DNA of 64,000 bases from Candidatus Altimarinota bacterium (GTDB lineage: Bacteria; Patescibacteriota; Gracilibacteria; BD1-5; UBA6164): assembly GCA_028696815.1 (NCBI GenBank), contig JAQVGG010000001.1:1-64000 (forward strand), in the 5' to 3' direction. Of the stretch, positions 1 to 64,000 are shown piece by piece (position 1 is the stretch's first letter; each line of letters starts with the position of its first letter). The notes below the pieces were generated by a model that searched no databases, was not told the origin of the DNA, and worked only from the letters and a program-made list of their open reading frames with translations. Position numbers and translations under genes: made by a program.

Positions 1-84
1 GATAAAAAGCATTTTATTCTTGTTTTTTTATATAAATCATTATAATACTAGGTCAATACATTTTATTTTATTAATGTTAACATT

Positions 85-282
85 ATGAAAACATTAAATA
101 TTATAGCAAATATCCTTTTGGTAATAGGATGATTAAATTGGTGACTGGTAGGAGCTTTTGATTTTAATCTAGTTACTTTTATATTTTGAGTTTGAATCAT
201 ATGGTCAGATATAATTTATATATTAGTATGAATCGCTGCTCTTTATACCGTATTTTTTAACTATAAGTTATTTAAAGAATAA
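85..282 (+). CDS. DUF378 family small membrane protein
   Basis: A 65-residue protein with two membrane segments. The N-terminal half has the family signature (IGGLNWGLVGAFDFNLV) and the second half reads IIYILVGIAALY, as in DUF378/YuzA proteins. Function of the family is unknown. Four codons of the frame are TGA and fall where family members have glycine. It ends with TAA and is followed by about 160 bases of AT-rich spacer before the cytochrome gene. Confidence 0.85.
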
Positions 283-445
283 TAATTTTTGTTATAATTG
301 TAGCAATTAGGTTTACATTTTCTGATATAATAATTTGGTAACAAATTATATTATGCTTAAGTTATAGAGTTATAAAAATATATATTTTGACATTTTTAAA
401 GCCCTATATATATTAAGGTACATATTTTATTTTATAGTTTTTTTT

Positions 446-1009
446 ATGAGTTCAAATAATACATATCCTAAATCTATGATGTTTTATCATCTTTTATGAT
501 TTTTACTTGTAATTGCTGCATATGTAACTATATCTATGACAGATTTGTTTCCTAGATGAAGTTCTTTACGCGGAGTAGCTATACAAACTCATTTTTTAGT
601 ATGAATTATATTAATAATGTTTTTTATTCCTCGTTTTTTTATACGTGTTAAGAAGTTTAAATCTATACCTCCTATTACTCCATCTCTTAGTAAAAATAAT
701 AAAATTCTTGCAAATTTAGGACATTTTGCTTTATATGCTTGGATGGTAATTATGCCACTTCTTGGTTGGGCACTAGTAAGTGCAAATTATGGAAGTGTTA
801 ATATCTATGGAATTAATATTCCATGAATAATAGCTCAAAATAAAGAGATAGCTTCATTATTAAAAGAGCTTCATGAGGTTTTTGCAGGACTTGGTATGTT
901 TTTAATTATTGGGCATGTAGTTATGGCTTTATGGCATCATTTCAAGAAGCAAAATAATACAATGATTCGTATGTTTCCATGGTTTAAGTGGGGAATGAAG
1001 AAAGACTAA
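446..1009 (+). CDS. Cytochrome b561 family protein
   Basis: A 187-residue integral membrane protein with four predicted membrane helices. Candidate haem-ligating histidines lie near the start of helix 1 (FYHLLGF), in QTHFLVG, in LGHFALYAW and in IIGHVVMALWHH. Family members are di-haem b proteins that move electrons to or from quinones. Only the middle part is open in the standard code; TGA codons at residues 18, 38 and 52 read as glycine. It may feed the quinol pool used by the NO reductase at 8.2 kb, which is an inference. Confidence 0.85.
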
Positions 1010-1046
1010 AAAATAGCATTTACTTTAAGTAAATGCTATTTTTTTA
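1009..1046 (+). terminator. Rho-independent terminator after cytochrome b561
   Basis: A perfect inverted repeat (AAATAGCATTTACT, loop, AGTAAATGCTATTT) followed by a T run. It overlaps the stop codon of the cytochrome gene. Confidence 0.85.
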
Positions 1047-1056
1047 GATGTTTTAA

Positions 1057-1133
1057 TGGTCGGGAACGTGAGACTCGAACTCACAACCCCACGCTCCCAA
1101 AGCGTGTGCGCTAGCCAATTGCGCCAGTTCCCG
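1057..1133 (-). tRNA. tRNA-Pro (anticodon TGG)
   Basis: The acceptor stem CGGGAAC pairs with GTTCCCG, the anticodon stem CACGC/GCGTG encloses a loop with TGG, and the T arm has GTTCGAGTC. The discriminator A and a templated CCA are present at the 3' end. Confidence 0.95.
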
Positions 1134-1136
1134 AAA

Positions 1137-1385
1137 TTTAATTAAAAATTACGAATTTTCAATTACGAATAAAATTTTGAAAAAATATACTCGTAATTCG
1201 TAATTGTCAGATTTTAAAATTTATCAAATGGTGGGCATAGGTGGAGTTGAACCACCGACCTCACGATTATCAGTCGTGCGCTCTAACCAACTGAGCTATA
1301 CGCCCTTGTAAATTAAAAATTACGAATTATCAATTACGAATAAAGTTTTGGAAAATATACTCGTAATTCGTAATTCGTAATTTTT
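1137..1385. repeat. Duplicated palindromic spacer between tRNA genes
   Basis: The tRNA-Pro/tRNA-Ile spacer (about 1137-1203) and the tRNA-Ile/tRNA-Gly spacer (about 1315-1378) are near-identical. Each begins with AATTACGAATT and ends with its reverse complement AATTCGTAATT, so each copy can fold as a hairpin. The tRNA-Ile gene lies between the copies. Confidence 0.8.
1229..1305 (-). tRNA. tRNA-Ile (anticodon GAT)
   Basis: The acceptor stem GGGCGTA/TATGCCC, the anticodon stem CACGA/TCGTG with loop CTGATAA, and the T arm GGTTCAACTCC give a standard cloverleaf. Discriminator A and CCA are encoded. Confidence 0.95.
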
Positions 1386-1398
1386 GCTTTTTTTAAAA

Positions 1399-1475
1399 TG
1401 GAGCGGGTGATGGGACTCGAACCCACAACCCTCTGCTTGGAAGGCAGATGCTCTAGCCAATTGAGCTACACCCGC
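1399..1475 (-). tRNA. tRNA-Gly (anticodon TCC)
   Basis: The acceptor stem GCGGGTG/CACCCGC and the anticodon loop CTTCCAA (TCC) identify a normal glycine tRNA that reads GGN codons. The 3' end TCCA is encoded. This is not the UCA-anticodon glycine tRNA needed to read UGA; that one was not found in the window. Confidence 0.95.
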
Positions 1476-1542
1476 ATATCACACTTTTAAACTTGCGTGA
1501 GGTATATTATGAAAAAAGTTCCTCAAGTCAAATTTTTTTTTA

Positions 1543-1773
1543 TTATTTTATATCTATACTTCAAGTATTTGTTTCTTCTCAGTTTATCTTGATTATCACA
1601 TTGTTAGGTTTTGAGATATCGATTTTTGTTTTTGACATTTCTATATTAACATAATAGACCTTTTCGCTAAGCTCATTTAATTTTTTTATATTTTTTTCAT
1701 TTCATAGTGTATATCAAACAAAAAAGGATGATAAGATAAGTATAGAAGAGATAATAAGTTTTAAATCTTTCAT
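1543..1773 (-). CDS. Hypothetical protein with N-terminal membrane anchor
   Basis: A 76-residue protein beginning MKDLKLIISSILILSSFFVGY, a signal-anchor or signal peptide, followed by a short polar tail. No family is recognised. It is the last gene of a minus-strand cluster; its start codon sits one base from the stop of the next upstream gene, so the two are probably co-transcribed and translationally coupled. Confidence 0.65.
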
Positions 1774-1774
1774 G

Positions 1775-2236
1775 TTATAGTTTTAATAATCTGATAACTT
1801 TATCTACAAAACCTAAATTTTCTTTTCAGTTTTCTACTATGTAGTTTGTTAATATATTTTTTAGGTCTAATGCTATGTTGTTGTCTATGTTTAAATCTAG
1901 ATGTCTAAGTCATTTTTTATTTAGATTTAACCTGACTAATATAGCATTTTCTCATTCATATAAAAGAGTAAAAGAGTCAATTACAGAAAAATCATAAAAA
2001 CTATCTCAGATTTTTATTCAAAGTTCATTTATACTTACCTCAACCAGATCAGAAGTGTTATTTTCTACAAAATATATAAGTCATGATAAAAGTAGTATGA
2101 TAAAACTCATACCATATTGTTTAGTTAGAAATCACCATATAACAAGACCTATAACAATTGATAAAGTTATAATATACCATGTATTTCATCTAGATTTTTT
2201 TGAAGAAAAACTCCAAGAGTAAATTGTTTGCGACAT
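1775..2236 (-). CDS. Membrane protein of unknown function
   Basis: A 153-residue protein with two closely spaced membrane helices at about residues 20-50, then a soluble domain of about 100 residues rich in beta-type sequence. The pattern (two helices, then a compact cytoplasmic domain) resembles PH-like small membrane proteins common in CPR genomes, but no motif settles it. It lies between the T4SS-like pilin gene and a small anchored protein, suggesting a role in the same envelope apparatus. Confidence 0.7.
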
Positions 2237-2257
2237 TTTTATTTTATAAAATATAAA

Positions 2258-2611
2258 CTAAGCTAAATTATCTAAAATAACTTTTACTATAAACCAAGCA
2301 AGAGCAGCTAGTGCAAAACCTCAAAGAGCCATAATTATAGTGTCTCTTCATTTTGTTTTGTCTTGTTCTAGAGAACCAAAAAGTATTTTATAAGCTCAAA
2401 TTATTACAAATATGATAGCTATAGTTCCAGCAAATCACATCAAGAAATCTATAGCATTTCTTATCATTTGTGGTATATCAGACAGATGAACGTCTCAAGT
2501 TCTAAGTTTATCTCCTACATTATCTCAAAATACTCCTCAATCAACTGCTAGTGATACCTTTGTGATGAAAAGCAGGCTTAATCATAATCATGATTTTATT
2601 ATTGTTTTCAT
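2258..2611 (-). CDS. TrbC/VirB2-like T4SS pilin
   Basis: A 117-residue protein with an N-terminal signal sequence ending near SLAVDGG and two hydrophobic helices (about residues 55-75 and 90-115) separated by a short basic loop (SLEQDKTKGRD). This is the layout of the TrbC/VirB2 pilin family found beside PrgI and TraC-like genes in CPR genomes. A second protein of the same layout is at 59974-60339. Confidence 0.75.
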
Positions 2612-2621
2612 ATTTTTTGTT

Positions 2622-3353
2622 TTAAGAAACTAAATTATAATTTCCGATTTCTTGTTTTACCTCAGTAAAGTTATCAAGTCTTGGATTGTAGTAATCAATT
2701 AAAAAATTTACCAATTCTTCTTTTGATAGTTCTGATGCCTTTATTCAGATATTTTCTAAAGCAGTTTTTACTCAATTAGCTCTAGAGTAAAGTCATTTTT
2801 TTGATTCACTAAATGCTCTTATTTGACTTTTTATTCTTACAGTATCAACGCTATTTCAAAAAACAGAAGCCCAAAATTTTTTAAATGGTCAAAATATACT
2901 TGTATCTCTAACTGAAGTATTTTCAACCTTATCAAAAGGTATGATTATATAAAACTCTTTTTTCATGATTTGAGCTACTTCTATAAGTTTTTTTAGATAT
3001 TCTATGTATTCATAAGTCTGGTTTTGAAGTAGAGAGTTTTTTTGATGCAGAGCCTTATCACTTAGTTTTTTTAAATAAGAATCTATATCAAGCTTTTTTG
3101 ATCTAACAAGGATTTGGATAGGGAAATCAAGAGAGTTTAAAAATCTCTGAAAACTTATGATTATAGCATCTTGTTCTTCAGTACTTTTTAGTAAAAAGTT
3201 TATTGAAGAGCATTTTAAAACAAGTCTAGCACTATCATCTTTCATAATCATAACATTTTCTCTTACTTGAGAAAAAGCAAGATGTCTTTGTGTTGAGCTA
3301 TCTGCTACTTCTTTTTTTGCTTTTTTTACGGTTTTATTTGAGTTTATTACCAT
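2622..3353 (-). CDS. TraC-domain protein
   Basis: A 243-residue soluble protein. The N-terminal half contains VMIMKDDSARLVLKCSSINF and FLNSLDFPIQILVRS, a signature of the VirB4/TraC N-terminal domain, which in CPR genomes often stands alone upstream of the ATPase. The start is ATG at 3353. A TGA codon at residue 156 has been read as glycine; the remaining 88 residues continue without a stop and end DNFTEVKQEI-. It lies directly downstream of a PrgI-family gene, the usual order in these clusters. No VirB4 ATPase is present in this stretch. Confidence 0.75.
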
Positions 3354-3369
3354 ATATTAATTAGTTAGT

Positions 3370-3786
3370 TTAAATATTTTTTAATTTTTCTTGAAGAGTG
3401 TTTATCTTTTCTACTTTTTCACTTGTTTCAACTCTTTTATCTTTTATTTCTGAGGCCATTGATACAAATCATATATCTATAGGTTGATATGAGTCAACTC
3501 ATTTTTGCCATTTTTTAGGTTCTGAGTTTATAACTTGTCTCACCAGATTTAATATATAAGGTATAAAAGTCATCTCAGAATGCTTAAATAACGCAATTAC
3601 AAGAGTGATTAAGGCAATAAAAATAGCAGGGACTGCAGCAATTTCAGGGCCAACATTTGGAGTTAGTCACTGAAAAATACTATAAGCTATTCAAAATCAT
3701 ATCATTATAATAAACAGTTGTTTTAAACTTAATCATAAAAATATTGGGTCTTCGTTTTCTATCTGTACAGGGATTTTGTATTGCAC
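3370..3786 (-). CDS. PrgI family membrane protein
   Basis: A 138-residue protein starting at GTG (VQYKIPVQIENEDPIF), with two membrane helices at about residues 20-38 and 48-65, and a charged coiled-coil tail. QYKIPVQIE followed by a two-helix hairpin is the PrgI-family signature; these proteins accompany TraC-like and T4SS pilin genes in CPR bacteria. No ATG lies in frame nearby, so GTG is taken as the start. Together with the genes downstream to 1543 it forms an envelope-complex operon. Confidence 0.8.
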
Positions 3787-3888
3787 GAGTGAAAAAATGT
3801 TAAATATTAAATATTGAGTGTTAAATGTTAAATATTTTTAATTTAAAATTTAACATTTATAATTTCTTAATCATTATATATTTTTTCT

Positions 3889-4329
3889 TTATTTTTCAAA
3901 TACTTCTGACCAAATTATATCTTCAAAGCTTTGCATGATTTCATAATCTTTATCATATTCGTGATCATATCAAAGTATATGTAGGATAGAATGGATAAGT
4001 AGTCTGTAAAATTCTTTTTCTTCAGAGTGATTATAATCTAGAGCTTGTGATTTCAGTTTATCCTCACATATGACAACTTCTCAGGCTGGCTCACCATCTT
4101 TTAAGATAGAAAAATCATCATAATAATGAAAGCTAAGCACATCAGTAGCTTTATCAATTCCTCTGTATGTTTTGTTCAAATTTTTTATACCATCAAGGTC
4201 TAAAAATACTATATTGAGTATTCAATTTTGTGGTTTTTGTATTATATTAGAAACTTTTTCAAATATACTGTCAATAGTTTTTTTTGAATAGTTAAAAGAA
4301 GGGGGATTTATGATACTATAGCTAAACAT
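3889..4329 (-). CDS. ybeY: Endoribonuclease YbeY
   Basis: A 146-residue metal-dependent RNase of the UPF0054 family, involved in 16S rRNA maturation and ribosome quality control. The catalytic zinc site is visible near the C-terminus as HSILHILGYDHEYD (H-x3-H-x5-H pattern), with the conserved GYDH glycine encoded by TGA. The upstream KATDVLSF motif, equivalent to the family TDVLSFP, is also present. The protein has close to normal length. Confidence 0.93.
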
Positions 4330-4375
4330 AAGATATTTGTAAATTTAAAATAATTTGATTTAAGTATAATGTTTT

Positions 4376-4404
4376 TTGTAAAAATAACAAAAAAAATTAT
4401 AATG
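4376..4404 (+). promoter_or_regulatory. Sigma-70 type promoter for the RNA at 4411
   Basis: TTGTAA at 4376-4381 and TATAAT at 4399-4404 are separated by 17 bases, an optimal spacing. Transcription would start near 4411. Confidence 0.6.
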
Positions 4405-4410
4405 AGTTTA

Positions 4411-4658
4411 CAAATCTATTTTATCGGCTGCACGCTTTAGAATATTTTTCTCTTACACGAAAAAATATATGAGAAGTTCTTGGTAACTGTCTGACTGAGA
4501 GTTGAGCTTAGTGCATTTCTTTCATAAAGGTAGTGGGCGTCTCAAAAAACTGCAATAGCAAGAGATACAAAATCTCTAAACTGACCATAAAATGGATTTT
4601 AAATTTATGACCTTAAAAAGCAAGACTTAAGAAGTAATATTCTCTTGCTTTTTTTTAT
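4411..4658 (+). ncRNA. Structured non-coding RNA candidate
   Basis: A stretch of about 245 bases between divergent ybeY and the ferredoxin gene, with its own promoter and a terminator hairpin (AAAGCAAGA/TCTTGCTTT plus T8) at 4617-4658. It is noticeably less AT-rich than its surroundings and contains possible stems: ATATTTTT/AAAAAATAT, TGCAC/GTGCA, AAGTTC/GAGCTT, AGAGAT/ATCTCT. No open frame of note is present. I do not recognise hallmark sequences of tmRNA, RNase P RNA, SRP RNA or a tRNA. A 6S-type RNA or a lineage-specific RNA is possible. Confidence 0.5.
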
Positions 4659-4705
4659 TTTTTTATATAATTTTATATTAATTTAATATATAATAAAATT
4701 TACAG

Positions 4706-4939
4706 ATGACATTATTAACAGAAGAACAATTAAACAAACTAAAAGAAGCTTGAGTAAAAGTACCTTGAGTAAATGAAAGTTGTATAGGTTGTAGTGCTTG
4801 TGTTGCTATAGCTCCAGATGTGTTTGAGTTAGACGATGAAGGTAAAAGTGTAGTTATTGCTAGAGATTCATACAATGAAGAAGATGTAAACGATGCAATC
4901 GGAGCTTGTCCAGTTGATGCTATATATTGGGAAAGGTAA
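4706..4939 (+). CDS. Ferredoxin, single [4Fe-4S] type
   Basis: A 77-residue soluble electron carrier. The cluster ligands are in CIGCSAC (residues 26-32) and a C-terminal CPVD motif (ACPVDAI), the pattern of single-cluster 4Fe-4S ferredoxins. It is a plausible electron acceptor for the KorA/KorB 2-oxoacid oxidoreductase at 29.9-32.2 kb. It starts 47 bases after the terminator of the preceding RNA. Confidence 0.9.
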
Positions 4940-5328
4940 AAATAGGTGGTAGATTGTAGGAGTTAGGCAATAGGTTAAAAAGACATATTATTGTTAAATA
5001 ATATGTCTTTTTAAGTGTAAAAACCTTGCCATCTACTACCTATAACCTGTGACTTAATACATACTACCTAATATCTTATTTATTATGTTAACCATTTTTA
5101 CTACATATTTTTTAACATTGTTAAAAAATATCCAACTATTGCTAAGATATTAAAATATTTTATAAATACATTTTAAAAATAAGGTTTTATTTGCTTGGAG
5201 ACCCTGTTTTTTACTTTTTAACAATGGGGAATTATTTTTTAACATCCTTGTTCTAAAATTGTTAGCATAAATTTAAAAAATCATTATTTTAAAGTAATGC
5301 AATTTATAAATCTTAAAATAGAAAATTT
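4940..5328. other. Leader region between ferredoxin and nrdA
   Basis: The first part holds a terminator hairpin for the ferredoxin gene at about 4978-5014 (AAAAAGACATATTATT / AATAATATGTCTTTTT). From 5015 to 5328 there is no gene. Two copies of TATTTTTTAAC occur at 5106-5116 and 5233-5243; the first forms a palindrome with GTTAAAAAATA at 5120-5130. No ACAC-N8-GTGT NrdR box is visible here. Confidence 0.6.
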
Positions 5329-7941
5329 ATGAAAATAAAAGTAATAAAAAATAGGGAATGAGATATGATTCCTTTTGATAAAAGTAGAATCGATAGAGCT
5401 ATTGAAAAATGAGCTGAACATGCTTGATATAGTGATTTTTCTTTTATAGATGCTATTTGAGATAAAGTAGTAGCTAGATTAAAAGATATAATTATAAGTT
5501 TTGAAGGAGAAAAGGTTTTAGAGATAGAAGAAATTCAAGACAATGTAGAAAAAGTACTGATGGAAGAAGGGTATTTTGATATAGTAAAAGCATATATCAT
5601 CTATAGAGCAGATAGAAATAAGGCTAGAGAAAAAAGAAGAGAACAAGTAGAGAAAAAACTAGAAAAACAAACTTTAAAAATAGTAAAAAGTAATTGAGAG
5701 AAAGAAAACTTTGATATAGAAAAAGTTAAAAATACATACAAAATTGTTTCTTTCAAACTAGCAAGAAAATGTAGATTTGAAGATTTGGAAAAGTCTTTAA
5801 GAAAGTATATTGTAGAGGGTATGAAAACTTCAGATATACTTAAGATGATGATAAAATCTGCTATAGATCTTATATCTGTGGAAAATACTTCTTGGCAGTT
5901 TATAGCAGGAAGATTACAACTTCTTGATATTTATAAACAAGCTTCAAGAAATAGAAGTATGGATATCAAAAAAATCTATGAACCAAAACAATATCTAAAA
6001 CTTTTTAAGGAGTATGTAGATAAAAAACTCTATTACAAAGATTTTTTCAAATACTACTCTGAAGATGATATACTAGAAGCTTGAAAACACCTTAAAAAAG
6101 ATACTGACTTTTCATACAATTATACAACAGTGATGATGTATAACAAAAGGTATCTTTTAAATCCAAACAAGATAATAAAAGAACTTCCTCAAGAGATGTA
6201 TATGAGTGCCGCATTATTTTTAGCTATTCCTGAAAGTGATGAAACAAGACTTGATGTAGCAAAAAAGATTTATGATTATTGTTCTACAGGTAAAATCTCT
6301 CTTCCTACACCAACTCTACTAAATGCTAGAACAAACTTTCATCAACTATCTAGTTGTTTCAAGTTCAATGTAGATGATGATTTAAGAGCAATTTACCATA
6401 GTATAGAAAATATGGCTCAAGTATCAAAATTTGGTGGTGGTATTTGAGTGTATCTTGGAAACATAAGATCAAGAGGTGGTTATATCAGATGAGTAAAGGG
6501 TGCAGCTTGAGGAGTTAATCCATGGATAAAAGTTATAAATGATACTGCTATTGCTGTAAATCAACTTTGAGCAAGAGCTTGAGCTATAAGTGTAACACTA
6601 GATGTATTTCATAGGGATATATATAGCTTCCTTGATTTGCAAACTGAAACTTGAGATATTAGAAGTAAAGCTTTTGATATATTTCCAGCAGTTACTTTTC
6701 CTGATTTATTTATGGAAAGAGTACAAGAAAACTGAGATTGGACACTTTTTGATCCAAAAGAAATTAGCGATAAAGTATGAAAAAAACTCCAAGATCATTT
6801 TTGAGAAGAGTTTGAGAAGTTTTATGTAGAGTGTGAAAAAAATGAAGATTTGGAACTGAAAAAAGTAGTTAAAGCAAGAGATCTTTTTAAGAAATTTATG
6901 AAAGCAACAGTTGAAACAGGTATGCCATATGCTTTTTTTAGAGATACAGTAAACGCTGCAAATCCAAATAAACATGCTTGAAATATATATAGTACTCAAC
7001 TTTGTGTAGAGATATGTCAAAATACATCTACTTCTAAGTTTATAGAAGAAGAAATAGAAGATTGAAAAGTAGTAATTAAATATGAGCCAGGTGATTCAGT
7101 AGTATGTAACCTAGCAAGTATAAATGTTGCAAAAGTAAATAAAGATGAAGATATAAAGGAAATAGTCCCAGTTGCTATGAGAGTACTTGATAATGTAATA
7201 ACTCTAAACTTTTACCCAGTAAAAGAAACTGAAATAACAGCTAAAAAATATAGATCTGTATGACTTGGGTTTTTATGACTTGCTGAATACTTAGCAACTC
7301 ATAAGCTAGCTTATGACAGTAAAGATGCTCGTGATGTTACTGATAAGTTATTTGAAAAATATGCTTATCATACACTAAAAGCCTCAAATAAACTTGCAAA
7401 AGAAAGGTGAGTTTATAAGGTTTACGAAGGATCTGAGTGGTCAAAAGGTATACTTCTTTGAAAAGATGCCTCATGGTTTAAGAAAAACTCAGGTATGTCA
7501 GATAAATGGTTAAAATTAATAGAAAATATCAAAAAAGATTGAGTTAGATTTGCTTATCACTTAGCTCCGGCTCCAAATACTTCTACAGCACTTGTTATAT
7601 GAACTACTGCTTCAGTGCTTCCTATATACAAAAAATATTTTGTAGAAACAAATGCAGTTGCTCCAAGTGTAAATGTAGCACCAAATCTAGATGAAGATAA
7701 TTTTTGGTATTATAAAGAATATGTAAATTTAGATATGAATGATGTAATAGATATGGTTTCAGTTATATATAAATGGATAGATCAATCTATAAGCTTTGAA
7801 TGGTTGGTTAATCCTCAAAAAGTTTCTCCTATTGAATTATATAACTACTATCTAAAATCATGGAAACAAGGTATAAAAACAGTGTATTATGTAAGATCTA
7901 TGAGTCTAGAAGTTAAATGATGTGAAAGTTGTAGTGGATAG
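5329..7941 (+). CDS. nrdA: Class I ribonucleotide reductase, alpha subunit
   Basis: An 870-residue catalytic subunit that reduces ribonucleoside diphosphates. Two ATP-cone domains appear in tandem at the N-terminus (about residues 1-95 and 110-200), suggesting elaborate allosteric activity control. The barrel has LPTPTLLNA, SSCFKF (active-site cysteine), FGGGIGVYLGNIR, QLCVEICQNTS and NLASINVA. The C-terminus ends CESCSG, carrying the redox-relay cysteine pair. More than 30 TGA codons lie in frame. Its radical-generating partner NrdB is at 14313-15356, separated by norZ and the class III genes, an unusual spread. Confidence 0.95.
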
Positions 7942-7979
7942 AAATGTAGCTGGTAAGGCTTGATTAGAAATAAAAAATG

Positions 7980-8020
7980 TTAAAAAAGTTTATGCTATAT
8001 ATTGTATAAACTTTTTTATT
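7980..8020 (+). terminator. Terminator after nrdA
   Basis: An inverted repeat AAAAAAGTTTATGC / GTATAAACTTTTTT closes with a T run. A second small palindrome, TACCACAATATATGGTA, follows at about 8023-8039 and may be an operator; no regulator can be assigned. Confidence 0.7.
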
Positions 8021-8161
8021 TTACCACAATATATGGTATAAAATATATACAAACTTAGTCAATCTAAAATCAGTACAATTATTTGCAAGTTAAGGGATAT
8101 TTAGTATAAAGAGAGATACTATGTACACATCATAATAGTGTATATTTTACTTTTTAATTTT

Positions 8162-10507
8162 ATGCTTATGAAGCAATCTTTGTTGGATAAGTTTATGACA
8201 ACAAGATACCTTGCTTGGACTTTTTGGGTCTTGGTTGTGGTTATGGTATCATCACTACTTTTTTTTACTGCAAATCTAGGTAAAGAGATTCCTCCAATAC
8301 CTGAACTTGTTAGATCAGAAAATGGAGAAGTACTTTATGAAAAAGATGATATAGTACAATGAAAAGCGTACTTTCAAGAGTTTGACTTAACTGACTGGTG
8401 ATCTTTTTTGGGTATGTGAGCTTATATTTGACCTGATTTTTCAACTGACTTTTTCCATAATAGGGCAGTTTATCTATATAACTACTATGGAAATCAAAAT
8501 TTTTGAAAAGGGATAGATGAGCTAAATCTTATTGAAAGATGAGCAATAAAAGAGATGACAAAGATTGATTTTAATAACACATTTTTAAGAGAAAATGAGG
8601 TAATCTATACTGAAGCTTCAGCTCTAGCTTACAAAAATAATATAGTTAGATTGCAAGATATGCTTCTTAATTGAGATCCTTCAAGATGATATCCAGGGTG
8701 ATTTATAAAAGACTGACAAGTAAAAACATGGGACTGAAAGATAGAAACTGCTACAGCAGAAGAAAAAGTAGAGAAAATAGCTGCATTTATAGACTGGTCA
8801 CAACTTGTTGCATCTAGTCCTAGACTTGACTATGAAACAGGACTACCAGAAAATGATGCTAGAACATGGTCAAACGACTGGCCAAATGAACCTTTAGTAG
8901 ATCAAGATATATCATGGAGAGCACACGTAACTTCTCTTTGGGCATTTTTACTTCTTTGGGTTTTTAGTATATTTGTTGTATTTTTAGGTTACATGTATTT
9001 CTTTAAACCAGAAGATAAAAAAGACCTAGAAAAACCTTTAAAAGTAACAAAGATGTTTCCTTCTCAAACTAAGTTACTTAAATACGTTCCTGTAGTCGTT
9101 GCTTTATTTGTTCTTCAAATGTTTTTATGAGGTTATTTAGCCCATATATATATAGATCCCACTATGCCTTTTACATTTCCAGGACTTGAAAAAATAATTA
9201 ATATACCTCAAGAAATATTACCATTTAATGCTATTAGATCAATTCATACTCAATTAGCTATTTTATGGATAGCTGTAGGTTGGCTTGTTGGATGACTTAT
9301 GATAGCTCCTTGGGTGGCTTGAAAAGACCATAAGATTCCTTGGCTTGTTGATGTACTTTGGATAGCTATTTTAATTATTGCTGTTTGAAGTTTAGCTTGA
9401 CTTTATGCATGAGCAACAGGTATGTTACCAGAATCTTGGTTTTGGCTAGGTAATGAATGAAGAGAGCTTATAAACTTATGAAGACTTTGGGATTTTGCTT
9501 TAGTTTGAGGTTTAGTATTTTGGTTTTTGATGATTGTTTCACTTCTTAAAAAAGCAACTACAAATAATCCACTTGCTTCAGTTATAGTTTGGTCTTCGTT
9601 TGCGATAGCTTGATTGTATGTAGCTTGAATGATACCTTTTCATCAAATCATGCCAAACTTTACAGTTGATGATTTCTATAGATGGTGGGTAATTCACTTA
9701 TGGGTTGAATTAACATTTGAACTATTTGCGGTTTGAGTTATTGCTTTCTTTACGGTTTCACTATGACTTGTTTCACAAAAAAGTGCTGTAAAACTTATGT
9801 TGTTTGAACTTGTGCTTGTTATGTTTAGTTGAACTTTATGAGTATGACATCATTATTGGTGGCAAGGTCTTGATAGTCATTGGATAGCAATTTGAGGAAT
9901 ATTTTCTGCACTTGAACCAGTACCACTAGTACTTTTGATAGTTGAAGCATGGAATAATTATAGAGAAAAGACTTTCTGAGGAGAAAAATTTGAATGGTGA
10001 ACTGTATTTATGTGGATATCAGGTTCAGCTGTACTTAACTTTATTTGAGCATGATTTTTATGAATGGTTATAAATACGCCAACTATTAACTACTATTCAC
10101 ACGGTACTTATCTCATCATGCCTCATGGTCATGTAGCTTTGCTTTGAGCATTTGGTTATATAGCTATAGCATTCCTGTATCTTGTGGTTAGATCATATGC
10201 TCTGTCAAATAAACATGTATGGAATACAAAACTTACTAATACTTGATTTTGGCTGTTAACTATATGATTATTACTTTTTGCTCTACCTACAATTATCATT
10301 GGTTTCCATCAAGCTGGAACAGCATTTGATATGTGATATTATGCTGCTAGATTACATGAATCTTTGGCTCCTGTAGAGGGATGGATGTGGTTTAGGGTAA
10401 TACCAGATACGATGATGCTTCTTGGTTGAATAGCTATATTTTTTGATTTAGTTTTAAAAATATTTTTTGGTAAGAAAGCCAATACAAGGAGAAGTCAAAA
10501 TAAATAA
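8162..10507 (+). CDS. norZ: Quinol-dependent nitric oxide reductase (qNOR)
   Basis: A 781-residue haem-copper oxidase superfamily protein that reduces 2 NO to N2O using quinol. An extracytoplasmic domain (about residues 30-225) between helix 1 and the NorB-like core marks the single-subunit qNOR type. Metal ligands are visible: H362 (HTQLA), the non-haem iron site H512 with E516 (IHLWVELTFE) and H563/H564 (GVGHHYWW), and H655/H657 (MPHGHVALLGAF) for the two haems. At least 14 membrane helices. The start is ATG at 8162; an upstream GTG at 8138 is less likely. No partner NorC or denitrification genes lie nearby. A role in NO detoxification or respiration with cytochrome b561 is inferred. Confidence 0.93.
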
Positions 10508-10542
10508 GAAAAAAGTCAATCAAAAATTATAAAAAAATTTGA

Positions 10543-10601
10543 AATACACAACATATAGTGTATGATATAAATATCAATACACTATATGTTGTGTATTTTT
10601 T
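10543..10601 (+). promoter_or_regulatory. Paired NrdR boxes upstream of nrdD, also hairpin-terminator
   Basis: Two 16-base boxes match the ACAC-N8-GTGT form of NrdR sites: ACACAACATATAGTGT at 10546-10561 and ACACTATATGTTGTGT at 10579-10594. Their centres are 33 bases apart, about three helix turns, the usual NrdR arrangement. The boxes are also mirror copies, forming a long hairpin ended by six T, so the same DNA may terminate norZ. NrdR itself is encoded at 13758. Confidence 0.8.
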
Positions 10602-10621
10602 AACACTTAATTTTTGTCGGT

Positions 10622-12826
10622 ATGCCTATTTATAAAGTAAAAAAGAGGAATGGAGCGATTGTTACATTTGATAAAAGTAAAATAGAGGAGGCTATAAAAA
10701 AAGCTATAAAGGCTGTAGGATGAGATGATTTTTCTCATGTAGTGTCTATAACAAATATAGCTATAACACTTGTTGAATCTAAAATTTGAAATAATATTCC
10801 AACTATAGAACAGTTACAAGATGAAGTGGAAGAGGCGCTGATAAAAGAAGGTCATGATAAAGTTGCAAAAGCTTTTATACTTTATAGACAAAAAAGAGCT
10901 GAATGAAGAAGCGATCAAAGTGTGGTAATTGAAGTATGACAAAGTATGGATGAATACCTAGAAAAATCAGATTGGAGAGTAAATGCCAATGCAAATTCAG
11001 GTTATTCTCTTTGAGGTATGATTTTAAATATTTCTTGAAAAGTAACTGCAAATTATTGGTTATCACATGTTTACCCAGCAGAAATCTGAAACTTACATAG
11101 AAACGCAGATGTTCATATACATGATCTTGATATGTTTTGTGGATATTGTGCAGGATGGAGTTTGAGAGCATTACTTGAAGAATGATTTAATGGTAGTGAT
11201 AACAGAATAGACTCTTCTCCAGCAAAAAACTTGCAAGCAGCGGTAAATCAGATGATTAATTTCTTATGAACTCTTCAAAATGAATGGGCATGAGCACAAG
11301 CATTTTCAAGCTTTGATACATATCTAGCACCATTTGTTCATAAGTTTAAAGAAGAGTTAATAGAAGAATTAGAGCAAGTTTGAGCAACATTTGTATCGGA
11401 AAAAGACAGAGAAAATTTTATATATGATAAGACATATAAGTATGTTTATCAACAAATGCAAAATTTTATTTTCTGACTAAATGTACCTAGTAGATGGGGG
11501 ACTCAAACACCATTTACAAACATAACTCTTGATTGGACATGTCCTGATGATTTAAAAGAAAAGGCATTATTTTTAGGAGGGATGGATAAAGGTTATTACA
11601 AGAAAAAATATGGAGAACTAGAAGATGAGATGAAAATTATAAATAGAGCTTTAATAGATGTATATGTTAAATGAGACAATAAATGAAGAGTATTTACATT
11701 TCCTATACCAACTTACAATATAACTCCTGACTTTCCTTGGGATGATAAAGATATAGATGCACTTTTTGAGATGACAGCAAAATACGGTCTACCTTACTTC
11801 CAAAATTTTGTATGAAGTCAGTTTAAGAGAGTAAAAAAGGAAGATTGAAGTTTTGATACAGTAGAAAACCCAGATGCATATAAACCAGGTGCAGTTAGAT
11901 CTATGTGTTGTAGATTGCAACTTGATTTAACTCAACTTGAGAAAAGATGAAATGGATTATTTGGTAGTGCTGAAATGACTTGAAGTATATGAGTAGTTAC
12001 ACTTAATATGGCAAGAATAGGTTATAACCATAAAGGAGATAAAGAAGCTTTTAAAAAGAGAGTAGCTTACTTGATGGAACAAGCAAAAATATCTCTAGAG
12101 TTAAAGAGAAAAACTATTACAAAATGGTTAGATGAATGACTTTATCCTTATACATACAGATACCTAAGAAGTTTTAGAAATCACTTTTCAACTATAGGAT
12201 TAAATGGTATGAATGAGGCAATACTAAATTTTACAAACTGAAAAGAAGATATAAGTTCTACTTGGGGAAAACAGTTTGCAACAGAGATCATTGATTTCAT
12301 GAGAGAACATTTAAAAGAGTATCAAGAAGAAACTTGAAATCTGTATAATTTAGAAGCAACTCCTGCTGAGTGAACAACATATAGGTTTGCAAAAGAAGAT
12401 AAAAAACAGATGCCAAATATAATACAGGCTTGAACAAATGAAGCTCCTTATTATACAAACTCATCACAACTTCCAGTTTGATTTACAGATGACGCCTTTG
12501 AAGCGCTAGAAGAGCAAAATGAATTGCAATGTAAGTATACATGATGAACAGTTCTTCACTTATATATGGGAGAAAGATTAAGTGATAGTAGTGCTTGTAA
12601 GAACTTTGTAAAAACAGTATTGAGTAATTACCAACTTCCATACATAACTATATCTCCAACATTTTCTATTTGTCCTAAACATGGATACATAAATGGAGAA
12701 CATGATTTTTGTCCTAAGTGTGATGCTGAAATAGGATATGCTTGAGCTAAATATGATTTAGAAACAAGAGTAAAATACACGGATGATGAAAAGAAAATTA
12801 AAGAGTTGGAAGTGGTAGAAGTTTAA
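10622..12826 (+). CDS. nrdD: Anaerobic ribonucleotide reductase catalytic chain lacking its glycyl-radical domain
   Basis: A 734-residue class III RNR. It has an ATP cone (residues 1-95), VHIHDLD...CGYCAGWSL with the active-site cysteine, SMCCRLQLDL with the radical-transfer cysteine, and a C-terminal zinc site CPKH...CPKC. In normal NrdD the glycyl-radical loop (RVxGY) follows the zinc site within some 20 residues. Here the chain instead runs on about 35 unrelated charged residues and stops at TAA. The missing loop is encoded by the next gene, 25 bases downstream. It is active only without oxygen. Confidence 0.92.
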
Positions 12827-12851
12827 TTTTATATTTTTTAACTATATTATT

Positions 12852-13013
12852 ATGTCAGCAATATTTATAAATGAAAAAGGTCAAGAAGTAGAAAGAACTA
12901 GATGTCAAATATATACTAGAGTTATGGGATACCATAGACCAGTAACTAGTTTCAATATTTGAAAAAAATCTGAGTTTTATTCAAGAGCTTATTTTAAAGA
13001 AAATTGTAAATAA
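12852..13013 (+). CDS. Stand-alone glycyl-radical domain of NrdD
   Basis: A 53-residue protein whose core, RCQIYTRVMGYHRPVTSF, is the glycyl-radical loop that ends ordinary NrdD proteins; the radical glycine is the GGA codon in RVMGY. The tail (GKKSEFYSRAYF) also matches NrdD C-termini. It has its own ATG and an 18-residue N-terminal extension, so it is not a simple frameshift product. NrdG, which installs the radical, starts 2 bases after its stop codon. It presumably docks into the NrdD barrel as a separate subunit, as YfiD does with pyruvate formate-lyase. Confidence 0.85.
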
Positions 13014-13015
13014 TT

Positions 13016-13717
13016 ATGCAAATTTCAGCATTAACAAAATTTTCTCTTATTGATTTTCCTGGGCAGGTTGCCTGTATTGTATTCACACCTGGATGTAATT
13101 TTAGGTGTGAATTTTGTCATAACTCAGAATTTGTTTTACCAGAAAAATTAAGTGAAGTGTATAAAAATTTAATTCCTATAACTTCATTTTTTGAATTTTT
13201 AGAAAAAAGAAAGTGACTTTTGACTGGGGTTTCTATTTGTTGAGGTGAACCTACTATGCAAAAATGACTCTTAGAGTTTTGTAGAAAAATAAAAGAGATG
13301 TGATTTTTAGTTAAACTTGATACAAATTGAAGAGATCCAGAAATATTAAAAGAACTTTTAGATAAAGGTTTAGTTGATTATGTAGCAACGGACATTAAAA
13401 ATAAAATCTGAAGCCTTAGTGATTTAGCTTGAGTTAATGTTGATGAAAAAATATATTTACAAAGTATAAGGGTGCTTCTAGATTCTGAAGTTGATTATGA
13501 GTTTAGAACTACTGTTATAAAATGAGTACATGATGAACATGTAATTGAAAATATAGCTAAATATATAACCACTGCCAAAGCTTATTATTTGCAAAATTAT
13601 AAATGATGAAATACTCTAAATCCAGATTTCAAAGGTCAAAGTTTTACAGAATGAGAATTAGAGAAATTTAAACAAATAGCAACTCAATATATAAAAAATG
13701 TTTGAATAAGAGAGTAA
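13016..13717 (+). CDS. nrdG: Anaerobic RNR activating enzyme (radical SAM)
   Basis: A 233-residue radical SAM protein. The cluster motif CNFRCEFC (C-x3-C-x2-C) is at residues 27-34, followed by SICGGEPTMQ, the SAM-binding GGE motif with both glycines as GGT/TGA type codons. It belongs to the NrdG2/PflA-like branch that begins with SLIDFPG. It would generate the glycyl radical on the small domain protein encoded immediately upstream. The operon order nrdD, radical domain, nrdG, nrdR is tight. Confidence 0.92.
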
Positions 13718-13757
13718 AAATTATATAATCTTTAAGTTAATAATTAATTTTATATTT

Positions 13758-14204
13758 ATGTATTGTGTTGTTTGTTGAAATCAAGATACAAAAGTAATTG
13801 ATTCAAGAGTTTCTGATGACTGAAAAGCTATCAGGAGAAGGAGAGAGTGTGAAAATTGTCACAATAGATTTACCACTTTTGAAAAGATAGAAGTTATAAA
13901 TCTAGTAGTTGAAAAATCTGGAAATAGAAAAGAGAGATACAATAGGGAAAAGCTAGAAGATAGTATACTAAAAGCAGTAAACAAAAGAAAGATAAGTGTT
14001 ATGGCTATCAATTCTGTACTTGGGCAATTAGAACTTAAGTGGACTCATAAATCTGAAATCAGTTCAAAAGAGATATGAAGAGAAGTGATGAACGCACTTC
14101 TTGCTTTGGATGAGGTAGCTTATATCAGATATGCATCAGTTCATCTAAACTTTGAAACAGCTAAAGATTTTATAGATTTTATTCAAGAAAAAATTAAAAA
14201 ATAA
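13758..14204 (+). CDS. nrdR: Transcriptional regulator NrdR
   Basis: A 148-residue ATP-cone repressor of ribonucleotide reductase genes. The N-terminal zinc ribbon is CVVCGN...[17 protein letters not shown] and the ATP cone follows from about residue 48 ([17 protein letters not shown]). Both glycines of the ribbon loops come from TGA codons. The paired NrdR boxes at 10546-10594 are the clearest target in the window. Confidence 0.95.
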
Positions 14205-14205
14205 A

Positions 14206-14216
14206 TATTTTTTAAC
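14206..14216 (+). promoter_or_regulatory. TATTTTTTAAC motif before nrdB
   Basis: One of five exact copies of this 11-mer noticed in the RNR region (5106, 5233, 10594, 12832, 14206), each upstream of an RNR gene. Its role is unknown. It could be a regulator site or part of an upstream AT element. Confidence 0.35.
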
Positions 14217-14312
14217 AAGAAGTTAACAAGGTTTTAAAAAATTTTTAGATTTAATTAAAGAATTGATTATTGTATGGAATAGACTTATTTTATATGTTTT
14301 TAAAATAAAAAT

Positions 14313-15356
14313 ATGACACAAGAAATGCAAGCAAACCTTATATTTAATCCAAAAGGAGATGATGATGTTGCAAAAAGAACAATTATAAACTGAAACTCAA
14401 CAGGTCTGTTTCAATTAAATGCTGTAAAATACAACTGGGCTAAAAGTCTTTATCAAGTTATGATTGGTAACTTTTGGGTTCCTGAAAAAGTAAAAGGTTT
14501 ATGAGATGATGCAGTTTGTTTCCACAATGAACTATCAGAAGAAGAAAGAAGAGCCTATAAAGGTATATTATCATTTTTGATATTTTTAGATAGTATACAA
14601 ACTATAAACCTTCCAAATTTTAACGATTTTATAACTGCTCCAGAGGTAAATTTAATTTTATCTATTCAAGCTTATCAAGAAGCAATTCACTCTCAATCAT
14701 ATGCTACTATGCTTGAAACTATAGTTGATAGTAAAGAGAGAAATGAGATTTATTATTTCTGGAGAGATGATAAGCATCTTCTTGAGAGAAATGAGTTTAT
14801 AGGACAAATATATCAAGATTTTATAGATGATCCAAGTGAGAAAAATTTCTTTAGATGAGTAATTTGAAACTTCTTACTAGAAAGTATATATTTCTATAAC
14901 TGATTTGCATTTTTTGATACTCTTGCAAGTCAATCAAAGATGGTTGCAACAGATAGGATGATTAATTACATTAGAAGAGATGAGCTAACACACGTAACTA
15001 TTTTTGCAAATATTATCAGAGAAATACAAAAAGAGTTTCCACATATCTATGACGAAAAGATGATTTATGACATGATGGATACAGCAGTAAATCAAGAAGT
15101 TAAATGGTCTAAACATATACTTGGAAAAGGTATAGTTGGTATGGGACATGAAAATATAGAAAACTATACAAAATGGTTAGCAAATGAGAGACTAAACATG
15201 CTAGGGCTTAAACCTCTTTACACAGATGTAGTAAGCAATCCTTACAAACATCTAGAACTTATGCAAGAAAATAACTCTGAGAAAGGTAATTTCTTTGAAT
15301 CTACAGTTACAAATTATGCGCAGTCATCTGCGATGAATGGAAGTTGGGATTTTTAA
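14313..15356 (+). CDS. nrdB: Class I ribonucleotide reductase, beta subunit
   Basis: A 347-residue ferritin-like protein that houses the di-iron tyrosyl-radical cofactor for NrdA. Visible ligands: D in FLDSIQ, E and H in QEAIHSQSY with the radical tyrosine four residues after the histidine, E in LLESIYF, and E/H in RRDELTHV. The C-terminal tail, which docks to NrdA, ends NGSWDF. It lies downstream of nrdR rather than next to nrdA. Having both class I and class III enzymes suggests the cell meets aerobic and anaerobic conditions. Confidence 0.95.
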
Positions 15357-15357
15357 A

Positions 15358-15395
15358 AAAAGAGTGAAACACATATGTGTTTCACTCTTTTTAGT
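15358..15395. terminator. Bidirectional terminator after nrdB
   Basis: AAAAAGAGTGAAACACA and TGTGTTTCACTCTTTTT form a perfect stem. The minus-strand gene at 15391 ends inside it, so it can serve both directions. Confidence 0.8.
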
Positions 15396-15597
15396 TTTCA
15401 TTTTTGTGGTCAGCAGACCTATATCAAATCATTGGAGCATTTTCTATAAATATATTATGTTCTTCTTTTGGAAGTATCATTTTCCAAAATCTGTAGGTTA
15501 AGTAAATTATACTAGTAATTGAAAATATTAATATAAAATAATATAAAAAGTAAGCTACAATCAACGATTTTATCATTTCTCAAATTAAATTTTCCAT
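15391..15597 (-). CDS. Small single-helix membrane protein, hypothetical
   Basis: A 68-residue protein with one membrane helix (about residues 12-36) and a short charged C-terminus. No family is recognised. It converges on nrdB and shares its terminator. Confidence 0.6.
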
Positions 15598-16170
15598 AAA
15601 AAAATTGGTTAATGTTATTAATATTATTATATTATAAAAATTTATTTATATCAAAAAAATATTTAATGATAGTATAATTAGCAGACATTACAGCAATATT
15701 AAATTTTTTGGTGTAAAATTTTTTTTCTCCTCCTTACTTTTGTGACCAAAAGTAACAAAAGTCTTTAAGGGGAACAGACTCGGCTGTGAGTTGATTTAGA
15801 TATGTACTGCCAAGCGATGGCCTCGACTTTCCCCTTAAAAATCCTAGTGATACATTCTGAAAAGTATTATTTTTTTATAGGTACAATTAAAAAAGTTTTA
15901 GAAAAGATGGGGTTTTAGGGGGTGAGACTGATAGTGATACAGTTTAGAAAACACTAAATTTGCTAGCTGAAATTCGAACCCCCTAACATTTTTGGTACTT
16001 TTGATGTCAAAAGTACATAGGAAAAAACATCTTTGCAATTAAGATATAAATTTAAAATAAAACTTTTTTATTTAAAGTAAAAAAATAGATATTAAATTTA
16101 ATGTAAATTTTATATCTATTAAATATAACAGATATGTTAAAACGCATCTTTAAACTTGATTTTTTAGAAA
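15598..16170. repeat. Non-coding region with a repeat element shared with 53.5 kb
   Basis: No gene is seen here. From about 15733 it holds ACTTTTGTGACCAAAAGT, AACAAAAGTCTTTAAGG, then a GC-richer stretch closed by CCTTAAAAATCC at 15833. A similar unit, TTTTGTGACCAAAAG followed by AACCAAAAGTCTTTAAGG and CCTTAAAAATCC, occurs at 53560-53612. The stretch ends with another palindrome, GTACTTTTGATGTCAAAAGTAC, at about 15993-16016. The layout suggests a non-autonomous repeat, origin unknown. Confidence 0.6.
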
Positions 16171-16174
16171 AAGA

Positions 16175-16198
16175 TATTAATATGACACCATATTAATA
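16175..16198 (+). promoter_or_regulatory. Palindromic operator before the toxin-antitoxin pair
   Basis: TATTAATATG and CATATTAATA are separated by ACAC, 16 bases upstream of the antitoxin start. Antitoxins of the ribbon-helix-helix type bind such palindromes for autoregulation. Confidence 0.65.
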
Positions 16199-16214
16199 TA
16201 TAAATAATACCATT

Positions 16215-16478
16215 ATGACTACTTTAACTATAAGACTTGATGATAAGTTAAAAAAAGAGACCTCAGCTTTAGCTAAAAATATGTGATTAAGTTTAAATCA
16301 ACTTATAAATTTAAAATTGAGAGAATTTGTAAATACATGAACTATAAATATAAATTTGTTTAAAAAAGAATTAAATGAAGATGCAATAGAATTATTTCAA
16401 ATATCAGCTGATGATTTAACTCCAGAACAAAGAGATAAGTATAACAATAGACATAATCTTAATTATGTTAATTTATAA
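16215..16478 (+). CDS. RelB/DinJ-type antitoxin
   Basis: An 87-residue protein with an N-terminal ribbon-helix-helix DNA-binding segment (TTLTIRLDDKLKKE, then a helix with GLSLNQLINL). The acidic C-terminal half would wrap the toxin. It is followed 3 bases later by a RelE-family toxin gene and preceded by a palindromic operator, the standard layout of such modules. Confidence 0.85.
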
Positions 16479-16481
16479 AGT

Positions 16482-16727
16482 ATGATAATAAAACAAATTT
16501 TAATATGAGAGCAATTTGTAAAATATCTAGAAGAAAGATGAATAATAAAACAATATAAAAAAGCAAAAGAATATATTTTAAATTGAAATTACAAACAAGT
16601 AAACTTTAAGTTAAGGGAACCTAAAAAAGATAAAATATATTATTTTAGAATTAATAAACAATTTAGGGCTTACTGAACTATAGAATGAGGTATATTAAAG
16701 ATTTATCACATTGATAACCATCAATAA
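16482..16727 (+). CDS. RelE-superfamily toxin
   Basis: An 81-residue basic protein. Its core reads FRINKQFRAYGTIEGG and ends ILKIYHIDNHQ, the strand pattern and terminal histidine of RelE/HigB-like mRNA interferases. The likely partner antitoxin is encoded 3 bases upstream. Several glycines are TGA codons, so a standard-code caller would miss the gene. Confidence 0.82.
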
Positions 16728-16734
16728 TATGTTA

Positions 16735-16772
16735 AAAAAAGCTTGAAACATTTATGTTTCAAGCTTTTTTTA
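16735..16772. terminator. Terminator between the toxin and thioredoxin-like genes
   Basis: AAAAAAAGCTTGAAACA / TGTTTCAAGCTTTTTTT form a perfect hairpin between two convergent genes. Confidence 0.85.
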
Positions 16773-17093
16773 ACAACTACATCCACTTGGACACCCTCAT
16801 CAAGTTCAGCATCCTCATGCTGAATCTCATCATCCTATGATGCTTATAAGCATAGACTTGATTTCATCTTCCTCTGGTACTATTCACTCAAAAATCACAT
16901 CTTTAAAATCTATAGATTCTTCTTCTATGATTAAAGCAGGCTCTTTACTTATACCAAGTTCAGTTTTTAAATTTTCGTCAGTAGTTTGTTCTAATTCTAT
17001 AAAATCAATTAAGCCTAATTCATCTAAACTAGATTTTACAGTATTTAATAAACTAGTACTAATTTCATTATTTCAATAAATTTTAATTTTCAT
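16770..17093 (-). CDS. Thioredoxin-like protein with a glycine-cysteine tail
   Basis: A 107-residue protein. Residues 1-85 have a glutaredoxin/thioredoxin-like alpha/beta pattern (MKIKIYGNN, KEPALIIEE, a conserved cis-proline position in EPALI) but the usual CxxC at the first turn is absent. The last 22 residues are a low-complexity tail rich in glycine with five cysteines (GGCGTGGGCPSGCSC), which might bind metal or carry redox thiols. Most tail glycines use TGA codons. Related thioredoxin-like proteins with no N-terminal CxxC exist; the tail is the odd part. Confidence 0.6.
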
Positions 17094-17099
17094 AAATAT

Positions 17100-17240
17100 T
17101 TATTTTATTAAATAAAAATCCTTCCCCTTACATTACATTTCAGGGACTTCCTTTGGGAAAGGAAGATAATTAATGAATATAATTTTTCTCTCTTTAGAGA
17201 AAGGCGAAGTACCGCGAAGCGGGGAGGGGTTATCAAAAAA
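17100..17240. repeat. Palindromic repeat (family B), intergenic
   Basis: Contains CCTTCCCCTTAC, TTCAGGGACTTCC and TTTGGGAAAGGAAG, then TCTCTTTAGAGAAAG with GGGGAGGGG. These match repeats that lie inside coding sequences at 34.8, 36.1 and 59.0 kb. Confidence 0.65.
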
Positions 17241-17292
17241 CACTTCTATTTTATCTCTAGAAGTGTTTTTGTAAAATCAGTTTTAAAAGTAA

Positions 17293-17913
17293 TTATTCTC
17301 AAGCTTTTTCTTCTCAAACTACTTCAGTAGTTGGAGCTACAGGAGCTGTATCTTCTATAACTTCTGTTTTAGGTTTACCTATATGAACTATTACTTCATC
17401 AGCAGGAGTTATAAGAGTATATTTGTCTCATAGATTTAAATCACCAGCTTTAATATTTTGACCAATTTCAGTTAATACTGATAAATCAACATCAAAGTGA
17501 TCAACTAAATTAGCAGGTAAACATCTTACTTCTATTTCTTTATGTAATTCTTCAAGGATACCACCTTCTTTTACAGCTTGAGAAGTTCAAATAAAATTTA
17601 AATGGATATGAGTAGTAACTGCTTCACCTTTAGTGATAGCAAAGAAATCTATGTGTATGAATTCACCAGTAACTGGTTCTTTTTGGAAATCATGAACTAA
17701 AACATCTAGATCTTTTTTACCAACTTTTAAGTTTATGATAGTTGATTCTCCTGATAATCTAAAAGTTTTTAAAAACTCAGAATACTCTAAAGTTATACTG
17801 ATAGGTTCTTGTTTTTTTCCATATACAACAGCAGGTATTTTTTTATTTTGTCTTAGGTGGCTATTTTTTTCTTCTAAGCTTCTGATTTCAGCTGTTAAAT
17901 TTAAGTTTTTCAT
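17293..17913 (-). CDS. rplY: Ribosomal protein bL25 (CTC/TL5 form)
   Basis: A 206-residue protein of the long bL25 form, which binds 5S rRNA. The N-terminal domain has IPAVVYGKK and VLVHDFQKEPVTGEFIHIDF, both typical. The C-terminal TL5 domain follows after a TGA codon at residue 109, and the protein ends in an acidic alanine/proline-rich tail with TTEVVGEEKAGE. Confidence 0.93.
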
Positions 17914-18204
17914 TGTTTAGATAATACTAAATAAAATATTTTTAAAAAGCTTTGGAATTGTATATAAAAGCTAAAAATTTGCAAAACTTTTTTTTACTTT
18001 TTTTGATATTTTTGATTTTTTGTTTATAAATAGCTTTTAATTAACTTGAAATAAAGAAAAAAATAGGTAAAAATATAATGTTTATTATTAGTGTCATCCT
18101 AAACTCGTTTCAGGATCAAAGAAATGTAAAAAAACTTTTTAATGACTCTGGTCTCAACCTTGGGATAGAGTGACAGATATTTTACAATTAATTTTAAAAA
18201 ATAT
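17914..18204. repeat. Intergenic region with a family D repeat
   Basis: AT-rich spacer with one GC-richer element at about 18092-18172: GTCATCCTAAACTCG, TTTCAGGATC and, 50 bases on, TGACTCTGGTCTCAACC with GAGTGAC. It belongs with the GTCATTxTCxGGCTTGACC elements clustered at 21.9-24.7 kb. No gene is seen. Confidence 0.5.
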
Positions 18205-18975
18205 ATGTGAAGAGGTCCAGTCGTACAAGCGAGAAAAAATGCAGTAAATGCAGTTAAATGAAAGATTTTTTCAGTACATGCTAAACTTATATCTATAGCA
18301 GCAGTAAAAGGGTGAGATCCAGATCAAAACCCAACGCTTGCTACTGCTATATATGCCGCAAAAAAAGCATGAGTGCCAAATGACAATATAGATAGAGCTA
18401 TAAAAAGATGAACTTGAGAAGACAAGGATGCAGCACAAATCCAAGAAATAATTTATGAATGATATGCTCCAGGATGAGTTGCTATTCTAGTTTCAGTTTT
18501 AACTGATAATAAAAATAGAACAGTCTCAAGTATAAGACATATATTTACAAAATATGGTTGAAATATGGGGGAAACAGGTGCGGTATCTTGGATGTTTCAT
18601 AGGAAGTGAGTCATATTTATAGATCCCAAAAAACATGATTATGATAAAATAGAAGAGCTTGTCTTTGAAACAAAAGCTGAGGACATTATAAGAGAAGATG
18701 ATTATATAAAAATAATCACTGATGTAGAGGATTTTATGGAAACAGAAAAATTTCTAGAGGAAAAATCAGTTGAGATATTGGAATCAAAACTTGATTATAT
18801 ACCTGAAAATGAAATAGAAATAACAGAGTTTGAAAAAGCTTTAAAGTTTACAAAGATGTTAGAAGCATTTGATGAAGATGAAGATGTAAATCTTGTTTCA
18901 ACAAATGAAACTATATCTCCAGAACTTCAAAAAGAGGTAGATGAGTTTATAGAAAAAAATACATTTAGAACTTAA
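18205..18975 (+). CDS. YebC/PmpR family protein
   Basis: A 256-residue protein of the YebC family, which act in transcriptional control or in translation of proline stretches. Signature sequences include KGKIFSVHAKLI, IYEGYAPGGVAILV and GGNMGETGAVSWMFHRKG. The usual N-terminus (MAGHSKWANIKHRK) is replaced by MGRGPVVQARKNAV, where the second codon is TGA. The start is the only ATG fitting the alignment to the family. It has the common three-domain length. Confidence 0.9.
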
Positions 18976-18983
18976 TAAAAAAT

Positions 18984-19214
18984 ATGAATATTTTAGAAAA
19001 ATTTAGGCCATTAATTTGATTATCTTCAAAGCTGTCTGTTTATAGTAAACAAGACTCTGTCAAATCTCAACCACCTGTAGATGAGGTTATAGAAGATACT
19101 AAAGCAAAAGCTATAGTTATTTTTTGAAGAAAGTATCGGGTTGCTGAAGCAAAAAACGCAAGACGTAAAAGAATATTAGAATTATTAGATAATTTTGAAA
19201 TTAAAAAAGGTTAA
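18984..19214 (+). CDS. Small basic protein, hypothetical
   Basis: A 76-residue protein with a basic C-terminal half (FGRKYRVAEAKNARRKRILELL), which may bind nucleic acid. No family is recognised. Its last codons lie in the hairpin shared with the convergent bL33 gene; as a result both proteins end with the same residues, EIKKG. Confidence 0.6.
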
Positions 19215-19237
19215 TCGTTTGATTAACCTTTTTTAAT
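19203..19237. terminator. Bidirectional terminator shared by two genes' coding ends
   Basis: TTAAAAAAGGTTAATC and GATTAACCTTTTTTAA are reverse complements. Both convergent genes read through one arm before their stop codons. Confidence 0.85.
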
Positions 19238-19405
19238 TTCTTTCAATTTTAAAACTTCATGTTTTCTAGTTTTTTTATTGTATTTTCTAAGTTCTGGTCC
19301 TTTTTTACCAGCTTCAAAATTTTTCTTTTGGATGTTTGTTACGTGTACTAGATTCCCAGTTTCAGTTGAATAGTACCCAACATATGTTCTTTTACCTTTT
19401 GCCAT
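19223..19405 (-). CDS. rpmG: Ribosomal protein bL33
   Basis: A 60-residue basic protein. The family pattern is seen in YYSTETGNLVHVTNIQKKN and LRKYNKKTRKHEVLK, equivalent to the usual L-KKYcp-crKHtlHKE. The zinc-binding cysteine pairs are absent, as in cysteine-free bL33 forms. Confidence 0.85.
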   Translation of the reverse strand: MAKGKRTYVGYYSTETGNLVHVTNIQKKNFEAGKKGPELRKYNKKTRKHEVLKLKEIKKG

Positions 19406-19534
19406 CTTTCTTAAAATAAATTATAAATTTTTAAACAAAGTGGATTATATAAAAAAAGTTTCAAATAGCAAATTTTTTTATCTTTTTTTAAAAAGATTTT
19501 TATTTTTTTGTCAACATAAATTCCCTAAAAACAT

Positions 19535-19562
19535 TTGACACATGTACAATAAAAAAGATAAT
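19535..19562 (+). promoter_or_regulatory. Promoter of the DGR pilin leader
   Basis: TTGACA at 19535-19540 and GATAAT at 19557-19562, 16 bases apart. The surrounding 50 bases (TTGTCAA, CCC, TTTGACA, ATGTACA, AAAAAGATAAT) closely match the region before the RCC1 prepilin gene (41606-41660), so the two paralogues share a promoter type. Confidence 0.75.
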
Positions 19563-19592
19563 TATATTATTAATTTAATTATTTAGGAAAAA

Positions 19593-19712
19593 ATGCTTCC
19601 ACAAGCTTCCACAAGCTTCCACAAGCTTCCACAAGCTTCCACAAGTGAGCTAAATGGATTAAACTGTTTGAAAGAAGACAGGTGTTTTATTGTGAACAGA
19701 ACTTCACAGTAA
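19593..19712 (+). CDS. Leader peptide candidate built on 10-base tandem repeats
   Basis: A 39-codon frame (MLPQASTSFHKLPQASTSE...) with a purine-rich stretch (AGGAAAAA) before its ATG. Its first half is made of five exact copies of GCTTCCACAA (19595-19644), so the peptide repeats every ten residues. The stop codon falls inside a strong terminator hairpin (19678-19721). It lies between the pilin promoter and the DGR target gene. It may be a translated attenuator leader, but the frame could be fortuitous. Confidence 0.4.
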   Translation: MLPQASTSFHKLPQASTSELNGLNCLKEDRCFIVNRTSQ

Positions 19713-19727
19713 GACATCTGTTTTTTT
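19678..19727 (+). terminator. Terminator or attenuator upstream of the DGR pilin
   Basis: ACAGGTGTTTTATTGTGAA pairs with TTCACAGTAAGACATCTGT and is followed by seven T. It lies about 115 bases after the promoter and 150 before the pilin start, so the pilin needs read-through or another promoter. Confidence 0.75.
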
Positions 19728-19744
19728 GGTTCTTTAAAATAAGC

Positions 19745-19835
19745 AGACCTCACCCTAGCCCTCTACTTCGCTCTAACTTCGAAGATAGTCGTGCAAGCAA
19801 TCCTGTCTCAATTATCCTTATAGTAGAGGGGACAT
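19745..19835. repeat. Degenerate family A palindromic repeat
   Basis: GACCTCACCCTAGCCCTCTAC at the left and TAGTAGAGGGGA at the right are recognisable ends of the element seen in frame at 20311, 40272 and 41259. Confidence 0.6.
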
Positions 19836-19876
19836 AATGTTTAAAAATAATTTTTACTTATTAACTTTTCATAATT

Positions 19877-21844
19877 ATGAAAAAAATAAAAAACAAACTA
19901 CTATCTACCTATAAACCTATTTACCTATCAGCCTTTACCCTAGTAGAACTCATAGTAGTGATTACTATCTTAGCCATACTAGCCACTATAGCTTTTATCT
20001 CACTATCTTGATACTCACAAGATGCTAGAAACTCTAGTAGAGCAAGTGATGTAAAAACTATAGAAAAAGCTTTGCAAGTATATGGGACAAGAAATAATAT
20101 ATACCCAGCACCAGAAAAACCTCAAACTGTATCATACTCATGAGAAGTAGTATACTACCAATGAACATTTTGAGATTCACCATATAAAGAAGTATGAAAT
20201 CTAAGTAATATACCACTAGATCCACTTACAGAAGAAGAGTATATCTACTCAGTAACAGTTAATAAAAATCAATATGAAATACTAGCTATATATGAGGGAG
20301 AAATAGTAATGACCTCACCCCAACCCTCTCCTTTGATAGGAGAGGGGGTAGCTACAAGCATAATTCCACAAACACATGCAGCAGAAACGTATAAACCCAA
20401 AGTTACGGGAACATACAATAAAATATATGTAAAAACAGAAAACTACTATATCCCACTACCAAGTCTAATAAATGCAGAAGTAACAAATACATGAATCACT
20501 CTAGACTCAAATACAATAAACTCACAAGTCATAACAAACTGAACTAATCTACCACAAATCTGAACTACTATCACAAGCCAAACATGATGATTAACTATAA
20601 ACCTAATATCATACGCTTGAAATATAACAAGTAGATCAACACAAGCAGATAAAGTAGCGCTAGCTAACGCACTACAAACAGCATATACAGGAACAACACT
20701 AGCAACAAAGCCAATCTACCAAACTATACTATCAAAAACTACAGATGAAGAAAAAGCAGGTATGATAGACCTAGTAGTACTATGAAACTGAGCTAATACT
20801 ACAGTAGCACAAACTACAAACTACTCATGTGATGAAACAACAAAACCAACAGATAATGGTCACATAATATATACTACAGGTACACCCACAAGTGAAAATC
20901 AAGCCTATGTGCAAAATGAAACTAACTGTTGATACTCATGTACTGACTGATACACAGGTACGAGTTGTGAAACAGCTCCAGATTTAATCACAAGCACAGA
21001 CTGTACTTCAGCTTGATGGTATTGGGTTAATGATACATTAGATACAATGTGAAGTTGATATTGTATATCACCTAGAATAGAAGCAAATGGTGATACAAAA
21101 TGAATAGCTTGGCAGGATGTATGAACATCTTTATGATGGACAACAATAAATTATGCAACAACTGAATGATTATCTAATAATTCATATTGAGTTACAGCAT
21201 ATTTATCAAATTATACATGTTGAACCTTAAATAGTTGACATACTGATGTACTGGATTATGGAGATACAGTAGCATGAAGAATGAAATGGTTATCAGGTTT
21301 TGCAAATACAAATAATAATGAAACAGAATTAGCAAATATAGACTGGATAAATATAACAACAAATAATACAAGCTATGCAATACCATCAATATATATAGCA
21401 GATTGTATAGACTGAATAAAAGACTTAACTACTGATATGATATTATGAGCAGAAACAATAACTCGGAGTAATTATACATCTACAACAGATTCTGATGCAA
21501 CAAGAACAATAAGAAATAAATATTTACTTGGTTGGGCAAAATCAAGTTGATCACATTTACCAAGTGCATATTCTTCAATAGATTATGAAGTATGAGATAA
21601 TCTAACTTGAGATGAAAGATGAGAATATCAAGTAGCCTGTGAAAATAATGCAACAATATGATGAGATTTAAATACAGATATTTCAAATGAATGGATATGG
21701 ACGTCAGCCATAGGTAATACCACTGGTAGTTATTGGGGGCGTACTGCTCGTGTAGTAGGTTACTATGGTTGCGGAGACCAGCATTACACTTATACAGGTA
21801 ATCGTAATGGTACTCTATCTGCTAGGTTTGTTGTTCGTCCTTAG
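19877..21844 (+). CDS. Prepilin-like DGR target protein with variable C-terminal domain
   Basis: A 655-residue protein. The N-terminus has a class III signal (SAFTLVELIVVITILAIL) for prepilin peptidase and a conserved module to about residue 230 shared with the proteins at 32298 and 41692. The middle has paired cysteines (about residues 320-375). The last 50 residues match a C-type-lectin-like DGR variable domain: IWTSAIGNTTGSYWGR and ARFVVRP frame the diversified positions. The final 141 coding bases are the variable repeat. An in-frame family A palindrome encodes [12 protein letters not shown] at about residue 147. Probably a surface pilus tip or adhesin whose ligand-binding face is hypermutated. 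Confidence 0.92.
20311..20348 (+). repeat. Family A palindrome inside the DGR pilin
   Basis: GACCTCACCCCAACCCTCTCC, TTTGATA, GGAGAGGGGG. It is read in frame ([12 protein letters not shown]) and is missing from the paralogues at 32298 and 41692, so it is an insertion. Confidence 0.8.
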
Positions 21845-21850
21845 AGCAAA
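21704..21850 (+). repeat. DGR variable repeat (VR)
   Basis: A 147-base repeat aligned without gaps to the template at 24842-24988. I count 12 mismatches, all at positions where the template has A: VR bases are T (six), C (five) and G (one). Most fall in AAT/AAC codons, turning asparagine into Tyr, Thr or His. The last 33 bases are identical in both copies and include GCTAGGTTTG, the likely initiation-of-mutagenic-homology region. The repeat runs six bases past the TAG stop codon. Confidence 0.97.
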
Positions 21851-22080
21851 CTATCTAGTTATCTAGTCATCCTGAGCTATTGTCATTATCCGGCTTGACC
21901 GGATAATCCAGTAGATGGAGTTAATCAGCTCACTGGATACTCTGGTCAAGCCAGAGTATGACAAAAGGGAAAGCCAGAGTATGACAAAAGGGAAAGCACG
22001 AGGATGACAAGGAAAAAATACATAAATCTAAAATATAATCCCGAGTATTCCCGAGTTATCGGGACACGGTAGGGATTATA
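21851..22080. repeat. Cluster of family D palindromes after VR
   Basis: Contains GTCATTATCCGGCTTGACC, ATACTCTGGTCAAGCCAG, a duplicated CCAGAGTATGACAAAAGGGAAAG unit and a long hairpin TATAATCCC ... GGGATTATA around CCCGAGTTATCGGG (about 22033-22080). Related units lie in the RT gene and at the end of the GIY-YIG gene. Confidence 0.7.
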
Positions 22081-22094
22081 TTTTTTTATACAAA

Positions 22095-22215
22095 AAACAC
22101 TAGATGCCCCTGAGGTGTAGAAAATCCTTATGCTTTTACAAAAGCGTAAGGAAAATATATTATACAACATAGAAGCATCTAGAAAGCATAAGGAGAGCCT
22201 CTAGAGATTGTCTTA
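22095..22215 (+). ncRNA. Structured leader upstream of the reverse transcriptase
   Basis: CTAGATGC (22100-22107) pairs with GCATCTAG (22175-22182), enclosing the hairpin CCTTATGCTTTT (22126-22137) with AAAAGCGTAAGG (22140-22151). The same CCTTATGCTTT can instead pair perfectly with AAAGCATAAGG at 22183-22193. The two pairings exclude each other, as in an attenuator or switching leader. It ends about 40 bases before the RT start codon. Function unknown. Confidence 0.45.
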
Positions 22216-22251
22216 TATAAACCATTTTTAGAAAAACTAACTTGTCAAGAG

Positions 22252-24141
22252 ATGGAAAAACAAAGTTTTAGCTTAGAAGAGCTATATATAGCTTATAAAG
22301 ACTGTATAAAAAATAAAAAATCTTCTAAAGATTATTTAAACTATGAGTTAGAGTATTGAAAATCAGATTTAGTAAAACTACTACAAGAAATAAACAGTAA
22401 AACATACAAAGTATGAAGAAGCTATTGTTTTATAGCTTATAAACCAAAGATAAGAGAAATATTTGCATCAAGTTTCAGAGATAGGATAGTTCATCATCTA
22501 TTAGTTTGAAAACTAGAGTGATATTTTGAAAAAAGATTTTATAAAAATGTTTTTAGTTGCAGAAAAGAAAAGTGAGCGTTACTTGGTGTTAAAACTTTGT
22601 ATAAGGATTTACAGAAAATACCTAACTGTCATTGACGGGCTTGATATCACTGTCATTGACAGGCTTGATATCACTGTCATTATCCGGCTTGACCGGATAA
22701 TCTAGGAGAGTTTAATCAACTCTCTAGATCCCCGTGTTGATCCCCGTGTCAGGCACGAGGACGAGGATGACAAGTAAAGAAAGATTTAATATGACAAAGA
22801 AATGAAGAATGGTGTTATTTACAACTAGATTTAAAATGATTTTTTATGAATATAGATAAAGATATACTCTATAAATTAATAAATAATCACATAACAAAGA
22901 AAAACTTTGAAAATCATCTACTTTTAAGATACCTTATAAAAGAAATTATTTATAATGATCCAGTAGCTTGAGTTGAAAAAAGGTGAAAACTATCTTTGTA
23001 TAAACTAGTACCTAAATCCAAAAGTTTATTTTGAAGACCAAAAGGTAAATGACTACCTATATGAAATCTTACAAGTCAGTTTTTTGCAAATATATACTTA
23101 AATGAATTGGATAATTATATAAAAAGAGATTTAAAAACGGCTTATTATTACAGATATGTAGATGATTTTATATTACTTTGAACAAAGCAGGAGTTAAAAA
23201 ATAAATTTAATAAAATAGAGATATTTTTAGAAAATATGCTAAAACTTAGATTATCAGAAAACAAGACAAAACTTCTACCAGTTACTTATGATATAGATTT
23301 TATAGGCTATGTTATAAGAGCAAAGAAAATTATACTTCCAAGAAAAAGAAATATAAACTCTTTTAAAGATGTTGTATATAAACAAAAAATAAATAATAAA
23401 GATGTAGTTGATCATACATTTTCAAGTATAAACTCATATCTTTGAATACTAAGAAATACTAAATCATATAATCTAAGAGAAAAATACTTAAATAAATTAA
23501 ATGATATTGTCTTTAAGCAAAATCTTGATTATTTAAAGATTACAAAAGATAATGAATTATACTATATTTTAGATTCTAATAAAAAGCCATTGAAAAAATA
23601 TAAAGAAGTCCAAGAAAAATATAAAGATCATGTAATTATAGTACAAGTAGGATGTTTTTATAAGGTATTTGATAGACAAGCTATATATTTTTCAGAGAAA
23701 ACTTGATTAAAGTTAACTATTTTTAATCCTAAGACTAAAGCCGAAAGGATTATGTGTTGATTTCATGAAAAAAGTTTAGAAAAGTATTTAGGATTGATAG
23801 AAAAAGAAAATATAAATTCAGTTGTATTAAAGCAAATTAAAACTAGTGATAATAAAATAGAAAGAGAGATTTATAAAATTTATAAGTTTGATGCTAAAAA
23901 TAATATACCTATATATTCAAGAGAAACTATTGAAGAAATAAAAGCAAATTATTATAAAAAATACTTGAGTAAAAGTAGCTTATCTCAGGATACACAAAAA
24001 GATGTTTCAGAAAAAGAAACATCTTTTTTAGATATAGAAAAAGAGTTTTTAAAAGATTTCAAATCTAGAGATTTTAAAGATCAAACATACTATGAACTTA
24101 TTGAATACATCATAAAATGGAAAAATAGCCTAAAAATTTAA
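22252..24141 (+). CDS. DGR reverse transcriptase with C-terminal MutS-I-like domain
   Basis: A 629-residue protein. RT motifs include YLQLDLKGFFMNI (catalytic Asp), GLPIGNLTSQFFANIYLNEL (the I-G-x3-S-Q form typical of DGR enzymes) and YRYVDDFIL with YVDD at residues 302-305. Residues about 445-560 resemble MutS domain I (VIIVQVGCFYKVFDRQAIYF, then ERIMCGFHEKSLEKYL), and the tail is charged. Such MutS-like modules are known DGR accessories; here one is fused. Residues about 125-174 are encoded by a family D repeat with seven in-frame TGA codons. It lies between VR and TR and would copy template RNA with errors at adenines. Confidence 0.93.
22624..22775 (+). repeat. Family D repeat inserted in frame in the RT gene
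   Basis: Two tandem copies of ACTGTCATTGACxGGCTTGATATC followed by TATCCGGCTTGACCGGATA, then CTCTCTAGATCCCCGTG with a TGTCAGGCACGAGGACGAGG tail. It encodes about 50 Gly/Cys/Pro-rich residues just before the RT motif with the first catalytic Asp. It would be full of stops under the standard code. Confidence 0.85.
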
Positions 24142-24366
24142 TACCAGTGTAATGTCATACAGTTATAATATAGGTTGGTTAAAATTTACTATGGAATTTA
24201 GTAAATACCATTTATTTTTTATAATTTGGGTTTTATTCACTATGTAGAACTGTCATTTAGAACTTTCCCAATTTGTCATTGTCGAGCTTAACTTATTTGT
24301 CATTGTCGGGCTTGACCCGACAATCTAGAAAACTATAATCAGTTCATTTAACTTAAAGCTACAATA
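24142..24366. repeat. Spacer with family D repeats
   Basis: GTCATTGTCGAGCTTAAC and GTCATTGTCGGGCTTGACC with CCGACAATC occur at about 24276-24332. No gene is seen. Confidence 0.6.
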
Positions 24367-24666
24367 ATGAAAACATATTATGTATATATTCTTGCAAGTA
24401 AAAGAAATTGAACTTTATATATTTGAGTTACAAATGATTTAATCAGAAGAATATATGAACATAAAAATAAGCTAATAAATTGATTTACAAAAGATTATCA
24501 AATAGATAAGTTAGTTTATTTTGAAGAAACAAATGATATTAAAGTTGCTTTACAAAGAGAGAAAAACTTAAAAAAGTGGAATAGAAAACGGAAGTTAGAG
24601 TTAATAGAAAAGTTTAATTCTACTTGGCAAGATTTGTATACTGGATTATCCGGTCAAGCCGGATAA
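24367..24666 (+). CDS. GIY-YIG domain protein
   Basis: A 99-residue protein of the short UPF0213/YhbQ-like group. It opens with YYVYILASKRNGTLYIGVTNDL, the GIY-YIG core with the second glycine encoded by TGA, then RRIYEHKN and a C-terminal REKNLKKWNRKRKLELI. These are putative single-domain nucleases of unclear role. Its last eight residues (TGLSGQAG) and stop codon come from a family D palindrome, so the natural end has been altered by an insertion. It sits between the RT and the template repeat. Confidence 0.88.
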
Positions 24667-24739
24667 TGACATAAAAACAAGCTGGAGAATGATATTTAAG
24701 TGATGATTAAGTTTGGCAAATATTTACATAGTTATAAAT

Positions 24740-24841
24740 GAGTTATACCCCTCAAGGGGGTACCGAGGTAATTTTTAGTATAAGATACTACATTACTATT
24801 GATTATAGGAAAAAAGATAGATAAAGAAATAAAACAAAGCT
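24740..24841 (+). other. Region just upstream of the template repeat
   Basis: Contains a hairpin (TACCCCTCAAGGGGGTA, about 24749-24766), then GAGGTAATTTTTAG. The template RNA of a DGR usually extends on both sides of TR and folds; this segment may be part of it. Confidence 0.35.
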
Positions 24842-24988
24842 TCAGCCATAGGTAATACCACTGGTAGTAATTGGGGGCGTAATGCTCGTATAGTAGGTAA
24901 CAATGGTTGCGGAGACCAGAATAACAATAATACAGGTAATCGTAATGGTAATAAATCTGCTAGGTTTGTTGTTCGTCCTTAGAGCAAA
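24842..24988 (+). repeat. DGR template repeat (TR)
   Basis: A 147-base non-coding copy of the VR with 12 extra adenines where VR has other bases. If translated it would read SAIGNTTGSNWGRNARIVGNN..., with AAT/AAC codons at all diversified sites. It lies between the GIY-YIG gene and avd, downstream of the RT gene. Confidence 0.97.
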
Positions 24989-25071
24989 TTAAATGAAATA
25001 TAAAGAGTCCCGTAGTCGGGACGATTTACTTATAGAATTTACCCTGTGGGTATAAATATAATTAAAACACA

Positions 25072-25416
25072 ATGGCAAGATATGAACACCTTACTATATA
25101 TAAAGAAGTATATAGTTTATCAGTAGTACTATTTTCAATAGTATCAAGATTTTGAAGAGATTTTAAATTTAGTTTATGAAATAGGTTGCTAGATACTATA
25201 ACAGAGATTTTAGAACTGGTAGTTTTGATAAATAGTTTACAAAAAGACAATAGAAAAGACTATTTTGATAAACTAGAAAAACATTTAACTAGGCTTAATT
25301 TACTTTTAAATATATCAAATGATTTAAAAGTATTTTGAAAAGAAAGTGTTTATTTAAATTGTATAGAGAGTATAGTAAAAGTAAGGAAGTTGAAAAGAGG
25401 ATGGGAGAATGCTTAA
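25072..25416 (+). CDS. avd: DGR accessory variability determinant (Avd)
   Basis: A 114-residue, lysine/arginine-rich, mostly helical protein matching the four-helix-bundle Avd/23S-rRNA-IVP family: YEHLTIYKEVYSLSVVLF, then NRLLDTITEILELVVLINS and a C-terminal basic helix (VRKLKRGWENA). Avd forms a pentameric ring that binds the RT and template RNA and is needed for mutagenic copying. It starts 84 bases after TR. Only by position and fold is it told apart from other four-helix-bundle proteins. Confidence 0.85.
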
Positions 25417-25445
25417 TAATAAAAATTTATAAATTAAATCAAGTA

Positions 25446-26504
25446 ATGCAAAAAAATCTAAAAAAATATTTTAGTTCAATCTTTATATTATTTTTTTTTA
25501 TAGTTATCTCATTTTATCAATGAGAAGAATATTTAAATTTTTATCAAAGTTATAATAATCAAGAACAAACAAAAATAATACAAGCAAGTGAGATAGAAGA
25601 TTTTTCTCTTAAAAAGATTAGAAATCTAGATGATACAAGTTTATATTATACTCCTTATAAATCACTACTTGATGATATAACAGAAAAGATAGATAAAGCG
25701 AATTCCAGAGTTTATATTGAAGTCTATATGTTAACAGAAACAAGGATACAAGACTCATTAATTAGAGCTAAAAAAAGATGAATAGATGTAAAAATAGTTC
25801 TAGAAAAAAATCCATATATGGCTTACAATATAAATGATAAAGCTTATAAAAATATGGAGAAAAACTGAATTGAAATAGTATGGTCAAATTCCAAGAATTA
25901 TTCTTTAAATCATACTAAGCTATTAATCGTAGATGAAGAAGCTATAATTTCTACCTGAAATCTTACTTACTCAACTTTTACTTACAATAGAGATTTTTTT
26001 GTAGTTATAAATGATAAACTGTTGCTGGAAAAACTCTTGAGTATTTTTAATGCTGATTATGCTTGAGAAGATTTTTCAATATATGATGATAATCTAGTTT
26101 TAAGTCCAAATTATTCTAGAGAAAAGCTTGAAAAGATGATATTAGAAGCTAAAGAATCTATTGATATGTATTTCCAGTATTTAGAAGACGAAAAGCTTTT
26201 TAATATAGTTTTATCTAAACTAAAATCATGAATAAAATTAAATATAGTATTAGCAGAAACTGCTTTAGAAAATAATAAGGAAGAGATTGAAAAATTGGAT
26301 TTAGCTTGAGCACAAGTTAATTTATTAAAGAAGCCAACAATCCATTCAAAAGCTATACTTGTAGATGACAATTATTTATTTATCTGAAGTGTAAATTTTT
26401 CTGAATATAGTATAGATAAAAATAGGGAAATATGAATAATTTTGAAGGACGAAGATGTTATAAAAAAATTTAAAGAAGTATTTGTAAAAGATATTTGAAA
26501 TTAA
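25446..26504 (+). CDS. Phospholipase D-family protein, membrane-anchored
   Basis: A 352-residue protein with an N-terminal membrane helix (residues 8-25) and two HKD motifs: HTKLLIVDEEAI with STGN (about residue 155) and HSKAILVDDNYLF with GSVN (about residue 300). PLD superfamily members with an N-terminal anchor include cardiolipin-synthase-like enzymes and nucleases (Nuc). Which activity applies here cannot be told. It follows avd by 30 bases and could be co-transcribed with it, but there is no known link of PLD proteins to DGRs. Confidence 0.88.
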
Positions 26505-26710
26505 ACAAAGACGCAAATAGATTTTGGAAAAATATATTTGTTGACTTTGTTTATACAAAACCTATATTGGATTTTGAATTATGAAATAATTTGAATTATC
26601 CAATACTGTTTAGTATAATCAAGCTAAAATACTTACTCTTTTTTGTAAAATTCATAAACATAGTATAAAATAAGTAAAGTATAACTATTATAAAAACTAA
26701 TATAAAAATT

Positions 26711-29515
26711 ATGTTACTCAGATTTTTCAAGATTTTTTTGTGAATTGTTTTTACATTTATTGCATTTTTTTTAGTTTTCTTCACATTTTTTATAAATGAA
26801 GATAGTTCAAATACAAACTATTCAGAATTATTAAGCAATAATGAAGAATGAATTTTTAATATTTCATTTTCATGAACAACAATAATTGAATCAAAAGAAG
26901 CTACAAACTCTTGAGTTTTTATTCAAAAACTAAATAGTCTAGACTCAATCTATTTTACTGAAATAAATAGTGTTTCAGTTTTGGAGGATACAAATGATTT
27001 ACTAAAAATTAAATTGGATAAATGAATTTACATACTTGATTTAAATGATTTAACTAAAACTTATACTGTAAGTGCTAATTGATTTAATATTGAGCCTATT
27101 TGATGAGGTAAGATTTATGTTGATACTTTATCAGATCAAAATTTAGTTTTTTCTATTAATTCAACTTTTAATTTAGAGTTTATAGATACAGAAAAACAAG
27201 AAATAATAACATCAATATATCTTTTCCCACATAATTATATAAAGTTTTATCCAGAAAAAAATTTATGACTTGCTAATACTGACCTGTATAGGATAAAAAC
27301 AAAAATATCAAATGGTTATTTTTGATATAAGTTAACTAATACTCTAAAGATTAATATATTATTACATGAAAAATGAGCATGATTTTTTAATATAGTATCA
27401 AAGCATTTTATAAAAAATGATTTATTAAATACTGATAAATATAATATTATTGATTCACTTGAATTTTATTCTTATCCTTGAAAAGAGTACATAGATAAGT
27501 ATTTTAGCATATTTATAAATAAATCTAAAAAGAAGTTTTATTATAAAAATATAGTTTATAATGATGTGATAGAGTTATTTGATTTAGATATAAAAAACGA
27601 TTCAAAAATCAATACAATACTTTTAAATATAGATAAATTAAAAGAGTTAAGTATAAATGATTATAACGAGGTTGTTTCTTTAATTAAATGAATTTATAGT
27701 GTAGTAGCTAAATACAACGATATAGAAGATAGTGAAAAATTATATAATTTTATAAATTTGATAAATAAAATTGATAAAAAAGAAAAGGCAGTTGATGTTT
27801 TAAATAAAAAATTTAACTATTTAAAAAATATATATTTATATTATGATTTTAAGTGAGATAAATTAAATACATATTTTAAAATATTTATAGAAAAATTTTT
27901 TAGTGAGCTTGAAGAAAACAATAATAAAATAGTATTTACAAGTGCAGTAAGTAAAAGATTTATGGAATCATTTTTGTTTTATTTTGAAGACTATATTGAA
28001 GATAATTTATACATTTATACAGATGAATCAGAAAAAGAGTTATATAACAAAGATAAATTAGCTGATTATAATTTTATTTTACATAAATATTTACTATTAA
28101 ACAATACTATTTATTTTTCAGATACTAAAGTATATGAGGTTGTAAAAACATGATTATTAAGAAATAAAGACATATTATTACTTATTTCTGATTATATTTT
28201 AAACAGTTTATTAGAAGAAATTGAAAAATCAGAAAATACAATTTTTATTGTTAAAAAGAGAGTATCACAAATTGAACAAAAAGATATAGAAAATCTAAAA
28301 GCAGATATTTCATTTATTTTAAAATTATATAAAAATAATATCACTATTCTAGATGATAAAAAAGATAAATTACTTTTATCAGTATACTCAACTTTTGAAT
28401 CTAAATTTCATGAATACTTTTTAGCTTTACTAGATTACACACAGTATAGTTTAGAGTTTGATGTAAGTGAAAAAGGTCTTATTGACCATATAAAAAATAA
28501 TCAATGAGTTACTGAAAAAAATTATACAGAACAAGATGTTAGGACTTATTTATCAAGTTTTAACTCTGTGAATATATGAAATATAATAATAAATGAAACA
28601 GAAGTTAAAAATACTTTTTCTGTTGAAAATTTTAATGTAAATAATAATATTTTAAGCTTTAATATAGATTTTTCAAATTTTAAGACTATTAAAGATATTT
28701 ATATTAATGGACAGATAACTTATAATACATATTTGTTAGATGATTTAGAAATTTCTATGAAAGAATTATATGATATAGTACCACTTGAGGAAAAAGAAAA
28801 GTATAACTTTAAAAACTTTTTTTATCAAATAGTGTCAAAGACAAGCGAGTCTCAAAATACAGATATTTATATATATAAACAAGATGAATTAGAAGAATCA
28901 AAAGCTATATCTACTTTTAAAAGAAATATATTATCAAATGATGGTGAATTAGGGAAAATAAATTCAGTTTTAAGTATAAAGTATAATAATTTACAAGTTA
29001 ACTCAGTAGATAATATTATTATAAAAGATTCAATTCTTTATACAAAAGTAGATGTATCAAGAAATATAAAATCTTATATTTCTCATTTATCTTCTAAATA
29101 CTTTTTAGACAAAGATTGAAGTTACTTATATGATTCTCAGTGAATTCAATTAACTGTTTATACTGAAAACGGATACAGTAAAGATAGTCCAATGTTTTGA
29201 TGAAATAAACTTAAAATTATCTGAAAAATCAAAATATCTGAACTAAAAACTACTTTTGAAAATATTGCATATAGTTTTGATAAAATAGATAACATTTATT
29301 CAACTATATTAAATTTATCAAATGCTTCAAATCTTAGTATAAATTATATACTTGAAACAAATAATATAATAGTAAAACTTGAAAATAACTGAAAAATTAT
29401 TAATATCACTTTACTTTGAGATAATGTTATATCTATAATGAGTTGAGGTACTGAGTATATTAAATCTCCTGTAAGATATAACTTAATTTCTGATATTTTA
29501 AAACAAATAAAATAA
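26711..29515 (+). CDS. Large membrane-anchored protein of unknown function
   Basis: A 934-residue protein with one N-terminal membrane helix (residues 1-28) and a very Asn/Lys/Ile/Tyr-rich extracytoplasmic part. The first 230 residues look beta-rich (FecR/FHA-like pattern IKLDKGIYILDLN, FNIEPIGGGKIYVD is suggestive only), the middle is helical, and the end has repeated beta-type segments. No catalytic motif is recognised. A small anchored protein follows 4 bases later and is probably in the same operon. Confidence 0.75.
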
Positions 29516-29519
29516 TTTT

Positions 29520-29768
29520 ATGGCAAAGAAAACAGCAACAAAAATTTTTGCATTTTTAGCACTATTTTGAATATTAATCTGAGTAGTAGGAACAGGTTTA
29601 TTGTTCTTCTTTGGGTGAAATGGTGGAGAAGAAGTTAAAACTATAACTCCTGAAGAACTTCAAAATCTTATAAATTCTGGAACTTGAATTGAAATAGATA
29701 ATAGTATTGAAGATATTATTAATTCTGGAACTATAGAAGAAGTTCAAACTTGAAGTATTGAAAATTAA
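29520..29768 (+). CDS. Small membrane-anchored protein, hypothetical
   Basis: An 82-residue protein with one hydrophobic helix (about residues 10-33, containing GILIGVVGTGLLFFFGG) and an acidic tail with two similar segments (NLINSGTGIE and DIINSGTIEE). No family is recognised. It directly follows the 934-residue protein and ends at a terminator. Confidence 0.65.
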
Positions 29769-29805
29769 AAAAAATCTCTCCCGAGTATTCGGGAGAGATT
29801 TTTTT
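29766..29805 (+). terminator. Terminator with a CCCGAGTATTCGGG core
   Basis: AAAAAAATCTCTCCCGAG / TTCGGGAGAGATTTTTTT. The core resembles palindromes at 22043 and 25008. Confidence 0.9.
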
Positions 29806-29881
29806 TAATTTATAAAACTATTTGAAAAGTTAAGTAAAATGGTTAATATTCTACTACTTTAATAAATGAAGATAATTTAAA

Positions 29882-31582
29882 ATGAACTTAAATATAAGGA
29901 TAACAGGACCCGCTTGAGCTTGAGTTAACTCGACAGTTGATATAGTAGCAAGTCTTTTTGCTGAACTGGGTTATGATTTAGTTACAGACATAGAATATGA
30001 ATCAAGGATAAAATGATGAGTAAACTTTTTTGATGTAAATATAAGTGATGAAGAAAAAAAATACCTGACTAAAAAAGTTGATATAATACTAGCTTTTAAT
30101 GCTGATAGTCTAAAAGCTCAATTATATAGTCTCAAATCATGAGCAACAATCATAGTAAATAATAAATGGAGTGAAAAATTAAAAGAAAAATGAGTTTCTC
30201 TTGATGATTTTAATGTGCTTGATTTAGAAATAAATGATAAATATGATAATACATATTTACTTGGTATTTTAGCAAAATATCTAAACTTAGATTTAGAAAT
30301 TATGCTTTCAAAATTAGCGCATGTTTTTGCTAAAAAATGAGAAGAAACAGTAAAAAGTAATCAAGATATAGTTAAAAATATATTTGAAACTTATGAAATT
30401 AAAACTCCATCAAGCATAAAAATTGAGAGAGTATGAGAAGCTAAAAATATGACTTTTTGAAATAAAGCTATATCAGATTGAGCAACTGAGTGTGGACTAG
30501 AGTTTTATAGTGCTTATCCTATGACTCCAGCTTCAACTTTGTTATCTGAAATCATAAAAGCAGGAAAAGTTAAATATCTTCAAGCAGAAGATGAAATAGC
30601 GGTTATTAACTCAGCTATATGAGCAGCGTTTACTTGAGCTAGAGCTATGAGTGGTACTTCAGGGGGAGGTTTTGCATTGATGACAGAGGCCTTAAGTTTT
30701 GCTGTACAAGCCGAGTTTCCTATAACTGTGGTGTTAGCTCAAAGAGCAGGACCATCAACTGGTACTCCAACTTATCATGAAGCTTGAGATTTAAACTTTG
30801 CACTTAATCCAACATTTGGTGATTTTGAACATGTAGTACTTTATCCAAGTAGTTTAGAAGAAGCTTATTATTTTGGATGACTTGCTTTAAATATAGCTGA
30901 CAAATACCAAACTCAAGTTATTATGCTGACTGATAAACAAGCAGCAGAACTTCATTGAACTCACACAGAACTAAAAGCTCCTGAGATAGATAGAGGAGTT
31001 GTACTTGATAATCCGCCAAGTGATTACAAGAGATATGAACTAACAGAGTCTTGAGTTTCTCCAAGAGTAAAAGTAGGCACTAAAGACGGAGATTTTATCT
31101 CAACAAGTTATGAGCATGATGAGTATGGAGCTACTACAGAGGACTCAGATATGAAAAAGGCCATGACAGAAAAAAGATGGAGAAAACTACAAAACTTTTT
31201 TAAAAAAGAAGGATATAGATGATATGAAGTATATACAAGCCCTCACTCAATCTCTCCCAATGGGAGAGAGGTAGCTCAACCTAAGAAGATGTTAATAGTT
31301 ACTAGTTTTACAGCTTATACAGCTAAAGAGTTCGTAAAAGAAAACCCAGAGTATGGTTTAATAATAGTTAAGTTTTTAAAACCATTAGATGAGAGATTAA
31401 GAGATGAACTAGTTTGAAAAGATGAAGTTATATTTGTAGAATCAAACTATTCATGACAACTTGAAAAATATCTTACAAATGAACTTTGATTAAAATATGT
31501 AGATGGACTAAAAATTTCAAACTTAAGAAAATATGATTTATTTCCTTTTTACATAGAGGATTTTAGAGAATTAATAAAATAA
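29882..31582 (+). CDS. korA: 2-oxoacid:ferredoxin oxidoreductase, gamma-alpha fusion subunit
   Basis: A 566-residue protein. Residues 1-180 form the gamma (KorC-like) domain starting [18 protein letters not shown]; the alpha domain follows ([50 protein letters not shown]). With KorB it oxidatively decarboxylates a 2-oxoacid such as 2-oxoglutarate or pyruvate to acyl-CoA and reduced ferredoxin; the exact substrate is not fixed by sequence. A family A palindrome encodes [15 protein letters not shown] near residue 455. The korB gene begins 5 bases downstream. Confidence 0.92.
31241..31271 (+). repeat. Family A palindrome inside korA
   Basis: CCTCACTCAATCTCTCCCA and TGGGAGAGAGG, read in frame. 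Confidence 0.75.
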
Positions 31583-31587
31583 TAATT

Positions 31588-32190
<603 letters not shown>

Positions 32191-32297
32191 AAATAAAAAT
32201 ATAATGTACTTAATGTCAAGATATTTTTAATATTTTATTTGTAATATACAAAAAATAATTACAATCTTACTATAATAATTTTTTTAATTTTAAATAT

Positions 32298-33881
32298 ATG
32301 CACAAACAAAAAAATGCTTTTACTTTAGTTGAATTAATAGTAGTAATAACAATATTAGCTATTTTATCTACTATAGCATTTATAAGTTTATCATGATACT
32401 CACAATCAGCAAGAAACTCTGCAAGAACTACAGATGTAAAAACAATTGAAAAGGCTCTTCAATTATATGGAACAAGAAATAGTATATATCCACAACCTGA
32501 AAATGCTCAAACCATTACATACTCATGAGAAGTAGTATACTATCAATGAACATTTTGAGATAGTCCATATAAAGAAGTCTGAAACTTAAGTAATATACCC
32601 CTAGATCCACTTACAAAGGAAGAATACATTTACTCAACAACTGCTAACTATACACAATATGAAATATTAGCTATTTATGAGTGAGAAATAGTAAATAAAA
32701 GTATACTAAACCAAGCACAAGCAGCAGAAGTATACAAACCTAAAATAACTTGAACATATAATAAAATATATGTAAAAACAAACTCATACTATATACCACT
32801 ACCAAGTCTAATTAACGCGGAAGTAACAAGTGCATCATGAGTGGTTTTAGATTTAAATACAATTAAATCACAAATAGTAACAAACTGAAAAAATCTACCA
32901 AAAGTATGAGCTACAGTAGAACAAGTAAAGAATGAGCTACAAATAAACTTTAGGCCACATTATTGAACTATAACAAGAAATTCATCAGAGGCAGAAAAAA
33001 AAGCACTAGCAGAAAAACTTAAGGAAGCTTATTCTTGATCAGATTTAGTATCACAAACTATATATGCAAATATAGTAAATAATTCAAGTACAGAGGAGTT
33101 AGTAAGTTTAGTAGATTCAGTAGTATTATGACAATGAACATATACAGATTATACTATAACTAATACTACAACTTGTACGGATACTCAAACACCAACGGAT
33201 GAACAATACTTTACATTTGATTCATCAACTCAAACAATAACTGCATACGATGTAGCTTGATGAATAGATGTAGTTATACCATGTAAAATATGAGATAAGT
33301 ATGTAAAGAAAATATGACAAGTTGCATTTTATAGTAAATGATTAACAAGTATAGTTATACCAAGTAGTATTGAAGAAATTGAAGATTGAGATTCATGAAA
33401 TAGGTGAGGCTTAGGTAATGCTTTTTGATGAAATTTATTAACTACTTTAGTTTTACCAGAAGGATTAAAGAAAATATGAGATTATGCATTTTTTAGTAAT
33501 AGTTTAACAAGTGTAACTATTTCATCAAGTGTAACAAGTATCTGAGCTTATGCATTTTTTAATAATAGTTTAACAAGTGTAACAATCCCGAATAGTGTAA
33601 CAGGTATATGAAATTATGCTTTTCGGTATAATTCATTAACAAGTGTAATAATACCAAATAGTGTGATAAGTATATGAGATTGAGCTTTTCGAACAAATTC
33701 ATTAACAAGTGTAACAATTCCATCAAGTGTTACAAGTATATGAACTTATGCATTTGGTGAACAAACTAATTCTGTTTGAGATTGAACTGTATACTGACCA
33801 GCTAGTTGGGAGAATACATATATTAATAATACAAATAGTGAGTTTGATAAAGATAAGTTAATAAACTATGAGGTACAGTAA
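32298..33881 (+). CDS. Prepilin-like protein with BspA-type leucine-rich repeats
   Basis: A 527-residue paralogue of the DGR target. The prepilin signal is NAFTLVELIVVITILAIL and the shared module runs to about residue 235 (YYQGTFGDSPYKEVGNLSNIP is nearly identical in all three). The C-terminus has a BspA/LRR_5 domain: units of about 23 residues with consensus NSLTSVTIPxSVTSIGxYAF, four or five copies at about residues 395-500. BspA repeats mediate protein-protein adhesion. There is no VR-like sequence at its end. Confidence 0.9.
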
Positions 33882-33883
33882 AC

Positions 33884-33914
33884 TAAAAAGCGCTGAAAAC
33901 AGCGCTTTTTTTTG
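33884..33914 (+). terminator. Terminator after the LRR prepilin gene
   Basis: AAAAAGCGCTG, AAAA, CAGCGCTTTTTTTT. Confidence 0.9.
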
Positions 33915-33971
33915 ACGAAAAATTTAAAATATGATTTAATAGTAATAATACTTAAATTTTAATTATTTGAT

Positions 33972-34211
33972 GTGGTTAGAAAACTATTTAAATCATACCA
34001 GCACTTACTAGATAAAAAGATAGATAGTACAACAACAATTGTAGTTATCATATCATTTTTAATTATTCTTGTTTGAATGTATATTCCTGAAAATAAACAA
34101 CTTATTTCAAAAAATAATGTACTTGAGTCTCAACAAGTTAGTATGGAAAACTTTAATGTGATAGTGATTGATGGGAAAAGATATATGATTAAGTTAGAGG
34201 AACTTAGATAA
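33972..34211 (+). CDS. Small membrane-anchored protein, GTG start
   Basis: A 79-residue protein starting at GTG (VVRKLFKSYQHLLDKK) with one membrane helix (about residues 22-40) and a short soluble tail. The ATG just upstream at 33971 is in another frame and hits a stop. No family is recognised. Confidence 0.55.
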
Positions 34212-34496
34212 TTATTTATATTTTATCTCAAAATCTTTAAGCCTTAACCCAAGTCTTTGCAATTTCTCTGCAGAGGCTTTTTTTATTTTTTCACTTAAAA
34301 GCAATAGTTCTGAATTTATAAGCGGTTTATTTGTTTTTACTAGAATTGCATCTCACATTAGTCTTATAGAAACTAGATAATTCTTTACATCTATTCATTT
34401 TTCTCACTTAAAAATCTCTATTATCGTATTCCAGATAATAGATTTTATAACTACTTGGTCTTTTCCAGACCTCCTAATTGAATCTCAAAGTTGCAT
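34212..34496 (-). CDS. Hypothetical protein
   Basis: A 94-residue soluble protein (MQLGDSIRRSG...LGLRLKDFEIKYK). Its size, the basic character and VSIRLMGDAILVKTNKPLINSEL bring to mind DUF721-like proteins, but the match is weak. It converges on the preceding small membrane protein gene. Confidence 0.5.
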
Positions 34497-34571
34497 AATA
34501 CAAAAATTGTTTTATTTATATTTTTTATTATACTCTCTCTAAAATAATTTTCAATTATTAATTTTTTATCA

Positions 34572-35780
34572 ATGTATAAAATTTGAATAGACGAAGCTGG
34601 AAGAGGTCCATGGCTTTGAAGTGTTGTGGCTTGTGCACTGTGTTTCAATCCAGAAGCTATGCCACCTAAAGAGTTTTTATCTAAAATGACTGACTCTAAA
34701 CAGCTGACAGAGAAAAAAAGAGAAGAACTTTTTAAAGAACTTGTTGAGATGAGTAAAAGTTCTCCCCCTGTCAGGGGGAAGTTAGAGGGGGGACTTCCAC
34801 AAGTATTTTTTTGAGTGTGAGTTGTTGATAATCACGTGATAGATGAGATAAATATAAAACAGGCAAATAAAGAAGCCATGAGAAGAGCTATAGTTGAGCT
34901 ATTAAGAAAAGTAGACAAAGAAAAAATTGCTTCAGTGCTTGTAGATTGAAAAGATAACTATAAGTTTGATGAGTTAGATAGACAACCAGTTTATATAATT
35001 GGTTGAGATGCAAAAGTTACTGAGATAAGTGCAGCGAGTATAATAGCAAAAGTTTTTAGAGATAAGTTAATGAGTACTTATGGAGAACTTTATCCTGATT
35101 TAGGTATAGAGTCACATAAATGATATGGTACAAAAAAGCATAGAGAATATTTAAATGATAAATCAAAAATTACCTCAATACATAGAGTGTCATACAAACC
35201 AGTGAAAGCTATACTTGAAGCAAAACCAAAACTACTTTTACATATTTGTTGCTGACCTGATGCTACAGTTCCTATAATGGACTTAAAAGATAAATATGAT
35301 ATAACTTGTTTTTGGTATGATCCAAATATACAACCAAAATCTGAATATGATAAGAGATTAGAACATTTTAAAAAAGTTTGCGAGATAGAGAAAGTTCCAT
35401 ATATTGAGTGACCATATGATGTTGAAAACTTTTTTCTTAAAATAAAAGGTTTAGAAAATACTCCTGAAAAATGAGAAAAGTGTACCCAGTGTTATGATAT
35501 AAGATTACAAAAAACATCAGAACTAGCTGTAGAGTTAGGTATAAAATACTGGACTACTACACTAAATATATCTCCCCACAAGGATGTAGAAAAGCTTTTT
35601 AAACTTTGAGATAAACATAGTTTAAAAAATAACTTGGAGTTTTTAAAAATAGCTTTTAGAAAAAACAAAGGATTTGAGAGAAGTGTAGAGTATACAAAAA
35701 AGCACAAAATTTATAGACAAAATTATTGTTGATGTATATACAGTGATACTTTTCCAAAAGATTATAAATTAGATAAATAA
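34572..35780 (+). CDS. Fusion of RNase HII and epoxyqueuosine reductase QueH
   Basis: A 402-residue two-domain protein. Residues 1-215 are RNase HII, which removes RNA from RNA-DNA hybrids: [38 protein letters not shown] and a [13 protein letters not shown] end. Residues 220-402 are QueH (DUF208), the iron-sulfur epoxyqueuosine reductase of tRNA modification: [21 protein letters not shown] and YCGCIYS supply the cysteines. The frame is open across the joint ([15 protein letters not shown]). A family B palindrome adds about 12 residues in the RNase part. The two activities have no known link, so this may be a structural accident or share tRNA/RNA substrates. Confidence 0.9.
34761..34796 (+). 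repeat. Family B palindrome inside the RNase HII domain
   Basis: TCTCCCCCTG, TCAGGGGGAAGTTAGAGGGGGGACTT, read in frame as [12 protein letters not shown]. Confidence 0.8.
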
Positions 35781-35782
35781 AT

Positions 35783-35953
35783 ATGAATTTAGCAGAGAGG
35801 TTAGAAGTTGTTGATGTATATTCTCCTGAGTATACTTTAGATTGTCTTGTAGAACTTAGATATTTAACAAAACAAGAAGTAGATTTTTTGCTAGATAGAT
35901 ATTCGGCAAAGGAAATTGTAAATAGAGTTTACCAGCATTTATTTGAAGAATAA
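35783..35953 (+). CDS. Small hypothetical protein
   Basis: A 56-residue acidic protein (MNLAERLEVVDVYSPEY...). No family is recognised. It starts 2 bases after the RNase HII-QueH gene and 5 bases before the next gene, so it is likely a member of that operon. Confidence 0.6.
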   Translation: MNLAERLEVVDVYSPEYTLDCLVELRYLTKQEVDFLLDRYSAKEIVNRVYQHLFEE

Positions 35954-35958
35954 TTAAA

Positions 35959-36732
35959 ATGAAAAAAGTATACAAAGATAAAATAGTAAATATACAAAAA
36001 ACAGACCTATTTGATAATAGGTTTTTGTTTAAGTATTTAATTCTAAATTTTTCTCCCTTTGTCAAAGGGAGTCCCTGTAATGAAATGGAAGGGGAGGGAT
36101 TAAAAGATAATATAGAAGTAGTGTACTTATCTGAGTTGCTTGAAAAAAGAAAAAACGAAAGTATTTTGGAGAAAGTAAAAGAAAAACCTGCTATGTGGAG
36201 TATGGTTTATTCTCCAAAAGATGAACTTGAGATATTTACTGAACTATTTGAAAAAGCTATAAGTACATGAAAAAAAATTCATATAGTTTGAGTTACTCTT
36301 GATGAAGAAATAAAAATGCTTGAAGATTATTATGAAAAGCTTTGATTTTTTAAAGAAGAAATAAACTGTTTTGATCCTGATTTTTCTAAACCTCTTGTTA
36401 CAGTTTCAGTTAAGATAGAAAATCTGATGTACAGATGAAGTGATTATAAGCGTTTGAGAGATAAGATATTTTTTAATCCTCCTATTAGAGAATCTGGTCA
36501 AGTAAAAGCAATGTTTAAATGAATAAACAGAGGAGTTATTGCTTGAATTTACTTTTCTCCCCCTGCTAATGGGGAGTTAGAGACTGGGCTTTCTGATAAT
36601 GTAAAAAACTTTTTAGAAGAACAAATTAAGACAGAACATATATTACCAATAATTCTTGCAAAAGTACTTTGTTACAATTTAGAAGAAATTTGATTTGTTT
36701 GAGAAAAAACAGATTTAGTAATACAATATTAA
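35959..36732 (+). CDS. Hypothetical protein with two inserted palindromes
   Basis: A 257-residue soluble protein of mixed alpha/beta sequence. No family is recognised with confidence. Two repeats interrupt it in frame: a family B element at about residues 32-46 (FSPFVKGSPCNEMEGEG) and another at about residue 200 (SPPANGELETGLS). The sequence between them (HIVGVTLDEEIKMLEDYY, RESGQVKAMFKGINRGVIAGIYF) is probably the native fold. Last gene of the operon before a terminator. Confidence 0.6.
36052..36099 (+). repeat. Family B palindrome (copy 1) in the gene at 35959
   Basis: TCTCCCTTTGTCAAAGGGAG, TCCCTGTAATGAAATGGAAGGGGAGGGA; closely matches 59002-59046. Confidence 0.8.
36556..36592 (+). repeat. 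Family B palindrome (copy 2) in the gene at 35959
   Basis: TCTCCCCCTGCTAATGGGGAG, TTAGAGACTGGGCTT. Confidence 0.7.
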
Positions 36733-36737
36733 ATACA

Positions 36738-36784
36738 AAAAAGAGACCGATCTTCTTAAATAATAAGAAGGGTCTCTTTTTTGT
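36738..36784. terminator. Terminator with a GAGACC stem
   Basis: AAAAAAGAGACC, GATCTTCTTA, TAAGAAGG, GTCTCTTTTTT. The GAGACC arm resembles family C palindromes. Confidence 0.8.
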
Positions 36785-36790
36785 ATTTAA

Positions 36791-37369
36791 CTAAAATGGT
36801 AGTTTCATATTATCTTTACTTGCTTCATTAGAAGTATTGTCTTCAGAATCATTTAAAAATATTTTTTGATTTTTATCATACTCTCATTTTGTAAGTATTC
36901 AAGATATAATAATTAATATTCAAGATATAAGTGAAAAAATAATTCATTTTCAGTAAAAAACTTCAGAAGAAAATATTTTTAATCAATTTATTGTATATAA
37001 TGAGCTTAGTGATAAAATAATAATCAATAATCATAGACTTACAATTAGACTACTATCTTTAAAAGATATATTTGTAGTAAGTTTAAATTTTTCTTTTTTA
37101 TTTGTTGAAAAAAGTACAAAAATTAAAAACATTAAAGTTAAACAAATTATTATTCAATTTACCCCAGTAACTCAATTAAAAGCACCACTGTTAACGGTTA
37201 TTAGAGGAGAATGTATCCAATTTAAAAAAAGTGAAATAACTCAAATAATAACTCAAATTAATCCAAGTTGTTTATCTCTTGAAAAATTTGATGTTTTAAA
37301 TTTTAGTATTGAAGCAATACTTAAAAGGATTTTTTTTGTTTTTCTGCTTTTTACTCTTGAATTATACAT
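36791..37369 (-). CDS. Four-helix membrane protein, hypothetical
   Basis: A 192-residue protein with a basic N-terminus, four membrane helices (about residues 38-55, 68-88, 108-125, 138-158) and a polar tail rich in Asn/Asp/Ser. Several helix glycines are TGA codons. No family is recognised. Confidence 0.65.
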
Positions 37370-37566
37370 AAAAATAGGTATTAGGTTATAGGTTGTAGGT
37401 TGTAGGTTATTAGAAATGCCTGTTACTTGTGAGCAAAGCGTCCTAAGGCCTACAACCTAAATTCTTATATAGATATTATTTAGCTTTTTTTAAAAGTAAA
37501 GAAATAAATATTTACTAATTTTACAAAAGCTTTATAATGCAGTTAATTTATAAGTTATTTTATATT
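37370..37566. repeat. Spacer with TAGGTTGTAGG repeats
   Basis: GGTTATAGGTTGTAGGTTG with TAGGTTATTAG and, downstream, the inverse CCTACAACCTA at about 37450. A similar unit flanks the hairpin at 4943-5052 (TAGATTGTAGGAGTTAGG and CTACTACCTATAACCTG). No gene is seen. Confidence 0.5.
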
Positions 37567-37818
37567 GTGAAGAAAAAAATTAATAATAGTTTCTTTGAAT
37601 TTATACTTTTTTGAGTATCTTTTATATTGTGATTTTTTAGAAGTATATTTTTATTTTTTTGAATAAGAAAAAAGAAAATAAAAGATAATATATTTTTTGA
37701 TTTTTTAAATCTTGTATTTAAATTATGGCCAAGATATTTTTGGCAGAAGCCAAGCTTGTATAAAATTTTTTCTTTTCCTTGAGATATGTTAAATTATTTA
37801 TTTTCAAATAAAAAATAA
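37567..37818 (+). CDS. Small membrane protein preceding the pseudopilins
   Basis: An 83-residue protein with a probable GTG start (VKKKINNSFFEF) and one long hydrophobic segment, aromatic-rich (FEFILFGVSFILGFFRSIFLFF). Its stop codon overlaps the next start (TAATG), so it is coupled to the pseudopilin operon. No family is recognised. Confidence 0.55.
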
Positions 37819-38996
37819 TGAAAACTAAAGTATATAAAAAAAATAATTGATTTACACTTATAGAAATTATAGTTTGAGTTCTTATAACGACAACTCTTAT
37901 ACTTATATGATTTCAAGCTTTATCAGCTATTACAGTTTGAAAAGTTAAACTTATAGATTCAACAAATATAGAAAAAGAGACATTTTTCTTTGTACAAAAA
38001 CTTTTTGAAGAGATAAAAAAATGATGACTTACTGATTATGAAGAATATTTTAATAGAAAAGTAGTTTGAAATACAACTTATAGTTCATGACATTATGATT
38101 TAGAAACAGGATTTTGAAATTTTTGAGAATGATGAACTCCAAATCCTTCTTGAGTAGTAGATTATTGAAATGGCTTTTATTACTGTAGAAGTGATAATTG
38201 AAATAGTATGTGAACTTGAGGATGTGTAGCTTGATTAAATGATTCTGACTGAATTGCTAGTACTAATGATTCTAATAGTTATTCTTTAAATCCTCAAAGA
38301 TATGGTCAGTACAGTTTCCAGTTTATAGATTATAACAGTAATGCTAATAGTGATTTGTGAGATGAAGATTGAGATTTAAATATAATATGAGATGATGATG
38401 ATGAATATTTAGGTGAAGGTCCAAGTGTTTTTACTTGATCTACAGATATCAAAGAACTTTATTTGATTTCTGCTGACAAGAAAAAAAGAACACTTTTTAG
38501 ATGGTCTGTAAAACAAGATCCATATATAGCTTGAATTTTTGATTGCAATACTAGTGATTGAAAAATTTTTACTTGAACTTGATGTTTAGGAACTATAGAG
38601 TTTTTAAAACTAGAATGAAAAGATTGGTGAATGGATCATGATAGTTTAATTAATGATTCTGATTGAACTCAGTATGATTGAGTAGTTGATACTTGGATTT
38701 ATGATCCTGATTTTACTTGATGAACTGAGATAGTTGCATCATCTACATGAGATAATTATTGGCTTCCACTTTTTCCAGATAGTATAAATGTAGCAAATTT
38801 TGAAGTTTATGTTTATCCAAACAAAGATAATAAACAAGCATGGAAAGATTATAGTCCAGAAACAAATATTTCTCCATATGTAAGACTAAAATTAAAACTT
38901 ACACCAAGTTGGAAAACTAAGAAAAAGATAAAATGAAAAGTTCCAGAGTTTGAAATTAATACTACAGTTAGTTTAACAGATATTTATAGTAGATAA
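37818..38996 (+). CDS. Pseudopilin (PilW/GspJ-like)
   Basis: A 392-residue protein with a class III signal and methylation motif NGFTLIEIIVGVLITTTLILIG, the glycine before the cleavage site being a TGA codon. The long extracellular part is rich in Gly/Asp and has acidic repeats (GDEDGDLNIIGDDDDE), perhaps calcium binding. Size and the following PilX-like gene suggest a minor pilin that primes type IV pilus assembly. Confidence 0.8.
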
Positions 38997-39006
38997 AAAA
39001 TAACAG

Positions 39007-39885
39007 ATGAAAAAAAATAATAAACATGCTTTTGCTTTAATTATTGCGATGTGATTAACACTTGTTATGTGATTAATTGCTTATTTTTTGCTTGAGTATA
39101 TGGTACCTTTTGCAAGGAATACAAAATGAATTGAAAATGCAACTAGAGCGTATTATCAAGCTGAAACTGCAATAGAAGAGGCACTATATTTTGTAAATAA
39201 ACAAAGAACAAATTATTCATCTGAATCTGGAAGTACTATGTCAACAACTGCTCTATGAAATAGTTTTTCAGTAGAAGCTTCTTGAAATCTACTTCCACCG
39301 GTTTGAAAATGAAACAGTGAATTTGATACTGATTGGAATACTATTAGTCAATGAAATCCTATCCAATTAGATATATGAAATAATGTAGTGAATTCAGGTT
39401 GGGGAAGTGTTAAATTTTATTTTAGAGTTCCTGATCTTGATAAAGATTGAGATAATACAAATCAAACCTTAAGTTGATGAATAACTACACCTTTAATTAA
39501 TTGGCAACTCATAAGTGAAACAGATGCTTTATCAGCAACTTGATCTTGGATAATGGCAGATAATATAAATTGAGATTCAATAGATTTTTCAAGTAAAAAT
39601 TGAAGAATTTTGAACGGAAGTACAGATATTTTTTGAAATTTTTATTCAAACAATTGTAGTGGTAATTGTACACTAAAATTGTCTATAATAAATAAGCTAG
39701 AATTAAGTTTAAACAATACACCTGTTCCATATATAGAATGGAAAATTGATTTTAATACGCCAGTTCCTCTTCGTTATACAAATATAGAAACTTCATGAAA
39801 ATCATATGGTTTTAAAAAAGATCTAGAAGTGAGAGTTCCTCAACAAACTGTAAATGAGGCATTTGATTTTACAGTATTTCAATAA
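39007..39885 (+). CDS. PilX-like minor pilin
   Basis: A 292-residue protein with an N-terminal hydrophobic helix (KHAFALIIAMGLTLVMGLIAYFLLEY) like PilX/GspK-type proteins that begin GxALVxxLxxLxxL, followed by ENATRAYYQAETAIEEAL, the typical helix with an E-A pair. It begins 10 bases after the pseudopilin gene. The rest is a Ser/Asn/Gly-rich extracellular domain. Confidence 0.75.
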
Positions 39886-39892
39886 TATATCC

Positions 39893-39987
39893 AATATTAG
39901 AGACCGGTCTTACTTTATAGTAAGAAATCAACTTGAAAACTTGTATAAAATCTATTAAATTACAAAGACCGATCTCTAATATTTTTT
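39893..39987 (+). terminator. Long family C hairpin after the pilin genes
   Basis: ATATTAGAGACCGGTCTT (39894-39911) pairs with AAGACCGATCTCTAATAT (39965-39982), followed by a T run; the 53-base loop has its own weak pairing. It can act as terminator. Confidence 0.7.
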
Positions 39988-40008
39988 TATCTCTATACAA
40001 ATACAAAC

Positions 40009-41589
40009 ATGAAATTTTTGATTAAGCCTTTTGCTGAGATAATGATTAAATCAAAACCAGTTAGAAAAAGGTACTTACGTATATTACAAACAAATATTAA
40101 ATTATGATTAAAAGATATTGAACCAGAAATAAAGGTTCATCTTTTTTGGGATAAACTTGAAGTAAATTACATTTGAGAATTAGCAGAAAATAAAATAATC
40201 CAAGTTAGAAAAATACTTTCAAGAACTCCTTGAGTTGAGAGTTTTTTAGAGGTTCAAGCTTTTGTGTTACCGACCTCACCCCAACCCTCTCCTTTGAAGG
40301 AGAGGGGGCAAGAACAAAACCAAATAAATAAAATTATTTTTGATTTTGTTTTTGAAAAAGCTCGTGATTTTTATGCTGATAAAATAGAAGGGAAAAGCTT
40401 TGTATGTAGAGTAAAAAGATCATGAAATCATGATTTTAGAAGTATAGATTTAGAGAGATATGTTTGATGATGATTACTGCAAAATGCACAAAAATCTAGA
40501 GTTGACGTAAAAACACCAGATATAACAGTAAGCATCGAAGTAAAAGATGAAAATTTATTTATTGTAAAAGATATTTTTAGTTGAATCTGATGATATCCTA
40601 TTTGAACTCAAGATAAAGTTTTAAGTCTTATCTCAGGTTGATTTGACTCATGAGTTTCAACTTTCCAGATGATGAAAAGATGAGCACGTGTAGATTTTTT
40701 ATTTTTTAATCTGGGATGAAGTGCTCATGAACTATGAGTAAAACAAGTAGCTAGTTATTTATCAAAAAATTTTTCTGCTTGATATAGTGCACAATTTGTA
40801 ACAATACCTTTTGAAGATGTAGTAGCAGAACTAATCAAAAATATAAATTCAAAATATAGAGCCATCATACTAAAAAGACTTTTTTTGATGGTAGCTGATA
40901 GACTAGCATCAGAGTATAACTATTATGCATTAATTAAATGAGATAGTTTATGACAAGTATCAAGCCAAACTTTGAAAAATATGTTTATTATTGATAAAGC
41001 TTCAAGTACTCTTGTTTTAAGACCTCTTATAGCATATAATAAACAGGAAATAATAGATATTACACAAAAAATTTGAACATATAGCTTTGCATGTAATATG
41101 CCAGAATACTGTGGAGTTGTTTCAGACAAACCATCAACTTGAGCTAAGCTTGAAAAAGTATTGAAAGAAGAAGAAAAATTTGATTTTACTCTACTAGAAA
41201 AAGCTATAGAAAACAAGAAAGTTGAAAGAGTAAGGGATATGTTAAAAGAATATAACAGCCCTCACCCTAACCCTCTCCCAGAGGGAGAGGGAATAGCAAC
41301 AAATGAAATAGAAATCTGCTATGTTCCTTGAGAAAATGAAGTCATAATAGATATAAGAGAAGAAGAAAAAATAAACAAATCTCCGCTTCTTGTTGATGGT
41401 GTAGAAGTACTACAGATCCCATTTTTTGATATAAATCATAAATTCAAAGATCTAGATATGAGTAAAATTTATCTACTATATTGCGATAAGTGAGTTATAT
41501 CAAATTTACACGCTCATTATTTAAAAGAAAAATGATTTATAAATGTAAAAGTTTATAGACCACTTGAGAAAGGGTGTAAAATAAAGTAA
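40009..41589 (+). CDS. thiI: tRNA 4-thiouridine synthase ThiI with rhodanese domain
   Basis: A 526-residue protein. It has the NFLD/THUMP region (about residues 1-200), the PP-loop ATP site SLISGGFDSGV (about residue 233), the ThiI domain ([34 protein letters not shown]) and a C-terminal rhodanese-like domain with the persulfide cysteine in LLYCDKG. It adenylates and thiolates U8 of tRNAs. Two family A palindromes are in frame: [12 protein letters not shown] (about residue 90) and [12 protein letters not shown] (about residue 418), in a THUMP loop and an interdomain linker. Confidence 0.93.
40272..40308 (+). repeat. Family A palindrome (copy 1) in thiI
   Basis: GACCTCACCCCAACCCTCTCC, TTTGAA, GGAGAGGGGG. 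Confidence 0.85.
41259..41291 (+). repeat. Family A palindrome (copy 2) in thiI
   Basis: CCCTCACCCTAACCCTCTCCC, AGA, GGGAGAGGG. Confidence 0.85.
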
Positions 41590-41632
41590 GAAGTTATTTT
41601 TTTATTTGTCAATGAAAACTTTCCCAAAACTT

Positions 41633-41660
41633 TTGACATATGTACATTAAAAAAGATAAT
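41633..41660 (+). promoter_or_regulatory. Promoter of the RCC1 prepilin gene
   Basis: TTGACA at 41633-41638 and GATAAT at 41655-41660, 16 bases apart. Closely similar to 19535-19562. Confidence 0.75.
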
Positions 41661-41691
41661 ACTAATATTATTTTTTTTAATTTTCTTTTCT

Positions 41692-43632
41692 ATGAACAAA
41701 CAAAAACAAGGTTTTACCCTGGTAGAACTAATAGTAGTTATAACTATATTAGCTATCCTAGCAACAATAGCTTTTATCTCACTATCATGATATTCTCAAG
41801 ATGCAAGAAACTCTAGTAGAGCAAGTGATGTAAAAACTATAGAGAAATCACTTCAACTTTATGCTACAAGAAACTCTGTCTACCCAACACCAGAAAACCC
41901 TCAAACTGTATCATACTCATGAGATACAGTATACTACCAATGAACATTCTGAGATAGTCCATACAAAGAAGTATGAAATCTAAGTAATATACCACTTGAT
42001 CCACTTACAAAGGAAGAATATATTTACTCAACAACAGCTAACTATACACAATATGAAATATTAGCAATATATGAGTGAGAAATAGTAAACAACACTATAT
42101 TAAATCAAGCACAGGCAGCAGAAACATATAAACCAAAAGTAAACTGAACATATAACAAGATATATGTAAAAACAAATAAATACTATGTACCACTACCAAG
42201 TATAATAAATGCAGAAGTTACAAGTGCTACATGAGTGGTTTTAGATTCAAATACAATCAAATCTCAGATAGTAACAAACTGAAAAAATTTACCAAAAGTA
42301 TGAGCTACAATAAATCAAACAACACAAAATCTTACAATAAATTTTGCACCATACTACTGAACAATCACATCTACTTCTTCAGATGCAGATAAAATAGACT
42401 TAGCACAAAAGATCCAAGAAGCCTACTCTTGATCAGAACTACAAACACAAGCTATATATGAGAATATACTAAGTAAAACTGCAACAGAAGCACTAGTAGT
42501 ATTAGTTGATAGTGTCGTACTTTGAAAAGTGTCAAATATAGTAACTTTAAATACAAATAATAATTGATTATATATTTCCCAAATAGCTTCTTCTGATAGT
42601 TATACATGTGCATTATTAAATGATTGAACAGTAAAATGTTGGTGATATAATGCTTCTTGATACTTATGAGATGGAACTTTTGACGATAGTTTAATACCAG
42701 TATCAGTAACATGATTAACATGAGTAAAACAAATTGCAACAGACTTTTGATGATGGCATACGTGTGCACTATTAAATGATGATACAGTGAAATGTTGGTG
42801 AGAATGAATGGATGGACAATTATGAAATTCAACATGGGATGATGATAGTAATGTACCAGTATTAGTAACTTTATTAACATGAGTAAAACAAGTATCTGTA
42901 TGAAATTGGCATACATGTGCATTATTAAACGATGATACAGTGAAATGTTGGTGAAGTAATCCACCTTGAGCTTTAGGAGATTGAACATTAGATAATAGTA
43001 ATGAACCAGTGTTAGTAACATGATTAACATGAGTAAAAAAGATATCAGCTTGAAGAGAATTTACGTGTGCATTATTAAACGATGATACAGTGAAATGTTG
43101 GTGAGGAAATTATAGTTGAAGATTTTGAAATTGAAATACTGCAAATAGTTTAGTTCCTATAGATTCATGATATACTTGAGCGTTAGATATAGCTACTTGA
43201 TGATGGCATCTTTGCGTTTTAATGAACGATAATACTGTTAAATGTTCCTGAGATAATGCTAGTTGACAGTTATGAGATAACAATTCTCCTACAGATAGCT
43301 CTATACCAGTAAGTGTTAGTTGACTAACAGGAGTAAAGAAAATATGAGCTGGATATTATTTTTCTTGTGCACTATTAAATGATGGTACAGTTAAGTGTTG
43401 GTGAGATAATGATAGTTGACAATTATGAGACTGAACTACTGCATCAAGTAGTACTCCTGTAGATGTTTCTTGATTAACTTGAGTTTCAGATATATCTGTT
43501 TGATGATGATATGTATGTGCAGAGTTAAATGACTGAACAGCAAAATGTTGGTGAGAAAATAGATATTGACAATTATGAGACTGAACAATAAATGAATCAC
43601 ATGTTCCAGTTTCTGTCCAGAACATAAATTAA
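41692..43632 (+). CDS. Prepilin-like protein with RCC1-type repeats
   Basis: A 646-residue paralogue of the DGR target, with signal QGFTLVELIVVITILAIL and the shared module to about residue 230. Residues about 300-640 hold seven repeats of about 48 residues with the core CALLNDxTVKCWGxNxxGQLGDG and spacer PVxVTGLTGVKxI, as in RCC1/BLIP-II-like beta-propellers; each repeat has a conserved cysteine pair. A seven-bladed propeller on a pilus is a plausible ligand-binding head. No VR-like sequence is present. Confidence 0.92.
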
Positions 43633-43662
43633 GAACAAATTTCTTAAATCAAGTGTTTCTTA

Positions 43663-43698
43663 GAAAGTAGAGTGAATAAAAAATACTCTACTTTTTTG
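43663..43698 (+). terminator. Terminator after the RCC1 prepilin gene
   Basis: AAAGTAGAGT, loop, ACTCTACTTTTTT. Confidence 0.8.
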
Positions 43699-43796
43699 AT
43701 TTTAAAAATAATCAAGAAGTAAAAATCTAAAAAATCTTGATATTTCTCTAAAATTACTATAATTATCACATTTAAAAAACTAAAAACGAAATTTTC

Positions 43797-44975
43797 ATGT
43801 GATTTATTTCAAAATATAAAATTTTTGCTTTTTACATCATAGTTTTGTTAACTGTGATGTTTTGAGTTTCTGTTGTTTTTGGTAGTAATATAGTATTTAG
43901 CTCAAAAGTTACTTATAAACTACTTTCAGATAATATATTTTTAGATTCATATAGTTTAAAAAATAACTTAATTGTATTTAATAGCATTTCAGATATAAGT
44001 AAATATAAGCTTGAAACAGGGTGTGATTTAGATAGCAATTATGTATGAAGAAAGGGAAATGACTATTATTTTACTATAATTTATGATAAGTGAAATAGTT
44101 GTCTAAACCCAAATATTTATTTAAAAACCGACTGACAAATAGTTTTTTGATCACATATAAAATTTAATATATATTCAGATTTTGATATTTTTAATTTGTA
44201 TTCAGATTTAAATACAAACTCTTTGACAATACTTAAAAATAAATTAGAAAAAGAAATAAATGATTTTGCTTTAATTAAAAAATGAAATACTCTAGACTAT
44301 GTAAGTTTAGATAGAAAAAATCAAGAAAATCGCTATAAGCTTAAAATTATAAATGATATATTAGAAAGTAGAGGACAAAAGTATTTGATACCAGTTTTAA
44401 ACCATGAGTTATCAACTAATTTAAGTAAAATACCAAATGCTAGAAGACCATATAGGGAAAACTATACTGATTGAATTCACCAAAGTTGGGATATAGATAC
44501 AACATTTTGAGAAGAAGTAGTAGCTTTAGATAACTGAATTATCGTAAGAGTTGTAAACAATTGGCAATGGTCAGATTTTTCCAAATTAAAATATACAAAT
44601 TTATCATATGAAGATAAATTACAAAATTTAGACATACTTAGATGAAATCAAGTTTGGTTAAAAACAAGTAAGTGAGATGTTGTATTTTATTGACATTTAG
44701 ATAAAGTTAATGAAGAAGTTAAGCAATGAATGTTGGTTTCAAGATGAACTGTTTTCTGAACAGTATGAAGAACATGAGTTCCTGATAAAAATTATACAGA
44801 TTATCATTTAGATTTTTCTATTCAGAAAAATCCATATAATATAAAAATGGCAGGTAAATATGATTTCTTAGATTATATGAAATGGGATTGGTATTTTAAA
44901 TGAGAGAACGCAGATTTTATATTGAAAAACCAATATAAAATTTTTACTTGAGTTGAGTTATGATATAAAAAATAA
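43797..44975 (+). CDS. Membrane-anchored LytM/M23-like protein
   Basis: A 392-residue protein with an N-terminal membrane helix (residues 8-30). The C-terminal half matches the peptidase M23 fold: HQSWDID (H-x3-D), TTFGEEVVALDNGIIVRV, VWLKTSKGDVVFYGHLDKV and a final HLDF in place of HxH. The last motif has only one of the two usual histidines, so activity is uncertain. A role in peptidoglycan remodelling is likely. It follows the RCC1 prepilin gene and precedes smpB. Confidence 0.8.
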
Positions 44976-44977
44976 TT

Positions 44978-45424
44978 ATGTTTATTACCAAGAATAAAAA
45001 AGCATATTTTGATTATGAAATATTAGATTCATGGGAAGCTTGAATTGAGTTAAAGTGATATGAAACTAAATCAATAAGAGCAGGTCATGTAAATTTAAAG
45101 TGAGCATATATCAGTGCTGTAAATTGAGCATTGTATATAAAATGAATGCATGTAACTCCTTGGAAAGCATTACCAAATAATGGTGTTATTGAAGCAGATA
45201 GAGATAGAAAAGTATTTTTACATAAAAAAACTATTACATACTTATCCTGAAAGGTAAAAGAAGCAGGTTACTCTATAATACCACTAGAACTTTATTTTAA
45301 ATGAAGTTTGATTAAACTAAAAGTTTGACTTGCAAAAGGTAGAAAATCATACCAAAAAAAGCAACTACTAAAAGAAAGAACAATGGATAAAGAGGCAAAA
45401 ATAGCCGCAAGTAAATATGTGTAG
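44978..45424 (+). CDS. smpB: SsrA-binding protein SmpB
   Basis: A 148-residue partner of tmRNA in ribosome rescue. Typical sequence: NKKAYFDYEILDSWEAGIEL, GYETKSIRAGHVNLKGAYI and a basic end (GRKSYQKKQLLKERTMDKE). The stop is TAG, whose last two bases begin a family A palindrome; the repeat seems to have landed at the gene end. Confidence 0.95.
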
Positions 45425-45458
45425 ACCTCACCCTAACCCTCTCCTTAGGAGGAGAGGG
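45423..45458 (+). repeat. Family A palindrome at the smpB stop
   Basis: AGACCTCACCCTAACCCTCTC, CTTA, GGAGGAGAGGG. Confidence 0.8.
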
Positions 45459-45494
45459 AATATAAGGAAGAATTTAAATAATTAACAAATATTT

Positions 45495-46754
45495 ATGTTA
45501 GATATAAAAATTATCAGACAGAATCCTGAACTTGTAAAAGATGTAATAAAGAAAAGAAATTTAACTTTAGATTTAGATAAGTTTTTGGAAATAGATAGGG
45601 AAAAACTAGATCTTATAATACAAGTTGATGAACTTAGAGCTATAAAAAATAGGGTTAGTAAAGAAATTCCTAGTTTATCATCTGAAGAAAGACCAGCAAA
45701 AATTGAAGAAATGAAAAAAGTTTGAGAAAACCTTTCTCTGTTAGAAGAGAGACAAAAAGAAGTTGAGTCTTCTTGGGAAGCTTTGTATTATCAAGTTCCA
45801 AACCTACTTGATGAAACTACTGCAATTTGAAATACAGATGAAGATAATAAAGTAGAATCAAAATTTTTAGAACCATCTAAATTTGATTTTGAACCTAAAG
45901 CTCATTATGAGCTAGGTGAAGTCAAATGATGGATAGATACAGAAAAAGGTTCAGAAGTAAGTGGTGCTAGATTTTGGTATCTAAAATGAGACTTAGTACT
46001 ACTACAATTTGCATTAATCAACTATGCAGTTTCTAAACTTGTGTCAAAATGATTTAATCCAATATTACCTCCAGTTTTAGTAAGAGAAAAAGCAATGTTT
46101 GGAACAGGTTTTTTCCCAGCTTGAGAAGATGGGATCTACAGTGTAAATCCTTGAGAAGATGATTTATATCTTGTAGGTACATCAGAAGTACCAGTTACTT
46201 CATATCACACTTGAGAAACTCTTGATTTAGAAAAACCAAAAATGTATGTTGCTTATAGCTCTTGTTTTAGAAGAGAAGCGTGATCTGCTTGAAAAGATAT
46301 GAGAGGTATACTTAGATGACATCAATTTGATAAAATAGAGATGGTAGTGTTTTGTAAACAAGATGAGTCTAAAAAAATGCATGATTTTATGATAGGTTTA
46401 GAAGAAGAAATTTGGCAAGGATTAGGTATTCCGTATCAAAAAGTAAATATATGTTCAGGTGATTTATGAAATCCAGCTATGAAAAAATATGATTTAGAAG
46501 CATGGATGCCATGACAAAACAAATATAGAGAAGTAACAAGTTGTAGTAATGTTTGAGAATATCAATCAAGAAGACTCGGTATAAAATATAAAGATTCTGA
46601 AGGTAATTCTCTTTATGCTCATACACTTAATGGTACGGTAATAGCCATGAGTAGATGCCTAATAGCTATCATGGAAAATTATCAAACAAAAGATTGAGAT
46701 ATAATTATTCCAGAAGTACTAAGACCATTCATATGATGAAAAGACAAGATATAA
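45495..46754 (+). CDS. serS: Seryl-tRNA synthetase
   Basis: A 419-residue class II synthetase. An N-terminal coiled-coil arm (about residues 30-100) precedes motif 2 (SSCFRREAGSAGKDMRGILRGHQF) and motif 3 (NGTVIAMSRCLIAIMENYQ). Both glycines in motif 2 are TGA codons. The length is normal. Confidence 0.97.
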
Positions 46755-46756
46755 AA

Positions 46757-46796
46757 ATAAAATACTGCAAAAAACTTTGCAGTATTTTTTATTTTG
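46757..46796 (+). terminator. Terminator after serS
   Basis: AAAATACTGCAAA, AAAC, TTTGCAGTATTTTTTATTTT. Confidence 0.9.
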
Positions 46797-46838
46797 TGGT
46801 AAAATAAGTATAAATTAATATATAATATTAAATAAAAA

Positions 46839-47627
46839 ATGCTTTTACTTTCTACTTCAAGCTTAAGTTGATATGGTCTTCATAGAATATTTTCTTTTGC
46901 AAAAAAAGCTAAATATGATGGTATAGATCTAGTTTTAACACCAAAAGATTTTGATAATTGGGATGAAGATTATGTAAAATCTCTAAGTGATGAATTTGCT
47001 TTACCAGTTCTATCAATTAGAGCCCCTCATAGAGATTTAAATGAAAAAAAAGTTGATAAGATTGTTAGTTTAGCAATTAAACTAAAATCACAAAATATAA
47101 CTTTTTTCCCTCCATATATAACAGATAAAAATACTACTTGGTATACAAAATATCTCACAAAAGTTAAAAAAGATAAAAATATATCAATTTCAATTGCAAA
47201 TGTAGAAGCTAAATTTATATTTTTTATAATTCCTGAGTATAAAAATGCATCTTTAATGGATATAAAGAAGATAACTGGTGATACTGCTTTAGATATATCT
47301 AAAATAGATTCATCAACTTCTGTAGATATAATGAAAGCTCAAAAAGCTTTATGAAATAGTTTAAAAAATATATATGTTTCAGATATAAATTGACCAGCTA
47401 AATGATTGATGCCATGAAACGCTTGATGATGAACTTCTTATTTACCACTCGAGAGTTTTTTAATGAAACTTAGAGTTTCTTGATACGGAGCATTTATAAC
47501 TCTAGATGTTAATAATAAAGAACTATGAGTTTGAAATGAAGAAAAAGTGTTATTTAATCTTGAATACTTTAAAAAATATTATGAAAAACATTTTCTTGAT
47601 ATAAAACAAACAGATACTAAATTTTAG
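46839..47627 (+). CDS. Xylose-isomerase-like TIM-barrel protein
   Basis: A 262-residue protein. Sequence pattern SLSGYGLHRIFSFAKKAKYDGIDLVL and VLSIRAPHRDL is that of the sugar phosphate isomerase/epimerase (AP endonuclease 2) superfamily. The metal-binding residues are not all evident, so substrate and activity are open. It converges with the next gene and the two overlap by 11 bases in a hairpin. Confidence 0.7.
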
Positions 47628-47642
47628 TATCTGTTTGTTTTT
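47600..47642. terminator. Bidirectional terminator overlapping two gene ends
   Basis: AAAACAAACAGATACTAAA and TTTAGTATCTGTTTGTTTT form a perfect stem. The two convergent genes both end within it and both read QTDTK just before the stop. Confidence 0.85.
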
Positions 47643-48552
47643 CTTCTTCATTTTCTATTGAATTAAATCTTCTTAGAGATTCTTTATAGGCATAATACCA
47701 TATTGCTCACTTAAATACTTCAAGTACTCACGTAAGATAACCTAAAAATAATACAAAAAGTAAAAATATAATAGCCAATATACTTATTGCTATAGTTAAG
47801 AAAACTTGACTTGTTATTACTCAAAGTGATATAACAATTATAACAGGGAATATAAGGAAAACTATAAAGTTAATTATTACTCTTATATTTAAAATAAACA
47901 TAAATAAGTAAAGTTTGAATGTTATAATTAAATTGAGAATAGATAACTTAGTTGATTTTGATACAGATTCAAAAACTCACTTGTTTTCTAAAACTATTAT
48001 GTATTTAGAGTAAGCAAATAATACATTTATGATTATGGAAAAGAAAAGTACAACAAGAAAACTGTAGCTTATTTCTTTTATGTATTCTCAGTTAAAAAAT
48101 CTTATTATAAATAAATAAGCATTTAATACACTCATAAATTTAAATTCTGAAAAAAGGTTTCAATACTTGAAAAGTGGTAAGAACCTATATACTCATATAC
48201 TAAGTGCATCAGAAGCACTCATATAATTATCAGTATCTTTTTTATAGATATATCTAATTAATGCTCATTCAAATATAGGAGTTATAATTAGATATATCAC
48301 AAGAAAAACTATAGCAATAATTATTGTTTCTAATATGTACTCAGAATGAAAGAAGTTAAGTATTACTTCTAAAGCTTTATCTTTTTTATTAAAGATAACG
48401 ACATATGTATAGATACTTTGATATACAAGTAGTACTGTTAAGAAAATTATTCATAAAAGACCAGGAAAAAGATACATTTTTTTCACTTTTATATCATCTT
48501 TAATTATTTCCCAAGCAGGTAGTAAAATATCTTTTTTTGTATTTATTTTCAT
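47617..48552 (-). CDS. Polytopic membrane protein, hypothetical
   Basis: A 311-residue protein with about six membrane helices and a short cytoplasmic N-terminus (MKINTKKDILLPAWEIIKDD). The pattern resembles DUF975/YciC-like membrane proteins, without a decisive motif. It starts 1 base after the stop of the solute-binding protein gene, and may be part of that transport operon though it lacks the permease signature EAA. Confidence 0.65.
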
Positions 48553-48553
48553 A

Positions 48554-50830
48554 TTAAAATAAAGTACTAAATAAGAACTTGATAAAACCAATAGTATCTT
48601 TTCACTCTTTATTTATTATTCTTTCTCTTGAAACATATGATGTAATTATTGGATCATATCTATATATTTCAGATGGTATTAATGTATCTAAAGAATATCA
48701 CTCAATAGTTTTGTCAACTAGATTAGAATATAGAGGTGTATACAATGTTTTAAATACAGCATCTTCTTTCAATATTTCAATTATTTTCTTTTCAAGCTCT
48801 AAAGCTTTTTCTTTACTTAAGTTATGAGATTTTAATTCTTCAAGTATTTGATCTAAGCTTAATTTTTTGTATTTAGAAAAGTTATATCCAGACTTTACTT
48901 GACTTGAGTGAAGGTAAGGGAATAGGTTAAAATTAAAATATCAAAGATTTATTCATGTGATAAGTAAATCATACTCTTTTTCTCAGCTTATAAGTAGTTT
49001 TCTTAGTTCTTCAATTCATAAACTTTGAGTTTTTATTTTTATTCATTGTTTTTCAAGTTTTTCTTTTACAAAATTTACAGTTTTTTCATTGTCTACATTA
49101 TCTATTAGATAATGTAGATTCAGACTATACGCCTCTAAATCTTTGTTATAATAAAAGTTATCTTCAAGTCCATTTAATTTTTTTATTAAGTCTTTATATT
49201 CACTGCTATCAGTTGAGCTAATTTGAGCTTCAAGGCTTTCTTGAATTTTCTTTTGCTTTTCTTCTGTCTGCTTTTTACTTAATTCTTCTATTAAACTATT
49301 TTCATACTCTGTAAGTTTATCTTGGTTTTCAGAATAGAAAAATACTATAGTTTCAATCAACTCTTTATTTCAATCTTTTTCAAAATATATATTATATTCA
49401 TTTTTTCACTCTACAAGTGTATTATATGATTTTTTAATTCTATAATGAAATTCTTTATCTCAAGCATTATATCATTGTAGTTTATAGTCATTTATATATA
49501 TAGCGCTTACTCAAGCTTCAGCTTTTCAAGTTAATAAGGTGTCATCTTTTGAAACATAATTATAATTATCTACCCATTCAGGAGAGGTGATAATTTCAGA
49601 GTTTTTTAGATAATTTTCTTTAGTAATATTTTGAAATACAGAATTAATAGTTCCAGTTTGAGTGTCAGTTATAGGGGTATTATTTACTAAGTTATTTATT
49701 TTTACCTCATCAGAATAAGTACTTTTTATAGCATCTGGAGCAAGTAAAGCAATGATTTTTTCTTTAGTATAATATCAAAGACTCTCAAGCATAGTTTTTA
49801 GGTCTGTTGTTTGATTTAGAGTATTTAAATATAAACCATTAAGAAACGGATCGTTTACAGCCTTAAAATTATTAGTTCACAATCTTTCTACTAACTCTTC
49901 ATTATTTACTGATCTTAAAATAAAGTTTCTAAGATTTACATAAGGCAGTTTCTCAGTATTAACAAACAAACCAACATATTGAGGAAGTTCATATTTATAT
50001 GATTTAAATTTTGGTATTGAATTACCTATAAGGTTACTTTTGTCGTTAAAAATATTAATAGTACTTTTGTGTTTTAAAAAGTGAGAAGTATCTTTGAAAA
50101 CTTTAAATATTATTTTATCAATATAAGCTGGATTTGAAGCATATTCTTTATTTTTTTCTAAAAATATTTTTGTTATTCATAAAGTATCATCTTGATCAAC
50201 TTTTGTAATAGTGTACATTCAAGAATAAATTCACTCAATAGGAGAAAAATTTCAAGAAATTTCATTTTCTTTTAAAGAATTAATTACTTTAGTTGGTAAA
50301 ATAGGCTGAAAAAATAGATTTAAAGTATTTATATCTTCTTTTTCACTTGTAAATATTATACTAGAATCAGTAACTTTTATTTCTAAGTTTTCAACTAAGG
50401 ATTTTAAAATAGGATTAACATTTGTATTTTTGATAATATCATAAGTTGCAATAATATCCTCAGATTTTATTGCTTCTCAGTCAGACCATTTAATATTCTC
50501 ATTCAAAAAACATTCTATTTTAGCTAAATCATTTATATTACAATTAGCTAAATCTCACTCAATCTTTTGCTTTTTGATATTATATGTTAAAAGAGATCTA
50601 TATAGTATATGGTTTATATAGTCATTGTAATCATTGCTTTTTTTAAGCGGATTTAGATGTGGAAAGTTTCAAATAACTCACTCTGATATAGTACCTCACT
50701 TTTCTGCAACTTCTTTAGAATCACTATATATAAATGTATATATTAGATGAGAACTTGTAACTACTAAAAAAAGCATACTTATAAAAAATAAGTATTTCTT
50801 TACTTTTGAAAGTATATATTGCTTATCCAT
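48554..50830 (-). CDS. Family 5 extracellular solute-binding protein
   Basis: A 758-residue protein with an N-terminal membrane helix (about residues 10-33) in place of a lipobox. The SBP_bac_5 signature is present: GGTISEGVIGNFPHLNPL, INHILYRSLLTYN, NIKWSDGEAIKSEDIIATYDII, GMYTITKVD, LFVNTEKLPYVNLRNFILRSVN. Such proteins bind oligopeptides or other solutes for ABC uptake. It is longer than usual (about 530-600), with an extra segment around residues 400-560 including a coiled-coil (EELSKKQTEEKQKKIQESL). No ABC permease or ATPase lies next to it. Confidence 0.85.
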
Positions 50831-50844
50831 TTTTTAAATTTTTA

Positions 50845-51066
50845 TTATTTTGAAAGTATGAATAATAATAATGAGTTTATAATAAATAATCCTCCAAGTA
50901 AAATTGTAGTATTGTGTAAAACTTTTTCTGGTCATCTTTTAGTTACAGCTCACATTCATCCCCCCATAGTACTTAGATTTAAACTTACGTTTTTATTTTG
51001 TATAAGAACAACAAGAATTAGTAAAACAGCTAATCCTACTTCAGCATATTGCATAATCTCAAACAT
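50845..51066 (-). CDS. secG: Protein translocase subunit SecG
   Basis: A 73-residue protein with two membrane helices joined by GGGMGAVTKRGPEKVLHNTT, the conserved SecG loop where most glycines are TGA codons. It assists SecYE-driven export. Confidence 0.88.
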
Positions 51067-51069
51067 TTT

Positions 51070-51492
51070 CTATTTTTTATTAAATAAAAGTGAATAAAAC
51101 ATATTCAAAAAGGTAAAAATTGCAACTGCAATTATATAGTTTACCCATCCATTAATTTCATAAGAAATACCTGGAATTACAAAAATAACATTTATTATGT
51201 AGCTTAAAAGCCATAAAATTATAGCATTTACTACAAATACTACAAGTCAGAAAAAAAGAAAAAATAAAGGTAGTGATAATATTTTTAATATAGGCTTAAT
51301 TATAAGGTTAATTCCTCATAAAATCAATCCTCAAAAGAAATAAGTAGCTAGTGCTTGCTCAGATAGATATCAACAATCTCAGCATCAAAGCACCACTCAT
51401 GCTTCTACTCATATATTACCATTTGGTCACAATAAATAGGCAATTGCAAGGAGAATTAAAGCATTAATAATTATAGAAAAAAGGATTTTCAT
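51070..51492 (-). CDS. Phage holin family 4 (YvlD-like) membrane protein
   Basis: A 140-residue protein with four membrane helices. LGGINLIIKPILKILSLPL followed by FFLFFGLVVFVVNAIILWLL is the signature of the holin-4/YvlD membrane family, whose function in bacteria is unclear. The first loop has an unusual CGDCGY segment. Its stop is 3 bases from the secG start. Confidence 0.85.
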
Positions 51493-51542
51493 CAAGTTTT
51501 TCTGACAAATAGTAAAAATGTTATGTAATTATAAAAAAAAAT

Positions 51543-51577
51543 AAAAATAAATCAACATATGTTGATTTATTTTTTTA
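51543..51577. terminator. Terminator
   Basis: AAAATAAATCAACATA / TATGTTGATTTATTTTTTT, a perfect hairpin between two minus-strand genes. Confidence 0.8.
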
Positions 51578-51611
51578 TCTTAACCTATTTAAAATTAAAA
51601 ATTTATTTAAA

Positions 51612-52157
51612 TTATTTAATTATTAAGTTTCTTATGTAAGGTTTATCTAGAAACAGAGAAACATCAATTATTAGAGTTTTATTACTATGATCTTTTCAAT
51701 CAGTTAATACATCTCAATATCAGTCTCAGTAGACTTTATCAAGAATTCGTGATAAAAAAGGAATCAACATACTTATTTTGTTTTTATTTTCATTTGAGAG
51801 ATTTAAAATAAAATAACTTGGTTTTATTTCTTCTGAAACTATAGAGAATATATGTATTGTTGTTTTTTCTTGATATCTAAGTTTATTTATCTCATTTGAT
51901 GTAATTTCAGGATTATTTTCTATTATTGTTCCAATAAATCATTTACTTGAATATATCATTTCTTCTTGTAATCTAGCATAAAATTCACCTGCTATTTCTT
52001 CATGTTTTTCTATTGTTTCTCATGAAATTTGTTTATTTCAAGCTAAAATAAGCATTGCGGTAGTAGCAATAACTCATACCAACCTTCTTGTTTGAGGAGA
52101 TAAAATTTTTTTTTTATTATCTAAATTTAAACTATTTATATCAAGTCATTTATTCAT
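51612..52157 (-). CDS. Hypothetical membrane-anchored protein
   Basis: A 181-residue protein with one hydrophobic segment (RRLVGVIATTAMLILAG, residues 24-40) and a soluble part. No family is recognised. It is the last of a three-gene minus-strand set (52.9 to 51.6 kb) with short spacers. Confidence 0.6.
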
Positions 52158-52171
52158 ATTTATTATATTTA

Positions 52172-52588
52172 TTATAAACCAGCTTTTCTCATTCTTCACT
52201 CAGTATTGTAAGCATTTTCTAGATTTTTTATTCATGCTCCAACTAAATTATCTCATATGGGTCTTTTTAAAATAATATTTAATCTTGCATTTAAATCTTG
52301 AAAATCAGTTCATATTGATGTTAAATATGCATTAACATACTCTCTAGTAGAGTTATTAAACTCTGCTACCATTTTAGCTACTTCTTTATCATCTGTACCA
52401 TTCTCATCTATATAGTTAGTAGCTTGTTCAGCAAATGACTTTAATCACTCTTCAAATTTTTGTTTTTCATCTAAAGTTAAATAGGTTATTTCATCATTAG
52501 AATCAACATTTTTTAATGCATCATAAACTTCTCATACTTTTACTCCATCATCTCACCATTTACTTTCTTGTTGAAAAAATTCGCTCAT
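52172..52588 (-). CDS. Hypothetical protein
   Basis: A 138-residue acidic, mainly helical protein without membrane segments. No family is recognised. It lies 14 bases upstream of the anchored protein gene. Confidence 0.55.
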
Positions 52589-52597
52589 AATTATAAA

Positions 52598-52900
52598 TTA
52601 AAGATATAAATTATTTATTAATTGTTCTGATTCCTTTTTTTCAGTATGTATGTCTATATTTTCATTCAGTTTTATTTTTTTTCTTTTTATGTTAGAATTT
52701 GTTTCATTTAGTTTTTTTCTTACCTGTTTTATAGTTATAGAAGTTTCTTTTAAAAGGTTTTCTAATACTAAAGGATTATTTTTGTTTTTTTCAAGAATAG
52801 AAATTGTGTTTTTTAAATTATTAGAATCAATTGAATTATCTTCAAATATTTTAATAAGATTATTAATAGTTTCAATAATTTGAATTAATTTTTCACTCAT
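52598..52900 (-). CDS. Coiled-coil hypothetical protein
   Basis: A 100-residue Asn/Lys/Ile-rich protein with heptad-like spacing throughout, probably a coiled coil. It is one of the few genes here with no TGA codon. No family is recognised. Confidence 0.55.
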   Translation of the reverse strand: MSEKLIQIIETINNLIKIFEDNSIDSNNLKNTISILEKNKNNPLVLENLLKETSITIKQVRKKLNETNSNIKRKKIKLNENIDIHTEKKESEQLINNLYL

Positions 52901-52974
52901 ATATATAAATTAATATTTAATTTGTAAATATTATCTCATACTTTTTATTTATAAGCAAATATTTAAGACAAACT

Positions 52975-53006
52975 AAAAAACAAGCTTAAAGCTTGTTTTT
53001 TAGTTT
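52975..53006 (-). terminator. Terminator of the deformylase gene
   Basis: AAAAAACAAGCTT / AAGCTTGTTTTTT; the stop codon of the gene lies in the stem. Confidence 0.8.
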
Positions 53007-53462
53007 GTCTGTAAATAGTATACCATTTAGGTGATCAACCTCATGTTGAACTATTCTAGCGCTTAATCAATTTAAAATAAGAGTCTTTTCTTTTGTTTTT
53101 TTATCAGTGTATTTTATTTTTACACCTCTATACCTTTCTACTTTTCATTTTTCTCAAGGAACACTAAGGCATCATTCTATATCTTTTTCCATATCACTAG
53201 AGTGTTCTAGTATTTCAGGATTTATCATCATAATAGTAGGGAAGTTTTCATCTTCCCGGTCTTTTAATAAGCTTACAACTATAAGTCTTTTATTATAACC
53301 AACTTGAGGAGCAGCAAGTCATACTCATCCGTTATCAGGATCTTTTATGTATTTTAGCATCTCTTTTCCAAGTTTTAGGTATTCTTTTATCTCGTTTTTC
53401 TTTATGGGTTCACTTACTGCTCTTAGTATTTCATTTTTCTTTCAAGTTTCTATGTGTAACAT
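52986..53462 (-). CDS. def: Peptide deformylase
   Basis: A 158-residue metalloenzyme that removes the formyl group from new proteins. All three motifs are seen: GGVGLAAPQVG, EGCLSVPG and QHEVDHLNG, with metal ligands Cys, His, His. Four motif glycines are TGA codons. Confidence 0.97.
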
Positions 53463-53689
53463 TTGGTAATTCTTAAATTTAAAAATTTTATATATTTTAT
53501 TTATTTTTTTAAAAAAATAAAGGTTTTTATTAGTAGAAAGGAATTTTTTCTTACGTTCGTTTTGTGACCAAAAGAACCAAAAGTCTTTAAGGCTTACCGC
53601 AGCCTTAAAAATCCGCGAGAGACTCTATCGAGCCAAAAAACATTTATAAGTTTATTTGCAAAGAAAATTACAACTACTCATAAGTCATT
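53463..53689. repeat. Spacer with a repeat element related to 15.7 kb
   Basis: CGTTTTGTGACCAAAAG, AACCAAAAGTCTTTAAGG, CTTACCGCAG, CCTTAAAAATCCGCGAG at about 53556-53620. No gene is seen. Confidence 0.6.
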
Positions 53690-56242
53690 TTACTTTTTCT
53701 TAACTACTAAATTTTCTTCTTTATCTATATCTATTTCCACGCTATCTCAAGTGTTTATCTCTCAGTTCAATAATTTTACTGATAAATTATTCATTATTAA
53801 GTTAGTTATAGTTCTTTTTAGAGGTCTAGCTCAAAATTCAGCATCGTATCAAACTTGAGCAATGTGTTTTTTTAAGTTTTCAGAAAAACTAGCGTTTATT
53901 CCTTTTGAAGCGAGTAGTTTTACTACATTTTCAAGAAGTATATCAACTATTAAAACAACCACTTTTTCATCAAGAGAGTTAAACTTAACTATATCATCAA
54001 TTCTATTAAGAAATTCTGGTCTAAAGAAAGTTTTTAGATCATCTTCCTGTATGTTTGAAGTCATGATGATTATAGTATTTTTAAAATTAACTGTTCTTCA
54101 TTTACTATCTGTAAGTCTTCAATCATCAAGTACTTGAAGTAGTGTATTAAAAACATCTTTATGAGCTTTTTCTACCTCATCAAAAAGTATAACAGAATAT
54201 GGTTTTCTTCTAACAGCTTCTGTTAGTTGCCCACCTTCTTCATGTCACACATATCAAGGAGGAGAACCAATTAGTCTAGAAACTGCATGTTTTTCCATGT
54301 ATTCACTCATATCTATTCTGATGAAAGCATGTTTATCATTGAAAAGTAGCTCAGATAAAGCTTTTGCAGTTTCAGTTTTACCAACTCAAGTAGGTCATAA
54401 GAATAAGAAACTTCCTAGAGGTTTTCATTCTTCATTAAGTCCAGCTCTTGCTCTTCTTATAGCATTTGATACAGCTTCTATGGCTATGTCTTGTCCCACA
54501 ACTCTTGCTTTTAAATAATCTTCTAAATGAAGTAGTTTTTCTTTTTCTGTTTCAAGTAGTTTTGAAGCAGGAATTCATGTCCATTTTGAAATAATTTCTG
54601 CTATATCTTCAGCCGCTACTTTTTCTCTTAAAAAATTTTTTCAGCTTTCGTGAAGCTTATCAAGTTCAGCTTCATTTTTTTCAATTTCTTTTTCCAAAGC
54701 TGGGATTTCTCCATGTCTGATTCTTGCTACTTCTCAGTAATTTGCTTCTCTTTCAAATCTATCAGCCTCAAGTCTCAAAGAGTCAATTTTTTCTCTTATA
54801 GATTTCAGCTTATCTATCAGATCTTTTTCTTTTTTCCATTCTGACTCAAGAGTTCTAGCAGACTCTTTTTTAGAAGCTAGATTTTTTTCTATTTCAGATA
54901 TTTTATTAGAGACCGGTCTTTCTTTTTTAAGACCGGTCTCTTTTTGCTCCGATCTTTTTGCTTCTAGTTCTATTTCTAGAGTTCTTATTTCTTTTTCGAG
55001 AGTTTCTAGTTCTACAGGTTTAGAAATAGAGCTCATCTTAACAGAAGCTAGTGCTTCATCTATCAAATCTATAGCTTTATCTGGAAGTTTCCTATCAGCT
55101 ATGTATTTTATAGATAATTCTACAGATTTTTCTATAGCACCATCAGTTATCTTGATACCATGATGAGCTTCATATTTATCTTTTATACCTCTAAGTATTG
55201 CAAGTGTTTCTTGTGAGCTTGGTTCATCAACCATAACATTTGCAAATCTTCTTTCCAGAGCAGGATCTTTTTCTATGTATTTTCTGTACTCATTTATAGT
55301 AGTAGCACCAATCAGGTGTAGGGAACCTCTTGCAAGTTCTGGTTTAAGTAGATTCCCGGCATCTGTTGATCCTTCAGTTGCTCCTGCTCAAACTATAGTA
55401 TGGATTTCATCTATAAAAAGTATGATAGACCCTTGCGAGCCCACTACTTCTTTTATCACAGCTTTTAATCTTTCTTCAAATTCTCATCTGTATTTTGCTC
55501 CGGCTAGTAGCGCTCACATATCAAGAGTAATAATTCTTTTTCATCTCAAGTTATCAGGTACATCTTTGTTAGCTATTTTCAAGGCAATACCTTCTATGAT
55601 AGCGGTTTTTCAAACACCAGGATCTCAAACGAGTACTGGATTATTTTTTGTTCTTCTAGAGAGTATTTGCAAAGTTCTTCTTATCTCTTCCTCTCTTCCT
55701 ATTACAGGATCTATCTTTCATTTTAATGCTTGTTCTACTAAATCTATACCATACTTTTTCAAAGTATTCATCTTGTTTTCTGGATCATTATCAGTTACAG
55801 TTTGTCATTTTCTCATAGATTTTATCACTTCTAACACTTTTGCTTTACTTATATCAAAAGACCCCAGTATATCTTTAGTTTGAGAGTCTCAATTTTCTAT
55901 CAGAGATAATAGTAAATGTTCTTCTGTTATATAGCTGTCTTTCATAGAATCAGCTATTTTTTCAGCTTGCACAAAAACTTGGTTAAGCTCTGGTGACAAA
56001 TTTAACTGATAGTTTCAACTTACTTTTCCTAAGGCTTCTAGTTTCTTTTTAGTATTTCAAATGATAAGTTGTAAATCAACTCAAAGCTCAAGTAGTATCT
56101 CTTTTACTATAGAGTCACTAGAGTTTAACATAGAGAAAAGTAAGTGTAGGGGAGTTATGTTAGCGTGACTTAGTTTATTAGCTAAATCTTGGCTTTCTTG
56201 TATCCTCTTGCTAGAGTTTATTGTAAATTTTTCTATATTCAT
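53690..56242 (-). CDS. clpB: Chaperone ClpB
   Basis: An 850-residue disaggregase. It has the Clp N-domain, AAA1 with Walker A GDPGVGKTA and Walker [12 protein letters not shown], the middle coiled-coil domain, and AAA2 with [20 protein letters not shown] and [12 protein letters not shown]. The first G of AAA1's Walker A is encoded by TGA. In the coiled-coil region a family C palindrome adds [14 protein letters not shown] in frame. The segment between IMTSN and FRPEFLNR is shorter than in typical ClpB. A CIRCE-like operator lies upstream. Confidence 0.96.
54908..54941. repeat. Family C palindrome inside clpB
   Basis: AGAGACCGGTCTT, TCTTTTTT, AAGACCGGTCTCT, a perfect inverted repeat read in frame in the middle domain. 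Confidence 0.8.
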
Positions 56243-56263
56243 ATTACTATTATTAAATAATAA

Positions 56264-56290
56264 TTAGCACATAGGTATTATATGTGCTAA
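56264..56290 (-). promoter_or_regulatory. CIRCE-like heat-shock operator upstream of clpB
   Basis: TTAGCACAT-N9-ATGTGCTAA. The HrcA operator CIRCE is TTAGCACTC-N9-GAGTGCTAA; spacing and seven of nine bases per arm agree. It lies 22 bases upstream of the clpB start. Confidence 0.7.
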
Positions 56291-56452
56291 TAACATAAAG
56301 TCAAAAGATTTTATGTAAAAAATATTTGTGTTATTTTTAGTTGTGTATATAATTTGTGTATATCTTATAAATTTTATTTTGTATTTCTTTAAAAATTTAT
56401 ATACTTCTTGTATATTTATAGGTCAATTTTAGAATTTTAATTATAATAGTAT

Positions 56453-57403
56453 ATGTCTTTTAAATTTATTGATTTATTTGCTTGAGTATGATGATTTCAT
56501 AAAGCACTTTCACAGTTATGATGAGAGTGTGTTTTCTCATCAGAAATAGATGTAAATGCAAGAAAGACTTATGAAGCAAATTATAAAAAACATAATCCAA
56601 AACTTTTTGATAGTTGAAATTTTAATTGAGATATAACAATGCAAGATGAAAAAAGTATACCTGATCACGATATTTTGTGTGCATGATTTCCGTGTCAAGC
56701 ATTTTCAATAGCAGGTTATAGGAAGTGATTTGAGGACCAAAGATGAACATTATTTTTTGATATAGTTAGGATATTAAAAGAAAAAAAGACACCAATAATA
56801 TTTTTGGAGAATGTAAAAAACTTAGCTTCTCACTCTGAGGGAGAGACTCTTAACCTTATGTTAAAAATGTTAAAAAAAGAGTGATATTTCATACATTATA
56901 AAGTAATGAATAGCATGGAATATTGAAATGTTCCTCAAAATAGAGAAAGAATATATATTGTTTGATTTAGAGATAAGAAAAAATATGATAATTTTAGTTT
57001 TCCAGAAAAAGTTGAACTAAAAACAAATCTTAGAGAAATACTTGAAGATAACGTTGCTGAAAAATATTATTATAATGGAAAACCATTGTATGAGAAATTA
57101 AAAGATGATGTAGTTAATTTTAATAGAGTTTATCAATGGAGAAGGCAATATGTTAGAGAAAATAAATCTTGAGTTTTCCCTACATTAACTGCAAATATGT
57201 GAACTTGATGACATAACGTGCCAATTGTTTTAGATAAAAAAGGAATCAGAAAAATAACTCCTAGAGAAGCTTTTTTGATACAATGATATCCTAAAGATTT
57301 TGTTTTACCAGATTTGGCTGACTCTCATTTGTATAAACAAGCATGAAATAGTGTTTCAGTTCCTGTGATTAAGAGAGTTGCAGAAAGTATTTTAAAAGTT
57401 TAA
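56453..57403 (+). CDS. DNA cytosine-5 methyltransferase
   Basis: A 316-residue type II-like modification enzyme. Motif I FIDLFAGVGGFHKAL, motif IV GFPCQAFSIAG with the catalytic cysteine, motif VI ENVKNL, motif VIII QNRERIYIVG and motif X QAGNSVSVPV are in the usual order. Several motif glycines are TGA codons, showing the gene is adapted to this code. The target sequence is unknown. A probable nuclease gene starts 11 bases downstream. Confidence 0.95.
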
Positions 57404-57413
57404 TAGTATTTTT

Positions 57414-57878
57414 ATGGATAATGTTGAGTGGACTATAAATTTAACACGAATAGATTCAGGTGTATTTAGAACTATGAATTGAAATGCAGATGAAATGATA
57501 GCAGTTTGAAGGGTTATTAAGGCAGGTTTTCCTTGCTCTAGAGTAGATGTAACAAATGCAAAATATGATGCAATTGTTGATATATGATGAGCTAAAAAGC
57601 TGTTAAGAATTCAAATAAAATGAACTTGAAATGGTTCTATTAGCTTTACTTGAGGAATTCGTAGTTGACAACAAATAAGTAGAGATGCTGAAAGTAGAAA
57701 ATATAAATATACTGAAAAAGATTGTGATTTAATACTTTGAATAGATACAAATAATTGAGAATGTTATATTATTCCAATAGCTGATATTAAAGATTTCTGA
57801 GATACAAAAACTCTAAGTAAACTGCAAGATTATAAAGAAAATTGGAAAATTTTAATCGATATGGCAAAAGATAAATAA
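57414..57878 (+). CDS. Putative restriction endonuclease, PD-(D/E)xK type
   Basis: A 154-residue protein. The nuclease-like core is CSRVDVTNAKYDAIVDI with RIQIKG following, matching D-x(n)-(E/Q)-x-K of the PD-(D/E)xK fold with Gln at the second position. The EMIAVGRVIKAGF start resembles group I intron-type and archaeal resolvase-like nucleases. Its place right after a C5 methyltransferase suggests a restriction-modification pair. Cleavage activity is inferred. Confidence 0.7.
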
Positions 57879-57892
57879 ATCTAAAATTAACC

Positions 57893-58909
57893 ATGATAGA
57901 ATCATCAAAAAAAGACACATCATCTAGAGTAGTAACTCCTGTGGAAAAGCCAATTGATAGGGGTAATTTTTGAAACCTGCTTCGTCCTTTAAAACTAGAG
58001 GATTATGTAGGGCAAGAAACTATAAAAAAACACTTGAGTGTTTCTATAGCTTCAAGTAAGATTAGAAAAGAAGCTCTTGATCACATACTTTTTTATGGAC
58101 CTCCAGGTCTTGGGAAAACTACACTTAGTCAGATTATAGCTACAGAAATGGAGGCAAATTTAAAATCAACTAGTGGTCCAGCTATTGAGAAACAGTCTGA
58201 TTTAGTAAGTATACTCTCAAATCTAGAAGATGGGGATGTGCTTTTTATAGATGAGATTCACAGACTTAGACCTCAAGTAGAAGAGATACTTTATACTGCT
58301 ATGGAAGACTTTGTAATAGATATCATGGTTTGAAGTGGTACGTGAGCTCAAAGCGTAAAACTACCATTAAAAGAGTTTACTTTGATTTGAGCAACAACTA
58401 GACTCTCAGCACTATCAAGCCCATTAAGAGACAGATTTTGAAATGTTCTAAAACTTGATTTTTATGATGAGTCTGATTTATCACTTATAATTCACAACAA
58501 CTCTAAAAAACTAGATTTACACTTACCAGAAGAAGTACTAGAAACTATAGCTAAAAAATCAAGATGAACTCCTCGTATATCAAACAGACTTCTAAAAATA
58601 GTTAGAGATTATAACACTATCTGAAAAGATGTAAGAAAAACCTGAATATTAGAAGAAATATTTAAAGATATAGGAATTGATGAAAAAGGACTTGATTATC
58701 TTGATAGAAAGTATCTTGAAACTCTTTATTATAAGTTTAACTCTGGACCTGTAGGATTAAATACTCTATCAAGTGCTATAGGAGAAGAAGAAGCTACTCT
58801 TGAAGATGTAGTTGAGCCTTATTTACTTCAAATAGGTTTTATAGAGAGAACCCCGAGGGGGAGAAAGATAAGTAATGCAGGAATAGGACATATTTGATGA
58901 ATTATTTAA
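57893..58909 (+). CDS. ruvB: Holliday junction helicase RuvB
   Basis: A 338-residue AAA+ motor for branch migration. [12 protein letters not shown], Walker [12 protein letters not shown], Walker [29 protein letters not shown] and the C-terminal winged helix [11 protein letters not shown] are all present. The length is normal. Confidence 0.97.
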
Positions 58910-58918
58910 TATAAAACT

Positions 58919-59935
58919 ATGATTATTTGGCAAACAAAAGCTTGGTGAGATATGTTAGTACAATCATGACAAGCTGAGCAAATTTTTGAAATACCTTTTA
59001 ATCTCCCTTTCTCAAAGGGAGTACCTGAAGAATGAAGGGGAGGGATTATCTTTGTAGAAAAAAGAAAAGTTAGTTTTTGAGAATACTGACTTTTTGTTAT
59101 ATGACTTGATAAAGCTATAACTTCCGAGACAAGTGATAAATTAATTGAGCTTTGTAAAAAAGAAAAAGCTTTGTTTATTCAAGTAGAAACATTAGATTAT
59201 AATACCTCATCCCAACCTTCTCCTTCGGAGGAGAAGGAGATAGCTCAAAATAACACCCCTCTACTTCAAAGGAGAGGGGCAGGGGGTGAGGTCTTTAAAA
59301 AGTGGAAAGCAGGTTTTTATAAGAAATTTATAACTCCTTATACTGCTATAATTGATTTAACTAAATCAGAAGAAGAGATACTTTTAGATATGAAACCAAA
59401 GGGTAGATATAATATAAGATTAGCAGAAAAAAAGTGAGTAGAAGTTAAACAAGTAGAAAAAAGTGATGATAACATAAAAAAGTTTTATGATTTGATGATA
59501 GAGACTACTTCAAGAGATGGTTTCTCAGGAAATAATATAAATTATTACTCTACATTTTTAAGCAGTATAGAGAATTCAAAACTACTTTTTGCATACAAGG
59601 ATGAAAAAGTGATTGCTGGTTGAATCTTTGTATTTGATAAAGAGGTTTCTATTTATTATTATTGAGTTTCAACTGGAGATAAAGATTATAGAAACCTTAT
59701 GGCACCGTACTTACTTCAATGGGAAGCTATAAAATATGCAAAAAGTATATGATCTAAATTATATGACTTCTTATGAGTTTCTACTCCTTGAGATACAAAA
59801 AGTAGTTTAGCATGAGTTACTGATTTTAAGATGAAGTTAACAAAAGATTTGAGATGTGTTAGTGATAGTTATATATGGGTAAATAAAAAGTTAAAATATT
59901 ACTTTATAAATACTTTAAGAAAATTTAAAAAATAA
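58919..59935 (+). CDS. FemAB/FemX-family aminoacyltransferase
   Basis: A 338-residue protein. The core has TAIIDLTKSEEEILLDMKPKGRYNIRLAEKKGVEV, YYYGVSTGDKDYRNLMAPYLLQWEAIKYAKSIG and YDFLGVSTPG, hallmarks of the Fem family that adds amino acids to peptidoglycan precursors or of related GNAT acyltransferases. Two palindromic repeats interrupt the N-terminal half in frame (family B at about residue 30; a double family A unit at about residues 95-125), making this gene the most heavily invaded. The catalytic half is untouched. Confidence 0.88.
59002..59046 (+). repeat. Family B palindrome in the FemX-like gene
   Basis: TCTCCCTTTCTCAAAGGGAG, TACCTGAAGAATGAAGGGGAGGGA. Confidence 0.8.
59204..59293 (+). 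repeat. Double family A element in the FemX-like gene
   Basis: ACCTCATCCCAACCTTCTCC / GGAGAAGGAG followed by CCCCTCTAC / GGAGAGGGG and GGGTGAGGTC. Outer ends are inverted copies (ACCTCA.CCC and GGGTGAGGT), so it is a complete palindromic unit of about 90 bases. Confidence 0.8.
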
Positions 59936-59936
59936 A

Positions 59937-59965
59937 AAAAATGAGCTTTGCTCATTTTTTTTTAT
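59937..59965. terminator. Terminator after the FemX-like gene
   Basis: AAAAAATGAGC, TTT, GCTCATTTTTTTTT. Confidence 0.9.
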
Positions 59966-59973
59966 TATAAGTA

Positions 59974-60339
59974 TTAAGCTTGAGAAGCTGTTAGTCCTGC
60001 AATTAACCAACTTACTACAGCCCAAGATATCCAGATAACAAATATACCTAGAAGAGATTGAATAATAATTGTTTTTCATTTTTTTACTTTTTCTTCATCT
60101 CATGCAGCAGTTAAAAATTGGAAACCTCCCCATACAAGGTATAAGAAAGCAGCAAGAGCTAAGAACCCCATTAACCAATCAAGTAAGTTTTGTATAGCAA
60201 CATCAGCTGTGGCACCAGTTCATTGAACTTTTGCATCTACTTTTTCTTTTCAAAAATTTATAGCAGCATTTGCGCTATTTAGTCCAACTAATGCAACTCA
60301 AGCAGAAGCATATAAAGAGTTTTTTACTAAGTTTCTCAT
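59974..60339 (-). CDS. TrbC/VirB2-like pilin protein
   Basis: A 121-residue protein with a signal sequence ending SANAAINFG and two membrane helices (about residues 50-75 and 92-115) joined by AAGDEEKVKKGK. Same layout as the protein at 2258-2611 and related to the T4SS pilin family. It stands alone between convergent and divergent genes. Confidence 0.75.
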
Positions 60340-60474
60340 GTGTCCTGAAATTAATTTATAAATTATAGACAGAGTTATTATACGAAATCTTTATAAAAAA
60401 AGCAAATTTTTGTTTGTAAAAAAGGAAATAGTACTTAAAATCTTATTTAATAAAATTATTTAGATTAATATATT

Positions 60475-61065
60475 ATGATGAACAGAGAAGAGTACATAAA
60501 AAATTTAAGACAGTTTTGAATAGATAATGAAGTCCCAAATATAAGTGATACAAATGCTAAATTTTTAAGAGATTTAATAAAAATAAAGCAGGTAAAAAAT
60601 ATGCTTGAGATTTGAAGTGCTAACTGATTTAGTGCTATACAATTTTGATTAGAATTAGAAAAAACTTGATGAAAATTAACAACGATTGAGTTCAGTGAAC
60701 CTTCATATACACAAGTAATTGAAAATATAAAAGCTGTATGACTTGAAAAAGTTATATTTCCAGTAAATTGAAATGCTTTGTTTTTAATTCCTGAATTAAA
60801 AGAAACTTATGATTTTGTGTTTATAGATGGGATGAAAAGACGCACTAAAGATTTTTTTGATTTGGTTTATGATAAAGTTGAGATGTGAGGAATTATCATA
60901 GTAGATGATGTAATAAAGTTTAAAGACAAGATGAACTGATTTGAAGAGTATTTACAAGAAAATGATATAAATTACAATGTAATACCAATAGATATAGATG
61001 ACGGAATTGTTATGGTAGTGAAAGAAGAAGAGACTCTTAAAGTTAGAGTAGAGAAGGATTATTAA
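60475..61065 (+). CDS. O-methyltransferase-like SAM-dependent methyltransferase
   Basis: A 196-residue Rossmann-fold protein. SAM motif I is MLEIGSANGFSAIQFG, then TTIEFSEPSY, DFVFIDGMKRRT and GGIIIVDDV, the order of the O-methyltransferase family 3 (CCoAOMT/TrmR-like). Two ATGs are adjacent; the first is used. Substrate unknown. Confidence 0.85.
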
Positions 61066-61077
61066 TAAAATTAAAAC

Positions 61078-62133
61078 ATGAAATTATTTAAAATAGAAGA
61101 AAACGATGCAAATCAAAGACTTGATAAATTTTTAAAAAAACTTTTTCCTAACGCAACTCGTAGTCTTATCTATAAAATAAACAGAAAAGATAAAGTAAAA
61201 GTAAAAAGTCTCCCCTTACTAGGGGGAGATTTAGAGGGGGCTTCTAAATTTAAAAAAAGAGATAATGAGTATAAACTACAAGTTTGAGATGAAGTAAAAA
61301 TATTTTTAAGTGATAGTGAATTTAAAGAACTGTCCACGTTTAAAGAAAGCACCCAATCAGTTTCTACAAATGAGATAGAAATATCTACAAGAGCTAGACT
61401 TGATAAAAAAGATATAGTTTTTGAAGACTCTGATTTACTTGTGGTAAATAAAAATCCTGGAATCAATGTACATCCTGGAGATCATAAAACAAAAGAATCA
61501 AACCTAATTGCACAGATTCAGGATTATCTGTGAGATAAATTAAATAGCCTTACATTTAAGCCAAGTTTGATTCATAGAATAGACAGGGATACAAGCGGTA
61601 TTTTGATGATAGGGAAGAAAAAAGATATGTTAACTAGAATGGTAGCTGATTTGAAAGACCACAAGAAAGTACAAAAAATTTATTACGCTATAGTTTTAGG
61701 TAGACTTAGTCGCAAAGAAGGAACAATTAAGAAAAATCTTTTAAGAATTGAAAATGCAAAAGATGAAGCAAAAGTAAGAGTTGATGATAAGTGACAAAGT
61801 GCTGTGACTCACTATAAACTTATAAAAGAACATATTGTAAAAGCTCCGGAAGGAGATATAATACTCTCTGAACTTGAAGTACAAATAGAGACAGGAAGGA
61901 TGCATCAGATAAGAGTGCATCTAGCTAGTATCGGAAACCCTATAGTATGAGATAAAGCATATGGAGATAAAAGACTAAACTGATTTTTTGCAAAAAACTA
62001 TGGCTTAACAAGGCAAGCTCTTCACGCTTGGAAAATAGATTTTTTTCACTACTGAAGAGATAAAAACATGCAATTAACAGCAAAGATAAAGGATGATTTA
62101 GTAGACTTTATAAAAAAAGTAAAAAATGGATAG
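61078..62133 (+). CDS. RluC/RluD-family pseudouridine synthase
   Basis: A 351-residue enzyme that converts uridines in 23S rRNA. It has an N-terminal S4 domain (NQRLDKFLKKLFPN), the catalytic HRIDRDTSGILMIGK with its aspartate, and GRMHQIRVHLASIGNPIVGDKAYG. A family B palindrome adds SLPLLGGDLEGAS after the S4 helices (about residue 45). The next gene overlaps its end by 8 bases (ATGGATAG). Confidence 0.95.
61208..61243 (+). repeat. Family B palindrome in the RluD-like gene
   Basis: GTCTCCCCTTACTAGGGGGAG, ATTTAGAGGGGGCTT, between the S4 domain and the linker. Confidence 0.8.
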
Positions 62134-63289
62134 ATTACAAAAAAATATAAAAATATTTTATATAACAAATTTTTTACAAGCATGTTTGCTTATAGTTCCT
62201 ATATGGGCTTTTTTCTTTACAAGTTATTTAAACTTTTCATTTTGAACGGCTTTGTTTCTGGTTGTATTATCTTGACTTGTATCTTTTTTGTTTGAAGTTC
62301 CATCTGGGGCATGGGCAGATAGGTTTTGAAGAAAAAAATTATTTTTAATATGAATTTTACTAACTATAAGTGCTTTCACTATATGGTTATTTGCTAAGGA
62401 TTTAGTATTGTTTATAATATCTTCTATATTAGAATGAATATGATTTGCAATATTATCATGAAATTTTGAAGCGATAATACATGATAATTTAGAAGAAGTA
62501 TGAGATGAAATCGAGTTTAAAAATATAACTGCTAATTCTTATATTGCAATATTTTTGGGTAGAGCATTTTCCTCACTTTTTGCATGATTTCTGTTTGTTT
62601 TAGACCCTCTATATCCAATTTATGCTACTATAATAGCATATGTATTTGTGTTCATTTTAGCTTTATTTATAAAAGAATCTGCTCAAATACTTTCTACACA
62701 TTCAGACAATATATCTCATATAAAAGAAGCATTAAATTACTTGCGGAAACATAAAATTTTGTTTTTTGTTATATTAATTTTATCTATTGAATCATGACTT
62801 GGAAATATTTATTGGTTTACTTATCAACCATTTTTAGATAAGTTATGATTTTCTATTGAAAATATTTGAATAATTTTTGCAATTATAGGTGTATTTTCTG
62901 CAATAGGAAGTCATATAATTAAGAAAGTACAAGATAAATTTACTGAAAGTATTATTATCTACTTTATGTTATTTATACTTTTATTTGTTTCATTATTATT
63001 TATAAGTTTTGATAATATACCTTGAGTAATTTGAATAATTATACTTTCTATTATTTTTGGTTTTACTATGCCATTTTGAAATAATTTTTTAATACAAAAA
63101 TCTCCAAAAACTCATAAATCCACTATATTATCTATCTTCTCATTTTGAATAACTATTTGATATGTCAGTTTTGCTATTCCTGCATGATTTCTAGTAGATT
63201 ATATTTGAATAGAAAAAGTTTATTTATTAAATATTTTTCTTATAATATGACTTATTGTTTTTAGTTTTCTTTCACTTAGAAAGATTTAA
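62126..63289 (+). CDS. Major facilitator superfamily transporter
   Basis: A 387-residue protein with about twelve membrane helices. The MFS signature between helices 2 and 3 is FEVPSGAWADRFGRKKLFLIG. Substrate cannot be told. Translation is probably coupled to the pseudouridine synthase upstream through the 8-base overlap. Confidence 0.88.
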
Positions 63290-63306
63290 TTTTTTAATTT
63301 TAAATT

Positions 63307-64000
63307 ATGAATATTACACCATTTATATGAACTCTTATATGAAACATAGTTGTAGCAATTTGAATAATTTGAGTTGTTTTAATAGTTAGGTTTATAAAAG
63401 ATAGATTTTTAAACTATATTAACTTTATAACCGCTATAACTGTATGATTACTTTTAGGTATTATATTTTTATGATTTTTGCCGGAAATAGTTGATGAGTG
63501 ATTAGCAGGTAAAAATATTGGTTTTTTTATACTTATATGAATATTTTTATTTTATGCTCTTGAGCTTTTTTTACATTGGCATCATTGTAAAGATTTAAAT
63601 CAAGAAGATATTTCTCATTCTCATGTTCATCATGAACATAAAAGTGGTATACTTATGTTCTGAGGAACTCTACTACATAATGCTTTTCATTGAGTAGTAC
63701 TATTTTCAGCATTTTCAATTAGTTTTACTTTTTGAGTTGCAACTACATTAGCTATTTTGCTTCATTCTATTCCACAAAATATAGTTAATTATATAATGAA
63801 TCATAATAATACTAAATATGCATATTTTGCTGCATTTTGAGGTATATTTTGAGCATTGTTAACATATCCTTTTGCTAATTATCTTGTTGAACATGAGGCT
63901 TATGTATTAGCAATTATTGCATGATGATTATTGTATACAGCACTTGCAGATATTTTTCCTGAGTTTAAATGAAAATGAACCACAATAAATAAATTTTCTT
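63307..64000 (+). CDS. ZIP-family metal transporter, cut by the window end
   Basis: The first 231 residues of a membrane protein. It has a histidine-rich loop (HSHVHHEHKSG, about residues 104-114) and the metal-binding helices GGTLLHNAFHGVVLF and LHSIPQNIVNYI (ZIP motif HxxPQ). It probably imports zinc or iron. The frame is open at base 64000; the C-terminus is missing. Confidence 0.88.

Follow-up and report, generated by a model that had tools for sequence, protein, structure and literature searches.

A quinol-type nitric oxide reductase gene located within the ribonucleotide reductase cluster of recoded Gracilibacteria

The organism studied here is a tiny, host-dependent bacterium of the Gracilibacteria in which the stop codon UGA is translated as glycine, and the window referred to throughout is the whole 64,000-nucleotide stretch analysed from one contig of its genome (G000). 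Towards one end of this window, genes for class I and class III ribonucleotide reductases (RNR) are found together in the order nrdA-qNOR-nrdD-(53-aa glycyl-radical ORF)-nrdG-nrdR-nrdB, with the gene for a quinol-type nitric oxide reductase (qNOR) inside the group. The initial annotation, which spoke of an ‘RNR region’, was therefore right to place qNOR between nrdA and nrdD, a linkage that we find conserved in three genera (G000 and two further carriers, G109 and G117), but the region is better described as an ordered RNR gene cluster that includes both qNOR and a small glycyl-radical ORF. The features discussed below are as follows.

446..1009, + strand: cytochrome b561 family membrane haem protein, a possible quinone partner
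5329..7941, + strand: nrdA, large subunit of the class I RNR, carrying an ATP-cone, identified by profile matches
7992..8039, + strand: weak NrdR-box-like pair in the nrdA-qNOR gap, 13/16 each and 32 bp apart, not conserved in relatives
8057..8090, + strand: promoter element AGTCAATCTAAAA ... TTGCAA (-35-like) ahead of qNOR, conserved in G109 and, with one change, in G117
8162..10507, + strand: qNOR (NorB/NorZ type), 781 aa with 38 TGA codons read as Gly, identified by homology, Pfam, ligands and fold
10514..10544, + strand: matching element AGTCAATCAAAAA ... TTGAAA ahead of nrdD, the sole other strict match in the genome
10546..10594, + strand: NrdR box pair over the nrdD promoter, 15/16 each and 33 bp apart
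10622..12826, + strand: nrdD, catalytic part of the class III RNR, without the glycyl-radical motif at its C-terminus
12852..13013, + strand: separate NrdD glycyl-radical domain, 53 aa (RVMGYHRPV)
13016..13717, + strand: nrdG, radical SAM activase, in an order conserved in relatives
13758..14204, + strand: nrdR repressor
14313..15356, + strand: nrdB, small subunit of the class I RNR, with its radical tyrosine in the context EAIHSQSY

The class III enzyme is encoded in two pieces: of the 581 positions in the NrdD profile, NrdD reaches no further than 548, and the 53-aa ORF (MSAIFINEKG...YTRVMGYHRPV...) spans profile positions 548-579. Each of the seven family genomes with nrdD that were examined shows this split (window 10622-13013; L087, L117-L121), and a separate ORF for the glycyl-radical domain is likewise found in an epsilonproteobacterial MAG (L066:5877-6071). 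Between nrdA and qNOR, G109 and G117 possess a short conserved zinc-ribbon-like frame of the CFMCGN...CVACLPQVIHG type (L006 5700-5820; L005 ~1090-1208), none of which was seen in the window. Elsewhere in the window, a reverse transcriptase domain is joined to a stretch resembling MutS domain I (22252-24141), and two pilin-like proteins (32298-33881 and 41692-43632) have N-methylation/T2SSG starts, fused to leucine-rich repeats and to RCC1 repeats; these two are possible surface attachment proteins.

Read in genetic code 25, the interval 8162-10507 (+) gives an uninterrupted frame of 781 aa containing 38 in-frame TGA codons, whereas under code 11 the longest same-strand frame inside the region is 74 aa; the gene stays open solely if TGA is translated as glycine. 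The ORF tool picks a GTG start at 8138, and relatives are better matched by an ATG at 8162 or 8168. TGA makes up 58% of the glycine codons of qNOR, as compared with 28-77% in other window genes, which implies full adaptation of the gene to its recoded genome and upholds the earlier view that TGA-glycine codons throughout mark it as well established. The presence of these codons along the whole gene, together with its occurrence in three genera, led us to reject contamination or a chimera as its origin.

The predicted protein has the single-chain layout expected of a qNOR, with a NorB cytochrome-c-like N-terminal domain (PF22085, residues 47-241, 2e-32) fused to the NorB core (COX1, PF00115, residues 306-749, 5e-51), and aligns to the qNOR structure 3ayf over residues 23-771. 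The nearest solved structures by sequence are likewise qNORs (3ayf, Geobacillus, E 1.2e-123; 6fwf, 1.6e-96). An AlphaFold model built from 22 homologues (mean pLDDT 73, pTM 0.78) was used for a Foldseek search, in which qNOR structures came top (TMq ~0.80, E ~1e-31), ahead of cNOR and cbb3. Across 82 homologues, the columns H362, H512, E516, E520, H563, H564, E585, H655 and H657 (query numbering) are invariant; from 3ayf and cNOR we take these, E520 aside, to comprise the haem b/b3 histidines, the three His and one Glu of FeB, and a second Glu near the active site. The quinol site of 3ayf presumably consists of H328, E332 and D746. Within the window protein H328 (likewise invariant in the 82 homologues) and D749 are kept, while Geobacillus E332 aligns to D332 in a column that varies between D, E, N and others. 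The absence of CXXCH from the 781 residues indicates that the N-terminal domain carries no haem c, as expected of a quinol enzyme. An alternative identity as NO dismutase (Nod), an enzyme which we assume to be recognisable by altered active-site His/Glu ligands relative to qNOR, was rejected, as every canonical NOR ligand is present. By every sequence test, then, this is an ordinary qNOR, and homology, the ligand columns and the fold all bear out the first identification of it as one with a full set of haem and iron ligands. Such an enzyme would catalyse 2 NO + 2 H+ + quinol -> N2O + H2O + quinone at the haem b3/FeB site.

The qNORs of Geobacillus stearothermophilus (3ayf/3ayg) and of Neisseria/Alcaligenes (6l3h, 8zgp, 8bgw) share with the window protein the full-length single chain, the haem/FeB ligands, the NorB cytochrome-c-like N-terminal domain and the fold; the window protein differs in being only ~28-32% identical to them, in its 38 UGA-glycine codons and in its host cell, which lacks quinone synthesis genes. 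Closer relatives are found in Bacteroidales, Melioribacter and Zixibacteria MAGs (mostly L007-L042), whose qNORs are ~58-64% identical (~60-64% over full length) and are the nearest outside Gracilibacteria; the loops of the window protein are ~35-40 aa longer than in Bacteroidota homologues. A phylogenetic analysis, which the initial annotation had suggested as a way of finding the donor, was performed with a further phylum qNOR (G573, see below) as outgroup. Here the three Gracilibacteria qNORs form one clade (support 100) on a long stem (0.73), nested in a 41-sequence clade (support 99) that is mostly Bacteroidota, plus Ignavibacteria, Zixibacteria and Desulfobacterales. The MAG qNORs of this Bacteroidota/FCB-type clade probably represent the donor side. 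Their loci differ from that of the window, having the standard code and no RNR genes within the flanks fetched.

Within the class, qNOR was found in three of 353 genomes: the window's own, G109 and G117, which represent three genera of one family. In each the gene lies within the RNR cluster, ordered nrdA-qNOR-nrdD-nrdG-nrdR-nrdB in G117 and nrdA-qNOR-nrdB in G109, where no nrdD match was found in the genome, implying loss, and no nrdG or nrdR in the RNR cluster. A wider sample of 380 phylum genomes added a single qNOR, in G573, which has no TGA codons, is 36% identical to the window protein and falls outside its clade, indicating a separate acquisition. Since the three recoded qNORs form one clade inside the Bacteroidota/FCB-type clade, the simplest reading of the tree is one old transfer, between nrdA and nrdD, into an ancestor common to the three genera, followed by vertical descent and losses; exchange of qNOR within the family along with flanking RNR genes is a possible alternative history.

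This distribution bears on whether the RNR neighbourhood means anything at all. The linkage could be an inherited accident instead of a product of selection: a qNOR acquired by chance in a nrdA-nrdD gap that tolerates insertions might be weakly kept, or work only sporadically. The relative G085, which has no qNOR, does have an unrelated opposite-strand gene in this otherwise empty site, between nrdA and nrdD-nrdG-nrdR-nrdB, and qNOR is absent from 350 of the 353 class genomes, including most family members and even G118, a member of the same genus as the carrier G117. Against this, the three qNORs are intact at 71-76% identity with every ligand retained, G109 keeps its copy despite the loss of nrdD, and a promoter element is preserved at qNOR in all three genomes and is common to nrdD. 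With these observations in hand, we think such neutral hitch-hiking quite unlikely.

The promoter element in question consists of AGTCAATnnAAAA, then 10-14 bases, then a TTG -35-like box. It lies 100-105 bases before the qNOR start in all three carriers (with one mismatch in G117), and is also found upstream of nrdD in G000 and G117. Across the 1.19 Mb genome a strict version of the pattern has two matches, which coincide with the qNOR and nrdD promoters, with none for a reversed control, and a relaxed version has two matches in the window, both at these same promoters, where a Markov model expects 0.4; as the pattern was chosen after viewing these promoters, its conservation across genomes is the stronger evidence. 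Further strict matches in G109 and relatives were set aside as background, one lying between convergent gene ends and most others being intragenic. These data suggest that qNOR has its own promoter and, because the same element stands upstream of both genes, that it is most likely expressed together with class III RNR. The element points to a tie between qNOR and the class III (anaerobic) enzyme rather than class I.

The stress or redox regulon proposed for this locus at the outset thus gains a shared element, but finds little in the NrdR boxes, which before qNOR are weak and not conserved. The pair in the nrdA-qNOR gap is seen in G000 alone, its first copy falling within the loop that an A+T-rich inverted repeat after nrdA would form, and no box of at least 12/16 was found upstream of qNOR in G109 or G117; control of qNOR by NrdR was rejected on these grounds. 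Membership of a Crp/Fnr/Dnr regulon was likewise rejected, as no Crp-type HTH (PF13545) was matched at E<=0.001 in G000, G109 or G117. In Pseudomonas, the NO sensor Dnr is needed for nrdJ, the anaerobic RNR gene, and within biofilms for nrdD as well (PMC4860495), a case that may serve as a precedent for coupling NO to anaerobic dNTP supply. Campylobacterota loci also bring the genes near one another, with qNOR within a few kb of nrdD-nrdG (L066) or of nrdG (L055), but differ in having intervening genes and another gene order, with an Rrf2-like regulator (by eye) beside qNOR in L066.

Sources of haem and quinone, which had been left to be sought in the rest of the genome, were found only in part: haem synthesis is encoded from porphobilinogen on, while HemB and any UbiA-family enzyme are missing. 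HemG, HemN, HemE, HemD, HemC and HemH are encoded in one 5.6 kb stretch of another contig of G000 (C26; L116:2902-8505); HemG, HemN, HemE, HemC and HemH pass NCBIfam equivalog cut-offs, and HemD was identified by Pfam only. TGA makes up 75-100% of the glycine codons in these genes, and a foreign origin of the contig was rejected, since its tetranucleotide signature differs from that of the window's contig no more than parts of the latter differ among themselves. Searches for HemB in 14 family genomes, G000 included, found no match. Haem would thus be largely covered by a recoded HemC-D-E-N-G-H set. A ferrochelatase above the curated cut-off was detected in just two of the 353 class genomes, G000 and a second Gracilibacterium (G070, L139) that also has the complete HemC-to-HemH set. 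A search of G109 and G117 gave no ferrochelatase match, so these must import haem if their qNOR works.

UbiA-family prenyltransferases were looked for without a match in G000, G109 and G117, the assemblies of which are 98.8%, 93% and 81% complete, respectively. If the assemblies are taken as complete, neither menaquinone nor ubiquinone can be made by a known route, nor can haem O be synthesised, so that quinone must be scavenged or replaced. HemG, which is of the menaquinone-dependent protoporphyrinogen dehydrogenase type (NCBIfam), and cytochrome b561 nevertheless hint at a quinone pool. The latter, recognised from the beginning as another haem membrane protein near qNOR, is confirmed at 446-1009, but was not found in G109 or G117 and is present in only two of the 14 family genomes tested.

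These same observations might be read in terms of energy conservation, with qNOR ending a minimal respiratory chain that uses NO from neighbours as electron acceptor, and with scavenged quinone fed in by b561 or by a dehydrogenase that escaped detection. No other haem-copper oxidase or terminal oxidase was found in the genome, leaving qNOR as its sole haem-copper reductase; the HemG type and b561 make a quinone pool plausible; and a precedent exists in UBA1550, a CPR genus with qNOR plus cyo (PMC12931201). What weighs against this reading is the lack of UbiA in the carriers, the lack of a dehydrogenase partner adjoining qNOR in any of them, and a promoter that links qNOR to nrdD, not to energy genes. 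Energy conservation by qNOR is, moreover, disputed. We consider a respiratory role fairly improbable. That the enzyme mainly reduces O2 with quinol, shielding the anaerobic RNR, is very improbable: the genome has no detected terminal oxidase and some NORs reduce O2 slowly, but this is a side activity in characterised qNORs, and all NOR-type residues are kept here, including the FeB Glu E516 and E585.

A qNOR in CPR bacteria was known before: its presence in UBA1550 is published (PMC12931201), and a review cites a Parcubacterium with a nitric oxide reductase (PMC10221324). UBA1550 and G573 resemble the present case as host-dependent CPR bacteria without an ordinary electron transport chain. The UBA1550 study used Prodigal with at least 50% coverage and leaves code 25 unmentioned (PMC12931201), a method that might miss recoded genes. 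A further parallel is the cytochrome bo3 of Saccharibacteria and Doudnabacteria (PMC6031116, PMC8407418), again a quinol-dependent haem enzyme in CPR with quinone synthesis incomplete, and quinone scavenging has been proposed for T. rhizospherense, a Saccharibacterium with cytochrome bo3 (PMC6031116; see also PMC8407418). It differs in being an oxygen reductase, and T. rhizospherense has the last haem step only, as against HemC-to-HemH in G000. What appears to be new is the conserved genomic context; in the literature searched, whose coverage is incomplete, we found no description of qNOR in Gracilibacteria or in an RNR cluster.

Returning to detoxification, the explanation that we favour, at somewhat better than an even chance, is of an NO-detoxifying qNOR that was acquired once, was kept in the RNR cluster, and is co-expressed with anaerobic dNTP synthesis using scavenged quinol. 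In outline, a Bacteroidota/FCB-type donor would have passed the gene to the ancestor of three Gracilibacteria genera, where it inserted between nrdA and nrdD. It would be expressed with class III RNR under anoxia or in response to NO from denitrifying neighbours or the host, and would remove NO that damages the radicals and Fe-S centres of dNTP synthesis, namely the NrdB tyrosyl radical, the NrdD glycyl radical and the NrdG cluster, while also providing a small electron sink. Protection of the class I radical, as first put forward by the initial annotation, is a hypothesis that the NrdB tyrosine context EAIHSQSY makes possible. The cell's own HemC-D-E-N-G-H would supply haem b, starting from porphobilinogen, and quinol, for which the cell has no known route, would be scavenged from host or prey membranes. 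The NO reduction, the induction alongside nrdD, the protection of RNR radicals and Fe-S centres and the quinone scavenging are all steps that we infer. A fuller version, in which a host-dependent Gracilibacterium has made NO defence a permanent part of its dNTP locus, under an element shared with anaerobic RNR, with quinol drawn from the host membrane and haem finished from imported porphobilinogen, would make qNOR a respiratory-type detoxification enzyme running on borrowed electron carriers; it is offered tentatively, as less likely than not.

The interest of the finding lies in its host, in the conserved RNR location, in the shared element, and in haem synthesis that stands beside no quinone pathway. 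If the favoured explanation is true, it would provide a concrete case of a quinol-dependent membrane enzyme run without quinone synthesis, and would tie NO resistance directly to DNA-precursor supply. These data also suggest that standard annotation can overlook respiratory and haem genes in recoded (UGA=Gly) genomes, so that the metabolic poverty of Gracilibacteria may be partly overstated.
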